A stretch of 64,000 nucleotides of DNA from an uncultured Dysgonomonas sp. (lineage in GTDB: Bacteria; Bacteroidota; Bacteroidia; Bacteroidales; Dysgonomonadaceae): positions 432,948 to 496,947 of the forward strand of contig NZ_LT599032.1 in the NCBI RefSeq assembly GCF_900079725.1. The letters run 5' to 3'. A program made the translations under genes and the position numbers. This document shows, piece after piece, positions 1-64,000 of this stretch. The notes below the pieces were generated by a model, which searched no databases, was not told the origin of the DNA, and saw nothing but the letters and a program-made list of their open reading frames with translations. The first letter of the stretch is position 1, and each line of letters starts with the position of its first letter.

Positions 1-1466
1 TTTTCCCAGTCGGTAATATTTGCAAGAAGGAATGCATCCTTATTAATTTTAGGGATTGCGAAATATTCATAATCGGCAGGCAGTTCATAACGATCTACCT
101 CTACAATCGTATTTTTATTGTCCGATTTAATTGTATAAGGTATCTTGATTTCGAATTCAACCGCTGTCTGGTTTTCCACCTGAGCAGTCGGCATTGCCAC
201 ATCTTTTCTTTCAAATGCAGGAGCGGCGGCAGGAGCGGATTTTGATTTCTGAACCTGAACTCCTGCCACAGCACCTGCAAGTTCCTTCTTCACTGTTCCA
301 TAACCAACGACCACTACCTCCTCCAACATTTTGGAATCTTCCTGCATATATATATGCATACTTGACCCTGTGATAGGTAGCGTCTGCGACACCATGCCTA
401 CAAATGAGAATACTAATTCTTTGCCATTTTGAGGAATTGCAAGCGAAAAACGTCCGTCAAGATCTGTTACCGTACCTATAGTCGTACCTTTCACTACGAC
501 AGTTACTCCGACAAGCGGCTCACCCGAATTTTCAAGCACAACACCGCTTACCTGATTATTATCGATCCGAGTATCATAACGCGGAGGAGCTGTATAATAA
601 TTCAGAAAATATGTTTTAAGCTTAGGCGCTATATTTCCCTGATTCGGATCGGCCGACGATATTTTCAATTTCACATCCTTCCATTCTTCTTGTGTATTCT
701 GATGTATATTGGCCTTATATATCAGTTGTATCGGTTTATCTATACTGATCGCGCGCACGTCATATGTGGGATACCAGCCAGCATTTTTCACATAATACAT
801 AAGTTCCAGATTAGCTCTGGTATTTTTTTTGCAATCTACTTCGACCACAACTTCTCCTATAGGTGTACATTTAGTAGTGTTTCCATCTTGTTTACCCTCA
901 CTGAGAATTGCTCTTTTTTCGGCTTCCAACGCTTTGATGCGATTAGATATTTCAAGGTCTTTTACTTTCAGTGCGGTCATGCGTTCCCTGTAGTAATTTG
1001 CCGTTTCCTTTAATGTCAACAGGCTAATACCTGTATTGGTACCGCCGATTTTCTTATTTTCTTCCAAAAATTTCAGTTCATCCTGAATTACCGTTTTGGA
1101 AATTTGCTCCGAAGCTAGTCTATCGTCTATATCCTTTACCTGCTGATTAGCCGTCTTGGATACAACTGGCTTCTTTAAACTATCGAGAAAGCTCGATTGA
1201 TGATTTACAGATACCACCATCACTTCACCATCCATTTTGACCTGTACGCTTTTAGCGTCAATGTAGGGCGAAAGATTTGTAAACCTTATTTTGGTCTTGC
1301 CGGGCAGTAAGTCGATAGTTTTCTTTCTTGAGACCTGTGCCCCATTTATAAAAACTGTAGCTTCAGATACATCCGTTTTCAGGACTATCTCCTTTTGCTC
1401 TTGTGCAGTAAGGGTTAAAATAGATAAAAGCAGTACCAGGATTAGCAAAAGTAAATGTTTCAGCAT
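1..1466 (-). CDS. MuiA-like DUF4139 family surface protein, 3' end outside window
   Basis: Partial gene read leftward off the window edge; about 488 codons are visible. The start is the ATG at 1466, followed by a hydrophobic signal peptide ending near LTAQ (residues 18-21). Residues ~25-95 resemble the DUF4140 N-domain, 110-190 are a charged coiled-coil stretch, and DUF4139-like sequence follows. Inserted at about residues 304-377 is a carboxypeptidase-regulatory-like beta domain that ends in EEVVVVGYGTVKK (382-394), the signature normally found at the plug entrance of SusC-type receptors. MuiA-family proteins were named from a mucoidy phenotype; the molecular role is not established. Expected location is periplasm or outer surface. 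The family assignment is from motif recognition and the C-terminal half cannot be checked here. Confidence 0.75.
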   Translation of the reverse strand, partial: MLKHLLLLILVLLLSILTLTAQEQKEIVLKTDVSEATVFINGAQVSRKKTIDLLPGKTKIRFTNLSPYIDAKSVQVKMDGEVMVVSVNHQSSFLDSLKKPVVSKTANQQVKDIDDRLASEQISKTVIQDELKFLEENKKIGGTNTGISLLTLKETANYYRERMTALKVKDLEISNRIKALEAEKRAILSEGKQDGNTTKCTPIGEVVVEVDCKKNTRANLELMYYVKNAGWYPTYDVRAISIDKPIQLIYKANIHQNTQEEWKDVKLKISSADPNQGNIAPKLKTYFLNYYTAPPRYDTRIDNNQVSGVVLENSGEPLVGVTVVVKGTTIGTVTDLDGRFSLAIPQNGKELVFSFVGMVSQTLPITGSSMHIYMQEDSKMLEEVVVVGYGTVKKELAGAVAGVQVQKSKSAPAAAPAFERKDVAMPTAQVENQTAVEFEIKIPYTIKSDNKNTIVEVDRYELPADYEYFAIPKINKDAFLLANITDWE

Positions 1467-1616
1467 AATATATAGATTTTAGTTAGTAATCTTACATTAA
1501 AGCAAGCGCTAGCGAAAATAGGTAAAGATTAATAAATGCTGAAATTTTTCCTGATTAAAATATATTATTATCCTAATAGAAAAAATAGAACCCTTATTAC
1601 TCAAAAAAAAATGAAG

Positions 1617-1645
1617 CAGGATTCGAACTTACAATCCGAATCCTG
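1617..1645 (-). terminator. Hairpin between DUF3868 gene and MuiA-like gene
   Basis: Perfect 9-bp inverted repeat CAGGATTCG (1617-1625) / CGAATCCTG (1637-1645), with an A-run on its left (1602-1610) that becomes a U-tract for leftward transcripts. It lies just past the stop of the DUF3868 gene, so it is probably that operon's rho-independent terminator. Confidence 0.7.
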
Positions 1646-1682
1646 TCTTACTATTGATAACTAATTTAAAAAACTAACCTGA

Positions 1683-3161
1683 TTATTTAATCTGAGCTTC
1701 ATTTTCTATTTTCTTTTCTACTTCTTTTAAATTATATTTTGCGGCTTCTATCCCATCTCCGGCAGCCTTGGTAAACTGAGCTTTTGCCTTATCCAGATCG
1801 CCACTCAAAAGATACAATACACCTATATTATTCACATATTCCGCTGAACTTGCATTCGACTTCCTCAGATACTTCTCTGCATTGGTAAGGTTATTTGCCG
1901 ACAGAGCTGCAGCCGCAGCATTCAGATTAGCAACTTCATCGTTAGGGAACATCCTTACAGCAGTCTCAAATACATCTATGAAATCGTCACTACCTGCCTG
2001 ATAAGAATTTGCAATACGAAACATTTCTTCGAGGCTCAACTGTTGCGGCCGTGTTTTTATTATTTCTTTCGCTTCAGCAACATCAAATCCTTTTACATTA
2101 TAGAAAGCATGAGACTCGACCTTACGCAATTTAGGATATATTTCTTTCAGCATTTGCTGATAAGGTTCTCCATTATTCAGACTTTTCAGCTTGTTTTTGC
2201 GGGTTGCCAGATCACCAGTATTTTTTATTATATCTATCACAGCGTCTTTATCCTTCATATTCGAGGACTCAACAGCAGCAAGCAATCCGGTCCAATTTTC
2301 CCCACCATATTCCACTTTATACATATCAGCAGGATAATCGAGTTTCGATGTCAGATACGCTTTAAATGATTCAGCTCTGCCTTGCGACAATTTTTCATTA
2401 TTTGCCAGGAGGCCTTCCGGCGAAGCATAACCTATAATATTAATACGTGTAACTGTCAAATTATTATCAGCTTTCACAGCCTTGAGCATTTTCTCTATCT
2501 TAGATAGCTCAACAGGGTTTCCCATATAATCGGACAATATATTAGTTTTATTTACCGGAAAGTCCAAATATGTTTCCCACTGCTCTTTACGCAATTTCAC
2601 ATCTTCTACTTTAGGTTGTATATAAGCCAACTGAGGTACCATTATATATGGAGTAACCAGCAAGGGTGGTACATTTTCTATTATCCGTTCTACGGCTACC
2701 TCCTGCTCATGTCCCCCACATCCGCAAAGGTCTTCTTTTATATCCAGATGAGCTGTATCCATCCACTTTTCGTAAGGGATTGTTTGTTTGTAATGCAATT
2801 GGCCTTTCGACTTCTTATCCAATTTTACTACACTATACGACGCCTTATTTACATTTTGATCACCTCCCAACGCCTGTGACCTTAAATACGCTTTGTGGCG
2901 TGCAGTACCATTTATTAATATATCCGGCAATTCCATGTCATGGCTGCCATTAGTCAATATGGGAGTTAGGGTTAGAGAACGGCTCTTATCCAGCTTCAAA
3001 TCTGACATATCCACTATCATATGTACATACAGAAAATCACCTTCGCGGGTCATTTCTCTTGAAGCGATATTTATTTGTCCTTTATAGATCTGTTGCGCCA
3101 TAAGGGGCATAGCCAATACAGACAACAATACAATTATGCTGATATTTAATATCTTTTTCAT
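1683..3161 (-). CDS. DUF3868 outer-membrane protein with OmpA-like segment and TPRs
   Basis: 492 residues with an N-terminal signal peptide (hydrophobic 8-21, ending MAQQ). The N-terminal beta-rich half matches the DUF3868 type found beside fimbrial-type operons of Bacteroidales. Around residues 235-275 there is an OmpA-C-like stretch (IIGYASPEG, then LSQGRAESF), the motif associated with peptidoglycan-binding domains. The C-terminal ~110 residues are alanine/leucine-rich TPR-like helices (SANNLTNAEKYL, LLSGDLDKAKAQF). It lies 12 bp downstream of the DUF3575 gene and is presumably co-transcribed. Role inferred: outer-membrane/cell-wall anchored component; no fimbrillin gene is visible in the window. 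Confidence 0.75.
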   Translation of the reverse strand: MKKILNISIIVLLSVLAMPLMAQQIYKGQINIASREMTREGDFLYVHMIVDMSDLKLDKSRSLTLTPILTNGSHDMELPDILINGTARHKAYLRSQALGGDQNVNKASYSVVKLDKKSKGQLHYKQTIPYEKWMDTAHLDIKEDLCGCGGHEQEVAVERIIENVPPLLVTPYIMVPQLAYIQPKVEDVKLRKEQWETYLDFPVNKTNILSDYMGNPVELSKIEKMLKAVKADNNLTVTRINIIGYASPEGLLANNEKLSQGRAESFKAYLTSKLDYPADMYKVEYGGENWTGLLAAVESSNMKDKDAVIDIIKNTGDLATRKNKLKSLNNGEPYQQMLKEIYPKLRKVESHAFYNVKGFDVAEAKEIIKTRPQQLSLEEMFRIANSYQAGSDDFIDVFETAVRMFPNDEVANLNAAAAALSANNLTNAEKYLRKSNASSAEYVNNIGVLYLLSGDLDKAKAQFTKAAGDGIEAAKYNLKEVEKKIENEAQIK

Positions 3162-3173
3162 TCCTTTTTACTT

Positions 3174-3755
3174 TTACTTGATCACGTAAATTATACTTAA
3201 GCCGGCTTTTGTCGGGCCCCAGTAATCTCTCGTATCATCTTTTATTTTTGTCCCACACTTTTCGCACTTATATTTTTCGTAATCCAGATGAGCGTAACCA
3301 ACACCAATAGTAGCCTCTATACTCCAATGATTACTCAAAATCCAATGGTATCCGTACGAGATACCGCCCCCCCAGAGGTTGCCCTCATAGCGATGTTCTT
3401 TTAGACCTAACTGTTTAATACCACCTACGTTATACTCACCATAGTGTCCATGTAAACCAAAAAAATGGCCATTGAAGCGTTCGCAAGGCCAATATCTCAA
3501 TTCGGGCTGAACAAGCCAATGTTTCAGTTTTTTATCATCAGAAAACGTCCACGGATTATAATTACCGGATATATCTAATGTAAATTTGGTGGACAAACCG
3601 AATTCAACGCCCAGATTTGGAGTCGTTGTAGCCCAGTACAAGGCATTTGTCTTCAAAGCAAAGGTGGGTAAATAAGCTTGCTTCCGTTCCTCTTGGGCAT
3701 GCACTACATTCACAAATGCAAGAACAATGCATGTTAAAAAAAATCGTTTAATCAT
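3174..3755 (-). CDS. DUF3575 family outer-membrane beta-barrel protein
   Basis: 193 residues from the ATG at 3755 (MIKRFFLTC...), which gives a clean signal peptide ending VVHAQ; the reading frame extends further upstream to 3896 but that extension has no secretory signal at its N-terminus. The body reads as an eight-strand barrel: KTNALYWATTTPNLGVEFGL near the start, LRYWPCERFNGHFFGLHGHY in the middle, GISYGYHWILS near the end, all typical of DUF3575. Two CxxC-like cysteines (CEKCGTK) sit near the C-terminus. First gene of a two-gene leftward unit with the DUF3868 protein, a pairing known from fimbrial loci. Confidence 0.75.
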   Translation of the reverse strand: MIKRFFLTCIVLAFVNVVHAQEERKQAYLPTFALKTNALYWATTTPNLGVEFGLSTKFTLDISGNYNPWTFSDDKKLKHWLVQPELRYWPCERFNGHFFGLHGHYGEYNVGGIKQLGLKEHRYEGNLWGGGISYGYHWILSNHWSIEATIGVGYAHLDYEKYKCEKCGTKIKDDTRDYWGPTKAGLSIIYVIK

Positions 3756-4284
3756 TATTGTGCTTTTTTCTCTAAAAAAATTTGTCGTAATCTGCAAAAT
3801 GGACTTGAAATAGAGGCTCTCAAATAAGCCGTATTCCTTGTTTGTATATAAACAATAATTAAAACCGAAAAGTTTTGAGCAACATCCGTTTTGCATATAT
3901 TAACCTTACAGAATTAAGATGTAATGAAAGCCAGCAAACGGATATAAATATTGGATAAAAAGACCTGATAAGGAAAGACAAATGAAAAGGTAATACAATT
4001 ACTTTTACATAAGAAAGAGTAAGCCTTACAATTCTCTTTCTCCATTAGCATCAACAAAAAAATGTCATTATGACATGCAAAGTAAAACAACCAACAGATC
4101 CAAACCATAAATTAAAACATACACAATAAAGAAGTTATCATCGATGATCAAACTTTTAAAATATTTTAGCATTGAACAAAACTGCCATTAAGTCACTTTT
4201 GCATACTTTTTGCAATATAGTTTACAGATACAAATATGTATAACATAAAGATTAAACTAAAATAAATTTAAGGAGGACTAGATT
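3756..4284. other. AT-rich intergenic spacer
   Basis: About 530 bp between divergent genes. It should hold the promoters of the leftward DUF3575 gene and the rightward hsp20. A TTGC...GCAA palindrome surrounds a T-run at 4199-4214 (TTGCATACTTTTTGCAA), a possible control site for hsp20. A 64-codon leftward open frame at 3914-4108 has no family resemblance and I do not call it. Confidence 0.4.
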
Positions 4285-4722
4285 ATGAGAAATCAACTTA
4301 GAAGGTACGACAGAAGCGGAAGTTTTTTCCCTACATTCTTTTCTAATTATATCAATGATGAAGTGTTGAATGGCTTGGGAAATACATACCTTCCGGCCAC
4401 AAATGTTTCGGAAAACGAAAAGGCTTTCAACATTGAATTATCTGTTCCGGGATTTGACAAAGAAGACATCAAAATAGAAGTAGAAAAAGATGTGCTTAAA
4501 ATTTCGGCTCAGAATGAAATGAAAAATGAAGAAAAAGACGAAAATGAAAAAGTACTTCGCCGTGAATTCAAGAAATCTTCTTTCACTCGTAGTTTCACTA
4601 TTCCGGAAAATATAGACACTGATAATATTTCTGCCGTACAAAAAGATGGAATTCTGCAAATTACACTACCTAAACAGAATAAAGCTATCGAAGACAAAAT
4701 AAAAAAGATAGAAATACAATAA
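4285..4722 (+). CDS. Small heat shock protein, Hsp20/alpha-crystallin family
   Basis: 145 residues, normal length for a bacterial sHSP. The alpha-crystallin domain runs from about residue 35 to 137: FNIELSVPGFDKEDIKIEV, then LRREFKKSSFTRSFTIPENI, and the conserved closing strand DGILQITLPK. The protein is an ATP-independent cytosolic holdase that forms oligomers and keeps unfolded proteins soluble for DnaK/ClpB. A strong AGGAGG lies 8-14 bp before the ATG, unusual for Bacteroidales where Shine-Dalgarno sites are often weak, in keeping with high induced expression. It is monocistronic, followed by a terminator hairpin. Confidence 0.93.
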   Translation: MRNQLRRYDRSGSFFPTFFSNYINDEVLNGLGNTYLPATNVSENEKAFNIELSVPGFDKEDIKIEVEKDVLKISAQNEMKNEEKDENEKVLRREFKKSSFTRSFTIPENIDTDNISAVQKDGILQITLPKQNKAIEDKIKKIEIQ

Positions 4723-4757
4723 CTACATAGGTTTTAATTTAGGTTTTTAGGTGAATC

Positions 4758-4791
4758 AAAAGGGTTGCTCCATTAGGGAGTGACCTTTTTT
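4758..4791 (+). terminator. Rho-independent terminator after hsp20
   Basis: Imperfect long hairpin AAAAGGGTTGCTCC / GGGAGTGACCTTTTTT with an ATTA loop and terminal T-run, 35 bp after the hsp20 stop. Confidence 0.7.
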
Positions 4792-4826
4792 GATTTTCAT
4801 GCAATGAGTTTCTGCCTCTTCTTCTC

Positions 4827-5130
4827 AAAAAGTAACAAACGTAACACATATTATATCTGCCCTTCCTCAGAAAGGAGTTGCAATACTCTCTCATACGATA
4901 AACCTAAAAAAGTAACACCTTCCTGCATAACGGATAACTTATATTTAATAATCAATATATCAAAGACCGACTAAATTTAACCTATATTCACAATGTCTAG
5001 TTAAAAGGTAACAGAAGTAACGGAAAACAATGAATAATTAAGAATGAATAATTAAGAATGAATAATTAAGAATTATTTTGCAATGCTAAGTGGTACGAAT
5101 CTCCTTCATTAAAAGGTAACAAAAGTAACA
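4827..5130. repeat. Dispersed GTAAC-type direct repeats and a 14-bp tandem repeat
   Basis: The 565-bp gap after hsp20 carries no gene. It holds four related short direct repeats built on AAAAGGTAACAnAnGTAACA: near 4827-4847, 4908-4921 (half copy), 5003-5022 and 5112-5131. A related copy occurs 25 kb away at 29951-29980 with shared flank ATATTATA. Between them is an exact tandem repeat, unit AATGAATAATTAAG, three copies at 5029-5070. Function unknown; the spacing suggests decayed mobile or small-ORF debris rather than regulation. Confidence 0.6.
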
Positions 5131-5253
5131 GGTTTATCGGCTATTCCTTTTACCCTCTCATCAAACATAAAAACAGCACGGATATTCGCTAATACCCGTA
5201 GATATAGATAAATATAATCTGTAATAATTATTTGTTCTCCGGAAATATATCCA

Positions 5254-5261
5254 TAAATTTG
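5254..5261 (+). promoter_or_regulatory. -7 box (TAAATTTG) of the TonB-dependent receptor gene
   Basis: Matches the Bacteroidetes -7 consensus TAnnTTTG and lies 27 bp before the ATG at 5288. No well-spaced -33 TTTG was found, which is common. Confidence 0.5.
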
Positions 5262-5287
5262 TTATTTATAAAACCAAACGCTAAACA

Positions 5288-7699
5288 ATGGCTAAAAAAC
5301 AATTCCTGTTATTACTCTTTTTAATTTCGGTTTCTTCCTATGCACAGAAAGTAAAAATTGCAGGAATAGTTACAGATAAAGATTTTCGTCCGTTGGAACA
5401 GGTGTCCGTATCGCAACCGAACACAAGCAATGGTGTATATACAAATAATTACGGGTTCTACGAACTGGAAGTGTTTCCCGAAGATTCCGTCAAACTTATT
5501 TTCTCTCTGATCGGTTACCAAAAACACCTCTATGTTATACCCAAGTTGGCAGAAGATTTCAGTCTGAGTGTTACACTGCACGAAGAAGATAGGAGCCTGG
5601 CTCCTGTTACAGTGGAAGGTGAACGCATGGTTACGACCGTAATTGGACGAATCGACTATATAGCTGCCAGGCGCCCTTCAAACCCGTGGAATAGTATAGA
5701 GTCCCTCCTGGCCACTATGGGAGGAGTAAGCTCTACAAATGAACTGAGTAACCAATATTCGGTACGTGGAGGAAACTTTGATGAAAACATCGTCTATGTA
5801 AACGGCATAGAGATATATCGCCCCCTGCTCGTACGGTCGGCACAGCAAGAAGGCCTTAGCTTTATCAATCCCAATATGGTACAGACGGTCGGATTTTCTG
5901 CCGGAGGCTTCAGCGCCGAGTATGGAGATAAGATGTCGTCGGTACTGGATATTACCTATAAAAGGCCGCAGCGATTCGAAGGCGCTGTTTCGGCAGGACT
6001 GCTCGGTGGAGAGATATATGTAGGCAATTCCTCCGAAAAATTTTCACAGGTTACCAGCGTCAGGTATAAGACATTGCGCTCCCTGTTGAGCACTACTGAT
6101 ACAAAAGCCGAGTATGACCCTTCTTTTCTCGATTTTCAGACATATATCACCTATAAGCTGGGTTCTAAATGGGAAGCCGGTTTCTTAGGAAATTATTCCT
6201 ATAATAAATATGAATTTACACCCGAAACACGCGAAACATCATTTGGTACATTAACGTCTCCCCGCACATTTACAGTTCATTTCAATGGATGGGAAAATGA
6301 CAGGTTCCTTACTTATCAGGGAGCACTGACTTTAAGAGGCAAGGTCACAGACAATCTGAATATAGGGTTTACAGCTTCCGCTTTTTCGTCCGACGAACAG
6401 GAACGATACGACATAGACGGACGCTATCTTTTACAGGAGTCAAGTCTGACAGGCGATGATGAAAATATCGGGTCACAACTGGCTATAGGCACCTACCATG
6501 AACATGCGCGCAATAAGTTGAAGTCGGATGTGTATACTTTCACTCATTCCGGCAATCTGAAGATAGACCGGAACATGCTGAAATGGAGTATCAGCTACCA
6601 AAAAGAAAAAATAAACGATAAGATAAAGGAATGGGAAATGCGCGACTCGGCAGGCTACTCCCTACCGAGTACCGGAACCGATGTAAATGTATTTTCGAAC
6701 CTGAAATCGGATAATAAAATCAGCCCTACCCGTATTTCGGGATATATACAAGATACCTACAATTTCAGTACAGATGCAGGCTTATTCATACTCAATGCAG
6801 GTGTGCGTGCCAGCTACTGGGCTTTCAATGAAGAGCTGATTGTAAGTCCGCGTGGAGCATTGGCTTTTGTGCCGACAGGGCTGGATAATCTTTCGTTGCG
6901 GGTAGCGGGAGGAGTGTATTACCAGGCTCCTTTTTATAAAGAATTTCAGCGCATTGTTAATGTAGATGGTAATAATGTCACAGAGCTGAATAAAGACATT
7001 AAGTCACAGAAGTCAATACATATCGTACTGGGTGCCGATTATTACTTCGGACGGGATATACAGAAGAATATTCCTCCGTTCAAATTATCAGGTGAAGTAT
7101 ATTACAAGAAATTGTCCGATCTTGTACCATATACCGTCAACAATGTAAAGATAAGATACACTGGAGAGAACTCCTCCAAAGGTTATTCTATGGGGGCAGA
7201 CGTAAAATTATATGGCGAATTTATCCCCGGGGCGGATAGTTGGATAAGCCTGTCGTTCATGAAGACCGAACAGGATATAAACGGAATAAAAGTACCTCTG
7301 CCTACCGACCAGCGATTCAATTTCGCTCTCTTCTATCAGGACTATTTCCCAGGATATGAACGTTTAAAAATGAGCCTGCGCGGTCTATGGTCGCAAGGGT
7401 TACCTGTATCTGCGCCATACAAAGGGTACGAAACCGGATATTTCCGTACGCCGAATTATAAACGTATCGACATCGGATTCTCATGGCTGATACTCGGAGA
7501 AGACTTTGCGATCCGCAACAGAAATTCATTCTGCAAAGCCTTTAAAAACATATGGTTGGGACTGGATGCATTTAACATCTTCGACATGCAGAATACAAAT
7601 ACTTACTATTGGATAACTGATGTGAATAACCAGCATCATGCCGTACCTAATTATCTAACGGGAAGACAACTGAATATGAGATTACTGGCAGAATTTTAA
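5288..7699 (+). CDS. TonB-dependent outer-membrane receptor
   Basis: 803 residues. Signal peptide (1-19, ending SYAQK), then a carboxypeptidase-regulatory-like domain (~22-97, KIAGIVTDKDFRPLEQVSV ... LIFSLIGYQ), a plug domain (~105-235, with YSVRGGNFDENIVYVNGIEI and GFSAGGFSAEYGDKMSSVLDI), and a barrel ending in an aromatic residue (LLAEF), as expected for BAM recognition. It imports a TonB-energised ligand across the outer membrane; the ligand cannot be told. No SusD partner, sigma or anti-sigma gene adjoins it, so it is not a standard Sus-type polysaccharide system. Single gene, stop 4 bp from the converging next gene. Confidence 0.92.
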   Translation: MAKKQFLLLLFLISVSSYAQKVKIAGIVTDKDFRPLEQVSVSQPNTSNGVYTNNYGFYELEVFPEDSVKLIFSLIGYQKHLYVIPKLAEDFSLSVTLHEEDRSLAPVTVEGERMVTTVIGRIDYIAARRPSNPWNSIESLLATMGGVSSTNELSNQYSVRGGNFDENIVYVNGIEIYRPLLVRSAQQEGLSFINPNMVQTVGFSAGGFSAEYGDKMSSVLDITYKRPQRFEGAVSAGLLGGEIYVGNSSEKFSQVTSVRYKTLRSLLSTTDTKAEYDPSFLDFQTYITYKLGSKWEAGFLGNYSYNKYEFTPETRETSFGTLTSPRTFTVHFNGWENDRFLTYQGALTLRGKVTDNLNIGFTASAFSSDEQERYDIDGRYLLQESSLTGDDENIGSQLAIGTYHEHARNKLKSDVYTFTHSGNLKIDRNMLKWSISYQKEKINDKIKEWEMRDSAGYSLPSTGTDVNVFSNLKSDNKISPTRISGYIQDTYNFSTDAGLFILNAGVRASYWAFNEELIVSPRGALAFVPTGLDNLSLRVAGGVYYQAPFYKEFQRIVNVDGNNVTELNKDIKSQKSIHIVLGADYYFGRDIQKNIPPFKLSGEVYYKKLSDLVPYTVNNVKIRYTGENSSKGYSMGADVKLYGEFIPGADSWISLSFMKTEQDINGIKVPLPTDQRFNFALFYQDYFPGYERLKMSLRGLWSQGLPVSAPYKGYETGYFRTPNYKRIDIGFSWLILGEDFAIRNRNSFCKAFKNIWLGLDAFNIFDMQNTNTYYWITDVNNQHHAVPNYLTGRQLNMRLLAEF

Positions 7700-7703
7700 G
7701 AGT

Positions 7704-8591
7704 TTACTCCATTTCTATGGAACATTCGTTTATTACAGTAATATCGCCATTGGTGACTACCTTTTGCATAATACTGTAAATAACCCAGCCCGAATCATGA
7801 AGGGCTGAATGAGTAGTGGTTTCATTCTCAAATTGCATATTCCGTACTGCTTCCATATCAAAACTTTTACCAACCGATTCCGATAGCTTCTTTAAATACT
7901 CGAGTGTAGCCACCGTCAGTTGTTCTTTATCTATGCTTTGCACCGATTTCAGCAAATATTCTTCATCCGACATTATCTCTTCCAGTCCGAAATAAGTATT
8001 GGCTGTGAAGGGCTTAGAACCCAATACATTCGGCACCTCAATTTCACCCTCCATATAATCACCTAACTTATATGTAACGCCATGAAACATATGATATTGA
8101 ATAATTTCGTTCACTCCTACCGACTCGATTGCTTCTTTAGTTGAGAAAGTAGATGTTATTTCTTTTTCCAACTTACCCAGTGATTCATCACTCGTTTCAC
8201 CTTTTTTTAAACCTTGCAGAATGCTGTTCGTTGTCCTGTTTACAAAATCCCTTATTTCTTCCCAGTTCAGAACTTCCTCAAATTCGCCCAGTTCATTTGT
8301 TTTATATATTACTTTCAGATCTTTATTAGCATTATTCTTATAAAGCCACTGTATGGTATAGGAATTTGCCGTAGAGTCCAGCACCGATAACTCTACATTA
8401 TAAACTACAGAATCTGAAGATATTATTTCTTCATTTTTCAATTGGGTCTTCTTGTTGATAACCTTATAATTGTGAGTCTCCCCTTTATCCCAGTAAGCAA
8501 TGACCTGCACTGTAGAATCCTCCGGATTGATTTGTCCGAAAATAGCGGCACTGCTGAGTAACAGAAATATTAAAACCGTAAGTTTTTTCAT
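7704..8591 (-). CDS. Secreted protein of unknown function
   Basis: 295 residues with a clear signal peptide (MKKLTVLIFLLLSSAAIFGQ). The mature part is acidic and beta/alpha mixed, with LKNEEIISSDSVVYNVELSVLD and a repeated pattern of short strands; no catalytic motif was recognised. It resembles in layout other Bacteroidales periplasmic proteins of about 300 residues that have no assigned role. Converges on the TonB receptor with 4 bp between stops. Probably monocistronic. Confidence 0.75.
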   Translation of the reverse strand: MKKLTVLIFLLLSSAAIFGQINPEDSTVQVIAYWDKGETHNYKVINKKTQLKNEEIISSDSVVYNVELSVLDSTANSYTIQWLYKNNANKDLKVIYKTNELGEFEEVLNWEEIRDFVNRTTNSILQGLKKGETSDESLGKLEKEITSTFSTKEAIESVGVNEIIQYHMFHGVTYKLGDYMEGEIEVPNVLGSKPFTANTYFGLEEIMSDEEYLLKSVQSIDKEQLTVATLEYLKKLSESVGKSFDMEAVRNMQFENETTTHSALHDSGWVIYSIMQKVVTNGDITVINECSIEME

Positions 8592-8735
8592 CCTTCTATT
8601 TTTTTGATGGATAAAAGTAAATAAAAAGATTGGGCTTATTCCTTCTGAAAAAATATATTGTGTCGGTGCTCTTCATTTAGACTATTTTTTAACAACTTTA
8701 ATAATTAATGCATATACATATTCTATCAAATGATA

Positions 8736-8743
8736 TACCTTTG
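8736..8743 (+). promoter_or_regulatory. -7 box (TACCTTTG) of the alcohol dehydrogenase gene
   Basis: Exact TAnnTTTG match 25 bp before the ATG at 8768. It lies downstream of an alternative in-frame ATG at 8708, which argues against that longer start. Confidence 0.6.
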
Positions 8744-8767
8744 CTCCAGTTACAAAAAGATACAATT

Positions 8768-9916
8768 ATGAACAACTTCGCTTATGCAAATCCCGTCAAA
8801 ATCATATTCGGGAAAGATACAATCAAGGAAATAACAAACGAAATACCGCAAAGTAGCAAAGTATTGATAACTTACGGTGGTGGCAGTATCAAAAAGAACG
8901 GAGTATACGACCAGACAGTGAAAGCCCTCGAAGGCTTTGAATGGTACGAATTCGCAGGAATAGAGCCCAATCCGCATTATGAGACTTGCATGAAAGCTGT
9001 AGAGTTTATCAAGGAAAAAGGGATAACTTTCCTTCTGTCCGTTGGTGGAGGCTCGGTACTGGATGCTACTAAATTTATCGCGGCAGCAGCCCTTTTCGAG
9101 GGCAACGAACCGTGGGATATCCTGTCGAAAGGCAGCGAAATAAAAAAAGCGATGCCATTTGCCGATATTATCACTTTACCGGCCACAGGTTCGGAAATGA
9201 ACAATGGAGGTGTTATTACCCGTGTATCCACAGAGGAAAAACTCGCCTTTTCTTCCGACTTCACTTATCCGTTATTTTCTGTACTCGACCCTACAGTAAC
9301 ATTCAGTCTGCCTGTACGTCAGGTAGGGAACGGCGTTGTAGATGCATTTGTACATGTGATGGAGCAATATCTCACATATAGCGAGAGTAATTCCCTGCTG
9401 CAGGATAATATGGCCGAAGCCATCGTTAAAACACTGGTAGAAGAAGGTCCGAAAGCGTTGAGCGATCCCCATAATTATGATGTACGCGCAAATCTGATGT
9501 GGGCTTCGACATGGGCGCTCAACGGATGGATAAACTGCGGTGTGCCTCAGGACTGGGCTACACATATGATAGGCCATGAGATTACAGCATTCTACGGCTT
9601 AGACCATGCGCAAACATTAGCGATCGTATTGCCGGGAGTAATGACCGTGCTGAAAGAACAGAAGTCGAAGAAAATAATCCGTCTTGGCCGCGAAGTATTC
9701 GGCATACAAGGTGACGGAGCTATAGAGAAGACAATAAAAGCTGTAGAGAATTTCTTTGAAACAATGGGTGTTAAAACACATTTGTCTGACTATAACCTCG
9801 GTAACGAAGCCGTGGAAAAGGTAAGTAAACGGCTTGCCGAACGTGGCTGGAAGTTAGGCGAATGTCATAATATAACAGCCGATACAATAAAAGAGATACT
9901 TACATTGAGAAAATAA
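8768..9916 (+). CDS. Iron-containing alcohol dehydrogenase (butanol dehydrogenase/YqhD type)
   Basis: 382 residues from the ATG at 8768 (MNNFAYANPVKIIFGKDT), matching the usual N-terminus and length of YqhD/BdhA enzymes. Seen: the nucleotide-binding GGGSVLDATKFIAAAA, the PATGSEMNNGGVITR segment, and metal ligands in DAFVHVMEQY and ATHMIGHEITAFYGLDHAQTLAI. These enzymes reduce aldehydes with NAD(P)H in the cytosol, serving fermentation or aldehyde detoxification; the physiological substrate is not evident. Own promoter and terminator, so it is monocistronic. Confidence 0.92.
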   Translation: MNNFAYANPVKIIFGKDTIKEITNEIPQSSKVLITYGGGSIKKNGVYDQTVKALEGFEWYEFAGIEPNPHYETCMKAVEFIKEKGITFLLSVGGGSVLDATKFIAAAALFEGNEPWDILSKGSEIKKAMPFADIITLPATGSEMNNGGVITRVSTEEKLAFSSDFTYPLFSVLDPTVTFSLPVRQVGNGVVDAFVHVMEQYLTYSESNSLLQDNMAEAIVKTLVEEGPKALSDPHNYDVRANLMWASTWALNGWINCGVPQDWATHMIGHEITAFYGLDHAQTLAIVLPGVMTVLKEQKSKKIIRLGREVFGIQGDGAIEKTIKAVENFFETMGVKTHLSDYNLGNEAVEKVSKRLAERGWKLGECHNITADTIKEILTLRK

Positions 9917-9936
9917 TATTCTATTTTATTTAATAG

Positions 9937-9966
9937 AAAGAGTGAGGACTATGATTCTCACTCTTT
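9937..9966 (+). terminator. Terminator after alcohol dehydrogenase
   Basis: Perfect 10-bp stem AAAGAGTGAG / CTCACTCTTT with a 10-nt loop, 20 bp after the stop. Confidence 0.8.
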
Positions 9967-10026
9967 TGTTATTGACAGACCAATCAGAATTAAGCTTTGG
10001 TATAGAATTTGTAGTATGTTTTTTAC

Positions 10027-10034
10027 TACTTTTG
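10027..10034 (+). promoter_or_regulatory. -7 box (TACTTTTG) of mfd
   Basis: Exact TAnnTTTG match. It lies downstream of the first in-frame ATG (10016) and upstream of the TTG at 10064, which supports the TTG as the real start. Confidence 0.5.
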
Positions 10035-10063
10035 TATCCCGAAGATTAAATAAGTTTACTACA

Positions 10064-13000
10064 TTGAAATTAGCTGCTTTACAAGAGGTTTTCGAGTCTC
10101 ATAAAAACATATCTGCTGTTGTTAATATTTTGCCGAAGCATAAAAGCCTCTATGCAAAAGGACTACAAGGCTCATCGGCTGCGATGTTTGCAGCAGCCGT
10201 CTACCACAAAACGGACGATTGTTTCCTGTATATCCTGAACGACCTGGAAAGTGCAGGCTATTTTTATCACGACCTGATACAGATACTGGATACGGATAAA
10301 GTACTATTCTTCCCGTCAGCATATAAACGTGCCATCAAATACGGACAAATAGATACTGCAAACGAAATACTCCGTACCGAAGTGATGGGTAAATTACAGA
10401 CAGACAACAAGCATCTGATCATAATTACATATCCGGAAGCGCTCGCTGAGAAAGTTGTTGCAAAAAGTATTCTGGAAAAGAATACAATACACATCAATGT
10501 TAACGAAGAAGTAGACCGCGGCTTTGTATCAGAGATGCTGGATAGCTTCGGGTTCGAATATGTAGACTATGTTTACGAACCCGGGCAATACGCTATTAGA
10601 GGGAGTATTCTCGATGTATTCTCTTTTTCTTATGAATTCCCGTACCGTATCGACTTTTTCGGCGATGAAGTGAGCACAATACGCACATTCGATATAGAGA
10701 CACAATTGTCGAAAGAGCGTTTGCAACAGATACAGATTATACCTGATATGCAAAAATCCGATCTGGACAGGGACTCATTATTAAAACTGATTCCTAAAGA
10801 CAGCATAATCGGATTCAAAGACTTTGCATGGGCTGAAGAAAAAATAGAATCTGTCTACAATGACTCTGCAATTCTCGACAATCCCGAATATGAAAAAGAC
10901 ATACAGATTAAATTATCCAACAGGGAAGAATATGCAAACCTGATAAACGGATTCAGGCATATTCATTTCGGAGCAAGAGCAGGAGGTATACCCGAAGCAA
11001 CAATAGAGTTTGAAACAAACCTGCAACCACCCTTCCATAAAAACTTTGACCTGATAAGTGAGACTTTCCATAAAAATATAGAGAAAGGCTTCAGAATATA
11101 CATTCTGAGCGACAGTGAAAAGCAACATAAACGCCTGCAATCTATCTTCGAAGACAGGGGCGACAATATTACCTTCATACCGGTAGAAAGGACATTATCG
11201 GAAGGGTTCAGTGACGAAACATTGAAGATATGCTGTTTTACCGACCACCAGTTATTCGACCGCTATCATAAATATAACCTGAAATCGGACAGGGTGCGTT
11301 CCGGTAAGTTTGCCCTATCACTCAAAGAATTACAACAATTTCAGATAGGCGACTACATTGTTCATATCGACCACGGTGTAGGACAATTCGGCGGGCTTGT
11401 CCGCTCCGATATGAACGGGAAGATGCAGGAGCTTATCAAGCTGATATATCTCAACAACGATTCCATCTTTGTATCCCTGCATGCCCTTCATAAAATATCC
11501 AAATACAGAGGCAAAGAAGGCGAACCGCCTCGCATCAATAAACTGGGAACCGGCGCTTGGAACAAGATAAAGGAAAAGACCAAAAGCAAAGTAAAAGATA
11601 TTGCCCGCGACCTGATTCAATTATATGCTAAACGACGTCAGGAAGAAGGATTCAAGTTTTCTCCCGATTCATTCTTACAGCATGAATTGGAAGCATCCTT
11701 TATCTATGAGGATACTCCCGATCAGGTGAAAGCAACGGCCGACGTAAAACAGGATATGGAAAACAGTAAACCTATGGACCGGCTCATATGCGGAGATGTA
11801 GGTTTCGGCAAAACGGAAGTGGCTATCCGGGGGGCTTTTAAGGCTGTATCAGACAACAAACAAGTAGCTGTGCTAGTACCCACTACCGTACTGGCGTATC
11901 AGCATTACCAGACATTCAGGGAACGGCTGAAGGATTTTCCGTGCCGTGTAGAATACATCAGCCGTGCTCGCAGTGCAAACCAGATAAAAGAAACTCTGAA
12001 CGATCTGAAGGAGGGTAAGGTAGATGTACTGATAGGGACTCACCGCATAGTGAGTAAGGACATACAGTTTAAAGACCTTGGATTACTGATAATAGACGAG
12101 GAACAAAAATTCGGAGTAGCGGTAAAAGAAAAGCTGAAACAGATGAAATCGAATGTGGATACACTCACGATGACAGCCACTCCTATACCACGCACATTAC
12201 AGTTCTCTTTGATGGGTGCACGGGATTTATCTGCTATCACTACCCCACCGCCAAATCGCTACCCTATACAGACCGAAGTGCATACATTCGATCCGCATAT
12301 CATACGCGAAGCCATAGAATTTGAAATGAGCCGCAACGGTCAGGTATTTTTTATCAACAATCGTATAAAAAACATTTACGAACTGGAGGATATTATCCGG
12401 CGTGAGGTTCCTGATGCACGTGTAGTAGTCGGTCACGGACAAATGGACCCTGCCAAACTGGAATCGGTAATTATAGATTTCGTAAACCATGAATATGACG
12501 TATTGATCGCCACATCCATCATAGAATCGGGAATAGACATACCGAATGCAAATACAATCATCGTAAACAATGCACAGAACTTCGGGTTGAGCGATTTACA
12601 CCAGCTTCGCGGACGTGTGGGGCGAAGCAATAAGAAGGCTTTTGCATACCTCCTTGCTCCTCCCCTCCATACATTGACACCCGAAGCCAGAAGGCGTTTG
12701 CAGGCAATAGAAAATTTTTCCGAGCTTGGTCACGGATTCCATATAGCCATGCAGGATTTGGATATACGGGGTGCAGGAAACCTACTCGGAGCAGAGCAAA
12801 GCGGATTTATCGCCGATTTAGGATATGAAGTATATCAAAAAATATTGACAGAAGCGGTTAACGAACTGAAGAATGACGAATTTGCTGACATCTACCATGA
12901 AACCGATGGCGATGAAAAAATAGCCGGAGATAACTTTGTGGACGACGTACAGATAGAAAGCGATCTGGAATTACTTTTCCCTGCCACATATATACCAAAC

Positions 13001-13390
13001 GATTCGGAACGCATCACGCTTTATCGTGAACTGGATAATATGGAACGCGAAACAGATGTGCAAAACTTCATATTACGGCTCGAAGACCGCTTCGGTAAAA
13101 TACCGCCCGAAGGTCGCGAACTAATCATGGTTGTTCGTTTACGAATACTGGCAAAAACACTCGGTATAGAAAAGGTGGTACTGAAAGGCGGACGTATGAG
13201 CCTGTTCCTTATCTCCAATCCGGAGTCACCCTACTATCAGTCGAAAGCCTTTGATAAACTACTGGATTATATACAGAAATATCCGCGCAGTTGCGAGCTG
13301 AAAGAACGTAACGGTAAACGCTCGGTAAGTATTCAGCATATTCCGAATGTAGAGACGGCTTGTATGGCCTTGATGGAGATAATAGGTTAA
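10064..13390 (+). CDS. mfd: Transcription-repair coupling factor Mfd
   Basis: About 1108 residues from the TTG at 10064 (first residues MKLAALQEVF when read as initiator), which matches the N-terminus of relatives; the in-frame ATG at 10016 lies upstream of the likely promoter box. Domains in order: UvrB-like N-terminal module, RNA-polymerase interaction domain (FQIGDYIVHIDHGVGQFGG), a RecA-like translocase pair with Walker A GDVGFGKTE, a DEEQ box (IIDEEQKFGV), TATPIPRTL and the motif VI region LRGRVGRSNKKAFAYLL, then the C-terminal TRCF domain. The protein removes RNA polymerase stalled at lesions and recruits UvrA for excision repair. Cytosolic, monocistronic. Confidence 0.97.
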   Translation: MKLAALQEVFESHKNISAVVNILPKHKSLYAKGLQGSSAAMFAAAVYHKTDDCFLYILNDLESAGYFYHDLIQILDTDKVLFFPSAYKRAIKYGQIDTANEILRTEVMGKLQTDNKHLIIITYPEALAEKVVAKSILEKNTIHINVNEEVDRGFVSEMLDSFGFEYVDYVYEPGQYAIRGSILDVFSFSYEFPYRIDFFGDEVSTIRTFDIETQLSKERLQQIQIIPDMQKSDLDRDSLLKLIPKDSIIGFKDFAWAEEKIESVYNDSAILDNPEYEKDIQIKLSNREEYANLINGFRHIHFGARAGGIPEATIEFETNLQPPFHKNFDLISETFHKNIEKGFRIYILSDSEKQHKRLQSIFEDRGDNITFIPVERTLSEGFSDETLKICCFTDHQLFDRYHKYNLKSDRVRSGKFALSLKELQQFQIGDYIVHIDHGVGQFGGLVRSDMNGKMQELIKLIYLNNDSIFVSLHALHKISKYRGKEGEPPRINKLGTGAWNKIKEKTKSKVKDIARDLIQLYAKRRQEEGFKFSPDSFLQHELEASFIYEDTPDQVKATADVKQDMENSKPMDRLICGDVGFGKTEVAIRGAFKAVSDNKQVAVLVPTTVLAYQHYQTFRERLKDFPCRVEYISRARSANQIKETLNDLKEGKVDVLIGTHRIVSKDIQFKDLGLLIIDEEQKFGVAVKEKLKQMKSNVDTLTMTATPIPRTLQFSLMGARDLSAITTPPPNRYPIQTEVHTFDPHIIREAIEFEMSRNGQVFFINNRIKNIYELEDIIRREVPDARVVVGHGQMDPAKLESVIIDFVNHEYDVLIATSIIESGIDIPNANTIIVNNAQNFGLSDLHQLRGRVGRSNKKAFAYLLAPPLHTLTPEARRRLQAIENFSELGHGFHIAMQDLDIRGAGNLLGAEQSGFIADLGYEVYQKILTEAVNELKNDEFADIYHETDGDEKIAGDNFVDDVQIESDLELLFPATYIPNDSERITLYRELDNMERETDVQNFILRLEDRFGKIPPEGRELIMVVRLRILAKTLGIEKVVLKGGRMSLFLISNPESPYYQSKAFDKLLDYIQKYPRSCELKERNGKRSVSIQHIPNVETACMALMEIIG

Positions 13391-13504
13391 AATGTGTAGG
13401 TATATTAAAAAGACGAATGCGTACATCTAAAATGAATAATTATTCTACATTTATTTAGAAAAAATAGTAATATCTTGCAGTTCTAAATTTTGTAACTGAT
13501 TATC

Positions 13505-14680
13505 ATGATTAAGACACAACAGCGAATAGATGTCGCAGATGCCCTGAGAGGATTCTCCATCATGGGAATTTTTCTCCTTCACAGTATTGAACATTTCAAT
13601 TTTTATTCATTTCCGGAGGTCGACAGTCCCTGGTTACAGTTTACTGACAAATCTATATGGGATTCCCTTTTCTTTATTTTTGGAGGGAAAGCCTATGGCA
13701 TTTTTGCCCTTTTGTTTGGATTCAGTTTCTTTATACAGGACAACAACCAGTTGCAACGAGGAAATGATTTTAGACTGCGTTTCCTGTGGCGGCTATTCCT
13801 CTTATTCATTTGGGGAAATATTAATGCCATGTTTTTCACAGGTGAAATATTGGTGCTTTATTCCATTGTCGGCATATCACTCATCTTTGTGGCCCGGCTA
13901 AAGATTAAGACTGTCGTTATCATTGCTACAATACTCATATTACAGCCGATGGAATGGGGTAAACTCTTTTACGCCTTATTCAATCCGAATTATATTCCGG
14001 CAGAACCTTTGGCCAATTATTACTGGGCGCAGGCATATCCGGTACAAAGTAATGGAACTTTCCTTGAAACAGTAAAGATGAATCTTTGGGACGGACAGCT
14101 AGCCAGTCTCGCTTGGGCATGGGAAAATGCCCGTTTCTTCCAGACTCCGGCCCTATTTATGTTCGGTATGGTAATGGGAAAAGCAGGCCTATTGCTATAC
14201 AATGAAAAGAACAGCCGCTTCTGGATGAGAGCTTTAGTTGTCGGAATTATTTGCTTTTTCCCGTTAAACGGTTTGGCAAACATGCTTTCCGGATTTATAG
14301 AGAACAAGGCAATATTAACACCTTTGCGGTTAATTATTAGATCACTGGCTAATATGGGCTTTATGGCATTTCTAGTGTCCCTGATAATTCTTGTTTACTA
14401 TCATACCGTTAAAGGCCATAGCTGGTTGGATAAACTTCGCCCTTATGGAAAGATGACACTGACTAATTATATTATGCAATCTGTTATAGGTTCATTTATT
14501 TTCTATAACTGGGGATTAGGTATGCACAATAAACTGGGAATAACTTATTCATTCTTGCTGGGAATAGTACTATTTATATTGCAATACTTCTTCTGCTGCT
14601 GGTGGATGAAAAACCACAAACATGGACCACTGGAATATGTATGGAAAAAACTGACCTGGATAGGTGTAAAGAAAAAATAA
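13505..14680 (+). CDS. DUF418 family multi-pass membrane protein
   Basis: 391 residues with about ten hydrophobic segments. The opening IDVADALRGFSIMGIFLLHS is the typical DUF418/acyltransferase-3-like N-terminus, and the C-terminal third has the DUF418 pattern LRPYGKMTLTNYIMQSVIGSFIF. The family is an uncharacterised inner-membrane group distantly related to acyltransferases. Followed 21 bp later by a VOC-family gene, with a shared terminator, so the two are probably one operon. Confidence 0.85.
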   Translation: MIKTQQRIDVADALRGFSIMGIFLLHSIEHFNFYSFPEVDSPWLQFTDKSIWDSLFFIFGGKAYGIFALLFGFSFFIQDNNQLQRGNDFRLRFLWRLFLLFIWGNINAMFFTGEILVLYSIVGISLIFVARLKIKTVVIIATILILQPMEWGKLFYALFNPNYIPAEPLANYYWAQAYPVQSNGTFLETVKMNLWDGQLASLAWAWENARFFQTPALFMFGMVMGKAGLLLYNEKNSRFWMRALVVGIICFFPLNGLANMLSGFIENKAILTPLRLIIRSLANMGFMAFLVSLIILVYYHTVKGHSWLDKLRPYGKMTLTNYIMQSVIGSFIFYNWGLGMHNKLGITYSFLLGIVLFILQYFFCCWWMKNHKHGPLEYVWKKLTWIGVKKK

Positions 14681-14701
14681 TCATATATCAGGAACTTTAA
14701 T

Positions 14702-15100
14702 ATGAGTACAGGTTTTGAAACCAAGTTATCAATAAAAAAGATCAATATTGTAATAGATTGTGCTGATGCAGGTATCATGGCCGATTTTTATAGTAAGCTA
14801 TTAGATTGGGAATGGACACATCCACAGGCAAACGGGTGGGCGGCAATTACATCCCTATCAGGTACAGTAATTGCATTTCAGGAAGTAGAGGGCTATGAAG
14901 CTCCAGTATGGCCATGGACGCAAGGAAAACAAGGACAAATGCTACATCTCGACTTCTATGTAGATAACTTGGAGGAAGCTGTACAAACAGCTATTAAATA
15001 CGGTGCTAAACTTGCAGAAGAGCAATATTTCAGAACATCAAGAACGATGATTGACCCTGCGGGACACCCTTTCTGCCTCGATACCGATGAGCCGGAATAA
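14702..15100 (+). CDS. VOC (glyoxalase/bleomycin resistance) family protein
   Basis: 132 residues forming two beta-alpha-beta-beta-beta repeats: INIVIDCADAGIMADFYSKLL in the first and MLHLDFYVDNLEEAVQTAIKYGAKL in the second, ending in the usual RTMIDPAGHPFCLD. VOC proteins are metal-dependent enzymes or binding proteins of many kinds; the substrate is not predictable here. The His in LHLDF and the acidic C-terminal residues are possible metal ligands. Confidence 0.85.
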   Translation: MSTGFETKLSIKKINIVIDCADAGIMADFYSKLLDWEWTHPQANGWAAITSLSGTVIAFQEVEGYEAPVWPWTQGKQGQMLHLDFYVDNLEEAVQTAIKYGAKLAEEQYFRTSRTMIDPAGHPFCLDTDEPE

Positions 15101-15130
15101 ATAATAATATCTCATCATTTACATAAACAC

Positions 15131-15163
15131 AAAAAAGGAGAAGATTTCGATCTTCTCCTTTTT
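15131..15163. terminator. Bidirectional terminator
   Basis: Perfect hairpin AAAAAGGAGAAGAT / ATCTTCTCCTTTTT with a TTCG tetraloop. A-run on the left and T-run on the right let it serve both the rightward VOC gene and the leftward DUF4293 gene. Confidence 0.85.
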
Positions 15164-15180
15164 AAATTATTTCTTCTTTA

Positions 15181-15639
15181 TTACCGTATACGATCTAACG
15201 ATTTTACCAGCTTTTCATCTTTCTTTATCCGGGAAATAGCCAACAAATTAAAAATAAGCGCTACAACAGGGAGTATAATGCCGAATTGGAGATTTATAGT
15301 ATAAGCACTATCTATCTTACCTAGAAATGCATTCAGATATACCATCGCAGTAATGTAATACACAACGATTAGAAGAGCAGTGATATACCCTATGTTTATT
15401 TGTAACTTTCTTTTCTTATAAAGAAAGATATTGACCAATGCCAATAACCCACTTATAACAGCAAAAATAAGAACTCCCCATGTAGGAAATTCACCACCAA
15501 AGACTTTCCCTATACCAAATGAATAATACGTAATTACCAACTTACCCCCATCAACGATTTCTATCAAAGGACATAAAGCTGTCACCCCCATTAAAATAGC
15601 TGTCAGCAGTAAAAATATCGTTTGTATACGCTGTATCAT
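15181..15639 (-). CDS. DUF4293 family membrane protein
   Basis: 152 residues with four predicted membrane helices (about 8-25, 50-70, 77-98, 117-137). The start MIQRIQTIFLLLTAILM is characteristic of DUF4293, a Bacteroidetes-restricted family of unknown role. Stop-to-start gap of 5 bp to rpoZ places it in the bamD-rpoZ-DUF4293 operon. Confidence 0.85.
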   Translation of the reverse strand: MIQRIQTIFLLLTAILMGVTALCPLIEIVDGGKLVITYYSFGIGKVFGGEFPTWGVLIFAVISGLLALVNIFLYKKRKLQINIGYITALLIVVYYITAMVYLNAFLGKIDSAYTINLQFGIILPVVALIFNLLAISRIKKDEKLVKSLDRIR

Positions 15640-15644
15640 TATTA

Positions 15645-15977
15645 TTAGAAGTTGTCTTTATCCTTATTTGGATTCCTGTAATAAAGTTTACCTTCTGTAT
15701 ATTCCTGAGCAGCGATCAGCGTTGCTTTAGGCAGCTTCTCATAATAACGGGAAATTTCTATTTGTTCTCTGTTTTCGAAAACTTCTTCCAGATTATCGTT
15801 ATATGAAGCAAATTCCTGCAACTTTTTATCCAAATCCTGTTTCATTTCCACAGAGATCTGATTAGAACGTTTTGATATGATTCTCACAGTTTCATATACA
15901 TTACCTGTATCTTCCGACAAAGTCATCATATCTCTGGTTACTGTATTGCTGGCTGCATTTGATTTTCTGTAATCCAT
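15645..15977 (-). CDS. rpoZ: RNA polymerase omega subunit (Rpb6-like)
   Basis: 110 residues. The sequence MDYRKSNAASNTVTRDM, then TGNVYETVRIISKRSNQIS and LEEVFENREQIEISRYYEKL, is the Bacteroidetes omega/Rpb6 form, longer and divergent from the proteobacterial subunit. Omega helps fold and hold the beta' subunit. It lies between bamD and DUF4293 in a leftward operon, an arrangement familiar in Bacteroidales. Confidence 0.88.
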   Translation of the reverse strand: MDYRKSNAASNTVTRDMMTLSEDTGNVYETVRIISKRSNQISVEMKQDLDKKLQEFASYNDNLEEVFENREQIEISRYYEKLPKATLIAAQEYTEGKLYYRNPNKDKDNF

Positions 15978-16013
15978 TTTAATCCTTTAATTTATATTAG
16001 TAGAATATTTTGC

Positions 16014-16865
16014 TTATTTACTTAATTCTTGTTGTACTGCCTCATTGGTGATCTGATCGGCTTCCTGTCCAAGCGCTTTTAAAGCCTGACGGTAGTATCT
16101 TTCACTTTCTTTGAGGTATTTTCCGCTAGGAAACATATTCTTATAGTTGAAATGTTCGTCCATTAATTCACGGTAGCGGGTAGGTTTCTTTTCTTCAATA
16201 CTGTAATATGCCAGTTCATATCTTGATCTCACAATTAGTATCTGAAATTCTTCTGAAAACTCCGAAAACGGGTAATTCTTCAGCGCTTCACGCGATGTAA
16301 CGATACAAGACTCATAATTATTACCCATATACAACCCTAAGTTGAAATAAAGGCGGGCAGCCAAAAACTCTTTATATGACAGTTTTTCCTGCAGTTTGAA
16401 CATCAAATCCTGAGCTTCGGGAGCCTTTTCACTTTGAGGGAAATACTCTAGAAAATTTTGGAATTCCTGGATCCCCCTTATCGTACTTGTCTGATCTAAA
16501 CGGGCATCAGGTGAATCAAGATAGAGACCATATGCGGCATTAAACCTCGCGAGTTCGGTGTAATCCCCTTTAGGGAATTTGTTATAGTATCTTGTATAAT
16601 ACTGAGTTGCTGTAGTATAATCTTTGTCGTAGAAATAGGCCTGAGCCATCAAAAATAAAATTTCCTGCTCTTTGGATGAGCCTGTGTATGTAGAAAGAAT
16701 TTCATCCAACAAAGTAGTTGTTCTACCATATTTCTTTTCATCAAAATATTTCTTGGCATATGTATATTTCAGCTCGGCATCACGGCTTTTCAGTATTTTA
16801 TTATACTCTCCACACGAAGCTAGTAATAAGGCCAATAATAGTGTACACAGAATTTTAATCTTCAT
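16014..16865 (-). CDS. bamD: Outer-membrane assembly lipoprotein BamD
   Basis: 283 residues from the ATG at 16865. The upstream extension begins at a TTG only 12 bp from the promoter box, so the ATG is preferred. Lipoprotein signal with lipobox LLASC (cysteine near residue 18), followed by TPR helices (YTYAKKYFDEKKYGRTTTLL; ILFLMAQAYFYDKDYTTATQ). BamD is an essential part of the BAM complex that inserts beta-barrels such as the receptors in this window. First gene of bamD-rpoZ-DUF4293. Confidence 0.9.
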   Translation of the reverse strand: MKIKILCTLLLALLLASCGEYNKILKSRDAELKYTYAKKYFDEKKYGRTTTLLDEILSTYTGSSKEQEILFLMAQAYFYDKDYTTATQYYTRYYNKFPKGDYTELARFNAAYGLYLDSPDARLDQTSTIRGIQEFQNFLEYFPQSEKAPEAQDLMFKLQEKLSYKEFLAARLYFNLGLYMGNNYESCIVTSREALKNYPFSEFSEEFQILIVRSRYELAYYSIEEKKPTRYRELMDEHFNYKNMFPSGKYLKESERYYRQALKALGQEADQITNEAVQQELSK

Positions 16866-16885
16866 TCTACTCAAAAATTAGTTTG

Positions 16886-16893
16886 CAAATTTA
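16886..16893 (-). promoter_or_regulatory. -7 box of the bamD operon
   Basis: On the minus strand reads TAAATTTG, an exact TAnnTTTG match about 21 bp before the bamD ATG. Confidence 0.55.
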
Positions 16894-16959
16894 CACAAAG
16901 CTTTTATAATTTGAAAATAAACTTTTACAATTATGTTTTTTTGAGATTAATAGCTATCA

Positions 16960-18174
16960 TTAGCCAAACATGGTTACTACCCGTTTTATACCTTCAATAA
17001 GCTTATCTATCTCTTCCTTTGTATTATAAAATGCAATCGAAATCCTCACAGTACCTTCTATACCAAGCTCTTCCATTAGTGGCTGGGCACAATGGTGGCC
17101 TGTGCGAACGGCTATTCCCATTTTATCCAAAAGCATTCCCATATCGTAATGATGAATATTTCCTATAAGGAACGAAATAACACTGCTCTTATTGTCAGAA
17201 GTGCCGAAAATACGGATATTTTCTATTTTCTTCAATTCATCGGTACAATAGTTTAATAACTGATCTTCGTATTCTTTTATTGAGTCCAGACCTATATTTT
17301 TTATATAGCCTATAGCTTTTGCGAAGGCTATTACATCCGGATAATTAGGTGTACCGGCTTCAAATTTGAATGGTAATTCATTGAATGTCGTCTTCTTGAA
17401 CGACACCTGACTTATCATTTCTCCTCCTCCCTGATAAGGTGGCATCTGGTTCAGCCACTTCTCTTTTCCGTAAAGTACCCCTACTCCATTCGGTCCATAT
17501 ACTTTGTGCGCCGAGAAAACAAGAAAGTCACAATCGAGTTTTTGCACATCCACCTCCATGTGTTGCACAGACTGTGCTGCATCTATTAGCACCGGAATAT
17601 CGTGACTATGCGCAATCTCAATAATATCTTCTATCGGATTCACTGTACCTAATACATTGGATATATGCATGACCGATACTAAGCGAGTCTTTGGTGATAT
17701 GAGCTTTTTGAACTCATCCATCCTCAGCTCACCTTTTTCGTTGATCGGAATAACCTTTAACCGTATGCCTCTTATCTCTTCCTGCAATTGCCAGGAAACA
17801 ATATTAGCGTGATGCTCCATTACTGAAATGATAATTTCATCACCTTCTTTGCAAAACTGCTGGCAAAAACTATGTGCCACCAGATTGATAGATTCTGTAG
17901 TACCTTTGGTAAAGATAATTTCCCTACTATGCTTTGCATTAATGAATTGCTGCACCACAGCACGCGATTCCTCTGCCAAATCAGTGGCCTGTTGGCTTAA
18001 ACGATGTACACCACGATGCACATTTGCATTCGTGGTGTAATATACTTTTTCTACTTCTTCTACTACGCATTTTGGTTTTTGAGTGGTGGCACCATTATCG
18101 AAATAGATAAGTGGCTTACCATAGACGGTAGTAGACAAAATAGGAAAATCAGCTCTTATTTTTTCAATATCCAT
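16960..18174 (-). CDS. sufS: SufS-type cysteine desulfurase
   Basis: 404 residues, full length. PLP-binding lysine in FSAHKVYGPNGVGVLYG, catalytic cysteine in RTGHHCAQPLME, and the PLP-site VMEHHANIVSWQ are all present. The enzyme strips sulfur from cysteine and passes it as a persulfide to the SUF scaffold for Fe-S cluster assembly. Downstream of sufC and sufD with a 76-bp gap that contains a 7-bp tandem repeat. Confidence 0.95.
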   Translation of the reverse strand: MDIEKIRADFPILSTTVYGKPLIYFDNGATTQKPKCVVEEVEKVYYTTNANVHRGVHRLSQQATDLAEESRAVVQQFINAKHSREIIFTKGTTESINLVAHSFCQQFCKEGDEIIISVMEHHANIVSWQLQEEIRGIRLKVIPINEKGELRMDEFKKLISPKTRLVSVMHISNVLGTVNPIEDIIEIAHSHDIPVLIDAAQSVQHMEVDVQKLDCDFLVFSAHKVYGPNGVGVLYGKEKWLNQMPPYQGGGEMISQVSFKKTTFNELPFKFEAGTPNYPDVIAFAKAIGYIKNIGLDSIKEYEDQLLNYCTDELKKIENIRIFGTSDNKSSVISFLIGNIHHYDMGMLLDKMGIAVRTGHHCAQPLMEELGIEGTVRISIAFYNTKEEIDKLIEGIKRVVTMFG

Positions 18175-18181
18175 TTTTCTT

Positions 18182-18202
18182 AGTTAGCAGTTAGCAGTTA
18201 GC
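18182..18202. repeat. Short tandem repeat between sufD and sufS
   Basis: Three exact copies of AGTTAGC. A simple-sequence filler; no function apparent. Confidence 0.7.
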
Positions 18203-18250
18203 AATCTGTAGCAGATTGTAACTCATAACTTAAATTTATAACCACTAATC

Positions 18251-19591
18251 TTATTTGCACACCAGGCAGTTACCACAACGTGCACTTTCTCCGCGGAAGC
18301 GTTTTTCAACCAGATCCTGCAATCTTTCTCTCAAACGTGGGATACGCACATGCTCCAAAACTCCCGCCGTAAACGCCTGCATCAACATCAGTTTTGCGGC
18401 ATCATATCCTATACCACGCGAACGGAGATAGAACAGTGCTTCTTCGTCCAGTTGCCCTGTTGTGAGACCGTGAGAACATTTTACGTCATCAGCATATATC
18501 TCGAGCTGGGGCTTAGCATACATTTTTGCATTGGGCGATATACAAAGATTGTTATTAGACTGGTATGCCATTGTTTTCTGAGCATCTTTCTCTACCAGAA
18601 TACGACCACAAAAAGAGCCTTTAGCTTCGTCCTGCAATACATATTTAAACAACTGAGTACTTGTACAGTGAGGTTTGGCATGATCGAGAAACGCAAAATT
18701 ATCTACATATTGCTGCCTGTCGGCAATAACCATCCCGCATACATACGCTTCGGCATGCTCCCCGTTTAGCTTTACATTATAATTGTTACGGCTCACACCT
18801 GTATTCAACGTCATATTGTTTACCAATACATTCGAAGAACCCTCTTGAAGCACAAATGTATTTGTCAGACGTGTCACCTTATCCGAGTTTTCTTCCAAGT
18901 CGTAACAGTCAACAATCGCATTACGCCCGGCATATATCTCCGTTACCTGAGTAGCCAAAAAGTGTGATTCGTCCACTGTATGGTCACAGATAAGCAATTT
19001 CACCTGAGCATCGTCCTCCGCAATAATCAGTATACGGCGATTTACAAGATAATTGAACTCACTTTTCAGTATATTAATTAATTGTATAGGCTCTTCAACA
19101 ACCACCCCCTTAGGCACATATATTGCCAGCCCATCCTGAGCAAACATCGTATTAAAGGCAATAATACCATTGTTATTCACATCTGCTATCTGCCCGTAAT
19201 ATTTACGACAAACTTCAGGCTTCTCCTCTGCAAACTGCTTCAAACTACCTACAAATACCCCCTTAGGATATTCTACCTTAGGACTATGTTCCTGATGAAA
19301 CAAATCATTGAGTACAAAGTACAGATTTGTTGTCATATTAGGGATTTCACATCTGAATGCCACATATGGATTTCCCTGAAATGGAACACGATTCAAGTTC
19401 AATCCGAAGTCAGGCATAAATTCTGCGGCAACATCCAGATAAAGATAATCTTCCAGTTTCTTTGTCGGAAAACCTTGTTTCTGAAAGGCTTCGAAAGCTT
19501 TATCGCGTTGACTATTCAATTCTTGTGCAGACTTAGAATCTATCTTATCCCTGTACTGATTAAATATGTCTATATATTGATTTTCTATCAT
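18251..19591 (-). CDS. sufD: Fe-S assembly scaffold protein SufD
   Basis: 446 residues, typical for SufD, with the beta-helix core and C-terminal motifs KCSHGLTTGQLDEEALFYLRSRG. It forms the SufBC2D scaffold with SufB and the ATPase SufC. Its start overlaps the sufC stop by one base (TAATG), indicating translational coupling. I considered SufB as an alternative, but the length and the N-terminal region (QGFPTKKLEDYLYLD) are SufD-like. Confidence 0.92.
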   Translation of the reverse strand: MIENQYIDIFNQYRDKIDSKSAQELNSQRDKAFEAFQKQGFPTKKLEDYLYLDVAAEFMPDFGLNLNRVPFQGNPYVAFRCEIPNMTTNLYFVLNDLFHQEHSPKVEYPKGVFVGSLKQFAEEKPEVCRKYYGQIADVNNNGIIAFNTMFAQDGLAIYVPKGVVVEEPIQLINILKSEFNYLVNRRILIIAEDDAQVKLLICDHTVDESHFLATQVTEIYAGRNAIVDCYDLEENSDKVTRLTNTFVLQEGSSNVLVNNMTLNTGVSRNNYNVKLNGEHAEAYVCGMVIADRQQYVDNFAFLDHAKPHCTSTQLFKYVLQDEAKGSFCGRILVEKDAQKTMAYQSNNNLCISPNAKMYAKPQLEIYADDVKCSHGLTTGQLDEEALFYLRSRGIGYDAAKLMLMQAFTAGVLEHVRIPRLRERLQDLVEKRFRGESARCGNCLVCK

Positions 19592-20352
19592 TATTCCTGA
19601 AATTCTTTAATAATCCAATCGTAACCTTTTTCTTCAAGCTCCAAAGCCAATTCTGCCCCCGCACTTTTTACAATACGCCCTTTGTAAAGAACATGTACAA
19701 AGTCCGGTTTGATATAATCAAGCAAGCGTTGATAATGGGTAATCACCACTGTTGCATTATCTTTGCGTCTCAGCTTGTTTACGCCGGCAGCAACAATGCG
19801 AAGCGCATCTATATCAAGCCCTGAATCGGTTTCGTCCAGGATTGCCAGTTTCGGCTCTAGCATAGCCATTTGGAATATCTCGTTACGTTTTTTCTCGCCA
19901 CCCGAAAAGCCTTCATTAACCGAACGTCCGGCAAGGTCTTTATCAAGTTCTACCAGTTCTCTCTTTTCTCTTATCATTTTTAGGAAGTCGGAAGCCGATA
20001 TCGGTTCTTGTTCCCTATGTTTACGAATTTCGTTTAGGGAGGCACGCATAAAGTTAGTCATACTCACACCGGGTATTTCCACAGGATACTGGAAGCTAAG
20101 AAAAAGGCCCTCACGCGCCCTGTCTTCGGGATCCATATCGAGTAAATCGTGTCCTCTGTAATCTATCTCTCCTTCTGTTACTTCAAAGTTAGGATTACCT
20201 ACAAGCACAGAAGCCAAAGTGCTTTTACCGGCTCCGTTAGGCCCCATTATTGCGTGGATTTCGCCTTCGTTAACTTCAAGATTCAATCCTTTAAGTATTT
20301 CCTTGCCTTCAACATTGGCATGCAAGTCTTTTATGTTTAATAAGTTTGCCAT
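19591..20352 (-). CDS. sufC: Fe-S assembly ATPase SufC
   Basis: 253 residues. Walker A GPNGAGKST, ABC signature SGGEKKRNEI, Walker B LAILDETDSGLD, and the H-loop VVITHYQRLLDYI are all seen; SGGEKKR is characteristic of SufC. It drives conformational change of the SufBD scaffold. It is the first gene of the visible operon: no sufB lies upstream, where most relatives have one. Confidence 0.95.
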   Translation of the reverse strand: MANLLNIKDLHANVEGKEILKGLNLEVNEGEIHAIMGPNGAGKSTLASVLVGNPNFEVTEGEIDYRGHDLLDMDPEDRAREGLFLSFQYPVEIPGVSMTNFMRASLNEIRKHREQEPISASDFLKMIREKRELVELDKDLAGRSVNEGFSGGEKKRNEIFQMAMLEPKLAILDETDSGLDIDALRIVAAGVNKLRRKDNATVVITHYQRLLDYIKPDFVHVLYKGRIVKSAGAELALELEEKGYDWIIKEFQE

Positions 20353-20381
20353 TATAAATTTTATGTTGTTTAAATAATCAT

Positions 20382-20412
20382 CTTAGTGTTCACTAACCCT
20401 TTTAACACTAAG
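20382..20412. promoter_or_regulatory. Inverted repeat in the sufC leader
   Basis: Perfect 9-bp inverted repeat CTTAGTGTT (20382-20390) / AACACTAAG (20404-20412), between the likely -7 box and the sufC start. Could be an operator or a leader hairpin; no regulator site is recognised. Confidence 0.45.
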
Positions 20413-20450
20413 AAACAATATATGTTCAAAGCCGAAGCGACTTACGGACA

Positions 20451-20458
20451 CAAAATTA
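20451..20458 (-). promoter_or_regulatory. Possible -7 box of sufCDS
   Basis: Reads TAATTTTG on the minus strand (TAnnTTTG), about 99 bp before the sufC ATG. Confidence 0.4.
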
Positions 20459-20530
20459 ATAAATAAAAAGCAAAATAGCTCGTTTATCACAAGCTATTAG
20501 TTATTTATTAAATCTATATCTCAGGGATAG

Positions 20531-21703
20531 TTATTGGTTTTCCCAGAAATAATTATCGTCATGACTGTAGTATGTAAGACTATCTCTATTCTTCAAGTAA
20601 TGATTTAAAGGAAGAAGGGCAACTTTGCAATTGTATTCCCGTGTCATATCCGTATTAATTTCACTTTTTGCTGAACGGTTAAACCAATATAGGTTTTTGG
20701 ACATATAACTATCAATATACATTTCTTTGGTATATTTTGTCTTATTATTCCAGTTTGCTTCCTCATTAATAAAAACCGGTAGCCCTTCTATAATGCGCGT
20801 CCTGACCTCTCTTATTCCCAACATATTTCCTTTTTCATCCTTTACCCATGCATTGAACGTAGGATCTATCCATATCCATTTATTTAGTACCGTTGAATAT
20901 ACTGAATTTATAACATGACAGTCCGGATCATCCTCATTCTTCGGCAAGCATGTTATAAAATAGGATTTAAAACCCATAGCCAGATAACATTCATTCAGAA
21001 ATATAGCTAATGCCCGGCAATTTATTCCTTTATCATTTTTCTTTACATATTCATAAAATGATATCGCAGTACGCTCTTCAACCGGAGGCATATAGCTTCC
21101 ATCGTGCCTGATAAGATTGTGCGACCAGGTCATCAAATTCAGTATTTTAGAAACTTCATTACCGTTTCCAGCTATAGAATCCAGATTGAAATACTCTTTA
21201 AGTTTCACTAGTTCTATATCTGCAGGCTGCTGATAAGTAAAAGCGGGTGGTTCTTTCATATATGAGCCTGACTGCTGAAGAATATAAACATAATCCCCCT
21301 TTTGACGAAGAGGTTCTAATAATTCCTTGAATTTCATTAAGTCTCTCAACGAATCTAAATCTGTATCTTTCTTTATATGAGCATAATTAACATAACCTTC
21401 TTTTATCGCATTTTCTAACGAGACTAGTGCTTCCGTTTCCTTTCCTGTCATGGCATAACAACATGCCAGATTGTAATAAATATCCTTGAGTAACCCATCA
21501 TAGTTTTTCTTTTCATCATTAGGCAACAAGCTATAGCGGTTTTCTATTCCCTTTAAGATAAAAATAGGAGAGTTATAATCTTTTTTCTTTATATAATCAG
21601 CCATTTGTTGATAATCTGCCTCTACAGATTTTTTAAAATCAGACTGCGCTTGTATAGCAATAGACAGAAAGGCTAAAATAAGAAAACTCAAGTACTTTTT
21701 CAT
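20531..21703 (-). CDS. Secreted transglutaminase-like protein with TPR region
   Basis: 390 residues with a signal peptide (MKKYLSFLILAFLSIAIQAQ). Residues ~65-115 look like a TPR (YYNLACCYAMTGKETEALVSLENAI). The C-terminal half carries the transglutaminase-like triad: Cys in GINCRALAIFLNECYLAMGF, His in DPDCHVINSVYS and Asp in KWIWIDPTFNAW. This fold in bacteria includes peptidases and peptidoglycan or protein crosslink enzymes; the actual activity is unknown. Expected in the periplasm. Monocistronic. Confidence 0.82.
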   Translation of the reverse strand: MKKYLSFLILAFLSIAIQAQSDFKKSVEADYQQMADYIKKKDYNSPIFILKGIENRYSLLPNDEKKNYDGLLKDIYYNLACCYAMTGKETEALVSLENAIKEGYVNYAHIKKDTDLDSLRDLMKFKELLEPLRQKGDYVYILQQSGSYMKEPPAFTYQQPADIELVKLKEYFNLDSIAGNGNEVSKILNLMTWSHNLIRHDGSYMPPVEERTAISFYEYVKKNDKGINCRALAIFLNECYLAMGFKSYFITCLPKNEDDPDCHVINSVYSTVLNKWIWIDPTFNAWVKDEKGNMLGIREVRTRIIEGLPVFINEEANWNNKTKYTKEMYIDSYMSKNLYWFNRSAKSEINTDMTREYNCKVALLPLNHYLKNRDSLTYYSHDDNYFWENQ

Positions 21704-21758
21704 AATTATTCTTTTAGTGTTTTATACATGACGCTGAAAGCTGTAAAATTGTAACAAC

Positions 21759-21790
21759 AAGAGGGACTTTTTACTAAAAAAATCCCTCTT
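21759..21790 (-). terminator. Hairpin downstream of exodeoxyribonuclease III gene
   Basis: Perfect 8-bp stem AAGAGGGA / TCCCTCTT with a 16-nt loop, 31 bp past the leftward gene's stop. The U-tract is poor, so termination is an inference. Confidence 0.5.
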
Positions 21791-21820
21791 CTTATATTTT
21801 TGCAATGCTTAAAGATATCG

Positions 21821-22585
21821 TCAAAAATCCATCTCCACTACTATCGGGCAATGATCCGAGAAATCTATCTCGCTTAATATTGCCGCCCCATTAAGACGAG
21901 GCTTAGCTTCTTCGGATATAATATGGTAGTCGATACGCCAACCCAGATTCTTTGCTCTGGCTCCGGCACGATAGCTCCACCAACTGTATTTATCGGAACT
22001 TTCGTCATATACCCGGAAGGTATCTATCAATCCTGTAGCAATATATTCATCGAACCATTGACGCTCCTCAGGCAAGAATCCTGAATCCTTGGTATGACGT
22101 TCCGGATGACTTATATCTATTGGTTTATGACAAATATTATAGTCGCCACAGATAAGTATCTGAGGCCTTTCTTTGCGTAGTTCATTTATGAAATTAGTGA
22201 AATCGGCAAGAAATTTCATTTTTATATCCTGACGTATATCCCCCATTGTTCCGGAAGGGATATAGACACAAATCACTGTCATATCACCATAATCGGCACG
22301 AAGCACCCTACCCTCTCTATCATACACCGGCATATCCATACCTGATTTTACAAAGTCAGGCTTCTTTTTTGTCAGAATACCAACTCCGCTATATCCTTTT
22401 TTCTCTGCGGAATGAAAATAATAATGATACCCCAATGATTGAATGGTCAATACATCTATCTGTTCTTCCATCGCCTTTATCTCCTGCAAGCAGAGTATAT
22501 CCGGCGATTCTTTTTCCATCCACTCGTATAGCCCTTTATTTACAGCGGCACGTATACCGTTAACGTTGTATGATATGATTTTCAT
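21821..22585 (-). CDS. xth: Exodeoxyribonuclease III (AP endonuclease)
   Basis: 254 residues, usual length. Motifs of the exonuclease-endonuclease-phosphatase fold in order: YNVNGIRAA at the N-terminus, the catalytic Glu in [18 protein letters not shown], the C-terminal RIDYHIIS and [10 protein letters not shown]. The enzyme cleaves at abasic sites and removes 3' blocks in base excision repair. ExoA and XthA names are both used in the phylum. Confidence 0.94.
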
Positions 22586-22616
22586 AGTTTATTAATCCAG
22601 TGGATTTAGCCAATTT

Positions 22617-23390
22617 TTATGTTAGTTTTATACCTTCGTTTTCTGCCGCCTTAACTTTCTTGAATAAATCGGAAGCAAAGACAAAATCATTGAAATCTTC
22701 GTTTGTCGAAGACATCACGTCGGCACTGGTACCCTGCCATTCCAGATTTCCCTCTTTGATATAGTTGATCCGCTCACCGATTCCCATCACCGAATTCATA
22801 TCATGGGTATTGATAATCGTTGTCATATTATATTCTTTTGTGATATCGTGTATCAGGTCGTCAATAACCAATGAGGTCTGGGGGTCAAGCCCTGAATTAG
22901 GCTCATCACAAAACAGATATTTCGGGTTAAGCGCGATAGCACGGGCAATAGCCGAACGTTTCATCATACCTCCACTTATTTCGGAAGGATATAGATGGCC
23001 TGAATCCGCCAGATTTACCCTTTCGAGACAAAATTGCGTGCGTTTTGCCTGCTCGGCTTTCGACATATCGGAAAACATCATCAACGGAAAGTTGACATTT
23101 TCGAATACTGTCATAGAATCGAATAAGGCAGACCCCTGAAATATCATACCCATTTCCTGACGTAATGCTTTTACCTCTGCCGCTTTCATTTTTGGAAGAT
23201 CCCGTCCATCATATAGTATCTGCCCGCTGGTCGGTCGCATCAGACCGACTAAGTTCTTGAGAAGTACGGTTTTTCCCGAACCACTCCGACCTATTATAAG
23301 ATTTGTCTTACCCGCTTCGAATACAATATTTATATCTTTCAGCACTTCGCGACCGTCGAACGACTTATCTAAGTTTTTTACTTCTATCAT
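22617..23390 (-). CDS. mlaF: MlaF-type ABC transporter ATPase
   Basis: 257 residues with Walker A GRSGSGKTVL, signature ISGGMMKRSAIARA, Walker B LFCDEPNSGLDP and the H-loop INTHDMNSVM; the SGGM(M/R)KR signature is typical of MlaF/Ttg2A. It powers retrograde or anterograde phospholipid movement across the envelope. Its ATG overlaps the mlaE stop by 4 bp. No MlaD (MCE) gene is in the window. Confidence 0.9.
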   Translation of the reverse strand: MIEVKNLDKSFDGREVLKDINIVFEAGKTNLIIGRSGSGKTVLLKNLVGLMRPTSGQILYDGRDLPKMKAAEVKALRQEMGMIFQGSALFDSMTVFENVNFPLMMFSDMSKAEQAKRTQFCLERVNLADSGHLYPSEISGGMMKRSAIARAIALNPKYLFCDEPNSGLDPQTSLVIDDLIHDITKEYNMTTIINTHDMNSVMGIGERINYIKEGNLEWQGTSADVMSSTNEDFNDFVFASDLFKKVKAAENEGIKLT

Positions 23391-24133
23391 GACATCATCA
23401 ATTGAGTGATTAATAAGTCCGACACGAGTACAAGAATACTACTCATCACTACAGAATCCGTGCTGGCTTTACCCACATCCAAAGAACCACCCCTGGCGGC
23501 ATAGCCATAAAAAGAAGCTACGGAAGCTATGATAAAAGCAAACACAATTGTTTTTAAAATCGCATACCAGACATAGAACTCTTTAAAGAACGATTGTAAT
23601 CCATATTGGAATGTATCGGCAGGCATTATCTGTCCTATTATACAAACTGCAAAACCACCAATAACGCCAAACACCATACTTAATACCACCAGCACAGGAA
23701 TGAAAGCCATTAATGCTGTAATTTTAGGAAGAATGATATAATTTGCAGAGTTTACTCCCATGATTTCAAGGGCGTCTATCTGTTCGGTTACCTGCATTGT
23801 CCCTATTTCTGAGGCAATATTAGATCCTACCTTTCCGGCTAGTATAAGACACATTATAGTAGACGAGAATTCCAGAATCAAAATTTCACGGGATACATAC
23901 CCCACTGTATATCGTGGCATAAAAGGAGAATCTATATTCAACTTAATCTGTACTACGATTACAGCTCCGATAAAGAATGAGATAATAATAACTATCCAGA
24001 TGGAATTTACTCCCAGTTTGCTCATTTCGGCAAAGAACTGACGAAAAAACACGTTCCACTTCTGAGGCCGGGTAAAGACCTTTTGCATGAGAAGCGTATA
24101 TCGTCCCAATTTTTCTAACAGAGATGTCAACAT
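23387..24133 (-). CDS. mlaE: MlaE-type ABC transporter permease
   Basis: 248 residues from the ATG at 24133 (MLTSLLEKLGRYTLLMQKVF). A longer frame to a TTG at 24175 exists, but a -7 box covers that codon, so the ATG is preferred. Five to six membrane helices and the family motif VGSNIASEIGTMQVTEQIDALEIMG (positions ~95-120, the EIGxM and EQIDAL core) identify MlaE. It is the inner-membrane channel part of the lipid transporter with MlaF. Confidence 0.92.
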   Translation of the reverse strand: MLTSLLEKLGRYTLLMQKVFTRPQKWNVFFRQFFAEMSKLGVNSIWIVIIISFFIGAVIVVQIKLNIDSPFMPRYTVGYVSREILILEFSSTIMCLILAGKVGSNIASEIGTMQVTEQIDALEIMGVNSANYIILPKITALMAFIPVLVVLSMVFGVIGGFAVCIIGQIMPADTFQYGLQSFFKEFYVWYAILKTIVFAFIIASVASFYGYAARGGSLDVGKASTDSVVMSSILVLVSDLLITQLMMS

Positions 24134-24172
24134 ATATTGATTATTTCTTTGTGCAATAATATAAAACTCCGA

Positions 24173-24180
24173 CAAAGATA
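24173..24180 (-). promoter_or_regulatory. -7 box of mlaEF
   Basis: Reads TATCTTTG on the minus strand, an exact TAnnTTTG match 40 bp before the chosen mlaE ATG and overlapping the alternative TTG start. Confidence 0.6.
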
Positions 24181-24378
24181 CATCTTTTTAATAAATGTAA
24201 GTTTGTATCATTCTAAAAATTCCCTAAGCATAGTAAACATAGGCTGCTGAATGAATTCGCTTTATTTATTATAAGATAAACAATAATCTGCTGAGACTTG
24301 TGTTGTGCGGCGAACAATCATCTTAGTAAAAATTAGTAGATATATGGCATAGATAAATATTTTTTCAGAGTGATATCT

Positions 24379-27300
24379 TTATTGGTTTTGATAATGATAA
24401 TCGTATTCCTGAATGGTTTTTCCATCTACATCTTTGGTTCGTTTCAGGCGACCGAAGGTATCGTACTCGTAATAAACAGTAGTACCGGATGGGTTTGTTA
24501 CCGTCAAGAGGCCAACAAGAGGCTGATAAGTGTAGGTGGTAACAAGGGCATCAGGTAATGATCGCTGTAGGCTGCCGTCCTTTAACTTTCCTTCGTTTGG
24601 TGTGGCTAGTGCGGACAGTGCATCTACACTATTTACTCCAAAAATAGAATTCAGAACCGCGGTAACTTCGGTTAGTGTAGCGTTCTTTATTTCCGCTATA
24701 GGATATCGGCCCGAGTATGACCAAAGATAAACGACTGGGAATGCAGCTTGTGGTACTATATTTTTTATATTGCCATAGCTATCATAAATCAGAGCAAATT
24801 TTTGCTTATAGCGATTATCTTTACTTATGATGGTATTAGGAGTATCCGGTGTATATTTACCATTAGTTCCTTTATTTGATAACTTAAAATCGGTAATAGC
24901 AATATTATCCTCCAAATGATCGACTGTAGATATCTGACCTGATATATTATAATTTAAAAATTCTCCTGAAATGATGTTTTCATTACGGTACACGATCTTT
25001 TCTATTGGAAAGGATGTCATATTCTTATTAAGCAGATCAGCAATAAAATTACCGGATAAGTAGTCTTCCGGATAAGTAGTCTGCTCTGTTAAAACCGTTC
25101 CATCACTTAGCTTTTTAATTTTTCTGCCAGTCGTATATTTATTCGGATTGTCATAGTAATATTCTGTTTCTTCGATCAGTATATCTTCTTTTTCCTTAAT
25201 ATATTCTACCTCTTTAATAAGCTGCATCACCCCTGTTTTCAGACCATTATATTTATGATAAAAGACTGCAAGATCGGCAAGAACATCTAAATAATGTCTG
25301 TTCAATCCGGTTATTACCTCAGGAATTTCATGCATCCATACTTTCTCCCTGAATATCTGAGCAGACTGATAATATGCATTATACACATACTTCTTTCTCT
25401 TTTGCCACTCATATTTATCTAAGCTGCTATTATATTTATAAATAATGACAGAATCCAGCATTCCCATATCCCATTCTTCTTGCTCGAACGGATAAGGATC
25501 AGTTGGTGAAGTATAAGCAGGTACATAATTCTTTAAATCGTATTTATATACTGTTTTGCCAGTTTCTTGCCCCATATCAGATTCATATTCAGAAACTTCA
25601 TTATAATTAACTGGCGAACCATTGCCAAAAGTCATCGCTTTGGTACTTGTTCCAAAAAAAACTCGCTTACGCTCTGTTTGAAAGAAGAATGATGGATTAA
25701 TATCTGACAAATAGTACTTTATAACCTGTTCTGTATAATCGGTTTTAGGATAAGAAGAAAATGAAGGCTCATCTCTTATTATACCTGTCCCATCTTCAGC
25801 TGGCCCATATTTATATATTTTTTCTTTAATCGGATTAGTATTTATTCCATCATAAAATTTTATTCGTTGTATCCTGTAACCTCCCGCACCTTTGATCTGA
25901 TTATCAAACCTGCTCCGGAATAAGTTTTGACCTACAATAAACTCGGTACTGCCTCCTGTCGGATACTTAATTTTCAGCAATGTGAAGTCCGGCCTGACAT
26001 TAAAGATATCACTAGATGTCTTTCCTAAAAGATGGTACCAAACATAAGGGTTGCTAATCGGCTCACACCCCCAAAAGGATTTTATCCCCCAAGGATTCTG
26101 CCCCCATTGTACATCTATATCTTGTTCTAAGTTGGCCATAGAGCCTGCACCTCCGTATTCGCCCCCCGGGTACCCCCCGTTATACCCCCAGAAGTCTGCT
26201 TCTACATATCCTTTCCTCTGATAGCCATAATGAAAAGAGTAAGTTTCATCATTAATTTTCAGCGTCTTTAATATCCTATTATAAAATTGGTCGCTATATA
26301 CCTGATTATTCCCTCCGCCTTCTTGTTCTAATGTAATTGCTTTTGTTACTTTTCCTTGATTATCTACAATTTTTATAGAAATCATTATTGAGTTATCTTT
26401 ATATGTAAACAATACTTTTCCTCCTCTGAACCGAATTTCATCAAGGTAATCCGAACTCATATACCAATAAGTCGCGGACGGGGAACCACCCACCGGATAG
26501 TCGGAAAAAGAATCTTCAAAAGCACCACCTGCATTCATCGTTTTCAGATCGTTCCCGAAGCCGGCGTAACGTTTCATCTTAGGTCCGATTATTTTCCAAA
26601 AAGGAGTTTCTTTTACCAACAAATAATTTCCACCATTACATTGACTATATCGGTCATCATAAGGCCCGGCATAATTTCGTTGATCATCATATAGTTCCAG
26701 GCGAGAAGTAAACTCTACAATGCTTCCCCCGTTAGGCTTATAAACCGTATTGTATACAAATTCGATCTCGTCTCCATTAGGGCTAACTATTTTTTTACAT
26801 TTCCATGCTATAACACTTTCATCATAATAATTTGTAGGTGTTCTGTAATCTCGTCCCCCGCCTTCGAATAAATATTTAGTTCCATCGGTATCTATGATTG
26901 TAAATACCCAAGGTTTCACCAATATTATTTTCACACCATCTAAAGGAACCGAAATGCATTTAATTTCATTTGGTTTATCTTTTACTCTTTGCAGATAAAA
27001 GGTTCCGCTCTTGCCGAGTATATTGTAATAATACTTATCCGATTCGCCGTCAATACCACCCATTCCACCGTCCACTGATAATTTCGATTTATATAGATTA
27101 TCTCTTATGACATCCTTATCGCTTCCCTGATCGTTATAATCGAAAGGGCCGGGATATGCAGGGACGTTGCAATATCCACCTGCTTTAAAATCATCTTTTC
27201 CATTTATACTCCTGCTGATCTGTATATTTGTATTCAAAGTCCATCCTGCTCCTGTAGATTCAGGGATTTGATTCGAGCGCATAAAATTGTCTATATGAAA

Positions 27301-27513
27301 ACTCAATTCGATAGGAATAATCTTATCTCCTGCCTTTAATGTATGTAGCGGAATTTTAATATCAGGAATTCCGGTTTTATGACTTACAGGATAATCTGTA
27401 TACCGCATTAAAGATGTTGCAGTGGGCATTTGTATATCAACTTTATCGTATTGAGAAAATACAGATAATGAACATAAAAACATTATTATTGCATATGCAG
27501 TATATCTTCTCAT
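24379..27513 (-). CDS. Large secreted Rhs/YD-repeat family protein
   Basis: 1044 residues with a signal peptide (MRRYTAYAIIMFLCSLSVFS). The N-terminal ~150 residues have the Bacteroidetes Rhs opening (TDYPVSHKTGIPDIKIPLHTL, GAGWTLN). The body is tyrosine/glycine-rich and the last ~60 residues hold YD repeats (TYTYQPLVGLLTV, YYEYDTFGRLKRTKDVDG), ending EYDYHYQNQ. Relatives in the phylum often end exactly this way and stand beside a second Rhs protein that carries the core and toxin tail; here only a remnant of such a partner is seen (29619-29945). Probably surface-exposed or exported. Whether it is a toxin carrier or a structural shell is not shown by the sequence. Confidence 0.8.
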   Translation of the reverse strand: MRRYTAYAIIMFLCSLSVFSQYDKVDIQMPTATSLMRYTDYPVSHKTGIPDIKIPLHTLKAGDKIIPIELSFHIDNFMRSNQIPESTGAGWTLNTNIQISRSINGKDDFKAGGYCNVPAYPGPFDYNDQGSDKDVIRDNLYKSKLSVDGGMGGIDGESDKYYYNILGKSGTFYLQRVKDKPNEIKCISVPLDGVKIILVKPWVFTIIDTDGTKYLFEGGGRDYRTPTNYYDESVIAWKCKKIVSPNGDEIEFVYNTVYKPNGGSIVEFTSRLELYDDQRNYAGPYDDRYSQCNGGNYLLVKETPFWKIIGPKMKRYAGFGNDLKTMNAGGAFEDSFSDYPVGGSPSATYWYMSSDYLDEIRFRGGKVLFTYKDNSIMISIKIVDNQGKVTKAITLEQEGGGNNQVYSDQFYNRILKTLKINDETYSFHYGYQRKGYVEADFWGYNGGYPGGEYGGAGSMANLEQDIDVQWGQNPWGIKSFWGCEPISNPYVWYHLLGKTSSDIFNVRPDFTLLKIKYPTGGSTEFIVGQNLFRSRFDNQIKGAGGYRIQRIKFYDGINTNPIKEKIYKYGPAEDGTGIIRDEPSFSSYPKTDYTEQVIKYYLSDINPSFFFQTERKRVFFGTSTKAMTFGNGSPVNYNEVSEYESDMGQETGKTVYKYDLKNYVPAYTSPTDPYPFEQEEWDMGMLDSVIIYKYNSSLDKYEWQKRKKYVYNAYYQSAQIFREKVWMHEIPEVITGLNRHYLDVLADLAVFYHKYNGLKTGVMQLIKEVEYIKEKEDILIEETEYYYDNPNKYTTGRKIKKLSDGTVLTEQTTYPEDYLSGNFIADLLNKNMTSFPIEKIVYRNENIISGEFLNYNISGQISTVDHLEDNIAITDFKLSNKGTNGKYTPDTPNTIISKDNRYKQKFALIYDSYGNIKNIVPQAAFPVVYLWSYSGRYPIAEIKNATLTEVTAVLNSIFGVNSVDALSALATPNEGKLKDGSLQRSLPDALVTTYTYQPLVGLLTVTNPSGTTVYYEYDTFGRLKRTKDVDGKTIQEYDYHYQNQ

Positions 27514-27647
27514 AGCACTATTATATTTAGTTGTCGTTTAATTAACACATCGCCCGAGTATAGATAATTGTGAGGACTATTCAATTGACAAAAACCGGGT
27601 AATGCCATCCACAGGGACAGCAAGAAAAGAGTCTGGGCAGGCTTCAT
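27510..27647 (-). CDS. 45-residue secreted leader ORF upstream of the Rhs gene
   Basis: ATG at 27647, stop overlapping the Rhs start by 4 bp (ATGA), so translation is coupled. It encodes a signal peptide (MKPAQTLFLLSLWMALPGFC) followed by QLNSPHNYLYSGDVLIKRQL. The mature stretch resembles the first residues after the signal peptide in the partner class of Rhs proteins, so it may be a truncated relic of one. No functional claim. Confidence 0.5.
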   Translation of the reverse strand: MKPAQTLFLLSLWMALPGFCQLNSPHNYLYSGDVLIKRQLNIIVL

Positions 27648-27937
27648 AGTTAAGATATTTAGTATTCGTCTTTAATTTATAATTTCAGGCACTTTATATA
27701 GAGGATGTTTCTTTCTTATTATATAGATAAATGTCATCTCCAGGCTTCACAAATAAAACATAAAAATAACATAATTTAGTCAATATTAAACATTCAAACA
27801 GTTTTTAATACAAAAATCACTGAGGTATTCCTTACTTTCAATTTAAAATCTAGTTTTATCTTAAAACATACGCTAACTAACATCCTGCACAGAAAAATAT
27901 AAATGATAAAGCGGAGATCTATTTTACAATAATATCA

Positions 27938-27945
27938 TAACTTTG
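27938..27945 (+). promoter_or_regulatory. -7 box (TAACTTTG) of thioesterase gene
   Basis: Exact TAnnTTTG match 13 bp before the ATG at 27958. The ~290 bp to its left (27648-27937) hold no gene. Confidence 0.6.
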
Positions 27946-27957
27946 CCGAAAAATAAG

Positions 27958-28398
27958 ATGAATATTATGGATGAAATATCATTTAAACATACCATTCCCC
28001 TACAATTGAGAGCTAATGACATTGATCGGTTCGGACATCTTAATAATACAGTTTATTTTACCTTCTATGATTTAGGGAAAACTAATTACATTGAAACTAT
28101 TTGCCCGAATGTAAACTGGGAGGAAGAAGCGATTGTTGTGGTTGAAATCAATGTAGTGTTCAAATCCCAGATATTTGGGGCCGACTACATAGCAACACAA
28201 ACCGCAGTAACGGCTATTGGAACAAAAAGTTTTGAGCTTGCTCAACGTGTTATCGATGTTAATACCGGGGAAGAAAAATGTTTTTGTCGGTCAACAATGG
28301 TTACCTACGACTTAATTCAGCATAAGTCCAAGCCAATACCAGAAGATTGGGTAGAAGCTATTTGCAACTTTGAAGGAAAAAATTTAAGAAAAAAGTGA
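27958..28398 (+). CDS. Acyl-CoA thioesterase, 4HBT hot-dog family
   Basis: 146 residues from the ATG at 27958 (a TTG further upstream lies within the promoter box). The catalytic loop DIDRFGHLNNTVYFTFYDLGK is the classic 4HBT motif with Asp and the HLNN signature. These enzymes hydrolyse acyl-CoA thioesters in the cytosol as homotetramers; substrate chain length is unknown. Single gene. Confidence 0.88.
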   Translation: MNIMDEISFKHTIPLQLRANDIDRFGHLNNTVYFTFYDLGKTNYIETICPNVNWEEEAIVVVEINVVFKSQIFGADYIATQTAVTAIGTKSFELAQRVIDVNTGEEKCFCRSTMVTYDLIQHKSKPIPEDWVEAICNFEGKNLRKK

Positions 28399-28541
28399 TT
28401 TCTCAATTATACTACGTCCTATAAATGTATCGTACTTTTAATTTAAACGGACTCACTGATAACAATCTAATAAATAAGAATGCATAACCTCTGAGATACT
28501 TGACCTCATAATCCTTTAAATACAAAAGAGAAATTTGTATT

Positions 28542-28784
28542 CTAGTCACGCTTCTTTTCTTGTTTTTTATATAGATATATTTGATCATCTATTGACTTGC
28601 CTATTCTTGAATCGAAGCCTTCAGGAACATTAAATTTATCGCAGTGAATTGCACAGTAGTCGCAATTGTCTATACATTTTCTATCACAATTAGTATAATT
28701 ACACCGATCTAGACCGAGCATAGATTCAAGTACTACGCACGAATTAAGTAAAATTGCAAATGTTAGTATCAAAATTATTTTCAT
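28542..28784 (-). CDS. Small cysteine-rich lipoprotein
   Basis: 80 residues. Lipoprotein signal MKIILILTFAILLNSC, then a short mature part with seven further cysteines (CNYTNC, CIDNC, YCAIHC), dense enough to suggest a metal site or disulfide knot. No family recognised. Lies in the accessory stretch between the Rhs gene and the Rhs remnant, where immunity-type genes are often found; that role is only a guess. Confidence 0.6.
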   Translation of the reverse strand: MKIILILTFAILLNSCVVLESMLGLDRCNYTNCDRKCIDNCDYCAIHCDKFNVPEGFDSRIGKSIDDQIYLYKKQEKKRD

Positions 28785-28951
28785 CGGTAAATATTAAAAA
28801 ACAGAAATAACAAAACATTTTAAACTGACTCTTATGCTCAAACGAAAATTAGATAAACAATTCTGCCGATAATAAGACATTTACAGCAGATGGTAAATTC
28901 ATACGTTAATCCTCTTCGAATTACAAATTGGAAGAGATCAGTATGAGAGGA

Positions 28952-29389
28952 TTATTCCCTTAACATTTCTTCCAAATAATAAGTTGAATTAGGAATACTA
29001 TCTGAAAATATATTTTCTATATCATATTTTCCGATTTCGGAACCTAATTCTTTTGATTTTAATAAATAGTATAAAGCTAAACATTTAGTCTTATTATCTA
29101 AGCTATCTATTGGTGCATTTTCAGTAAGAGTTAATGTTCTAAAAACATCATAATATGCATCCGGATAATCATATTTATTAGCCATCTTTATTGCATAATA
29201 ACAAAAATCCTGAAGCCTTTCTTCTGAAAAAAAATGACTCCTTACTTCACAGTATGCAAATTCATCATTTTCATTCAAAGCTTTATCTATTAAACGCTCT
29301 AATGTCTTTTTATCCTTAATCGAAGATGATGGGCTATCACAATTATAAAACAATAAACAAAGACAAAATAATATACCGATCTTTTTCAT
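28952..29389 (-). CDS. Lipoprotein of unknown function, helical
   Basis: 145 residues from the ATG at 29389 (MKKIGILFCLCLLFYNC), which gives a good lipobox; the frame extends upstream without a better start. The mature part is helical and SEL1/TPR-like (FCYYAIKMANKYDYPDAYYD; LALYYLLKSKELGSEIGKYD). Single-gene neighbourhood next to an Rhs remnant; a lipoprotein immunity factor is one possibility, not demonstrated. Confidence 0.65.
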   Translation of the reverse strand: MKKIGILFCLCLLFYNCDSPSSSIKDKKTLERLIDKALNENDEFAYCEVRSHFFSEERLQDFCYYAIKMANKYDYPDAYYDVFRTLTLTENAPIDSLDNKTKCLALYYLLKSKELGSEIGKYDIENIFSDSIPNSTYYLEEMLRE

Positions 29390-29618
29390 AATTATTTGTA
29401 TATATCTAAAATAAAAAAAATTCCAATTAATAAGTAAGATCAGGATAATTAAACTTCTCAAATCCAATATTTCTACCTTCCTCATAGATATTAAAAACCA
29501 CCATTTTTACCACCATTTGTTTGTTTTATACCCATCTCAAATCCTGACATGCTCCTCTTGTTACAGATAATCAGTTAGGAGTATAAATGATTACAAATTA
29601 AGACATTTATCGATATTT

Positions 29619-29945
29619 TCAGCTATAAGTCCTAATTTCCTGCATTACATAAAAAAGGTAGAAATAATAAGTCATACCTTTTATATATTCCCCATCTATC
29701 AGTATCCGCTTGAGGGTGTTGTTTTCATAAACCTTGTTGCCTGTATAATCTGTGGTCTTTACCTCTGCAGCCTGAGCGTTAAACGGGGCTGTTGCCATAA
29801 CGGTAGCTGCCTGCAAACTCATATCCGTCTCGTGGATAACTTGTAGTTTCACTCCTGTGGCTGTATAGGTATATTTTGTCCTGCCCTTGACATTGGGGTT
29901 ATCTATCTCTATAGACTGTGGTAAATTTAGTGAATTATATTGAGT
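29619..29945 (-). pseudogene. Remnant of an Rhs core region
   Basis: In one leftward frame the sequence reads YNSLNLPQSIEIDNPNVKG, then YTYTATGVKLQVIHETD, then TTDYTGNKVYENNTLKRILI and GEYI..TYYFYL, the highly conserved approach to the Rhs core/junction of Bacteroidetes Rhs proteins. Nothing with Rhs character precedes it (a GTAAC repeat follows at 29951) and it is cut right after YYFYL, where TDHLGN would be expected. It is therefore a fragment, with neither end intact. A 77-codon ORF inside it has an ATG but is not a real gene. Confidence 0.8.
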
Positions 29946-29950
29946 ATGGG

Positions 29951-29980
29951 AAAAGGTAACAAAGGTAACAGATATTATAC
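29951..29980. repeat. Copy of the dispersed GTAAC repeat
   Basis: AAAAGGTAACAAAGGTAACA followed by GATATTATA, closely matching 4827-4856 (AAAAGTAACAAACGTAACAC, ATATTATA). It adjoins the truncated end of the Rhs remnant. Confidence 0.55.
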
Positions 29981-30167
29981 TTTTTTCGTGTTGTTGTTTT
30001 TTGCTTCGCTGAACAAAAGGTATATAGTATGGATAAACAATCCTGCTGAAGATAAACTGATAGGATTCTTATAGCGGATTGTAAATCCTTTCAATATCAA
30101 ACAAGTGATTGCAAATCCCTTGTGACGGAACTATTGATACATTGAAGTGGTACTTGGAATAAATATC

Positions 30168-30175
30168 TATCTTTG
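30168..30175 (+). promoter_or_regulatory. -7 box (TATCTTTG) of truncated haemoglobin gene
   Basis: Exact TAnnTTTG match 29 bp before the ATG at 30204. Confidence 0.6.
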
Positions 30176-30203
30176 TTGTATCCTATTTAAAATAAAAATA
30201 ACT

Positions 30204-30590
30204 ATGATACCAACTAAAGATATAGAAAACATAGACGATATAAAGAAAATGGTTAATATGTTTTACGGTAAAGTCAGAAAAGATAACTTAATAGGCCCTA
30301 TATTTAACAATGCAATCCAAGACCATTGGAACGAACATCTTGAAAAACTGTATCTTTTCTGGCAAAGTCGATTATTTGGAGATCCTGTATATGATGGCTT
30401 CCCATTTCCTCCGCATGCAAAATTACCAATAAATAAAGAACACTTTGATCGTTGGCTAACTCTTTTTACAGAAACCGTAGATAACCTTTTCATTGGATCG
30501 GTAGCAGATGAAGCGAAAAACCGAGCATATAAGATCGCTGATGTATTTCAGGATAAATTAGCATACATTCGCAACAAATCAAATAAGTAA
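30204..30590 (+). CDS. Group III truncated haemoglobin
   Basis: 128 residues from the ATG at 30204; the upstream in-frame extension precedes the transcription start and is rejected. The pattern FYGKVRKDNLIGPIFNN, HWNEHLEKLYLFWQSRLFG, and FPPHAKLPINKEHFDRWLTLF is typical of trHb3, with the proximal His in the HF(D)RWL helix. Group III globins bind O2/NO and probably work in NO or redox protection; physiological role in Bacteroidales is unsettled. Last host gene before the prophage. Confidence 0.9.
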   Translation: MIPTKDIENIDDIKKMVNMFYGKVRKDNLIGPIFNNAIQDHWNEHLEKLYLFWQSRLFGDPVYDGFPFPPHAKLPINKEHFDRWLTLFTETVDNLFIGSVADEAKNRAYKIADVFQDKLAYIRNKSNK

Positions 30591-31075
30591 TTATTCGCTT
30601 TTTTATGAAACAATTCATACTATATTTTATACTTTCTATTACAAGCTGCTGATGCGGTTTTTTAAAGAAAAGTACGAGGTAGGTATATAAACACAAAAAA
30701 GCCAAATCTCATACTTTCGTATAAAATTCGACTCAAACATTCGATGCAAATATATTCAATAATATTTTACATACGCAAATTATTTATAGATTATTTTTTG
30801 AAATTTATTTTGAAGAGAGGCAAAAGGCTCAGTTTTGTAAGTGATTCTGTAAGTACCTGAAAGAGAAAGCGTGTAAACCATTGATTTACACGCTCATTTA
30901 CTTTCTAAAAGTGACCACGGCAGGATTAGTCTTATATTATCATTAATTATCAAAAATATCCATAAGTGTTTGATTATTATTTCAATATAGATTCAACCTT
31001 GCATCTTTTTATATACTAATATGTATTGATATAAAGTAGATGTTGTGCAAATTTAGGTTTGTTGCACAACCGATT
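30591..31075. other. Host-prophage junction region, likely containing one attachment site
   Basis: 485 bp with no gene. Two perfect inverted repeats are present: GCGTGTAAA / TTTACACGC at 30869-30893, and GTTGTGCAA / TTGCACAAC at 31042-31070. The second lies 6 bp past the integrase stop and may terminate that gene or bind integrase. The attachment core cannot be delimited because the other prophage end is outside the window. No tRNA gene is seen here. Confidence 0.5.
31042..31070 (-). terminator. Hairpin after integrase gene
   Basis: Perfect 9-bp stem with 11-nt loop just beyond the integrase stop codon; alternatively an arm-type site. Confidence 0.5.
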
Positions 31076-32359
31076 TTATTTAGACTTATATGCTTTCTTC
31101 ACTTGTTCACGAAGAATATCTATGTCAATATTTCTATATCTTGAGAATGATCTTGAGTTTTCAGAGTGTCCTGTCATCTGGGCTATAAGGGCAGGGTCTT
31201 GCGTTTCCTTATAATTCGAATTTATAAATGTTCTTCTTGCGGTGTGTGTGCTTGCAACTTCGTATATTTTTTTAGTTTCAGGTTGACGTGTTATGGGGTT
31301 TATTATAACCACACTGCGGTCAATCTTTAAATATTGTAGTAAATTCTTTATTTGCTTATTATAACCATCTTTTCCATCTACATTCATAAATGGGATCAAT
31401 CTATCATCAGAATCTCCATACTTATTTATAATAGATATTGCATTATCTACTAGAGGAACATATACCGTTTTAGGATTGCTATTGATTGTCTTGGAAGCAA
31501 CATAAGTAAGTATATCTCCATTTACATTACTTTTCTTGAGGTGTACAAAATCATCCACTCTACAGCCTAAATAGCACTGTAAACAAAACATATCTTTTAC
31601 CAAATCTAACCCTTTGTGAACTTTAGAGTTGAATATTAACTCAACTTCTTCTGGCAACAAGGGTATTGGATCACCATATACATCAGGGCTAAACTCGAAA
31701 TCTTCAAACGGATGAGAGTCTAAATGTTTGTTTTTTAAAGCCCATGAATAGAATGCACTAATCATTTTCAGCTTTGAATTGAGCGTATTCTGCCCTCTTG
31801 GCTTTATGTCTTTTACATCTGTATAGTATTGAGGATATATTTTTTGTATAAGGTGTTCATTGCGAAGAAACTCCTCAAATTTTAATACAGAGGCTTTATT
31901 CGTTAACTCCATATTATTAACTAAAGTAAACCGTTCTAGCATTCTTCCAGCTACAGCCACCTGTTTTAGTCTTGATTCTGACACTTTAGACTCAGATAAA
32001 TATAAATGGAATAGCTCAGATGTCGTAGGTTTTTCATCTTCTACATCTTGTTTCTTGTCTAACAAAACATTATCAATCCAATCATCTGAAAGAAGTCTGT
32101 TATCAGCTACATCTTTGTAAGCCTGTTCAATCTTCTCTTTAGCGAACTTAACCGCTGTATTTATTTCCTCCTTGTTGAATCCTTTAGGCAATATAGCTCT
32201 ATTCTTTACTTCTTGTCTTGCCGCATCCCAAAACTCAGGAAGTACCTCAATATTGGTTACCCCATATCGAGTAAAATCCCGCCCATCAGACAGCCTTAGC
32301 CTGATAAATACCTTTTTAGATTTTACCGTTGTTCTTATAAATGCTTTGATTGTTGCCAT
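31076..32359 (-). CDS. Tyrosine recombinase / phage integrase
   Basis: 427 residues: an N-terminal arm-binding domain, a SAM-like core-binding domain (~105-215) and a catalytic domain. Catalytic residues seen in order: Arg in YLGCRVDDFVHL, Lys in VASKT, HTARR (His-x-x-Arg), TGHS, and the nucleophile Tyr in SFSRYRNID. It is the Bacteroidetes-type integrase also used by conjugative elements, but the surrounding genes are phage. It lies at the element edge with its 3' end facing outward. Confidence 0.93.
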   Translation of the reverse strand: MATIKAFIRTTVKSKKVFIRLRLSDGRDFTRYGVTNIEVLPEFWDAARQEVKNRAILPKGFNKEEINTAVKFAKEKIEQAYKDVADNRLLSDDWIDNVLLDKKQDVEDEKPTTSELFHLYLSESKVSESRLKQVAVAGRMLERFTLVNNMELTNKASVLKFEEFLRNEHLIQKIYPQYYTDVKDIKPRGQNTLNSKLKMISAFYSWALKNKHLDSHPFEDFEFSPDVYGDPIPLLPEEVELIFNSKVHKGLDLVKDMFCLQCYLGCRVDDFVHLKKSNVNGDILTYVASKTINSNPKTVYVPLVDNAISIINKYGDSDDRLIPFMNVDGKDGYNKQIKNLLQYLKIDRSVVIINPITRQPETKKIYEVASTHTARRTFINSNYKETQDPALIAQMTGHSENSRSFSRYRNIDIDILREQVKKAYKSK

Positions 32360-32451
32360 TCCTTACTTTATTTTCTGCTTTTCTCCTATGAATTTATATA
32401 ACAACGATCCAATAATATTCAAGAAGATCATAGTTAAAACTCAATATAATT

Positions 32452-32832
32452 TTATTTTTTTCTCTCTAACTTAAAGTCTGTTCCGTCTCTGGCAGTCCAT
32501 TCTATATTATTGAAATTCTCGGAAAATTTAATAATAGATAAACCGCCACCATCTAATTTAAATCCGCCATATGCGTCAACAAATTCGTAGCTTCCCGCTT
32601 CAGGCATGTTATAATTAGAGGAATATGTGTTATCGCTATTAAATGTAAAATAATAAGAACTATTGTATATGCTAGTCCATCCATAATCCCTGTGATCATA
32701 ATGTGTTACAATCCAAGTTCCAACTATTTTTTCTTTCAATCTGCTGAGATTTCCTTTTTCCTCCTCATTATCACTACTACACGAAGCAAATACAAACGGC
32801 AACATAAGGAAAAGTAAAAGTAATTTTTTCAT
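32452..32832 (-). CDS. Prophage-encoded lipoprotein (lipocalin-like)
   Basis: 126 residues with lipobox VFASC and an acidic linker. The mature part KIVGTWIVTHYD, then YYFTFNSDNTYSSNY and FKLDGGGLSII resembles small lipocalin-like lipoproteins that begin with a xGTW motif. Position between integrase and repressor places it among genes expressed in the lysogen; superinfection exclusion or envelope modification is an inference. Confidence 0.7.
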   Translation of the reverse strand: MKKLLLLFLMLPFVFASCSSDNEEEKGNLSRLKEKIVGTWIVTHYDHRDYGWTSIYNSSYYFTFNSDNTYSSNYNMPEAGSYEFVDAYGGFKLDGGGLSIIKFSENFNNIEWTARDGTDFKLERKK

Positions 32833-32860
32833 ATATTTAAATTTTTAATTAATATTGTTA

Positions 32861-33559
32861 TTAGAAACTTATTTGTGATTGCGTTTTTTTGCAGACTATA
32901 AATATTTGGTAGATATCATTAAAGTATATTTTAAAATCATCATATCTAGGGTCTGGGTTAAATGATCTACATAAAACATACTCTTCTTCTGTATTTACCT
33001 CAGCTATTTGTTTCAAAACATTGCCCTCTCTGGTTGTAATAACAAACAATGCTTTTTTTATTGGCAGCTCATTTATTTTATAGTCTTGCTTTTCTTTTAT
33101 TAGAACCTCATCTCCATCAGATAGTGATCGCTTAGTCCCGTCATCCATAGAGTCACCGTCTACACGAACCACAAGAAAATCTCCTTTTTCATATTCTTTT
33201 GGTACAAGCCTTGTATGTGTTTCGGGTAATTGTAAGATATCTGAACCTCCTAACCTTCCAGCACTTGCTCGCAAATCTGCGTATTCAACCATCATATAAT
33301 TATCACTTGGGACTGGTGTAACATTACTTCTATCTGACTTTAGCATTGAGCCTTCACCTGTGAGTAACCAAGTCGTGTTTAAGTCGGGGTGTTTGTTAAT
33401 TATTTTATTAAGAATAGCCGTCCTAATAGAGTCTCCAATTTTAGAAACATACCCTTTACTTAAACCACAATCTACTTCAAAATACCCTTCTGATATATTA
33501 ATGCGATTCAAATATTGTTTCATTCTAGCCCTCACTGACGTATTTTCAGTATTGATCAT
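32861..33559 (-). CDS. Phage repressor, HTH plus S24 peptidase domain
   Basis: 232 residues. N-terminal HTH (approximately 8-45, SVRARMKQYLNRINISEGYF, CGLSKGYVSKIG), linker, then a LexA/CI-like S24 domain: possible Ala100-Gly101 cleavage site (ASAGRLG), nucleophile Ser137 in VDGDSMDDG and Lys168/169 in PIKKALFVI. This layout implies SOS-type inactivation through RecA-stimulated self-cleavage. A TACTGA-N7-TCAGTG palindrome covers codons 3-9 of its own gene, so autoregulation is likely. Confidence 0.88.
   Translation of the reverse strand: MINTENTSVRARMKQYLNRINISEGYFEVDCGLSKGYVSKIGDSIRTAILNKIINKHPDLNTTWLLTGEGSMLKSDRSNVTPVPSDNYMMVEYADLRASAGRLGGSDILQLPETHTRLVPKEYEKGDFLVVRVDGDSMDDGTKRSLSDGDEVLIKEKQDYKINELPIKKALFVITTREGNVLKQIAEVNTEEEYVLCRSFNPDPRYDDFKIYFNDIYQIFIVCKKTQSQISF
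33533..33551. promoter_or_regulatory. Operator-like palindrome O3 inside repressor gene
   Basis: CACTGACGTATTTTCAGTA: half-sites CACTGA and TCAGTA with 7-bp spacer, 8 bp inside the repressor coding sequence. Same form as O1 and O2 at 34351-34400. Confidence 0.6.
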
Positions 33560-33731
33560 ATTTGTGTATATTTATCTTATTAACCAATTAAATTATATTG
33601 CATGGAATTAATATTTAATATCCTTTTTTTTATAAATCTCGAAATACTAATATTTCTTGTTCTGTATAAACCAATTTGTTGGTTTCTGAGATATTGCCTT
33701 GGGTGGAGGATATACAATGGGAACGCACTGG

Positions 33732-34319
33732 TTATTCATAATTTATTGATGGGGATTGCTTGTCAATTAAAGAATCCATTTGTATTTTTAACATGTCTGC
33801 TTTTTTTGATATGGATTTTATTTCCTTCTCTAAATATTCAAGTCTTTGATCGTATTCTATATCTGATTCACGGTCTTTAGGAAATAAATAGACCAACATT
33901 GAAACTATAATAGCTAACCCCGCCAATCCAATACTAATCATCTCTAATCGGTTCGCCCTAATTTCTTTAGGTGTTGGTTTGTAGCCCAAATTAAAGAAAT
34001 CATCCTTGATGTGCTTCTTACCCAACTCAGATGTCACCCATGTTTTTGCTGGGTCTTTTATATATTCATCTCCTGTTTCTTCATCTTTCTCATATTCTCC
34101 TATCCAATCAAGTCCATTTTCATAAAGGTGATTTGCGACTAAATACTCCCACCCCGAATCATCTTGATAGACAGCATATAGTTCATTCCATATCTTTTCC
34201 CATCTTCTTGGTCTATCCTTCCAATATTTCAGTAAAACATAAATAGACTTTTGATTCTTATCTGTTAGACTGTTATATCTTTCTATTTCAGCATCATACA
34301 ATACTCTTTTATAATACAT
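33732..34319 (-). CDS. Membrane protein with N-terminal helical and C-terminal coiled-coil parts
   Basis: 195 residues from the ATG at 34319 (a TTG lies 6 bp upstream). The N-terminal ~100 residues read like a winged-helix or DUF-type helical domain (LKYWKDRPRRWEKIWNELY; WVTSELGKKHI), followed by a membrane helix at ~130-148 (ISIGLAGLAIIVSMLVYLF) and a coiled coil to the end. Between repressor and early promoter, so probably expressed in the lysogen or from the shared operator region. A 92-codon rightward frame overlaps its 3' end; I prefer this one. Confidence 0.7.
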   Translation of the reverse strand: MYYKRVLYDAEIERYNSLTDKNQKSIYVLLKYWKDRPRRWEKIWNELYAVYQDDSGWEYLVANHLYENGLDWIGEYEKDEETGDEYIKDPAKTWVTSELGKKHIKDDFFNLGYKPTPKEIRANRLEMISIGLAGLAIIVSMLVYLFPKDRESDIEYDQRLEYLEKEIKSISKKADMLKIQMDSLIDKQSPSINYE

Positions 34320-34350
34320 AATCAAGGATTAACATTATTTAACTAGATAA

Positions 34351-34369
34351 TACTGAAATTAAATCAGTA
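34351..34369. promoter_or_regulatory. Operator-like palindrome O1
   Basis: TACTGAAATTAAATCAGTA: perfect 6-bp half-sites TACTGA/TCAGTA with AT-only spacer. Lies 5 bp before the -33 box of the early promoter and 32 bp upstream of the leftward membrane-protein gene. Confidence 0.7.
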
Positions 34370-34373
34370 AACT

Positions 34374-34406
34374 TTTGTTTATGCTGAATTAAAATCAGTA
34401 TCTTTG
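34374..34406 (+). promoter_or_regulatory. Rightward early phage promoter
   Basis: TTTG at 34374-34377, 21-bp spacer, TATCTTTG at 34399-34406: both boxes of the Bacteroidetes sigma-70-type consensus. O2 fills the spacer and touches the -7 box, so repressor binding would block polymerase. Confidence 0.7.
34382..34400. promoter_or_regulatory. Operator-like palindrome O2
   Basis: TGCTGAATTAAAATCAGTA, one mismatch to O1's left half-site; centre 31 bp from O1, three helical turns, which would permit cooperative binding on one face. Confidence 0.7.
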
Positions 34407-34548
34407 ACTTATCAATTAATAAAGACAAAAGAAAAGGGTATAAAAAAGCCACCGAGTAAGAGTACTCAGTATTACATTTTCTTTCGCACAGCAAATGTAC
34501 GGCTTTATACCTCTTTCTAAAAGTAATAACTGTTAATAAATTTAAATT

Positions 34549-34752
34549 ATGAAAGAAAAAGATGACGCCACAATTGTATCAAAAGAAAGAACAACAGTTC
34601 TAGGACTCATTCCTATCATCAAGGAAACAAGAACAACCTATCTATATCAAGATAAAACAATAATTTACCGCCTATTCGGAATCACTATTTACAAGAAATT
34701 ACCGACCGATCGGAGCTTAGTAAAGTCTTCAACGACTCGTAATCTACTTTAA
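34549..34752 (+). CDS. Small early phage protein
   Basis: 67 residues, first gene after the early promoter (ATG 143 bp downstream). TVLGLIPIIKETRTTYLYQ and YRLFGITIYKKL form a short beta/hydrophobic pattern seen in small phage proteins of the phylum. Its 3' end overlaps the leftward gene at 34685 by 68 bp; the last ~20 residues may be out of its conserved part. Confidence 0.5.
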   Translation: MKEKDDATIVSKERTTVLGLIPIIKETRTTYLYQDKTIIYRLFGITIYKKLPTDRSLVKSSTTRNLL

Positions 34753-34921
34753 TCGGAACAAAAGAAACATCTCTAACGAGTGGTACTATTATATTCCTTT
34801 TAAAAGATATAGTTGTGGGGAAATCTTTGTTAGCCTCAGAAGAATCGGAAAAACTGGAAATATCATCAACATTGACAACAACAAACCCGAAAGATGTTTC
34901 AAGCTCAATAAACTTACTCAT
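34685..34921 (-). CDS. Small phage protein, unknown
   Basis: 78 residues from ATG 34921 (MSKFIELETSFGFVVVNVDD). The first-strand pattern FIEL..SFGFVVVNVDDIS and the closing VDYESLKTLLSS resemble short hypothetical phage proteins of Bacteroidales. It reads against the early operon. Its leader TTAAAATTTGAATGTTATG is nearly identical to that of the neighbouring leftward gene. Confidence 0.6.
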   Translation of the reverse strand: MSKFIELETSFGFVVVNVDDISSFSDSSEANKDFPTTISFKRNIIVPLVRDVSFVPIKVDYESLKTLLSSDRSVISCK

Positions 34922-34979
34922 AACATTCAAATTTTAAATTAAACAATCAAAATAATGAATAAAGCAATAGAAAACATAA

Positions 34980-35267
34980 CTAACCGTGATGCTCGTCTTT
35001 TGGTAGATTACCTGATTTTGCTAAGACCTCTGTCTCTAAGAGGAGAAGTTCGTTTACTACTTTATTTATTGCGGACGAAACGGACGGATTTAATACTTCC
35101 GCATCTCTCTTCTTTGTTAGATCGTTTCGGATTTTTCTTATTTCGGAAATTCTGTCCTGCACGTTTACACCATTTGAGATATCGGCAATAGCAGCCTCCA
35201 TCTGATTTACTAACTCCTTTAACTCATCTGGCAACTGATCATAAATTTCTTTCTTATTAATACTCAT
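34980..35267 (-). CDS. Small acidic helical phage protein
   Basis: 95 residues from ATG 35267 (MSINKKEIYDQLPDEL). Predicted all-helical with coiled-coil character (LKELVNQMEAAIADI; ISEIRKIRNDLTKKRD). No family recognised. It shares its translation leader TTAAAATTTGAATGCTATG with the next leftward gene. A rightward frame at 34955-35191 is its shadow. Confidence 0.6.
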   Translation of the reverse strand: MSINKKEIYDQLPDELKELVNQMEAAIADISNGVNVQDRISEIRKIRNDLTKKRDAEVLNPSVSSAINKVVNELLLLETEVLAKSGNLPKDEHHG

Positions 35268-35319
35268 AGCATTCAAATTTTAAAATTTCAATAAAAGTAA
35301 CAAATAAATTAACAATAGT

Positions 35320-36051
35320 ATGAACAATTTAGTATTTAATCAAAACGGAGCAGCCCTAACAAATAGTTTATTGGTTGCTGAGAAGTTCGGAAAAAGACAT
35401 GACCATGTATTACGTGACATTAAAAATCTTATTGACTCAACCCAAAATTGGGGGCAGCTCTTTGTTTCAACTACTTACACCGATAATAGCGGAAAATCGA
35501 ACCCTATGTACATTATGAATCGTGACGGCTTTACCCTCCTTGCAATGGGATTCACCGGAAAGAAGGCATTAGAGTTCAAATTGCAATATATAGAGGCTTT
35601 CAATAAGATGGAATCGGCGTTAATAAACAAATTCACACTACCACAATCTTTTTCAGAGGCGTTGCGCTTAGCGGCAGAACAAGCAGAGACAATCGAGAAG
35701 CAACAATTACAAATAGAAACACAAAAACCAAAGGTATTATTTGCCGATGCAGTTGAAATGTCAGACAATTCTTGTCTCATCGGTGAATTAGCTAAAATAT
35801 TGAAGCAGAACGGAGTTGAAATAGGTCAAAATAGGCTGTTCGAATGGATGCGCTACAATGGGTATCTGTGTACTCGTGGCGAACTTTACAACCAACCATC
35901 ACAATCAGCTATGGAATTGGGCTTATTTGAATTAATCAAACGGACTATCAACAATCCTGATGGTAGCGTCCGAACTACCTGCACGACCAAAGTGACGGGT
36001 AAAGGACAAATCTATTTTGTTGAAAAATTCCTTAGAAAGAAATCAGCATGA
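35320..36051 (+). CDS. Rha-family/KilAC phage antirepressor-like protein
   Basis: 243 residues. N-terminal Rha domain (~8-95: LTNSLLVAEKFGKRHDHVLRD, YIMNRDGFTLLAMGFTGKKA, LQYIEAFNKME), a short coiled coil, then a C-terminal KilAC domain (~120-240: SCLIGELAKILKQNGVEIGQ, RLFEWMRYNGYL, TTKVTGKGQIYFVEKF). Such fusions act as antirepressors or regulators in temperate phages. Stop overlaps the next ATG by 4 bp. Confidence 0.88.
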   Translation: MNNLVFNQNGAALTNSLLVAEKFGKRHDHVLRDIKNLIDSTQNWGQLFVSTTYTDNSGKSNPMYIMNRDGFTLLAMGFTGKKALEFKLQYIEAFNKMESALINKFTLPQSFSEALRLAAEQAETIEKQQLQIETQKPKVLFADAVEMSDNSCLIGELAKILKQNGVEIGQNRLFEWMRYNGYLCTRGELYNQPSQSAMELGLFELIKRTINNPDGSVRTTCTTKVTGKGQIYFVEKFLRKKSA

Positions 36052-36272
36052 CAAAACTAGAGCCACGCAAGGTAGATACGGTTACTGTGGATGACTTGAG
36101 GAATATTGGAATAGGACAGACAGCAGCATTCACCCTACCCAATTTCAGAAAAGTCCGATCAGCGCAAAGTGTAGCATCCTACTATGGAAAGATAAAAGAA
36201 CTTGGAAAGAAGTTTAAAACACAAAGTCGAGTAGAAGATAATTTATTAATTATTAAAGCGGTAGAGTTATGA
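36048..36272 (+). CDS. Small basic phage protein
   Basis: 74 residues: TVTVDDLRNIGIGQTAAFTLPNFRKVRSAQSVASYYGKI is followed by KKFKTQSRVEDNLLIIKAVEL. Strand-rich and basic, reminiscent of short proteins that precede excisionase-like genes; no name. ATGA overlaps on both sides. Confidence 0.6.
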   Translation: MTKLEPRKVDTVTVDDLRNIGIGQTAAFTLPNFRKVRSAQSVASYYGKIKELGKKFKTQSRVEDNLLIIKAVEL

Positions 36273-36553
36273 ATTTTGATATACTACTAACAAATCCAGA
36301 GCTGGCAAAAAACATCAAGTTTGAGATAACAGGTGAGAATTTATTAGAATTGTCTGCAACACTAATTAATGCTAGTAAACGAAATGGCGAACAAGAGAAG
36401 AAAGAATCATATTATTCTATTTCGGAGACGTGCAGAAAACTTAATAGGACTCGTGTGACGCTTAATAAATGGCATAATGCAGGTGTATTAAAGCACAACC
36501 AAATTGGTCTATATAAGAAAAGCGATATAGATAAATTCTTAGAAAAGAAGTGA
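36269..36553 (+). CDS. Small HTH DNA-binding protein, excisionase-like
   Basis: 94 residues. The C-terminal half (YYSISETCRKLNRTRVTLNK, then GVLKHNQIGLYKKSDIDKFL) is a MerR-type winged HTH of the excisionase/helix_turn_helix_17 kind. The N-terminal part is helical. May be the excisionase or an early regulator; it is far from the integrase, so direction control is not assured. Confidence 0.7.
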   Translation: MNFDILLTNPELAKNIKFEITGENLLELSATLINASKRNGEQEKKESYYSISETCRKLNRTRVTLNKWHNAGVLKHNQIGLYKKSDIDKFLEKK

Positions 36554-36554
36554 C

Positions 36555-36701
36555 ATGCCCTACCCTACCGACCCTTACGAATCTATCTGGAATGAACTAT
36601 TTGAGCCCAAAGAAGAAAAGGACACTTATTTTGAAGAAGAACGAACAAAAGAAAAACATTATGAAGAAAAATATGAAAATAGGAATATATCTGATAATTA
36701 G
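36555..36701 (+). CDS. Small acidic phage peptide
   Basis: 48 residues from ATG 36555, 1 bp after the preceding stop: MPYPTDPYESIWNELFEPKE then a Glu/Lys-rich tail. Composition is protein-like, and the start is well placed. Overlaps the following membrane peptide by 41 bp in another frame. The competing longer frame from 36550 is less credible. Confidence 0.5.
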   Translation: MPYPTDPYESIWNELFEPKEEKDTYFEEERTKEKHYEEKYENRNISDN

Positions 36702-36825
36702 CTTAATGCTTTTCATTATAGAATTTACTGAACTGAACCTGATTGCTTTAACCTACTACGGATTTGCTTTATTTAATTTGTATAATGCTGTTCGGTTGGC
36801 AAATAAATACAACAAATTGGTATGA
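36661..36825 (+). CDS. Small two-helix membrane protein
   Basis: 54 residues from ATG 36661. Two hydrophobic segments (IGIYLIISLMLFIIEF; LIALTYYGFALFNLY). Upstream in-frame sequence to 36550 is unlikely to be translated as it overlaps the acidic peptide. Next peptide ORF starts with ATGA overlap. Confidence 0.5.
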   Translation: MKKNMKIGIYLIISLMLFIIEFTELNLIALTYYGFALFNLYNAVRLANKYNKLV

Positions 36826-36881
36826 TACTGATTGCTTCTGTGCTATTTATAGCATATATAACCGCCTTAGTTATCTCCTGA
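36822..36881 (+). CDS. 19-residue hydrophobic peptide ORF
   Basis: ATG overlapping the previous stop by 4 bp; encodes MILIASVLFIAYITALVIS, a single membrane helix. Translational coupling makes it plausible as a tiny phage membrane peptide, but it may be chance. Confidence 0.3.
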   Translation: MILIASVLFIAYITALVIS

Positions 36882-37323
36882 AAAAGTGCAGCCGAATTTG
36901 ATAAACACGATCCTACTTTTTAAACCATAACATTCTATATATAAGAGTATTAATCAAGCAAAATGTTGCTTGTCATGCGATAGCTATGCTCTAAAGGCTA
37001 CAGATAAGATCAGCCCTGTTCGATCAGGGGTAGCCACAAACGCAAGATCTTTGACATGTTGGACGCTATATAAAACATTAGAACTGCCTAGCGTAGCAGA
37101 TCTGCTATATCCTGATGAGATAAACCGGATAGGCGAAAGTTGAGGACTGACCTCTGACGGCAGACGTATAAGCGTTAACGAGACAAACGTAATGAAAAAG
37201 AATATTTAGCACCATCGAGGCACATATGAGGCTATTGGGTGTGAACAAATATAAAACAAATCATGCATATACTTGGGGTGTCAGTGATGTATATCAAACC
37301 CTGCATGATTGAAAATATAAAGG
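36882..37323 (+). ncRNA. Candidate structured noncoding region, left part
   Basis: About 440 bp with no ATG-initiated gene. It is visibly richer in G+C than its neighbours (I count 32 of 70 bases in 36991-37060). Perfect stems include GGCTAC (36996-37001)/GTAGCC (37030-37035) stacked on CCCTG/CAGGG with a T-arm-like TTCGAT loop; ACGCTA (37063-37068)/TAGCGT (37089-37094); and a set enclosed by CTGCC (37084-37088)/GGCAG (37159-37163) containing TAGCAG/CTGCTA, TATCC/GGATA and GAGG/CCTC hairpins. The right end is a hairpin at 37259-37310. Elevated GC plus nested stems in an AT-rich phage suggests RNA rather than protein. Strand is assumed from the operon. Confidence 0.45.
37259..37310 (+). ncRNA. 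Hairpin/pseudoknot element A
   Basis: Outer stem AATCATGCA / TGCATGATT (9 bp, perfect). Directly inside, TATAC (37268) / GTATA (37289) and GGGT (37276) / ACCC (37298) interleave as an H-type pseudoknot flush with the outer stem. A nested alternative with GGGT/ACCC and TGAT/ATCA is also possible. Shares ACTTGGGGTGT with element B at 37681. Confidence 0.5.
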
Positions 37324-37395
37324 TGCTTCGTAGTTCAGCGGAAGAACATCACGGTGATAACGAGAAGGTCGGTAGTTCGAATCTACCCGAAGCCA
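37324..37395 (+). tRNA. tRNA-Ile (anticodon GAT), phage-encoded, imperfect
   Basis: A 72-nt cloverleaf: acceptor TGCTTCG/CGAAGCC with a 1-72 mismatch, D-stem GTTC/GAAC with GG in the loop, anticodon stem TCACG/CGAGA with one A-A mismatch, loop GTGATAA giving anticodon GAT after T33, and a perfect T-arm GGTAG-TTCGAAT-CTACC. CCA is not encoded. The mismatches mean it could be specialised or decaying. It lies 36 bp before a small ORF. Confidence 0.75.
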
Positions 37396-37431
37396 CAATG
37401 CAATAAAGCAGATAACTAAAAACAAATAATT

Positions 37432-37671
37432 ATGTCACGTAAACATTATTCAGAGGACGAAGTGATTAGAGTATTGTCAAAGAAAAACGACATTCGGATA
37501 TTAAAGGTTAACAAAGAAATACGTATTCTTTCGGATAAAATAGTCACTTCAAATGGTATCTCAACTAGAAACCCGAACAAACGATTTGATCTTGGAAACG
37601 GAAGTTGGGGGAAAATAGACTATCTGACCAAATTTCATGGATATGATATATGGAAGGTATCTAAATTCTAA
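37432..37671 (+). CDS. Small phage protein between the two structured regions
   Basis: 79 residues: MSRKHYSEDEVIRVLSKKND, then VNKEIRILSDKIVTSNGIST and GNGSWGKIDYLTKFHGYDIWKV. Basic, alpha/beta. No family recognised. It is isolated: 36 bp after the tRNA-like gene and followed by 530 bp without a gene, so it may be co-transcribed with the structured RNAs. Confidence 0.6.
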   Translation: MSRKHYSEDEVIRVLSKKNDIRILKVNKEIRILSDKIVTSNGISTRNPNKRFDLGNGSWGKIDYLTKFHGYDIWKVSKF

Positions 37672-37680
37672 ATAAATAAT

Positions 37681-37739
37681 TCTCCGAACAGTACGATTCT
37701 GTGTAATAAACTTGGGTGTTTGTCGGAGAGCAACCCCAA
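37681..37739 (+). ncRNA. Hairpin/pseudoknot element B
   Basis: TCTCCGA (37681-37687) / TCGGAGA (37723-37729), 7 bp perfect, enclosing a small ACAG/CTGT hairpin, interleaved with TTGGG (37712-37716) / CCCAA (37735-37739). The two long-range stems are either a pseudoknot or mutually exclusive. ACTTGGGTGT matches element A. Confidence 0.5.
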
Positions 37740-38196
37740 CATAGATTGAAGATGACCGTAATTATTACTTATGTGTAGCATTTTTGGTAGGGTTATTTAT
37801 ACCGATGACATATTGGAAAGAATAGAGATACGACAATACGGACGGGTTTAATACACTAAACGGTAATTATTACAATGATGACTACGCTTACGCTTCTTGC
37901 GATACGAAAGATGACTGCTCGGAAAGACGGGCAGATATGATAGGATGCAGAAATGGTATCTGCTGAATAAGAGAAATCGAGGCTGGAGTAGTTTAAACCA
38001 GTCGATGGCGGCTAAGCGCACCCACAAAACCAATAAGAGGTGCCGATATGGGGGCGCAATTATGAGTTCAAATCTCATACCTATCACACGTATCTGCACT
38101 AGCAGATTTGTTTCATGATTAAAAGAGTTTCAGCGCTCTGAGTCGGGATGATTCGGGGTGCTTTTGTTTTGAACGAATTATTAAACTTTAAATAAA
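37740..38196 (+). other. Noncoding region, right part
   Basis: About 450 bp without a confident gene. It holds an 11-bp direct repeat GTAATTATTAC (37758-37768 and 37863-37873), hairpins CTGCTCG/CGGGCAG (37914-37933), CTGG/CCAG (37983-38000), GCACC/GGTGC (38017-38043), a T-arm-like TATGAG-TTCAAAT-CTCATA (38061-38079), and ATCTGC/GCAGAT with a 4-nt loop followed by TTTGTTTC (38092-38115), which is terminator-like. A start-less open frame (37826-37965) looks oddly protein-like. Confidence 0.4.
38092..38115 (+). terminator. Terminator-like hairpin ending the structured region
   Basis: Stem ATCTGC/GCAGAT, loop ACTA, followed by TTTGTTTC. Short stem, moderate T-tract. Confidence 0.45.
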
Positions 38197-38202
38197 TTGA
38201 GT

Positions 38203-39027
38203 ATGAATTTTCAAGAATTAAAAAAAGTAGTATTAGCGGTAGCCGAAAAGAAAGCTCCCGACTGTTCCCAGACAAAAAGATTAAGTGAGTGTAACACTAT
38301 CGAAGAGTTATGCGAAGTAGCAAAAGACAATCTCGATTGGGTAAGAAATAACCTTTCTATTCAAGAACTTATCCAAAAGTATGACAATCCAGAAGTATTC
38401 AATATCGGGAAGGATAATACGGGCTTGTTTAACTCTGGCGACCGTAACTCTGGCTACCGTAACTCTGGCTACCGTAACTCTGGCGACCGTAACTCTGGCG
38501 ACCTTAACTCTGGCTACCGTAACTCTGGCGACCGTAACTCTGGCGACCTTAACTCTGGCGACCTTAACTCTGGCGACCTTAACTCTGGCTACCGTAACTC
38601 TGGCGACCGTAACTCTGGCGACCTTAACTCTGGCGACCTTAACTCTGGCGACCGTAACTCTGGCTACCGTAACTCTGGCGACCGTAACTCTGGCGTTTTC
38701 TGCACACGCAAACGTGAAGATACAGTTCCCATTTTCAACAAAGATAGCGGTATGACTTGGGACGAATGGTATAACCATCCTGCATATAACGCTGCTTATG
38801 GATTAATGATTACAAAGTGGGTATCATGGAATAACATGACGGACGAAGAAAAGAAAGACAATCCTAAAGCATTTGTTCCAGAAGGATATGTAAAAGTTTA
38901 TACATACCATGAAGCGTGGGCGAATCTTTGGAAAACACTTTCAGACAGCACGAAAAACTCATTTAAAGAATTACCGAACTACGATCCAGACATTTTCGAG
39001 GAAGTTACAGGAATCCGATTTAATTAA
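38203..39027 (+). CDS. NxGxx pentapeptide-repeat phage protein
   Basis: 274 residues from ATG 38203. A helical N-domain (1-75) is followed by about 20 pentads NxGxx (NIGKD, NTGLF, 17 copies of NSG[D/Y][R/L], NSGVF), then a ~95-residue C-domain rich in aromatic residues (MTWDEWYNHPAYNAAYGLMI; KVYTYHEAWANLWKTL). NxGxx repeats fold as a beta-solenoid in other proteins. The role is unknown; proteins of this layout recur in Bacteroidales phages. The repeat is encoded by a near-perfect 15-bp minisatellite, which invites copy-number change. Confidence 0.75.
   Translation: MNFQELKKVVLAVAEKKAPDCSQTKRLSECNTIEELCEVAKDNLDWVRNNLSIQELIQKYDNPEVFNIGKDNTGLFNSGDRNSGYRNSGYRNSGDRNSGDLNSGYRNSGDRNSGDLNSGDLNSGDLNSGYRNSGDRNSGDLNSGDLNSGDRNSGYRNSGDRNSGVFCTRKREDTVPIFNKDSGMTWDEWYNHPAYNAAYGLMITKWVSWNNMTDEEKKDNPKAFVPEGYVKVYTYHEAWANLWKTLSDSTKNSFKELPNYDPDIFEEVTGIRFN
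38431..38685 (+). repeat. 15-bp minisatellite inside the NxGxx gene
   Basis: 17 tandem units of AACTCTGGCGACCGT with only two variable positions (GCG/GCT and CGT/CTT), coding NSG[DY][RL]. Near-identity at the DNA level indicates recent expansion. All three rightward frames and one leftward frame stay open through it. Confidence 0.92.
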
Positions 39028-39038
39028 TACAAGAAAAT

Positions 39039-39221
39039 ATGAAAAATGAGACATCACCCACTTGCCCGATCTGCTCTGCCACAATGGAAGAGAATCGGTA
39101 CAAAAAGATTACTGTTTGTTATCATTGTTTGGCTTGCGAATATGCGACAAAGAATGATTTTGACAGAATAATGAGAGAAGAAGCGATTATTAACGGAGAA
39201 TTAGATAATATGTATGAATAA
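39039..39221 (+). CDS. Small zinc-finger-like phage protein
   Basis: 60 residues with TCPICSATM and CYHCLAC, a two-knuckle zinc ribbon, and an acidic tail. Function unknown. Overlaps the next gene by 8 bp. Confidence 0.65.
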   Translation: MKNETSPTCPICSATMEENRYKKITVCYHCLACEYATKNDFDRIMREEAIINGELDNMYE

Positions 39222-39582
39222 TGAACTATTTGAAATAATAGATCCCGAAGCGGATGCGCTGAAAAATACGCCCGAAGAAGAGGCGTTAAGGTTGGCTGAT
39301 TATATCTACCCGATCAAGGCCAATACATTCAGAAAGCCACCAGAGATAGTACAAGTGAAGCGGATAGCATTTAAAATAGATGCCTTGTGTGATATTGCAC
39401 ATTTCATAAATGAAGATTTGAAAGATGCGGACATTGTCGAGTCTGCATTGAGCTTTGGAAACGATTTTGAGACAGAAACATTCGAGTCTGACAAAATTGT
39501 AAAAGTACACTTTGATGCGGATGAATTTACACTATTCCTAAAATGGTGCGAACCGAGAGAAAAAGATTTGTTTAATCAATAA
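39214..39582 (+). CDS. Acidic phage protein, unknown
   Basis: 122 residues, strongly acidic (EIIDPEADALKNTPEEEALR; SDKIVKVHFDADEFTLFLKW). Helical centre. Lies directly before the RecA-like ATPase gene (10 bp), suggesting a partner in early DNA metabolism, but no family is recognised. Confidence 0.65.
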   Translation: MNNELFEIIDPEADALKNTPEEEALRLADYIYPIKANTFRKPPEIVQVKRIAFKIDALCDIAHFINEDLKDADIVESALSFGNDFETETFESDKIVKVHFDADEFTLFLKWCEPREKDLFNQ

Positions 39583-39592
39583 AAAAGAAAAG

Positions 39593-40501
39593 ATGCCAAT
39601 TATTAGAAAAGAAGAACAGTTACCACTAAGATCAATTGTAATGGTCATTTACGGTCAGGCAGGAGTAGGGAAAACGAGTTTAGCTAATACAGCTAAGAAT
39701 CCTATACTTATTGACTGTGATAAGGGATCGGACAGAGCCGTAAATAGAACAGATACCCTTGTTGCTTCTACGTGGGATGATATTTTGAAAGATGAGTCGG
39801 AATTAGCCAATTACAAAACGGTGGTTATCGATACAGCAAAAGCAGTATTGGATGATTTCCTGAGCATCTGGGCTGTTAAACAAGATTACAGGCTGAAAAC
39901 CAACAAATTAAGAATGTTCGGCGAGATTGGAGAGCAGTTCAAATCATTTGTTAACCGTTGCCGTTCACTAGATATTGATATTATTATCATATCCCATGTG
40001 AAAGAAGAAAAGGATGGCGATATTATAAAGCTATCACCCGATGTTACAGGACAATCGAAAGACCTTATTATCCGTATTGCAGACCAAATTGGGTATATCT
40101 CAATGGTAAATAACCAACGAGTAATATCTTTTGATCCTACCGATAATCGTGTTGGAAAGAATACGGCTAAAATAGAGGATGTGGTTATCCCAGATAGTAC
40201 TTCGCCTGAGTTTGACAATTTTATGGATAGCTTTTCACAACGAGTTAAAGATGCTATTCAGCGATTAACGAAAGATCAGCAAGAAGCTATAGCAGTTGCT
40301 CGTGACATACAAGCTAAAATTGAGGCTGTGAAAAACGCAAAAGAGATGAACTCTCTGCTTGGAGAGGTAAATAAATTACCTATAAGCCAACAAAAAGCTA
40401 TCAAGAACAACATGATAGAAAAAGGTAAGACTATCGGGGTTACTATTAACAAATTAACGAAAGTATTCGAAGATGCAACTGATAAGGGTAACCCAGCTTG
40501 A
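39593..40501 (+). CDS. RecA-like ATPase (AAA_24/Sak4-type)
   Basis: 302 residues. Walker A YGQAGVGKTS (~18-27), a DCDKGSD segment, Walker B-like KTVVIDTAKAV, and IDIIIISHVKEEKDGD; the layout matches the phage AAA_24 group that includes Sak4 single-strand annealing/recombination proteins. A helical C-terminal tail follows (240-300). Neighbours (nuclease-like, SSB-like) fit a recombination module, as Sak4 proteins work with an SSB. Confidence 0.82.
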   Translation: MPIIRKEEQLPLRSIVMVIYGQAGVGKTSLANTAKNPILIDCDKGSDRAVNRTDTLVASTWDDILKDESELANYKTVVIDTAKAVLDDFLSIWAVKQDYRLKTNKLRMFGEIGEQFKSFVNRCRSLDIDIIIISHVKEEKDGDIIKLSPDVTGQSKDLIIRIADQIGYISMVNNQRVISFDPTDNRVGKNTAKIEDVVIPDSTSPEFDNFMDSFSQRVKDAIQRLTKDQQEAIAVARDIQAKIEAVKNAKEMNSLLGEVNKLPISQQKAIKNNMIEKGKTIGVTINKLTKVFEDATDKGNPA

Positions 40502-41171
40502 ACAGTTTAGAAAGTGGATGACAGGCTGTTTCTATGTAAATGAGCAGTCTGTTATTGACTCACTTTCAGGGGACTTTAAAGGTAATAACAAGACCCGAAT
40601 AGGCACAGCAGGGCATTTATTTATAGAAAAAGGTGGTGATTGCTTGTTTACTGATTATAATGATATAAACCCAATTATCCCCATAGATGATGAATATTAT
40701 TCTCGTTACAGTTGGGAGCAGTTGAAAATATTGGATACTCATAGGCGAGAAACAATACCAAGTGCTTTCCACGAACAGAAGTATGGTAAAGAGTTTCAAA
40801 CAAAGCACTATCCTGTATATGTCGGTGGTACTATAGATATTATACACGGAATAACGCTTAGAGATAATAAGTTCGTATTCAGTACTCCAGACTATTCGAA
40901 CTATACCGAAAGTCAACAATGGAAGCTATACCTCGAGTTCATGGAGTTAGACATTTTCTACTTCGACCTATTCGAGTTTAAAGGCTACAAAGATGAAATG
41001 AAACTGAATGTATCGTCATTAGAAATGGTTCAGCACGAACCTTTAGAGTGCATCCGATACAAGAATATGGAGAAAGACAATCAACGACTCGTAGAGCAGT
41101 TTATTGATTGGATTGAGTTTAGGCAATTAAAGCATTTATTAATGGATAAAAAAGATTATTTCAATGAGTGA
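40473..41171 (+). CDS. Putative PD-(D/E)XK-fold nuclease, active site unclear
   Basis: 232 residues, starting 29 bp inside the ATPase gene. GTAGHLFIEKGGD near residue 45 and YVGGTIDIIHG...FVFSTPDYSN...TESQQWKLYLEFMEL near 115-165 follow the order of lambda-exonuclease/Cas4-like folds (Glu in helix 1, GxxD strand, then [D/E]xK, then Q-Y helix). The usual lysine of DxK is not evident, so it might be inactive or a different fold. Its place between a Sak4-like ATPase and an SSB-like gene supports a recombination nuclease. Confidence 0.45.
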   Translation: MQLIRVTQLEQFRKWMTGCFYVNEQSVIDSLSGDFKGNNKTRIGTAGHLFIEKGGDCLFTDYNDINPIIPIDDEYYSRYSWEQLKILDTHRRETIPSAFHEQKYGKEFQTKHYPVYVGGTIDIIHGITLRDNKFVFSTPDYSNYTESQQWKLYLEFMELDIFYFDLFEFKGYKDEMKLNVSSLEMVQHEPLECIRYKNMEKDNQRLVEQFIDWIEFRQLKHLLMDKKDYFNE

Positions 41172-41457
41172 TTTTTTAACGGGTTCTATCTGCCTTACAG
41201 ATATACCAAAAGAGTTTATAACAGAAGGAAAGAATGGTAAAAAGTATGTCAACTTTGCAGTAAGTAAGCGAAAAGAGGTTAGCCAGTTTGGTGAAACTCA
41301 CACTATCACCGTTTCAAAACCTAAAGACCAGCGTAAAGAAGGCGAAGGTTTAACTTTCATCGGTGGATTGAAAGAATGGAAAGGGAACGGACAACAGCAA
41401 TCATCTAATACGCAACAATCAAGTTCGGGTAACGAAGATGATCAAATGCCATTCTAA
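41164..41457 (+). CDS. SSB-like single-stranded DNA-binding protein
   Basis: 97 residues. A short OB-like N-part (LTGSICLTDIPKEFITEGKN, KYVNFAVSKRKEV), a Gln/Ser-rich linker (QQQSSNTQQSSSG) and the acidic tip EDDQMPF, which mimics the SSB C-terminal tail DDDIPF that binds host repair proteins. Shorter than bacterial SSB, so likely a minimal phage version. Confidence 0.7.
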   Translation: MSDFLTGSICLTDIPKEFITEGKNGKKYVNFAVSKRKEVSQFGETHTITVSKPKDQRKEGEGLTFIGGLKEWKGNGQQQSSNTQQSSSGNEDDQMPF

Positions 41458-41468
41458 TTTATCTGTCT

Positions 41469-41984
41469 ATGGAATATAAAAAGTGTTTCAAGTGTTCCGA
41501 AGTATTGCCTATGACATCATTTTATAAACATCCACAAATGCCTGATGGTCATTTAAATAAATGTAAAGATTGCGCAAAGAATGATGTTCGATTAAACTAC
41601 TTAAAGAATATAGAGAACCCTGATTACGTAGACAAGGAAAGATTAAGGGGGCGCGTAAAATATGCTAAGTATAGATACAAATCAAAAAGAAGGGAGTCTG
41701 GTAGATGTGTGGCTCGTCTTTTAAAACGTAGAGGTATTGATATGAATGAAAAAGAAGCACATCATTGGAATTATAATTTTCCAAACAGTGTCTTTATTGT
41801 ATCAAAGAGGATTCATTCGCTAATTCACAAAGAACTAACATATGATCCTGATAGAAAAATATTTCACGCCAATGGAATATATCTTGATACAAAAGAAAAG
41901 CATTATCAGTATATAATATCTGTTCTAACCGAAAATAATATAAAGTGTAGGATAGATTATTTCGAAACGCTTCAAACAGCGTAA
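41469..41984 (+). CDS. HNH-like protein with N-terminal zinc knuckles
   Basis: 171 residues. Cysteine pairs CFKCSEV and CKDCAKN form a zinc ribbon; later EAHHWNYNFPNSVFIVSKRI followed by HSLIHK fits an HNH (His-Me finger) nuclease. Such genes move as free-standing homing-type nucleases or act at packaging; here it sits between replication genes, suggesting the former. A terminator follows. Confidence 0.65.
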   Translation: MEYKKCFKCSEVLPMTSFYKHPQMPDGHLNKCKDCAKNDVRLNYLKNIENPDYVDKERLRGRVKYAKYRYKSKRRESGRCVARLLKRRGIDMNEKEAHHWNYNFPNSVFIVSKRIHSLIHKELTYDPDRKIFHANGIYLDTKEKHYQYIISVLTENNIKCRIDYFETLQTA

Positions 41985-42023
41985 CACCGTTCCAACCAAA
42001 CAGAATTAAATTAAGTCAAACTG

Positions 42024-42050
42024 AGCCTCTGCATTTTGTAGGGGCTTTTT
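42024..42050 (+). terminator. Terminator after HNH gene
   Basis: AGCCTCTGC / GTAGGGGCT (two G-T pairs) with ATTTT loop and TTTTT tail. Confidence 0.75.
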
Positions 42051-42061
42051 AAATTAGAAAA

Positions 42062-42490
42062 ATGGAAGAAAATAAAAAGATTATAGAGGTTAATGGTATA
42101 AAAATGGAAATTGACCTCAGAGAAGCCAAGGTGATAAACAACTACAAGGTTGGTGACAGCGTAAAGCTCCTTAAAAAAGATTATAGCACATATAGATCTC
42201 ACCTTGCTATTATCGTAGGATTTGATGAGTTCGATAAACATCCGACCATTATTGTTGCATATCTGGATATCGAATATTCAGGCGCATCTATCAAGTTCGA
42301 GTATATAAATAGCGAAACGAAGGATTCTGAAATATGTCCAGTAAACGAATGGGATATACCATTTAGTAAGCAAGATATTTTGGATAGGATCAACACGGAG
42401 ATTGAAAAGAAAAAAGAGGAAACTAGGAGCCTTGAAAGTAAACGCAAGTGCTTTATAGAAATGTTTGGTAAATACTTCGAAAACAAATAA
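42062..42490 (+). CDS. Phage protein, unknown
   Basis: 142 residues. The middle has an SH3-like strand pattern (YKVGDSVKLLKKDYSTYRSH, AIIVGFDEFDKHPTIIVAYL) and the C-terminus is a coiled coil (RINTEIEKKKEETRSLESKR). Possibly binds nucleic acid or scaffolds; no family recognised. Confidence 0.65.
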   Translation: MEENKKIIEVNGIKMEIDLREAKVINNYKVGDSVKLLKKDYSTYRSHLAIIVGFDEFDKHPTIIVAYLDIEYSGASIKFEYINSETKDSEICPVNEWDIPFSKQDILDRINTEIEKKKEETRSLESKRKCFIEMFGKYFENK

Positions 42491-42494
42491 ACCT

Positions 42495-43244
42495 ATGCAA
42501 GAAATAAAGATACCAGAACGATGCAAAGCGTCTATAGATTTTGATAAGCGAGTCGTGGTGATTGAGAGTGAAAAGTTTACACCAAAAAAAGGTGATATAT
42601 GCGTAAAGCGGAATAAATGGATTTTTATTTTTAGTCATACAATTCAATTATTTTCGCCTGATGCAATTTGTTATTATGTTCTTATCTCGAAGATGGATGA
42701 CTTAATCCGTTTTGATAAACATGGAATAGGTTCGCTTTCAGATAGAGAAGAAATTCGCCTTGCCACCAAATCCGAACAGCAACTATTACTCGATGCCTTA
42801 GCGAAAGAGGGTAAGAAATGGAATGCTAATACTCTACAAATCGAGAATATTGAAAACGACATTCTAGTTCCTGAGAGTATAGGGATATATAGATATAATG
42901 CTCCACATGAATATGGTGGTGGGGATAATTTATTTATCGGGTTTAATGACAATACTCAATTATTAGGTTACTGTGCTGACAGATGGGTTGCATATCCGAA
43001 CATCTATAACGATAATAAAAAAGTCCAATGCAAACTAACCCCATGCAAGCGTGAAGATTTGAAAAATGGAGATACAGCTTTTATTAGCGATACATTCCGA
43101 TTGGATGACAGTATGTTATCAGATAGAGGTAGATATGTTAAGATAATAGGTGACAAAGCTATTAAAATTAACAAGAAAGGCGAACCGATATATGATAATG
43201 CTTTTCATAATTATTGGTATAAGGTTGAACCTGTAAATAAATAA
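42495..43244 (+). CDS. Phage protein with repeated small-strand modules, unknown
   Basis: 249 residues from ATG 42495, just after the preceding stop (an in-frame ATG at 42465 overlaps the previous gene). Segments such as KFTPKKGDICVKRNKWIFIF and DLIRFDKHGIGSLSDREEIR with LDALAKEGKKWNAN match a motif common in hypothetical Bacteroidales phage proteins. No activity predicted. Confidence 0.65.
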   Translation: MQEIKIPERCKASIDFDKRVVVIESEKFTPKKGDICVKRNKWIFIFSHTIQLFSPDAICYYVLISKMDDLIRFDKHGIGSLSDREEIRLATKSEQQLLLDALAKEGKKWNANTLQIENIENDILVPESIGIYRYNAPHEYGGGDNLFIGFNDNTQLLGYCADRWVAYPNIYNDNKKVQCKLTPCKREDLKNGDTAFISDTFRLDDSMLSDRGRYVKIIGDKAIKINKKGEPIYDNAFHNYWYKVEPVNK

Positions 43245-43248
43245 CAAT

Positions 43249-43440
43249 ATGGTTAAAAGAATATGCTTATTTATTATACTGCTTTTTGTAATCATAATTA
43301 CGCTTAATACAATTAATTACTTCCATTATAACGAAAATCCAACAATCCTTCAAATATTATCATGGCTATTTATGTGCTTCTTTTTCGGGGCTGGATTAGG
43401 TCGTTTATTTGGTGAATCCACTAATAATAAAAAAGATTAA
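43249..43440 (+). CDS. Small two-helix membrane protein
   Basis: 63 residues with hydrophobic segments ICLFIILLFVIIITLNTI and ILSWLFMCFFFGAGLGRLFG. Ends one base before the sliding-clamp ATG. Not placed in a family. Confidence 0.6.
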   Translation: MVKRICLFIILLFVIIITLNTINYFHYNENPTILQILSWLFMCFFFGAGLGRLFGESTNNKKD

Positions 43441-43441
43441 T

Positions 43442-44569
43442 ATGCAATTTACAGTTAACTCAAAAAAACTCTTTACCAAACTGCAAGCAGCAGCACAGGT
43501 AATAAATAAAAAGAACACGCTACCTATTTTAGATTGTTTTCTATTGGGACTGCGTGGAAATATACTTAACATAGCCTCGACAGATGGTGAGGTTCGGTTA
43601 GTAACGAAAGTAGAGGTTCAGGATGCAAAAGGTGATATAAAAATTGCCGTCAATGCTCAGACCTTAGTTAGTGCATTAAAAGAGCTACCCGATCAGCCTA
43701 TTACATTCGAGGTTAATAAGGATAACTTCGAGATATTCATTCACTACCATAACGGGAAGTTCAATTTTATCGGGCAAAGTGCAGATGATTATCCTATTCC
43801 AAGGCTATTAGATGAAAAGGTTAAGCAAGAACTAACTATTGATGCCGATGTTTTGCTGAACGGAATAGCAGGAACGTTGTTTGCGGTATCTGACGATGAA
43901 CTAAGACCTGTAATGTGTTCAGTTTATTTCGATATTACTAAGGATGATGTAACGTTTGTAACGTCTGACGGACACCGCCTAGTTAAACTTGTAAGCAAGG
44001 TGGCGCGAGGTGTGGATAAGGCTTCGTTTGCCTTACCGACAAAGGGTGCAAATGTCATTCAAAGCTTACTCGCCAAACAAAGCGACCCCGTAAAGATTCG
44101 ATTCGACTATAACAACGCTGTATTTGATCTGTCCGACTATTCCGTTACGGTTCGGTTTATTGAAGGGCGTTATCCTAATTATAACAGCGTGATTCCACAT
44201 GATAATCCGAATAAGTTTACTATAAGTAAAAGTAGTCTGTCCGCTATTATCAAACGTGTATCTGTATTTGCAAGCGAGGCAAGTAGCTTAGTTAAGCTCG
44301 ACATAGACAACAATGCTCTGACTATCTCAGCGCAAGATATTGACTATTCTACTGCCGCTGAAGAAAATATCGCTATTGAATATGATGGTATACCAATGCA
44401 AATAGGATTCAAATACACGTTCCTACTCGATCTGCTAAAGAATATCCATTCCGATGAAGTAGAAGTGCAGCTATCCGAACCGAGTCGAGCAGCCTTACTT
44501 ATGCCGATTGGTAGCGGTTCGGGTTGGGATAGTACGTATTTATTAATGCCGATGATGTTGAATGATTAA
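43442..44569 (+). CDS. DNA polymerase sliding clamp (beta subunit-like), phage-encoded
   Basis: 375 residues from ATG 43442 (MQFTVNSKKLFTKLQAAAQV), full length for a three-domain bacterial-type clamp. Features: LPILDCFLLGLRGNILNIASTDGEV in domain I, the domain II RPVMCSVYFDITKDDVTFV and TSDGHRLVKLV, and FIEGRYPNYNSVIP in the middle; C-terminus YLLMPMMLND near the partner-binding cleft. The clamp tethers polymerases to DNA. The window has no polymerase gene, so it may recruit the host replicase or one elsewhere. Confidence 0.9.
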   Translation: MQFTVNSKKLFTKLQAAAQVINKKNTLPILDCFLLGLRGNILNIASTDGEVRLVTKVEVQDAKGDIKIAVNAQTLVSALKELPDQPITFEVNKDNFEIFIHYHNGKFNFIGQSADDYPIPRLLDEKVKQELTIDADVLLNGIAGTLFAVSDDELRPVMCSVYFDITKDDVTFVTSDGHRLVKLVSKVARGVDKASFALPTKGANVIQSLLAKQSDPVKIRFDYNNAVFDLSDYSVTVRFIEGRYPNYNSVIPHDNPNKFTISKSSLSAIIKRVSVFASEASSLVKLDIDNNALTISAQDIDYSTAAEENIAIEYDGIPMQIGFKYTFLLDLLKNIHSDEVEVQLSEPSRAALLMPIGSGSGWDSTYLLMPMMLND

Positions 44570-44580
44570 ATAGAATAGTT

Positions 44581-44973
44581 ATGGGACAGATGAAAAAGTT
44601 TATTTACATAGGAGCTTATATTGAGTTAGGAAACTTGGCTGATGGCGATTTTGAACCATATAAAAAGTTTCAAGATTACATGAATGACAACGATAGATTT
44701 GACCACTTCTTTGAGAAATTCATATTTCCTTATCAAGGGCTTGAAGGGTACAATATCCTCGTTCCTCATTCGGGGGATTGGGGTGAGCATCAAGATGAAG
44801 ACGAAGAACATATTTGGAATTTTGGAGATTTTGATGAATACAAAGAAACCGAGCTAATAATTTCATTCAAAGATGAATATACTGCAATCATAGGCGAAAT
44901 AACTAATGTTGTCGGCTCTGAAAATATCCATATCCGATGTGGAATTATAGATTATTTTGACGAAAGAGCTTAA
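44581..44973 (+). CDS. Acidic phage protein, unknown
   Basis: 130 residues, acidic: DYMNDNDRFDHFFEKFIFPY and a strand region GYNILVPHSGDWGEHQDEDEE. Stop overlaps the next start (TAATG). Confidence 0.6.
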   Translation: MGQMKKFIYIGAYIELGNLADGDFEPYKKFQDYMNDNDRFDHFFEKFIFPYQGLEGYNILVPHSGDWGEHQDEDEEHIWNFGDFDEYKETELIISFKDEYTAIIGEITNVVGSENIHIRCGIIDYFDERA

Positions 44974-45158
44974 TGGCAAAACGGACTAAACCGCCTCAAT
45001 CCGACATGACCGATTGCTGCCGGAGATGTGCGTTTAATGAAGGTGAAGGAGTGATGGGCAATATGTTTCATTGCTCCTTTCTTAATTACTGCCACAACTC
45101 ATACAAAGGTTGCGAAGCGGAACGACTCGGTAAAGGAAAATTTAAAGAGAAAAAATAA
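44973..45158 (+). CDS. Small cysteine-rich phage protein
   Basis: 61 residues with DCCRRCAFNE, FHCSFLNYCH and GCE, probably one zinc site. Followed after 1 bp by the RNA ligase gene. Confidence 0.65.
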   Translation: MAKRTKPPQSDMTDCCRRCAFNEGEGVMGNMFHCSFLNYCHNSYKGCEAERLGKGKFKEKK

Positions 45159-45159
45159 G

Positions 45160-46044
45160 ATGGAATTTAAAAAATATCAACACATAGAGCGATTCGGAAC
45201 AACAGAAGTTGAAGGAATCCAAAACGGTAAATGCTATATATTTCCAAAAATAGATGGAACTAATGCGTCCCTGTGGTGGAGCAATGGACTAAAAGCAGGG
45301 AGCCGAAATAGGGAGCTATCAATTGATAATGATAACGCCGGGTTTTATAAATGGGCTTTAGGACAAGAACATATAATACAATTTTTGAAATCTCATCAAA
45401 ATGTTAGGCTGTATGGGGAATGGCTCGTGCCACATACGTTGAAAACATATAACGATAATGCTTGGATGAATTTTTATGTATTTGATGTAATGGTTGGTGA
45501 TGAATATGTTGATTTTGGTAGTTATTCATCGGAACTACAGCAATACAATATAGAATACATACCCGCTATTTGCATTATTAATAACCCATCGTATGAAAGG
45601 CTTATAGGGCTACTAGAACAGAATGACTATTTGGTGAAAGATGGCAATGGTATAGGCGAAGGAATAGTTATAAAAAATTATGATTACAAGAACAAATACG
45701 GTCGTGTTGTTTGGGCTAAAATAGTCTCTAATGAATTTAAAGGTAAGCATAAAAAAGCTATGCCTAATGAGATTAAAGAGAAGAATTTAGTTGAGAAGGA
45801 TATTGTAGACAAATACATAACGAGGTCATTATTAGACAAAGAACAATCCAAAATCGAAAACGAAATGAACGGTTGGAGTTCTAAGTATATACCACGTCTC
45901 ATCAATGTTGTTTTTTACAATCTTATTAGAGAAGAGAGTTGGAATTTCGTAAAGGAATTTAAAAACCCTACTATTGATTTTAAGCGGCTATCATTCTTTA
46001 CTACCACAAAAATAAAAGAACTAAAGCCAGATGTATTCAATTAG
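45160..46044 (+). CDS. RNA ligase, Rnl2-like nucleotidyltransferase
   Basis: 294 residues. Ligase motifs in order: I PKIDGTNASLWW with Lys30 as the adenylation site, Ia SRNREL, III RLYGEWLV, IIIa NFYVFDVMV, IV GEGIVIKNY, V VVWAKIVSNEFK. This is the T4 Rnl2/REL type that seals 3'-OH/5'-PO4 RNA ends in duplex. No polynucleotide kinase-phosphatase is adjacent. A role repairing tRNAs cut by host anticodon nucleases is plausible, since the phage also carries a tRNA. Confidence 0.88.
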   Translation: MEFKKYQHIERFGTTEVEGIQNGKCYIFPKIDGTNASLWWSNGLKAGSRNRELSIDNDNAGFYKWALGQEHIIQFLKSHQNVRLYGEWLVPHTLKTYNDNAWMNFYVFDVMVGDEYVDFGSYSSELQQYNIEYIPAICIINNPSYERLIGLLEQNDYLVKDGNGIGEGIVIKNYDYKNKYGRVVWAKIVSNEFKGKHKKAMPNEIKEKNLVEKDIVDKYITRSLLDKEQSKIENEMNGWSSKYIPRLINVVFYNLIREESWNFVKEFKNPTIDFKRLSFFTTTKIKELKPDVFN

Positions 46045-46077
46045 CTATCAACAACTCATCAAAAACAAATCACCAAC

Positions 46078-46395
46078 ATGGAACAATTAGAATTATTCAA
46101 TATAGAACCGATACAGCCAGCACCGAAACGAATGAGAGAAATAGTCGTCGGAAGAAAGCGAATTAAACGCCGTGTAAGCAACGGGAATACTTTAATCGAG
46201 CAATTGCAGCCTGAGATAAGAAAAGTGCCGCTAATCGTCTGCAAACAACCTAAAACGATTAAGATGATTCCTTACAACTGGACTAAAAAGCAGAAAGAGG
46301 CATATATCAAGTCTCACTATGACGAAAATGGCAGATTCATATTCGAACCTGCTGGAGACTTTACAGTTTTTGGAGGTGCAGCAAGTAGGCAGTAA
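46078..46395 (+). CDS. Basic phage protein, unknown
   Basis: 105 residues, with Arg/Lys clusters (PKRMREIVVGRKRIKRRVSN) and a C-terminal PYNWTKKQKEAYIKSHYDEN, a short helix typical of DNA- or RNA-contact tails. No family recognised. Confidence 0.6.
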   Translation: MEQLELFNIEPIQPAPKRMREIVVGRKRIKRRVSNGNTLIEQLQPEIRKVPLIVCKQPKTIKMIPYNWTKKQKEAYIKSHYDENGRFIFEPAGDFTVFGGAASRQ

Positions 46396-46412
46396 AATTT
46401 AATTTAAGTATT

Positions 46413-46700
46413 ATGGAAGAAATAGTTTGCAAGAAATGTGGAGTTGTCAATGAATACAAAACAGAATACAGAGGAAAACATTTGACGGCGTTCTGTACTG
46501 CTTGTGGAACATATATAAAACATATTCCACATGTTGAACCTGCCATGTTCTTTAGTAAGAAATACCCCGACATGAAGATTTCGGAGTGTGAAGATCTACA
46601 ATACCTCCAATGGGTACATGAGAAAATAAAACTCAGTAACCGATATAAAGAAGCGGTTGAAAGACGTATTGATGAACTTGAAGGTTATAAATATATTTAG
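46413..46700 (+). CDS. Zinc-ribbon phage protein
   Basis: 95 residues: CKKCGVVNEY and FCTACGTYIKH form a four-cysteine ribbon, followed by a helical tail. Directly before the DUF4373 replication gene. Confidence 0.65.
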   Translation: MEEIVCKKCGVVNEYKTEYRGKHLTAFCTACGTYIKHIPHVEPAMFFSKKYPDMKISECEDLQYLQWVHEKIKLSNRYKEAVERRIDELEGYKYI

Positions 46701-46703
46701 AAT

Positions 46704-47438
46704 ATGGAAACTATGGCTAGAAAGAATAAAGTAGGACTAGATTACTTTCCTTTTGAAGTAAGTTTTTTTTCTGATTTAAAGGTTCGGCGGCTCATTAGAA
46801 AGGATGGCGGACAAGCCGTTTCCATCTATGCTTATCTTTTGTGCTTAATCTACGAAAACGGATATTACGTAAAGTGGGATGAAGATATGCCATTTATTAT
46901 TCATGAATCAGTTGGAGTAGATGAATCTTATGTATCAAAGGTAGTTACAAGCTGCATAGAAGTTGATTTATTTGATGCAGAAGTTTTTGAAGTAAGCGGA
47001 ATATTGACCTCGAAAGGCATTCAGGAACGATATTCTTATGTAAATAAGCAGTGTAAGAGAAAAGCGGTTGTTTCCGAATTTAAGTTAATAGATACGGAAG
47101 GAATGCAACAAAAGAAAGAAAAGGAAATAAAAGGAAAAGAAATAAACCTAGAGTTTATTGAGTCTGAGTTTGCTGAATCTTTTAATAGGTGGTTGGAGTA
47201 TAAAAAAAGCATTGGTAAATACTATAAGGTTCAATGGTCTATTGAGGCAGCATATAGAAATATGAAAGATTTGGCAGAGAACTCACCTATAATCTCAACA
47301 GCAATAGTAGATCAATCTATCAAGAGAGAATGGGATGGATTATTTGAGTTAAAAGATGCGTCCTTATTGAATAGACTAAGAGCGCAATCCATTTCAAATA
47401 AACACACCAAGCCTAATCCTAACGAATCACGACAATGA
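46704..47438 (+). CDS. DUF4373 (Lin1244/Lin1753-type) replication-associated protein
   Basis: 244 residues. The domain begins VGLDYFPFEVSFFSDLKVRR and continues AVSIYAYLLCLIYENGYYVKW, with ILTSKGIQERY near 105; this winged-helix domain is common ahead of helicases in phages. The C-terminal ~70 residues look like a replisome organiser tail (FNRWLEYKKSIGKYYKVQ). The stop overlaps the primase-helicase ATG by 4 bp, so it may be the loader. Confidence 0.82.
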   Translation: METMARKNKVGLDYFPFEVSFFSDLKVRRLIRKDGGQAVSIYAYLLCLIYENGYYVKWDEDMPFIIHESVGVDESYVSKVVTSCIEVDLFDAEVFEVSGILTSKGIQERYSYVNKQCKRKAVVSEFKLIDTEGMQQKKEKEIKGKEINLEFIESEFAESFNRWLEYKKSIGKYYKVQWSIEAAYRNMKDLAENSPIISTAIVDQSIKREWDGLFELKDASLLNRLRAQSISNKHTKPNPNESRQ

Positions 47439-49495
47439 ATGAAGTTGAGATAAGAAAAGCCTTAGACATTCTCAAAAAAGAAAATGAGATAATAGAGGTT
47501 CGAATTATTGGCGATTATACTTATTCGGGGTATTTCAAGAATATCGACAATCTGATACAAGCTATCAAGCCTTACCAAAATGATAACATTTATTTCACTC
47601 TTAACGAGATAAAAGAAGATTGTTATAGCAGAAGCCAATCCGAAAAGATTGTAAGGTCAAATAAGCAGACAAAGACAACATCAGATACTGACATCTCAGG
47701 GCGTGACTATATTCTCATTGACATTGACCCAAAACGGGCAACAGGCGTTTCGGCAAGTGATGAAGAAGTTACTAAGGCTCGAATAGTTGGGAATAAGGTT
47801 TATGCTTTTCTCCGAGATCAAGGATTCACTAAGCCGATATGTGCGTTTTCTGGTAACGGTATTCACTTATTGTATAAGGTTAATCTTCTTAACAACGAAG
47901 AGAACCGAACGCTACTAGAACGCTTTCTGCACACCCTTGATATGTTATTCTCTGATGAGTTTGCCGATGTAGATACCACAGTGTTTAACGCGGCACGTAT
48001 TACTAAGCTATACGGAACATTTAGCCGTAAGGGAGCAAATACAGAAGATAGACCACACCGAATCAGTCGTCTTATCTCTGTGCCAGATAGCCTTGAACCA
48101 TTAGATCGTGCGTATATTCAGAAAGTTGTTGACCTATATCCAAAAGAGGAAGTCAAGACATGGCAGAATAATTATCAGGGTAATAATGCATTCAACTTAG
48201 ATGAGTTTATTTCGAAACATGGTATCAATGTAATTCGTAAGCAACCGTTCAAAAACGGAGAGAAGCTAATCATTGATTGCTGCTTTGATTCGAATCACAA
48301 AGGCGATGGAGCTATCTTCAGGCTTAACAATGGTGCTATAGGCTTTAAATGTTTTCATAATAGCTGTTCGCATCATAATTGGGAGTCATTCCGCAATCAC
48401 TTTGAACCGAACCGATTTAAAAATAACCAAATATCCTACAACAGACGACTTGATAATAAGCCTAATGTAGAGTATAAGCCGCAAATTGAGAGTGAAGATA
48501 AAGGCAAGAAGTTCCTCACGTTTCCCGAGATAAAGGATAAGGATAGAAGTCAAATAGTATCTATCCCGACAGGATTCACTCTGCTTGATGACAAGATAAT
48601 CGGATTGAATAAAGGAGAACTGACTCTAGTGTCTGGCTCAAACGCATCGGGTAAGTCCTCAATGATAAAGCAGCTGTGCTTAAATGCAGCTGATAAAGGT
48701 TTTCGGATCATTGAGTACTCAGGGGAGTTAGATCCTACTCGCTCTAAGTCATGGACAGTTCAGCAAGCGGCAGGTAGGCAGTTTGTAGAAGCTACCAAGT
48801 ATGCCAACTATTTCAGAGTACCACAGAATATATCTGATAAAATATCAGAGTGGCTATCTGATAAATGGAAGGTATATAACAATCTATACGGTTCAAACTT
48901 TGAGCAACTAGTCGCTGATGTCGAAGATACACTGTCTACAGAAACATGCGATATATTCATTGTAGATAACATTATGGCTCTCGACCTATCCGATATATCA
49001 AACGATAAGTACGAACGTCAGAAATTGGCTGTATTGCGCTTAAAAGAACTAGCTATTAAGTATAATATTCATATCATATTGGTAGCCCATCCGAGGAAGT
49101 CTGTTTCGTTTCTACGGAAAGATGATGTGTCAGGGAGTGCCGATCTAACTAATGCCGTAGAGAATGTTTTACTTGTTCATCGCAAGAATAACGACTTTGT
49201 AAGACGGGCTGGAGAGTTCTTTGGAGAAGATGTAGCTAGTCAATATTACAAGTATGGAAATATAATTGAAGTAGCTAAGAATAGAGATTTGGGTATATGC
49301 GATGTTCTTGTCGGGTTGTACTACGAAATTGAATCTAAACGCTTCTTAAATGACTTTACCGATAATTATTGCTACGGTTGGCAAGACTCGATTACGGAAG
49401 AAGAACCTCAATTCGGTTTTCCACAATTTGATTATGTAATGACAGAACAAGAGTTTTTTTCCGAACCAACACCATCAGATCAATTACCCTTCTAG
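47435..49495 (+). CDS. Fused primase-helicase
   Basis: 686 residues. N-terminal archaeo-eukaryotic primase-like part: catalytic pair in YILIDIDPKR (~89-98) and SGNGIHLLYKV (~145-155). A cysteine/histidine-rich zinc module follows at ~290-320 (CCFDSNHKGDG, KCFHNSCSHHNW). The C-terminal half is a RecA/DnaB-type helicase: SGSNASGKSS Walker A (~405), IIEYSGELDPTRSKSW, Walker B FIVDNIMALD, and ILVAHPRKSV. It should prime and unwind phage DNA on its own. A UUCG terminator hairpin follows. Confidence 0.85.
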   Translation: MNEVEIRKALDILKKENEIIEVRIIGDYTYSGYFKNIDNLIQAIKPYQNDNIYFTLNEIKEDCYSRSQSEKIVRSNKQTKTTSDTDISGRDYILIDIDPKRATGVSASDEEVTKARIVGNKVYAFLRDQGFTKPICAFSGNGIHLLYKVNLLNNEENRTLLERFLHTLDMLFSDEFADVDTTVFNAARITKLYGTFSRKGANTEDRPHRISRLISVPDSLEPLDRAYIQKVVDLYPKEEVKTWQNNYQGNNAFNLDEFISKHGINVIRKQPFKNGEKLIIDCCFDSNHKGDGAIFRLNNGAIGFKCFHNSCSHHNWESFRNHFEPNRFKNNQISYNRRLDNKPNVEYKPQIESEDKGKKFLTFPEIKDKDRSQIVSIPTGFTLLDDKIIGLNKGELTLVSGSNASGKSSMIKQLCLNAADKGFRIIEYSGELDPTRSKSWTVQQAAGRQFVEATKYANYFRVPQNISDKISEWLSDKWKVYNNLYGSNFEQLVADVEDTLSTETCDIFIVDNIMALDLSDISNDKYERQKLAVLRLKELAIKYNIHIILVAHPRKSVSFLRKDDVSGSADLTNAVENVLLVHRKNNDFVRRAGEFFGEDVASQYYKYGNIIEVAKNRDLGICDVLVGLYYEIESKRFLNDFTDNYCYGWQDSITEEEPQFGFPQFDYVMTEQEFFSEPTPSDQLPF

Positions 49496-49515
49496 CAGCT
49501 TTCGAGTTGCTTTTT
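49495..49515 (+). terminator. Terminator after primase-helicase
   Basis: GCAGCT-TTCG-AGTTGC stem-loop with TTTTT tail, overlapping the stop codon. Confidence 0.75.
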
Positions 49516-49559
49516 AAATTAATACATATGAAGAACTTAAAATTTAAATTAATACAGAA

Positions 49560-50018
49560 ATGGAACTTGAATTAAAGCATTTGGCTCCGTATTTTCCGTA
49601 CGGGCTGAAAGGAATAGCCTATGTATCAAAAGATATAGCACTAGACAATGTAGATATTATAGGATGCAATCGTAGCGAACTTTATTGTAAGTATACCTCG
49701 GAAAGGTATAAGAATATGAGTGGTGCAAGAAAATGGTTTGATCTTTATGAGATCAAGCCCCTCCTTCTCCCTATGTCCTCACTCTACACAGAAATAACAC
49801 ATAATGGGAAGACATTTATTCCTTGGAAAGAACTTGACTGGGGAAGTTGGAATGACGAAATAGGATATATCGTTAGTGCTGAATATGGAGAGAATCCTAG
49901 AGTAGCAATTAATGTCTTAGACTTCATAGATGACTATTATAAACTTCTTGAATGGCACTTCGATGTATTCGGCTTAATCGACAAAGGACTGGCACTAGAC
50001 AAAACAAAAATAAAATGA
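49560..50018 (+). CDS. Phage protein, common Bacteroidales type, unknown
   Basis: 152 residues starting MELELKHLAPYFPYGLKG; the LAPYLPYGL opening and the closing DYYKLLEWHFDVFGLIDKGL recur in hypothetical proteins of Bacteroidales phages. Function unknown. ATGA overlap with the next gene. Confidence 0.7.
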   Translation: MELELKHLAPYFPYGLKGIAYVSKDIALDNVDIIGCNRSELYCKYTSERYKNMSGARKWFDLYEIKPLLLPMSSLYTEITHNGKTFIPWKELDWGSWNDEIGYIVSAEYGENPRVAINVLDFIDDYYKLLEWHFDVFGLIDKGLALDKTKIK

Positions 50019-50194
50019 AACGATTTAAGGAAAAAATAAAAGCTATCTGGCACATCATAACCGATAGCGAGTATATCGTTTTTACTGTGACGATGAAAAA
50101 TGGAAAGTACAAAAGAGGTAGTGCTGTAATTTCTGATAATATAAGTCAGACATCTATGGATTGTGCAATTGAAACATTAATAAGAAATTTATAG
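50015..50194 (+). CDS. Small phage protein
   Basis: 59 residues from ATG 50015 (MKRFKEKIKAIWHIITDSEY), with a strand pattern IVFTVTMKNGKYKRGSAVIS. The upstream in-frame start at 49952 overlaps the previous gene and is rejected. Confidence 0.6.
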   Translation: MKRFKEKIKAIWHIITDSEYIVFTVTMKNGKYKRGSAVISDNISQTSMDCAIETLIRNL

Positions 50195-50196
50195 CT

Positions 50197-50475
50197 ATGG
50201 AATTTAAAGAATTAAAGACAATAGAAGATTTTAGATTAGTTCAAAAAAATGATTGGGTTGCATGTGAATTTAATGAAGCCATGAGATATGATTATCCTGA
50301 AGGCCCATATAGATTGAAAGTATTCAGGGTGTATCAAAATCTTATAAATAGCAATGAACTGGTTCTACAAAAGAAAAATAATATGTATGTCAATTATGGA
50401 ATGTTTGTAGAAGGCAAAAGTTATCTTAAAAAAGCAGTTTTGATTTCACTCGGAAAGGAGGCATCCAATGTGTAA
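50197..50475 (+). CDS. Small phage protein
   Basis: 92 residues, beta-rich (NDWVACEFNEAMRYDYPEGP; KVFRVYQNLINSNELVLQKK). Starts 2 bp after the previous stop. Unknown. Confidence 0.6.
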   Translation: MEFKELKTIEDFRLVQKNDWVACEFNEAMRYDYPEGPYRLKVFRVYQNLINSNELVLQKKNNMYVNYGMFVEGKSYLKKAVLISLGKEASNV

Positions 50476-50638
50476 CGAAGATATCATTATGAGCCATGTT
50501 AGGAATAACCTAAAATCGATACAGAGCCTTGTCGAAATAGAAAATTTAGAAGTGTTCACTACACAGGAAGTTCATTTTATGATATCAGAATATTGTAAGA
50601 TGAATGATGATCTATTAAAAAGCATCAGCCATGAGTAA
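50468..50638 (+). CDS. 56-residue phage protein
   Basis: ATG 50468, overlapping the previous gene by 8 bp and the next by 8 bp, which supports a coupled operon. Sequence is helical (VRNNLKSIQSLVEIENL; EVHFMISEYCKMNDDLLKSI). Unknown. Confidence 0.6.
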   Translation: MCNEDIIMSHVRNNLKSIQSLVEIENLEVFTTQEVHFMISEYCKMNDDLLKSISHE

Positions 50639-51002
50639 CCTAGTAACGTTCGAGCAAGCGAAGAAGCTTAAAGAGTTGGGGTTTAATGTACCAATAAGAG
50701 AGTATTACGAATCAAGCGGGTATTTAATAACTCAGAATGAAAGCAGATTTGCTTTACAAATAAAACGAAATTCCGAATTACCAACTGAATATTCCGCCCC
50801 TACCGTATCCTATGCTCTTGATTGGATAAGAGAGAAGAAAGAAATCTATTGCGGAGTATATCCATTCATGTGTGGCTACAATGGCATGGCTATCGTTCAA
50901 GATAAATACAATCCATGTACTATCGAAGTTGAGCCTCTAAGCTCTCACACTCTCGCATCCTCCGCATTGCTTACAGAAATTCTAAACCACCTAACAAAAT
51001 AA
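50631..51002 (+). CDS. Phage protein, common type, unknown
   Basis: 123 residues. VTFEQAKKLKELGFNVPIRE, PTVSYALDWIREKKEIYCGV and LLTEILNHL match a hypothetical family seen often in Bacteroidales phages. No function assigned. Confidence 0.7.
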   Translation: MSNLVTFEQAKKLKELGFNVPIREYYESSGYLITQNESRFALQIKRNSELPTEYSAPTVSYALDWIREKKEIYCGVYPFMCGYNGMAIVQDKYNPCTIEVEPLSSHTLASSALLTEILNHLTK

Positions 51003-51005
51003 AGT

Positions 51006-51701
51006 ATGACCCAAATATTTGATGTACCCATAGGCAGAATAAGAAGAAAAAAGGGGTATCTGAAAAACAAAACATTAGTAGGTGTTCGTTTCGGACGACT
51101 TGTTGTATTATCGAAATATAAGGATAGTAAGTATTCAGGAAGCATAAGATGGACGTGTCAATGTGATTGTGGAAAAGAAATACAAATAAATACCGGCAAC
51201 CTTATTTATAATAAAACAAAATCATGCGGATGCTTAGTTCTTGATTTCGCTGAAAACCTTAATAAATCGCATGGTAAATCAAAAACATCAATATTCAATA
51301 TATGGGTGTCAATGAGGGCTCGCTGCTACAATACAAATGGCAGATATTATTCGGATTACGGTGGTAGAGGTATAAATGTTTGTGATAGGTGGCTTGAATC
51401 TTTTGAAAACTTCTATGAGGATATGGGAGATAGGCCAAGCTCAAAACACTCTCTTGACAGGATAGATGTTAACGGAAATTACGAACCGGCAAACTGTCGG
51501 TGGGCTACAAAATTAGAGCAGGCGAATAATACCCGAAATACTGTATTCTTAACCCACAATGGAATTACTAAACCTATCTCGGATTGGGCTAGAAGTCTAG
51601 GGTTAAACAAACAAACCATAAGAAGCCGAATAAAGCAAGGAGAAACAGATATGGATAAAATATTATCCACTAGATTAAGAAAAAATCAATTCGATTTCTA
51701 A
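51006..51701 (+). CDS. HNH/AP2-type homing endonuclease-like protein
   Basis: 231 residues. An N-terminal strand-rich part with CQCDCGKE and KSCGCL (zinc ribbon), then SMRARCYNTNGRYYSDYGGR, KHSLDRIDVNGNYEPANCRW and ATKLEQANNTRNT, the HNH-like core of phage free-standing nucleases; the C-terminus is an HTH (SDWARSLGLNKQTIRSRIKQ). It probably spreads as a mobile gene within phage genomes. Confidence 0.72.
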   Translation: MTQIFDVPIGRIRRKKGYLKNKTLVGVRFGRLVVLSKYKDSKYSGSIRWTCQCDCGKEIQINTGNLIYNKTKSCGCLVLDFAENLNKSHGKSKTSIFNIWVSMRARCYNTNGRYYSDYGGRGINVCDRWLESFENFYEDMGDRPSSKHSLDRIDVNGNYEPANCRWATKLEQANNTRNTVFLTHNGITKPISDWARSLGLNKQTIRSRIKQGETDMDKILSTRLRKNQFDF

Positions 51702-51750
51702 CCGCCGTACTTAACTATTTAATAGAGAAAGAAACTAAAATCTAACCCTT

Positions 51751-52050
51751 ATGTCAAAAGAAGAAAAAGCAAAAGAATATGCAGAGGATATCAATCTTGG
51801 GCTAACAGGAATTAAGAAAGATATTGCCGTCACTAAATCGTTTGAAGATTATTTAGCAGGCTACACCGCAGCCGAGCAATACCTTTCCTCTCAATTAACA
51901 GCATACAAAGAGGCGTTGAGAGAGTTGGTAGAGGAATGTGAGTTTATGGTTATTCCTGATATAAGATCAATGAATCATTTATATAAAGAAGAAATAGATA
52001 TAGATAAATTACAAGATTTATTAACCAAAGCCAAAACCTTAATAGAATGA
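51751..52050 (+). CDS. Helical phage protein
   Basis: 99 residues, mostly helical (YLAGYTAAEQYLSSQLTAYK, ALRELVEECEFMV). Such small proteins often precede yopX. Stop overlaps the next ATG by 4 bp. Confidence 0.6.
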   Translation: MSKEEKAKEYAEDINLGLTGIKKDIAVTKSFEDYLAGYTAAEQYLSSQLTAYKEALRELVEECEFMVIPDIRSMNHLYKEEIDIDKLQDLLTKAKTLIE

Positions 52051-52457
52051 GAAAGATAATATTTAGAGGAAAAATAAGATACGGCTCAGAATGGATTGAG
52101 GGGGTGCTGCTTACAGATAATAAAACTGTATACGATATACTTTACCCCGAAGTCCAAATTGATGGGAAGTTGAAATTCCGACATTTCGAAGTCATTCCCG
52201 AAACAGTAGGACAGTTCACAGGCTTAACCGATAAGAACGGGAAGGAGATATTCGAGGGGGATATAATACAAGATAATAACGGAATTGGCGTGATAATGTG
52301 GTTTCAAACAGCATGGGGTATTGCTTCATACGCTTATGGGTACAATGGATTGAAAAGCTATACAGCAGTAGATTCATTTTATAGTAAAGAGACTAAAGAA
52401 TGGACTGTCATCGGCAATATCCACGACAACCACTCATTACTAACTAATAAAGAATAG
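52047..52457 (+). CDS. YopX family protein
   Basis: 136 residues with the YopX pattern: IIFRGKIRYGSEWIEGVLL, ETVGQFTGLTDKNGKEIFEG, DIIQDN and TVIGNIHDNHSLL. Widespread in phages; function unknown. Confidence 0.88.
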   Translation: MRKIIFRGKIRYGSEWIEGVLLTDNKTVYDILYPEVQIDGKLKFRHFEVIPETVGQFTGLTDKNGKEIFEGDIIQDNNGIGVIMWFQTAWGIASYAYGYNGLKSYTAVDSFYSKETKEWTVIGNIHDNHSLLTNKE

Positions 52458-52462
52458 AAGAT

Positions 52463-52723
52463 ATGAAAATGACACTACTAAACCCAGAACAATATACAGG
52501 ATATGCAAAACATCCAACTCAGGATAAAACACTAAGAAAAGTGGTAAATTCAAGTATCAGGAAATGCGAACACATGTCACAGTGGTACGAGATAAGAATT
52601 GAATTTGAAGGAGGTAAGATATTTTATAGTTCATCGGGATCTATTAAAGGGTGCAAACAGATCTTTGCATTTCAATGTAAAGCTGGTTCAAAATGGAGTA
52701 TCAACGAACTAAACAAGGAATAA
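52463..52723 (+). CDS. Small basic phage protein
   Basis: 86 residues; strands in YEIRIEFEGGKIFYSSSGSI and lysine-rich N-terminus. Unknown. Confidence 0.55.
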   Translation: MKMTLLNPEQYTGYAKHPTQDKTLRKVVNSSIRKCEHMSQWYEIRIEFEGGKIFYSSSGSIKGCKQIFAFQCKAGSKWSINELNKE

Positions 52724-52724
52724 G

Positions 52725-52985
52725 ATGAAAGAATTAAGTATTAAAGAAATAGTAATAAAACTTGTAGGTAGTATAGATCCTATTGGAGAAACTATCACGG
52801 ATACTGCCAGACTTGAAGCTCTTAAAGACTTATGCGATCTAGTCAATGATTTAGTCGCTGAGATTAACAGCGTAGTAATATGCAACAGACACTCTTATGA
52901 ATCATCAAGAAAGATAGCTGCTGATTATGCTTATAAATTCTTAACTGATAATTTGCATGACATTGTTAATGACCTTAAAAGATAA
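52725..52985 (+). CDS. Small helical phage protein
   Basis: 86 residues: LSIKEIVIKLVGSIDPIGET, then RLEALKDLCDLVNDLVAEIN. Helical bundle; recurrent in phages of this group. Unknown. Confidence 0.6.
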   Translation: MKELSIKEIVIKLVGSIDPIGETITDTARLEALKDLCDLVNDLVAEINSVVICNRHSYESSRKIAADYAYKFLTDNLHDIVNDLKR

Positions 52986-52991
52986 ATAGTT

Positions 52992-53402
52992 ATGAGTTTC
53001 CAATATTCAGCGATAGGCGACAATACAATTGAAAACAGAGAGCATCTGGAGAAGTTGGGGTATACCATATCAATGGTTACAATGGATAAGGCTATTTATC
53101 TCAAGACTCAAGCAAACCGTAAATATTATGAGACAAACAATGACGATTGGAGCAAAGTAATTACCAATTGCATCGGAAATACCCTCTTATTCCAAGCGGT
53201 AACAGCTATTAGAGACGATAGCGATATGTATCAGTGGTTCGTGAGCGATGAAGATATATTCACTAAAGATGGAGATGATATTGTTGTATCTAAAGGAGAC
53301 TTCATATTATCAAAAGAAGTTTATTTTATAGACAAGTATCATGACTATCCACGTGAGGCGCATAAAGCCACCCTGGCCGAACTTCAAGAACATTTTAAAT
53401 AA
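52992..53402 (+). CDS. Phage protein, unknown
   Basis: 136 residues. EHLEKLGYTISMVTMDKAIY, NCIGNTLLFQAVTAIRDDSD and the C-terminal EAHKATLAELQEHF, the last resembling other small phage proteins with a LxxLxEHF tail. No function. Confidence 0.6.
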   Translation: MSFQYSAIGDNTIENREHLEKLGYTISMVTMDKAIYLKTQANRKYYETNNDDWSKVITNCIGNTLLFQAVTAIRDDSDMYQWFVSDEDIFTKDGDDIVVSKGDFILSKEVYFIDKYHDYPREAHKATLAELQEHFK

Positions 53403-53418
53403 TTAAAGCAAAAGAGAT

Positions 53419-53601
53419 ATGAAATTTACTCGTGAAAGATGGCCGTCTTTTAACTCTTATTCTTTTCGGATATTGAGTTATGAATTTAAGCTTTTTGCAA
53501 ATAAGCCTGATGGAGCCAGCTTGTGTACATTTGATAATGTCATTAAACGTAAATATGAGTTTTACATATTAAAGTGGAAAAGAAATTCCCCACACCAATA
53601 A
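53419..53601 (+). CDS. Small phage protein
   Basis: 60 residues, basic/aromatic, no recognised motif. Start has a GA-rich leader; may be real but weakly supported. Confidence 0.4.
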   Translation: MKFTRERWPSFNSYSFRILSYEFKLFANKPDGASLCTFDNVIKRKYEFYILKWKRNSPHQ

Positions 53602-53656
53602 CAGATAAACGTCTATAATAGGCGAGATGGGTGATTGCGCTACCAAACCCCTCTCT

Positions 53657-53716
53657 ACAATATATGATATATGTCTCACAGTTGCACAAATATAACATCA
53701 TAGAAACATATATTGT
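53657..53716. repeat. Inverted repeat in a 147-bp gap
   Basis: ACAATATATG (53657-53666) / CATATATTGT (53707-53716), perfect 10 bp separated by 40 bp. Could be a regulatory site before the next gene at 53749. Confidence 0.45.
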
Positions 53717-53748
53717 TGATTTAATTACACTTAATTAACAGGAAACAG

Positions 53749-54210
53749 ATGAAAGAAAAAAAAATCAAAACATACGTCATTACCCTTTCCAAAACATTTA
53801 TGAAAGGTCACCCGAAAGAAGGGCAGCCCACAAACTTTAGAGAGAAGTTTTTAAACGGAGAGAAGATACATACCATTCGTGGAAATTATGAGCTTTGGGC
53901 AAAACGGATTAAAGAAGTTCAAGAGGGTAAAGCAATCCTCTCTGTACGTGATTGGAGTGAAAAAGCATACAGAAGCCCACAGGTGATAATAAAAGACCTT
54001 ACAGCCAATGATAAGATAGGTTGTCAAAAACTAACCTTTGAAAATGGGAAGTTCGAGGCTCAATTTGTAGATGGTAATTATTCCTATACGGTACTTGAAA
54101 CTCCCGCCAAAAATGACGGGTTGTCTTTCGATGATTTTAAAGCGTGGTTCAAAGCATATCCGTTAACTAAGCCAATGGCTATAATTCAATTTACAGGATT
54201 TAGATATTAA
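53749..54210 (+). CDS. ASCH/PUA-like phage protein
   Basis: 153 residues. KFLNGEKIHTIRGNYELWAK, followed by VQEGKAILSVRDWSEKAY and closing IIQFTGF, has the KxHTIR...W motif of ASCH-like domains, which bind RNA or modified nucleotides. Role in the phage unknown. Confidence 0.6.
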   Translation: MKEKKIKTYVITLSKTFMKGHPKEGQPTNFREKFLNGEKIHTIRGNYELWAKRIKEVQEGKAILSVRDWSEKAYRSPQVIIKDLTANDKIGCQKLTFENGKFEAQFVDGNYSYTVLETPAKNDGLSFDDFKAWFKAYPLTKPMAIIQFTGFRY

Positions 54211-54221
54211 ACTCAAATAAC

Positions 54222-54662
54222 ATGGAAGAAATAAAAGCAGGGGATATAATGCTCAACAATTGGGTACTCCACAATGGAGAGTTAAGACAAATTAGCGGTT
54301 GGCATGGTGAGTTCGTTTCATTATTTTGTAAAGGATGCGATAAGGCTCAATTTGAAACGCTCACAAAGAATATAAAGCCCATCCCCCTAACAGAAGATAT
54401 ACTGTTGAAGGCAGGAGGATATAAATTACCTCACATGACAGTTACCGACTCAGTATTGTTTGATATAGGTAGAGATAGAATTTTAAGCATCGGGTGTATA
54501 GAAGATTGTAATCAGATGGCATGGTTGCAACACATTGAGGGCAAGAAAGTCACTGATCTAGTATGCATACACAACTACGATTATGATGGATGGTTATACC
54601 TACATACTCTCCAGAACCTATTCAAATCACTAACAGGAAACGATTTAAAGATAGAGGTATGA
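54222..54662 (+). CDS. Phage protein, common Bacteroidales type
   Basis: 146 residues. Begins IKAGDIMLNNWVLHNGELRQ, has PIPLTEDILLKAGGYK in the middle and YLHTLQNLFKSLTGNDLKI near the end, a recurrent hypothetical family (PIxLTxEIL...LHxLQN). Function unknown. ATGA overlap with next gene. Confidence 0.7.
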   Translation: MEEIKAGDIMLNNWVLHNGELRQISGWHGEFVSLFCKGCDKAQFETLTKNIKPIPLTEDILLKAGGYKLPHMTVTDSVLFDIGRDRILSIGCIEDCNQMAWLQHIEGKKVTDLVCIHNYDYDGWLYLHTLQNLFKSLTGNDLKIEV

Positions 54663-54937
54663 AAGATAGCGAAACAAAGAAATTGCTAAATAATGCAATT
54701 AAGGCAAGAACCAAATACGAATCCTGTGTTGGTAAAATTTCAGCCTATGCGAAAATATATATCGAATTTCCGTATGACGATACTGTATCTTGTGAATATC
54801 AACCCTCAGATGGTTATGTAATAGTATTAGATGCCGGAAGTCTCAATCCCTATAATATGCCTCTTGAAAGCTTTTTTAGTATAGCCAAAGAAAATGGCAT
54901 TGTTACAATTGATGATTTTGATAAATATAGCATTTAA
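54659..54937 (+). CDS. Small phage protein
   Basis: 92 residues from ATG 54659, overlapping the previous stop by 4 bp; the frame's earlier ATG at 54590 is inside that gene. Mixed alpha/beta, acidic end. Unknown. Confidence 0.6.
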   Translation: MKDSETKKLLNNAIKARTKYESCVGKISAYAKIYIEFPYDDTVSCEYQPSDGYVIVLDAGSLNPYNMPLESFFSIAKENGIVTIDDFDKYSI

Positions 54938-54949
54938 ATAGATTAACCA

Positions 54950-55165
54950 ATGAAATATATATTATATCCTTTTGCCATGATTGGCATGTTAATGTTCGTT
55001 GTGCTTATTTATGCACCGGTAAGGTTTATCTGGAATTTAATATGGCATTTCAAAGTATTATCATTTAGGCAAGTATTTACATTAAATGATGGGATACAAG
55101 AAGAATACCTATTCGATTGTAGTTTCAAAGAATTTGTGAAACAAGTATTTATTTATAAAAGCTAG
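54950..55165 (+). CDS. Small membrane protein
   Basis: 71 residues with one or two hydrophobic helices (ILYPFAMIGMLMFVVLIYAP; FIWNLIWHF) and a soluble tail. Unknown. Confidence 0.6.
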   Translation: MKYILYPFAMIGMLMFVVLIYAPVRFIWNLIWHFKVLSFRQVFTLNDGIQEEYLFDCSFKEFVKQVFIYKS

Positions 55166-55168
55166 CCC

Positions 55169-55570
55169 ATGACAGACATTAATAAACTTATAGAGAAAGA
55201 AGCGGAACGACACATAAGCCAGTTTAATACTTTCGAGTACAAAGAATATGACGATTTAATATCGTGGGGTTATGAAGGCACAAGAGTCTCTAACGATGCA
55301 AATCAATTAAGAGATAGAGCTTTTAGGAATGGATGTAAGGAAGGCGCATCCTTCATCCTCTCCCTATTCAAGTGGAGAAAGGTAGAAGAGGAACTGCCTC
55401 CTAGTTATGAAAATGTTATATTTAAAGTAAATGTATTTGCAAAAACATATCAATCCGAAATGGCATCAATAGGATCTATATCCGTTACTGGAGATTATAA
55501 TCTACAAATTGATCTACAAAAACCAGATATTATTGAATATGAAGTCACCGAATGGAAGCCGATAGAGTAA
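55169..55570 (+). CDS. DUF551-containing phage protein
   Basis: 133 residues. N-terminal helical part, then a DUF551-like stretch beginning WRKVEEELPPSYENVIFKV and ending VTEWKPIE. DUF551 is a phage-associated domain of unknown function. Confidence 0.75.
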   Translation: MTDINKLIEKEAERHISQFNTFEYKEYDDLISWGYEGTRVSNDANQLRDRAFRNGCKEGASFILSLFKWRKVEEELPPSYENVIFKVNVFAKTYQSEMASIGSISVTGDYNLQIDLQKPDIIEYEVTEWKPIE

Positions 55571-55635
55571 CCTTGAGGTAAATAAAAAAACAACAAAAAA
55601 CGGTTGATATTTAAAAATAGTAAAACAAACAAATA

Positions 55636-55785
55636 ATGAGATTATTTACAACACCAAAAGAGGTTGCATCCTTCATGCAGAACGCGGAGGGAGAGGTAAC
55701 TATAAAAGGAAATGATGTCTATTTTAATAAGGAGAAGATTGGCGAGTTTCATTTTCCTAAAGTAAACAAAAAAGGAGGCTCTTAA
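55636..55785 (+). CDS. 49-residue phage protein at the end of the early operon
   Basis: ATG 55636: MRLFTTPKEVASFMQNAEGE, then VTIKGNDVYFNKEKIGEFHF. Compact alpha/beta peptide. Its stop lies inside a terminator stem and converges on the spanin-like gene. Confidence 0.6.
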   Translation: MRLFTTPKEVASFMQNAEGEVTIKGNDVYFNKEKIGEFHFPKVNKKGGS

Positions 55786-55797
55786 ATGAACCTCCTT
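55772..55797. terminator. Bidirectional terminator between early and late operons
   Basis: AAGGAGG / CCTCCTT, 7-bp perfect stem whose loop contains the stop codons of both converging genes. Confidence 0.7.
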
Positions 55798-56192
55798 ATA
55801 ATGTATATAGCTAATATTATCAACAAACACGAAGCTACACCAATTGAAACTCCGCCAAAATCCATTTTTACTTTTTCCCACTTTGACAGTTGTTTCTCAA
55901 CAGGATAAGGCACTGAAATGGAGTCAGTACTAAAAACGGAGTCTCGGACTATTTTAATCTTATCCAAGTGTTTATATTTCTCTTTTATCATGAATACCGT
56001 GTCGCCTTTCATATATCTATTATAGAAAATAGAATCATACTTAATAACCGAATCTATTTTTAGCCTATCCATATATTCTATCTTAACAGTTTCTACGGGA
56101 ACATACTGAATAGACCGACATCCGAACATAAACCATGCAGCGATGCAAAGTAATACGATTAGTATTACATGTCTTGTTATTGACTTTTTCAT
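55782..56192 (-). CDS. Unimolecular-spanin-like lipoprotein
   Basis: 136 residues. N-terminal lipoprotein signal (hydrophobic 8-22, lipobox FMFGC), a periplasmic stretch of strands and helix (VETVKIEYMDRLKIDSVIKY ... SKWEKVKMDF), and a C-terminal membrane helix (VASCLLIILAIYIIRRFI). Outer-membrane lipid anchor plus inner-membrane helix in one chain is the defining topology of u-spanins, which fuse the two membranes at the last step of lysis. It directly follows the endolysin gene (4-bp overlap). Confidence 0.72.
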   Translation of the reverse strand: MKKSITRHVILIVLLCIAAWFMFGCRSIQYVPVETVKIEYMDRLKIDSVIKYDSIFYNRYMKGDTVFMIKEKYKHLDKIKIVRDSVFSTDSISVPYPVEKQLSKWEKVKMDFGGVSIGVASCLLIILAIYIIRRFI

Positions 56193-56698
56193 TTTGGTTC
56201 GTACTTAAGCACGGTATTTATTATCTGTTTTAATATGGTAGAATAGTTCGAGGCAGTAGCATACCCAGCTTTATGAATTTCTTCAACAAACTTAAATGGA
56301 TCACGCTTCACTTCTAAGGCTTTTTTGTATCTGGAATTTCTATAGAAGAAGTCGGCGTAATCCGCGAATGCCTTTTCAGGTGATTCGTATTTCATAAACC
56401 AATCATCTACATCGTACAAGTAGTTACCGTTAGGTAGCAAATTAACACTATATACTTTCGTAAAAAGATACTTCAAATTGGGACTTCCTAGTTCCTCTTT
56501 AGTCCGTAACAATTGTTTTTTTTCTTTTGGTGTATCTTTTGTTGCCTTAATGCCAGCAAAATTATTGCCTTTTATCGACCTTCCCCAGCCTGTTTCAAGA
56601 GCATACTGAGCGATTATTGCAGCCCAATGTATTCCTTTTGAGTCCTCTACCTTTTTTGCATAAGGATAGTTTATTGCTACAAATTCACTTGGTTTCAT
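56189..56698 (-). CDS. Endolysin, glucosaminidase family
   Basis: 169 residues, one domain: FVAINYPYAKKVEDSKGIHW, AIIAQYALETGWGRSIKGNN (catalytic Glu in ALETGWG), FAGIKA, then YESPEKAFADYADFF and AGYATASNYSTILKQIIN, the pattern of the GH73/mannosyl-glycoprotein glucosaminidase group. It cleaves the glycan backbone of peptidoglycan. No signal peptide, so export is through the holin. Overlaps the holin gene by 14 bp. Confidence 0.9.
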   Translation of the reverse strand: MKPSEFVAINYPYAKKVEDSKGIHWAAIIAQYALETGWGRSIKGNNFAGIKATKDTPKEKKQLLRTKEELGSPNLKYLFTKVYSVNLLPNGNYLYDVDDWFMKYESPEKAFADYADFFYRNSRYKKALEVKRDPFKFVEEIHKAGYATASNYSTILKQIINTVLKYEPK

Positions 56699-57125
56699 TA
56701 TCTTTTTCTTTTCGTGTTAAGTATTCATGTACTGCTTTCGCTATATCATCCTTACTTGCAAGTATTGCAGTTACGTCTTTTGCTCCATTCATTAATCGTC
56801 TGCGTTCTTTATCTGAAGCTCTCTCGAAAACAGATTTTCCTTCTATGGCAAGAACGAAAATACAGAACAGAATAGATACGTATGGAACGGATACAAATTC
56901 TAATCCGAAGGCTGCAATATCCATCATAGAACCGAAAGCCATTAAGGAATAATATAATATAATCTTATTAGCACTTCTTTTGAGCCCATCTGATGTTATA
57001 AGATAGTTCAATGACTTAGCTTTGTATAATCCCATGATAAGGTCTATGAATACCGCGATCAGTTCAAAAATCCATAACGCCAATACAAGGTCTGCTTTGG
57101 GAAGATTTGTTAATATAAAGTCCAT
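56685..57125 (-). CDS. Phage holin
   Basis: 146 residues. Three to four membrane segments (ALWIFELIAVFIDLIMGLYK; KIILYYSLMAFGSMMDIAA; FVSVPYVSILFCIFVLAIEG) and a charged C-terminal tail with coiled-coil character; this is the Phage_holin_4 type. Forms the hole that releases endolysin. Located directly upstream of it. Confidence 0.85.
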   Translation of the reverse strand: MDFILTNLPKADLVLALWIFELIAVFIDLIMGLYKAKSLNYLITSDGLKRSANKIILYYSLMAFGSMMDIAAFGLEFVSVPYVSILFCIFVLAIEGKSVFERASDKERRRLMNGAKDVTAILASKDDIAKAVHEYLTRKEKDNETK

Positions 57126-57140
57126 TATTGAGTATGTATT

Positions 57141-57413
57141 TTATTCAACTCCCTTTTCCACCTCCTTTACGATTTCGGCGAACTGTGAAATGTGTGTCAG
57201 GTAGTCCTCAGTATCACGGATAAAAGCATTTACCTGACCATTTTCTTTCCGGATATTCCCGACCTCGTTAACAACTCCATCTATTTCCTTCCTTATAGAG
57301 CAAGATATAAGAGTTGAACTATCATTAATTATATTGTTTATAACATAATACTCGTAATCCCCATCTTTTAAGGTTGATTCGTTTGTCACAGTAGTACTTT
57401 TAAGTTGTAGCAT
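57141..57413 (-). CDS. Small late phage protein
   Basis: 90 residues, strand-rich start and helical end (SQFAEIVKEVEKG). First gene of the lysis operon, 15 bp before the holin gene. Possibly tail-related or lysis regulator; no family recognised. Confidence 0.6.
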   Translation of the reverse strand: MLQLKSTTVTNESTLKDGDYEYYVINNIINDSSTLISCSIRKEIDGVVNEVGNIRKENGQVNAFIRDTEDYLTHISQFAEIVKEVEKGVE

Positions 57414-57439
57414 TGTTTATTGGTGTTTGTTGTAAATAA

Positions 57440-57470
57440 AAAAATCCGATACGAAGTGAATCATATCGGA
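57440..57470 (-). terminator. Leftward terminator before the lysis operon
   Basis: TCCGATA / TATCGGA stem, 12-nt loop, and A-run at 57437-57444 that becomes a U-tract in leftward transcripts. It would end the tail transcript and separate lysis genes, unless antitermination acts. Confidence 0.7.
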
Positions 57471-57601
57471 CTGGCATGTGTCTCTTTATACTATTATAAA
57501 TATAGTGAATTTATGCGTGTTGTGCAATTGGATATATCTACATTGTAGTACTGTTTTTCTATTTAGTTTTATTAGTTTTGTGAAAAGTTAAAATAATAAA
57601 T

Positions 57602-57964
57602 ATGAATAATATTTCTACTCAGGAAAAGGATGCAGTTTTATTTGAGATAGTTCGGGTTCATCCCAATAATTGTTTTATTGATGATGACAATAAAAACTAT
57701 ATAGCTAAAAAATTTTTATTACCTGATAGACATATAACTGTTGAATGTGAGTATGATCAGGACAACTTAATTGCATATAAAGCAACAGTTCAGGGTATTA
57801 ATTTCATTTCAAAAGGCGGGTATGTAAAGGTAGAAAAAGACAGTAAGCCTTTATCTTTTTTTGAAAAAATAAAAAAGAATGCGAATAAAATAGCAATCGA
57901 GGTAATTATTGCTGTTGTTGTTGGCTTGATACTGTATTATATCTTCGGAATCAAAAGCTCCTAG
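57602..57964 (+). CDS. Tail-anchored moron protein
   Basis: 120 residues. A soluble beta-rich N-part (AVLFEIVRVHPNNCFIDDDN) and a C-terminal membrane helix (IAIEVIIAVVVGLILYYIFG). It reads against the late operon on both sides, typical of genes expressed in the lysogen. Function unknown. Confidence 0.6.
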   Translation: MNNISTQEKDAVLFEIVRVHPNNCFIDDDNKNYIAKKFLLPDRHITVECEYDQDNLIAYKATVQGINFISKGGYVKVEKDSKPLSFFEKIKKNANKIAIEVIIAVVVGLILYYIFGIKSS

Positions 57965-58072
57965 TTTTTTTAATTCCTGTATTAATTTATAAATCTGGAA
58001 TGTGTGGTACACAACTCGAATAATTGCTATTATAAGAACAGCATAAAGAAGTATTATTATAAATGAGTACAT
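57851..58072 (-). CDS. Small membrane protein, overlapping opposite gene
   Basis: 73 residues: N-terminal helix SFIIILLYAVLIIAIIRVVY, then IYKLIQELKKLGAFDSEDII. The first 45 residues look genuine; the tail overlaps the 57602 gene by 114 bp in antisense and may not be conserved. Confidence 0.4.
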   Translation of the reverse strand: MYSFIIILLYAVLIIAIIRVVYHTFQIYKLIQELKKLGAFDSEDIIQYQANNNSNNYLDCYFIRILFYFFKKR

Positions 58073-58202
58073 ATCTTATATGTTTTATACATTCAATATA
58101 CCACATTACACCAATTCAGGCAAGTGGCAAAATATAAAAAAACACTTCCTATATATATTATCATAAATATTACTAAATTTGCTAAATATAAAAAATACAA
58201 TT

Positions 58203-58553
58203 ATGAAAAAACTATTATTAATAATGCTATGTATGCCTCTGTTTTTGGCATGTGATAATGATGATGTTACTATCCCTATACTTAATAATACCAGATGGGA
58301 AAATATGGAAAATGGCGTCCATTTTTCACTTGAATTTCATGAGTCAGAAAGTATATTAATTGTATTTGATGTTGATAATGCAAAATATACTTCAACCCAA
58401 TATAGCTATACATATGAATACCCAAATATCACGATGAATACCCAAATTCCCAATGGAGATATAATTATATCTGTTTTGAGTTCCGATAACAAGACAATGA
58501 CCTTGAAAAGCCTATCTACATCCAAAATAATAGCTATATTGGCCCAAAGATAA
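58203..58553 (+). CDS. Prophage lipoprotein (moron)
   Basis: 116 residues from ATG 58203 (MKKLLLIMLCMPLFLAC), lipobox at residue 17. Mature part is all-beta (NTRWENMENGVHFSLEFHES; MTLKSLSTSKIIAIL), lipocalin-like. Rightward orientation inside leftward late genes suggests independent expression in the lysogen, as for the lipoprotein at 32452-32832; surface exclusion is a hypothesis. Confidence 0.65.
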   Translation: MKKLLLIMLCMPLFLACDNDDVTIPILNNTRWENMENGVHFSLEFHESESILIVFDVDNAKYTSTQYSYTYEYPNITMNTQIPNGDIIISVLSSDNKTMTLKSLSTSKIIAILAQR

Positions 58554-58573
58554 GTAAAGTGAAGCATCAATAT

Positions 58574-61500
58574 TCAAGACGGCCATGCGACACTATCAGC
58601 TATAGTTCCATTTCGGTTGTATATTATACGTCTTACACCGCTTGGCGTCAAAGCTAATTCAGTTGATAACCACTTGACATTCCCTTCCCTCTCATACATT
58701 CTTAAAGACATATTGGATTGCCACATAGTCCAAGAGTCCGAAGGTCTTGAATCCGTATTATAGGAAATAACACCCATCACATCATTTTCGCTGGTGTAAA
58801 GACGAATCGACCGATTGGCTGCATTTATAACAATTTTATTACCATTAGCATCTATACTCGTCACAACTCCTTCTATTGATGCTCCTTTTGCTGACATCTT
58901 GCCATCTGTGCCAACCAAAAAGTTACCGCTCCCCACATTCAACGCCTGTGTTTGTATGGCATTGGCTATCAACAAACTGTCTACCTTAAACTGATCGCCA
59001 AAAGCAGTAATACCATCCGCATTAATGGTTATTCCAGATTTTACTTCATCAAGTGTTGTTTTGCTGTCGGCTATTGCTTTGGCTTTAGCCGAAATAGCAT
59101 TAAGCAATGTTTGTCTTGCATTATAATAATTGTTCCAGTTTGCTCGATATGTAGTACCAACGATAGTAGTATCAGTTCCAATGTTGGCATCAGACAGCCA
59201 AGACGGTATTCCGCTACTCCATGTAGTGCCATTATTTAAATACGTAGCCAGATTTTGAAAAGCTGAATTATAGGCGGTATTCTCTGTTGTGATACTATAT
59301 GTTGTAGCCTGATCGTTCAAACCTGCCTTTTCTGCCGAAATATCATTCCAACGGGAACGCTCTCCTGATTTCTCAGAGGCAGATAATATATTATCGGATG
59401 CTATATTGGCTATAGCTGTATTGGCGGCAGATGCAGATGTGGCCGCATTATCTGCTGCGGTCTGTGCTGCGGCTGCATCGTTTATAGCCGTATTTGCTGT
59501 ACCCTGAGCTGTATCCGCAATAGTTTTAGCTTTTGTGGATATTGCATTTAATAAATCAGTACGTGAATCATAATAGGCTTTAAATGTGCTTCTAAAGGTA
59601 GTACCTACTATATCCGATGTAGTATTCAGGTTGCTAAGCAGTGGCGTAATATAACTGCTCAATGCATTATATGCCGTGGTATAAGCCGTGGTTGATACAG
59701 AGAAACTGTTTGCCTGAGTTATATTCTTTGAATACTCGCTTACAATAGCATCCCATTCTTTCTTTGTATTTTGTTTTTCGGCAGGATCGAATTTGTTATC
59801 ATTAGCTATATCAGCCAACAAACTATTAGCGGTATTTGCGGCGGTCTGGGCGTTTGTAGCGGCAGTGGCGGCGTTAGTGGCGGCGTTTTGTGCCGCTAAA
59901 ATACCACTCTGAGTATCATCTGAAGCTGGTGAATACTTTGTAGGGCTACTACTGTTCTCAATTTTTATATTCTTAAATGTTGTAGAAGATGTTGTCCCAT
60001 TACTTCTTAATCCAAGTCTGAAATATCCATTATTAAGCATTATATGAGTGCCTGAGAGTCGCTTAAATACTCCAGAACCTGTAGGTTCTGTATTCTCATT
60101 ACTCCACTCTGTATATACACGCACATTGCTCAAATTCATCTCTTGAATTAATAGAACCTGATTTATTGTATCCGAATCTTCAAAACTAACATCACAACCA
60201 AAAGACACAACATCCCCCGCATTAAATGGAATATCTGCTATATTGTTATTGTTATTACTAATAGGTACTACTCGTGAAGCCGCCGAATTTAAGACTAGAT
60301 TACTATTATCATATCTTACAGCAGAAACCGCCAGTTGTATTTGTGTCGGAGTCTGATCTATTAATGACCTGAGCGTTTCTCCCGTACCGAGGCTATCAAT
60401 ACCTGTTTTAGTTACAAGTGATGTTATGGAGTCATTAGTTTGTGTTACATATGATCCCGATATGTTCACATTAATCTGAACCCAAGTTGTGCCATTCCAT
60501 CTATATTCTAACCGACATACATTTTTTGTAGAATCGGCATTTACGTTACCATTTATATCGGTAAGAGTTGTTTTCTGCCATATATCCCCTATCGTAAATC
60601 CTCCGCTTGGAGCTGTAGGTTGCGCATCTTGATAGTGTGTTCGGTTCTTGCTGTTAGCAGATATCTGGGCGTTGCCTGCTGCTGTGTTAGCAGCATCGAT
60701 ATTAGCTTGTACATCTTCGGGTGCGGGTGACCAGTCTGTTGGTATATTTCCATTCTCAAGTTTAAATTCCCAGAAATTATGATTTACACTTCCTTTGTTG
60801 GAATCAATGCGAATCCAGTAATTGCCATCTACCGGGACGGTGAACGTGATAAAGTTTTTATCTGATGTTCCCCAGTATTGACCCGCAACTACCTGTTTGT
60901 CCTTCATTATCCACATTTGAACAGTATCCGTCCCTTGAACGCTACCCCATATACCGTCAGATTTTGCGCTAAGGGTGTATGTTTCACCTGCGCTTAGTAT
61001 TGCACTCAAAGTTGTCCAAGCGGTTACCTCACTTGTTTCAGAACCAGAACCACCTACAGATTGTATCGCTTTGGAATTAAATAGAATGTTTCTTCCACCT
61101 ATATTAATATTATCGACTTTAGTGACGACAGATGATATCTGCCCTGCCTGCTGTGTAATGCTGCTTTCTGTATCGCTTACTCTTTGCCCCAATACATTGA
61201 AATCAGTCTGGCTTACCTTTGCCGAAATCTGTGTATTCAACACTTGCATCTGAGCGTTATACTCTGAATAGGCTACTTTATTCAATAGTCCTGCATTGGC
61301 AGTGTCTGCACTAGATTGTGCTGCATCCGCAAGTTGCTTCGCTTTTTTAGCTATGGCATTTAACAATGCCGTCCTTGCATCATAGTAGGCTTTCCAATTC
61401 GCACGGAATGTACTTCCGTTTATAGTTGTAGTAACTGATAAATTGGCGTCTGCAATCCAAGACGGTACTCCGGTACTCCATGCCGTTCCATTATTCAGGT

Positions 61501-64000
61501 AATTTGCTAATGCTTGGAATGCACTGTTATACGCTGTTTTTTCGGTAGTTATTCCAAATGTGTCTGCTTGTGTATTATTTACTGATAATTCGGTAGCAAT
61601 AACATTCCATTCCTGTCGGGCTTGGCTTTTTTCATTCGGAGTAAATTTATTATCGCTAGAGATATCCGATATTAGTGAGTTTGCTGTGGATGCACTGGCA
61701 GATGCTAAGTCGGCAGTGGTTTGTGCATTATTAGCGGCAGTTTGTGCCGCATTAGCATTGCTTATTGCTGTATTAGCATCAATTTGGGCTTGATCTGCTA
61801 GTGATTTAGCTTTTCCAGAAATAGCATTAAGTAAATCGGTACGCGCATCGTAATATGACTTAAATGTATTTCTGAAAGTTGTACCCATAATATCAGATGT
61901 TGTGTTCAGGTCTGATAATAATGGGGTAATATATGTGTTAAGTGCGTTATAAGCAGATTGGTATACCGAAAAAGACACTCCGAATGATGTAGCCTGAGAA
62001 ACGTTCTTTGTATATTCTGATTTTATCGCATCCCACTCCTTTTGAGTATCCTGTTTTTCGGAGGCGACCAACTTATTATCACTTGCTATATCTGATAGCA
62101 AGCTATTGGCAGCTACAGCTTTGTCATCAGCGGTTTTCGCATCCAATTTAGCCTGATCTGCCACTGTTTTTGCAGCATCTGCCGCCTGTTGAGCTAACTG
62201 TGCATTATTATTCGCATTATTAGCATCTGTCTGAGCCTGATCAGCAATAGTCTTGGCTTTATCTGTTACCAGTTTTAACAAGACTATCTTAGAGTCATAG
62301 TAGTCCTTAAATGTACTCCTGAATGTGGTAGCTACAATTGTGCTGTTAGTAGTCATACTGGACAACAACGGAGTTATATAACTACTTAGAGCGTTGTACT
62401 TAGCTGTGTAATCAGACGATGAAACGCTATATGTTGTAGCTTGAGCTACAACGGTAGGATACTCACCCTGTATTATCTGCCATTCCTTTAATACATCCTG
62501 CTTCTCAGATGGTATTAATAGATTATCATTAGCAATATCAGCTAACAGGCTATTCGCTGTATTGGCGGAAGTCTGAGCATTACTTGCAGCGGTAGAGGCA
62601 TTGGTTGCGGCTGTCTGTGCAGCATCGATATTAGCTTGTACATCTTCGGGTGCGGGTGACCAATCTGTAGCTTTATTTCCCTCTTCATATTTAACATTCG
62701 CTATATAAAAGTATGAGTCAGTATAAGACCTAATATAAAATGAGTTATAAACTCCGGATCTCCGCACTCCTGAAATTGCATATTTTTGCCACTCTGTAGT
62801 AACGTCAAAATCTGTTCCTATTTGAGATAAGCCCTCCTGTGCTACTCTAATACGTGATGCTGTATCTGCCTTTATCCAAACTGTGGCAATAAAATTATTA
62901 CCAGATGTACGGGCATTTACAGGATATGTATGTATTCCGCCTATTGATGTCCCCGGTGTTTTTAGGACTTTAGCCACATTCCCGAACGTAGTATCTATGT
63001 CTAAACTTGATGAAGCTTGATATAGTCCCCAGCTAGATGCGACTCCTGACTTAAAGTTTGAATTTAGTATCAGATTCCGACCTCCTATCTGAATTGAATT
63101 TACTTTATTCGTTGCATCAGTTGCAGCGGTGGAGATAGCCGTATTTTTAGCATTATCTATTGCTGTAGTTACATTTGTGCCGGATGACTGAATAACAAAG
63201 TCACCTGTAAACTTATTACCAGATGGAGATATAACTGTTACTTCTTTCCCGGTAAGGTTATATGAGTTTATTCCGGCATATTGTTTTATACTCGGTGCAT
63301 CAGAACCATAAGCAGATAACATGATAGCTGATTGTCTGGATGTATTTGTCCTGTTTCCGAATTGAATAATCTCGTCATTAATGGCAGGGATACCGGAACC
63401 GTCTTTGTCTGTCTTGGATATATTAATATAATCTGTTCCTACACTAGTAACCCGTGCCCAGTAATACTTAATATTCGCTCCATTGAACTTCCGGCAAATA
63501 ACCTGATCATCGACTGCAAATTGATTTGATATTGTTCCGTCAGCTGTATCGAATGTACATTTCCAATACGCACCTCCGTCTGTTACCCCATTGCAATACA
63601 TACTTGCCAGTGATAAAAGAATCTGACCGCCCACACTTTTTATCTCGGCAATGGTAAGCGTATTGACGATCATTTCACGCCTTACCATCAGGTTGTCAAA
63701 TTCAGCGTATGATTGACCGTTGGCTGCTAGCCATGCTCTAAATCCTGAACCGAACTGACCCGATGTAAATGTTTCATTGCCGAACTGATCAGAGAACACA
63801 TTGCCTTTAGAAATAATATCCTCGTTAACTAGTAAATCCTTTACGATGGATACATTTTGCATGAAATTCATATTTCCATTGGCTGTATCATCATATAGCT
63901 TACTTAAATAATACCGTGTGCCTATGGATGCAATCAAAGATTTAACTTGATCTATACTTACACCAGTTACATTCTGTTGCAGAGAACTGATAGCGTTCTG
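58574..64000 (-). CDS. Giant modular tail fibre/tip protein, N-terminus outside window
   Basis: The frame is open to the right edge (at least 1808 residues); an internal TTG at 63937 is not the start. Architecture: N-terminal structural part; carbohydrate-binding-like module 1 (DNA 62650-63090, IGGRNLILNSNF ... TDWSPAPEDV); three ~140-residue coiled-coil modules each with NSLLADIANDN and AYYDARTDLLNAI; CBM-like modules 2 (60720-61110) and 3 (59930-60310); two more coiled-coil modules; and a C-terminal beta domain (GSGNFLVGTDGKMSAKGA). It is the probable host-recognition fibre. Confidence 0.82.
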   Translation of the reverse strand, partial: QNAISSLQQNVTGVSIDQVKSLIASIGTRYYLSKLYDDTANGNMNFMQNVSIVKDLLVNEDIISKGNVFSDQFGNETFTSGQFGSGFRAWLAANGQSYAEFDNLMVRREMIVNTLTIAEIKSVGGQILLSLASMYCNGVTDGGAYWKCTFDTADGTISNQFAVDDQVICRKFNGANIKYYWARVTSVGTDYINISKTDKDGSGIPAINDEIIQFGNRTNTSRQSAIMLSAYGSDAPSIKQYAGINSYNLTGKEVTVISPSGNKFTGDFVIQSSGTNVTTAIDNAKNTAISTAATDATNKVNSIQIGGRNLILNSNFKSGVASSWGLYQASSSLDIDTTFGNVAKVLKTPGTSIGGIHTYPVNARTSGNNFIATVWIKADTASRIRVAQEGLSQIGTDFDVTTEWQKYAISGVRRSGVYNSFYIRSYTDSYFYIANVKYEEGNKATDWSPAPEDVQANIDAAQTAATNASTAASNAQTSANTANSLLADIANDNLLIPSEKQDVLKEWQIIQGEYPTVVAQATTYSVSSSDYTAKYNALSSYITPLLSSMTTNSTIVATTFRSTFKDYYDSKIVLLKLVTDKAKTIADQAQTDANNANNNAQLAQQAADAAKTVADQAKLDAKTADDKAVAANSLLSDIASDNKLVASEKQDTQKEWDAIKSEYTKNVSQATSFGVSFSVYQSAYNALNTYITPLLSDLNTTSDIMGTTFRNTFKSYYDARTDLLNAISGKAKSLADQAQIDANTAISNANAAQTAANNAQTTADLASASASTANSLISDISSDNKFTPNEKSQARQEWNVIATELSVNNTQADTFGITTEKTAYNSAFQALANYLNNGTAWSTGVPSWIADANLSVTTTINGSTFRANWKAYYDARTALLNAIAKKAKQLADAAQSSADTANAGLLNKVAYSEYNAQMQVLNTQISAKVSQTDFNVLGQRVSDTESSITQQAGQISSVVTKVDNINIGGRNILFNSKAIQSVGGSGSETSEVTAWTTLSAILSAGETYTLSAKSDGIWGSVQGTDTVQMWIMKDKQVVAGQYWGTSDKNFITFTVPVDGNYWIRIDSNKGSVNHNFWEFKLENGNIPTDWSPAPEDVQANIDAANTAAGNAQISANSKNRTHYQDAQPTAPSGGFTIGDIWQKTTLTDINGNVNADSTKNVCRLEYRWNGTTWVQINVNISGSYVTQTNDSITSLVTKTGIDSLGTGETLRSLIDQTPTQIQLAVSAVRYDNSNLVLNSAASRVVPISNNNNNIADIPFNAGDVVSFGCDVSFEDSDTINQVLLIQEMNLSNVRVYTEWSNENTEPTGSGVFKRLSGTHIMLNNGYFRLGLRSNGTTSSTTFKNIKIENSSSPTKYSPASDDTQSGILAAQNAATNAATAATNAQTAANTANSLLADIANDNKFDPAEKQNTKKEWDAIVSEYSKNITQANSFSVSTTAYTTAYNALSSYITPLLSNLNTTSDIVGTTFRSTFKAYYDSRTDLLNAISTKAKTIADTAQGTANTAINDAAAAQTAADNAATSASAANTAIANIASDNILSASEKSGERSRWNDISAEKAGLNDQATTYSITTENTAYNSAFQNLATYLNNGTTWSSGIPSWLSDANIGTDTTIVGTTYRANWNNYYNARQTLLNAISAKAKAIADSKTTLDEVKSGITINADGITAFGDQFKVDSLLIANAIQTQALNVGSGNFLVGTDGKMSAKGASIEGVVTSIDANGNKIVINAANRSIRLYTSENDVMGVISYNTDSRPSDSWTMWQSNMSLRMYEREGNVKWLSTELALTPSGVRRIIYNRNGTIADSVAWPS
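60690..60733. repeat. 44-bp perfect direct repeat, copy 1
   Basis: Identical to 62619-62662. Encodes the hinge TDWSPAPEDVQANIDAA that follows each carbohydrate-binding-like module. Confidence 0.85.
62619..62662. repeat. 44-bp perfect direct repeat, copy 2
   Basis: Identical to 60690-60733; 1.9 kb apart in the same gene, so recombination would delete modules in frame. Confidence 0.85.

Follow-up and report, generated by a model that had tools for sequence, protein, structure and literature searches.

A putative family of large, modular phage RNAs behind an rRNA-type boxA in Dysgonomonas

A Dysgonomonas prophage carries, from position 36996 to ~38170 of the window (the whole 64,000-nt stretch of DNA analysed), a modular and apparently noncoding RNA unit: module order and pairing are conserved in relatives, the letters of a boxA are shared, and terminator hairpins are present. 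The unit looks like a new family of large, fast-evolving phage RNA, found in this prophage and a few related phages. We consider, with moderate confidence, that it is a phage noncoding RNA unit in which an rrn-like boxA leader would enable polymerase to transcribe a long untranslated RNA interspersed with tRNA-like elements.

An earlier note on this DNA had offered a long phage noncoding RNA as one explanation of the region. Compensatory changes in relatives and conserved modules around variable cargo support that explanation, as far as sequence comparison can. Neither the boxA leader nor a comparison with other phages figured in the note. The proposed bounds, 36882-38196, move inwards on both sides, to ~36996 for the conserved 5' edge and ~38170 for the 3' edge, and the two noncoding stretches flanking a 79-aa ORF were found as described. 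The statement that no ORF with a start is present was too strong: short ORFs with starts overlap the structured modules, namely 47 aa (ATG, 37263-37406), 57 aa (ATG, 37945-38118) and, on the minus strand, 83 aa (GTG, 37848-38099), and just two stretches of the window that lack an ATG ORF of at least 60 aa are longer than 36826-37431. The local G+C count of 32/70 at 36991-37060 is correct, although 10-13% of 70-nt windows are equally G+C-rich; G+C is 38.3% over 36882-38196 against 36.8% for the whole window.

Conserved modules and pairing

Seven loci have the core of the unit, domains B and C. Five belong to four Dysgonomonas genomes, namely the window locus (W, genome G000), G009 (L029), G018 (L030) and two loci of G017 (C3, L004/L027; C5, L028), and the other two are on the IMG/VR contigs L036 (L005/L036) and L227. 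An eighth locus, in G003 (L214), has the 5' module only. From 5' to 3' the modules are an acceptor/T-arm-like hairpin, boxA, domain B and domain C, with a large tRNA-like element (TLS2) and a terminator hairpin in addition at five loci.

Domain B (37258..37311, plus strand) is a closing stem, AATCATGCA/TGCATGATT in the window, around the core CTTGGGGTGTCAG..AACCC, and the flanks of this core (..GGGGT..AACCC) pair at all seven loci. The stems themselves read AATCATGCA/TGCATGATT, TCGCATA/TATGCGA, TATGTAC/GTACATA and AGCACG/TGTGCT, with near variants. Because MAFFT misplaces the 5' arms across all types of the domain, pairing was instead assessed by a longest-stem test on five representatives, with the near copies G009 and G017-C3 left out and with W and L036 sharing one stem. 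The longest stems sum to 36 pairs; when the 5' flanks are shuffled 2000 times, the sum averages 16 and never exceeds 26. When the arms of six distinct stems (chosen by eye) are swapped, Watson-Crick pairs number 51/194, compared with 42/43 for each stem's own arms.

Domain C (37681..37739, plus strand) is a predicted pseudoknot of helices S1 (TCTCCGA/TCGGAGA), for which we have alignment statistics, and S2 (TTGGG/CCCAA), recognised by inspection. In a sequence-only alignment of five rows (A5, with G017 as one row), 24/24 cells of S1 are paired and 5/7 pairs show changes in both arms; of 500 shuffles, 0-8 do as well on the five measures used, and slid versions of the helix pair at 46-58%. The signal comes mostly from W, G018 and G009, since the rows of L036 and G017 have gaps at this helix, and the arm swap is weaker than for domain B (Watson-Crick 66/102 swapped vs 28/28 own, stems again chosen by eye). 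The short S2 helix can be seen by eye at 7/7 loci, with a bulge or mismatch required in L227. The homologue search and stem-change check that had been suggested have yielded relatives, compensatory changes in S1 and preserved pairing in the closing stem of domain B. Domains B and C are the two elements that the earlier note had called pseudoknot-capable, and of these the comparison backs the B closing stem and S1. A further helix upstream, domain A (37202..37252, plus strand; ATATTT/AAATAT and GCACC/GGTGT), is conserved in sequence in L036 and offers no covariation as a test.

Folding energy bears out part of the earlier description of two structured stretches: 37672-38196 beats its shuffles (z -3.2, 0/100), whereas 36882-37323 does not (z 0.20, 56/100 as good). 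When 14 pieces were folded singly against shuffles, z fell below -2 for the 5' hairpins of the window (-4.2) and G018 (-2.3), the window TLS2 (-2.7), the L036 stem plus domain C (-3.0) and two terminator hairpins (-4.3 and -4.8). Domain B at three loci, domain C of the window, TLS2 of L036 and L028, tRNA-Cys and tRNA-Ile lie between -0.7 and -1.7, and domains B and C of the window, taken alone, are unremarkable (-1.4 and -1.1). The whole G009 unit folds no better than shuffles (z -0.09). The compact version in L227, of 558 nt, reaches z -2.8 with 0/100 shuffles as good.

The boxA leader and the early operon

The unit opens with a hairpin at the position of a boxB (36996..37035, plus strand; GGCTAC/GTAGCC and CCCTG-TTCGAT-CAGGG) that resembles an acceptor and T-arm and is equalled by 0/200 shuffles (z -4.17). 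The G018 hairpin (L030) has the same fold (z -2.27, 4/200) with one compensatory pair, G-C to A-T, and the remaining loci have different stems, chosen by eye, at this place. In L227 a 78-nt element occupies the place; its acceptor has 7 bp (one of them G-T) and its T-arm reads GACAG-TTCGATT-CTGTC. The hairpins of the window and G018 may be homologous to it.

At all eight loci the hairpin is followed, 9-12 nt on, by a boxA-like box. That of the window, GATCTTTGACATG (37046..37058, plus strand), is the same 13-mer that stands behind all four host 16S genes. The host genome has five exact copies, the one in the window and one behind each 16S gene, where it starts 532 nt behind the gene; the reversed control gives 0. 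In L034, the one host operon examined, 16S is followed by tRNA-Ile, tRNA-Ala, the box and 23S, and in the rrn spacer of G018 a tRNA-Ile and a tRNA-Ala likewise precede the box. The pattern GWTCTTTGACATG occurs at six places genome-wide, comprising the four rrn operons, the phage and one GTTC form elsewhere, with none in the reversed control; the G009 and G017 genomes have no exact GWTCTTTGACATG. Judged by its match to the host rrn box, then, the window copy is exact, and the other loci differ, with GTTCTTTGATG, GTTCTTTGGCT, GTTCTTTGCCA, GTTCTTTGACG, GATCTTTAATC and GATTTTTGACATA. A sequence model (R1) that was derived from the 5' module of five loci detects the box at all other loci but L227.

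For comparison, the E. coli boxA consensus is GYTCTTTAANA (PMC5725501, in the portion available). The accessible text of PMC10250234 describes boxA as both required and sufficient for the rrn antitermination complex, places a second set upstream of 23S rRNA and proposes a role for the complex in folding of the nascent rRNA. A lone GTTCTTTGACATG was noticed in apparently intergenic host DNA (L210 ~486; G000 C1 3951985), with a hairpin and its T-rich tail behind it, and GTTC sites resembling it occur in other genomes of the genus. Letters reminiscent of a hammerhead near 37115 do not, by eye, form a hammerhead fold.

The locus lies in what looks like an early phage operon, with the anti-repressor side before it and the recombination genes after it. 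Upstream, a minus-strand ORF resembles a repressor (S24 peptidase, under the Pfam cut-off), and the plus-strand order is anti-repressor (Rha/ANT), small ORFs, an HTH protein, the RNA locus, a pentapeptide-repeat protein, a Sak4-like protein and a sliding clamp; by reading, a 19-codon ORF stops at 36881. The pentapeptide-repeat gene (PF01469, phrog_14105; window 38203-39027) contains a near-perfect DNA repeat, and a similar repeat protein is found inside the G017 RNA locus.

The lambda nut and HK022 put antitermination sites also consist of a hairpin and a boxA early in a phage operon. The main rival reading is that the unit is a cis-acting regulatory leader like nutR or put, in which antitermination serves the delayed-early recombination genes and the RNA itself is functionless. 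We consider this rather unlikely as an account of the family, although the position between the early regulators and the Sak4-like recombination gene suits it and G009 and G018 fit it well: the G009 pseudoknot ends ~14 nt before the next gene, presumably of ERF type, with no terminator between, and the G018 unit runs into the next genes. It sits less easily with W, L036, L027, L028 and L227, where a terminator hairpin stands before the next gene. Unlike nut and put, moreover, the unit has conserved structure over several hundred nt, tRNA-like parts included, and at five loci its own terminator hairpin.

tRNA-like elements, terminators and cargo

The large tRNA-like element of the window, TLS2 (37938..38086, plus strand), has an acceptor, a D-arm and the T-arm ATGAG-TTCAAAT-CTCAT, with a central domain of ~98 nt where a tRNA would have its anticodon and variable arms (z -2.7, 2/200 shuffles as good). 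Acceptor, D-arm and T-arm all form in the unconstrained fold; the acceptor is absent from one constrained fold, whose forced register cannot pair, and forms in the free folds. Scanning the 64 kb, both strands included, for a TTCRANY loop on a 5-bp T-stem gave four T-arms, two of them in the RNA locus (tRNA-Ile and TLS2), and the remaining two (7316 and 31215) likewise have 6-of-7 acceptor matches; one strand of the shuffled 64 kb gives a mean of 0.45, or 0.25 with an acceptor. T-arms with acceptors of 6-7 bp stand at the TLS2 place in L036, L027 and L028, with an extra T-arm in L036 at 10020, and both T-arms found in the 14.6 kb of L227 (both strands) lie inside its RNA locus. The scan finds no T-arm at the G009, G018 and G003 loci.

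TLS2 measures 149 nt in W, 140 in L036, 162 in L027, 111 in L028 and 147 in L227, and those of L036 and L028 are not significant by fold energy (z -1.5 and -1.7). Acceptor and T arms agree with a canonical tRNA, the D-arm is unclear in L028 and L036, and neither ARAGORN nor the Rfam tRNA model calls TLS2 a tRNA. In L036, L027 and L227 the element begins TGGCGGAAT..GGTAGACGC, which we take to be a tRNA-Leu-like start. Such acceptor and T arms (mostly D arms as well), kept around an anticodon region that is replaced or extended to a total of 111-162 nt, are what one might expect of decoys or substitutes against a tRNA-cutting host defence, an idea that stems from the phage tRNA literature, with the rest of the RNA as scaffold. 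We regard this as highly improbable for the family; the T-arm scan detects no such element in G009 and G018.

Behind TLS2 are a small hairpin (38092..38107, plus strand) and the terminator-like hairpin with its T tail (38132..38170, plus strand; z -4.3, 0/200), for which aligned relatives exist in L036, L027 and L028. The earlier note's terminator-like end is thereby confirmed (38132-38162, 14 pairs plus T tail, fold z -4.3). The terminator hairpin precedes the next gene in W, L036, L027, L028 and L227, and none was found in G009, G018 and G003.

Between domains B and C, at insertion site I, the window carries a tRNA-Ile (GAT; 37324..37396, plus strand) with an anticodon-stem mismatch by reading. 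The tRNA gene that had been predicted was recovered here at 37324-37396 (52 bits, ARAGORN/Rfam), and the suggested tRNA-like array holds in part only, the unit comprising one tRNA, one large tRNA-like element and the shortened acceptor/T-arm-like hairpin that leads it. The second item of cargo is the 79-aa ORF (37432..37671, plus strand), which is not conserved with the RNA. Within the genus its protein is confined to its own genome (1/25), with distant homologues in a crAss-like phage (MH616963.1, 34%) and a gut phage contig (MT836835.1, 37%). The proposal that it is the protein partner of the RNA is thus not supported; it is cargo.

At other loci the same slot holds different material: a nuclease-like ORF (Pfam CapR domain under cut-off; HNH by reading), a tRNA-like element and a repeat-protein ORF in G017-C3; a tRNA-like element and a repeat-protein ORF in G017-C5, which has another ORF ahead of domain B; a plain stem in L036; and a hairpin in L227. 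By reading, the tRNA-Cys calls of G017 carry a C at position 33, and their fold includes a hairpin with a GTAA loop, so they may not decode. In G017-C3 (L027 148-807, ~808-830; L004 723-784), the nuclease-like ORF is seen between a type II domain B and a type I remnant (..ATATATCAAACCCTGCATGATTG), as though the RNA had been interrupted by an insertion or a recombination event.

This variety would suit a decaying or shuffling island of tRNA and small-gene cargo whose structures are leftover tRNAs and terminators. The cargo varies between loci, the tRNA-Ile scores 52 bits vs 74 and 66 bits for the two host spacer tRNAs, and the tRNA-Cys calls are odd. Stems that are rewritten and yet remain paired are unexpected under decay, and module order is constant; we consider such an island improbable.

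Distribution, known systems and a proposed mechanism

Blast against 61 genomes returned, besides the window, strong matches of short length in G009, G018 and G017; in IMG/VR, L005/L036 was found as well, and L227 through the second type of domain B. At E < 1e-5, R1 hits 5/25 genus genomes, of which G000, G017 (twice), G018 and G009 are recovered by construction and G003 is new (9e-6); L227 is missed. The type I pattern of domain B gives one stretch in 84,980 species genomes, on the G009 contig, and one in IMG/VR (L005). The type II pattern gives L227 only in IMG/VR and, at 3 mismatches, 0/395 Bacteroidia genomes, a sample with two Dysgonomonas genomes and without G017. The terminator pattern finds the L036 contig only in IMG/VR, and the Sak4-like protein as bait finds no relative there. 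IMG/VR contig L037 is the same DNA as the G018 locus L030 (7,794/7,794 identical where aligned). The locus has no blastn match among 50,697 phage and 72,556 plasmid records, from which records of or near its own genome may be absent. No convincing relative was found beyond the Dysgonomonas genomes and two IMG/VR contigs in an order sample of 393, a class sample of 395 and, for the type I core, 84,980 species genomes; exact patterns would miss distant forms. No description of this RNA was found in the open-licence literature, a scope outside which most subscription papers fall.

Most further candidates were rejected. The exact box-flank pattern AAACGCAAGWTCTTTG gives 44 stretches in IMG/VR, all within open frames of 81 to 1934 codons. 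The pattern AAANGCAAGWTCTTTG occurs at 50 places in 39 of 393 Bacteroidales genomes vs 6 for the reversed control; among the 30 loci read (20 places being without a locus of their own), L153 and L154 were already known, 27 lie in open frames of at least 75 codons, and L160 has an open frame of just 36 codons but a weak upstream fold alone. R1 over the 393-genome order sample gives nine weak matches outside Dysgonomonas (E 0.002-0.01), eight in open frames of at least 266 codons and the ninth, L224, near a contig end. A match of MT839077 to the L005 sequence (22 nt, E 0.6) was taken as chance because L031 3400-4599 held no other module when read.

Some neighbouring features were also observed. 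Behind the boxA leader of G003 (L214 ~5160-6190, minus strand) is ~1 kb of A-rich DNA with no long ORF on that strand and no recognisable domain B or C; the leader may serve a different type of RNA there. Copies of a 27-nt sequence, GTGTAGTTTTGTAAAGTTTGTGTTAAG, are found across the genus, at L227 (~10235-10205, minus strand), L231-L233, L238 and eight G000 places; at up to 2 mismatches the sequence has 8 copies in the window's own genome and 0 in the reversed control, and it is absent from the window. A terminator-like hairpin follows it directly in the four loci read, and the L227 query has some blastn match in 24/25 genus genomes, mostly at this part. Behind the RNA of G018 lie a reverse transcriptase gene (RVT_1) and an RT-17 RNA (RF03020, 44 bits), at L030 2088-3236 and 3100-3182 (minus strand), in a region with repeated G+C-rich stretches that resembles a diversity-generating retroelement; by reading, L227 ~8300-10060 looks similar.

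With regard to known families, tRNA alone matches Rfam at gathering score in the window and five loci (the Rfam searches took in all loci but G003), and the locus therefore cannot be assigned to GOLLD, ROOL or tmRNA. The GOLLD and ROOL models are unmatched also at relaxed E-values in the window region, L036 and L227. The unit resembles tmRNA in its tRNA-like acceptor and T-arm, replaced anticodon arm and nearby pseudoknot; neither ARAGORN nor Rfam makes a tmRNA call. The available text of PMC12286853 describes GOLLD and ROOL as large structured phage or prophage RNAs of unknown function, often near tRNA islands, with GOLLD linkers that sometimes hold tRNAs; the words boxA and antitermination do not occur in that portion. 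As with GOLLD, the RNA described here lies in a prophage or phage near a tRNA, but its core is smaller and comes with much variable cargo, and it matches neither Rfam model. By analogy it probably works most like GOLLD and ROOL, and it is not filed as a member of either because neither model matches. In the part of PMC2864571 at hand, the table has no Rfam accession for the Bacteroides-2 motif.

Another close parallel, in arrangement, is the host 16S-23S spacer (rrnTAC), which likewise combines a tRNA or tRNA-like element, boxA and a structured RNA, shares the exact 13-mer and, like the phage, has a tRNA-Ile GAT. The phage box differs in preceding a phage RNA rather than 23S rRNA, the phage tRNA-Ile stands behind the box, and the spelling of the box varies among phages. 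It is possible, and we suggest it tentatively, that the phage copied the logic of the host spacer (tRNA-like element, rRNA boxA, large structured RNA, second tRNA-like element), so that host rRNA antitermination, folding and tRNA processing would give rise to a stable RNA of the phage, as a particle or associated with ribosomes, whose variable slots take up tRNAs and small genes.

In the noncoding RNA unit as we envisage it, we infer antitermination by the host rrn machinery, processing at the tRNA-like elements and a function exercised by the RNA itself. Polymerase arriving from the upstream early genes would transcribe the unit, and boxA, by predicted binding, would load the host NusB/S10 antitermination machinery. 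An untranslated RNA of at least 0.6 kb could then escape Rho and fold correctly, as rRNA does. The tRNA-like elements may direct processing (RNase P, RNase Z) or stabilise the RNA, and the core made up of domains A to C, once released, would be the functional RNA, acting like GOLLD and ROOL.

A family of phage RNAs behind a host rRNA boxA provides a testable idea of how long untranslated phage RNAs get made, and L227, with 558 nt, is a compact natural version to work with. In addition, the family offers an example of tRNA-like elements whose anticodon region has been replaced and whose place within a phage RNA is constant.
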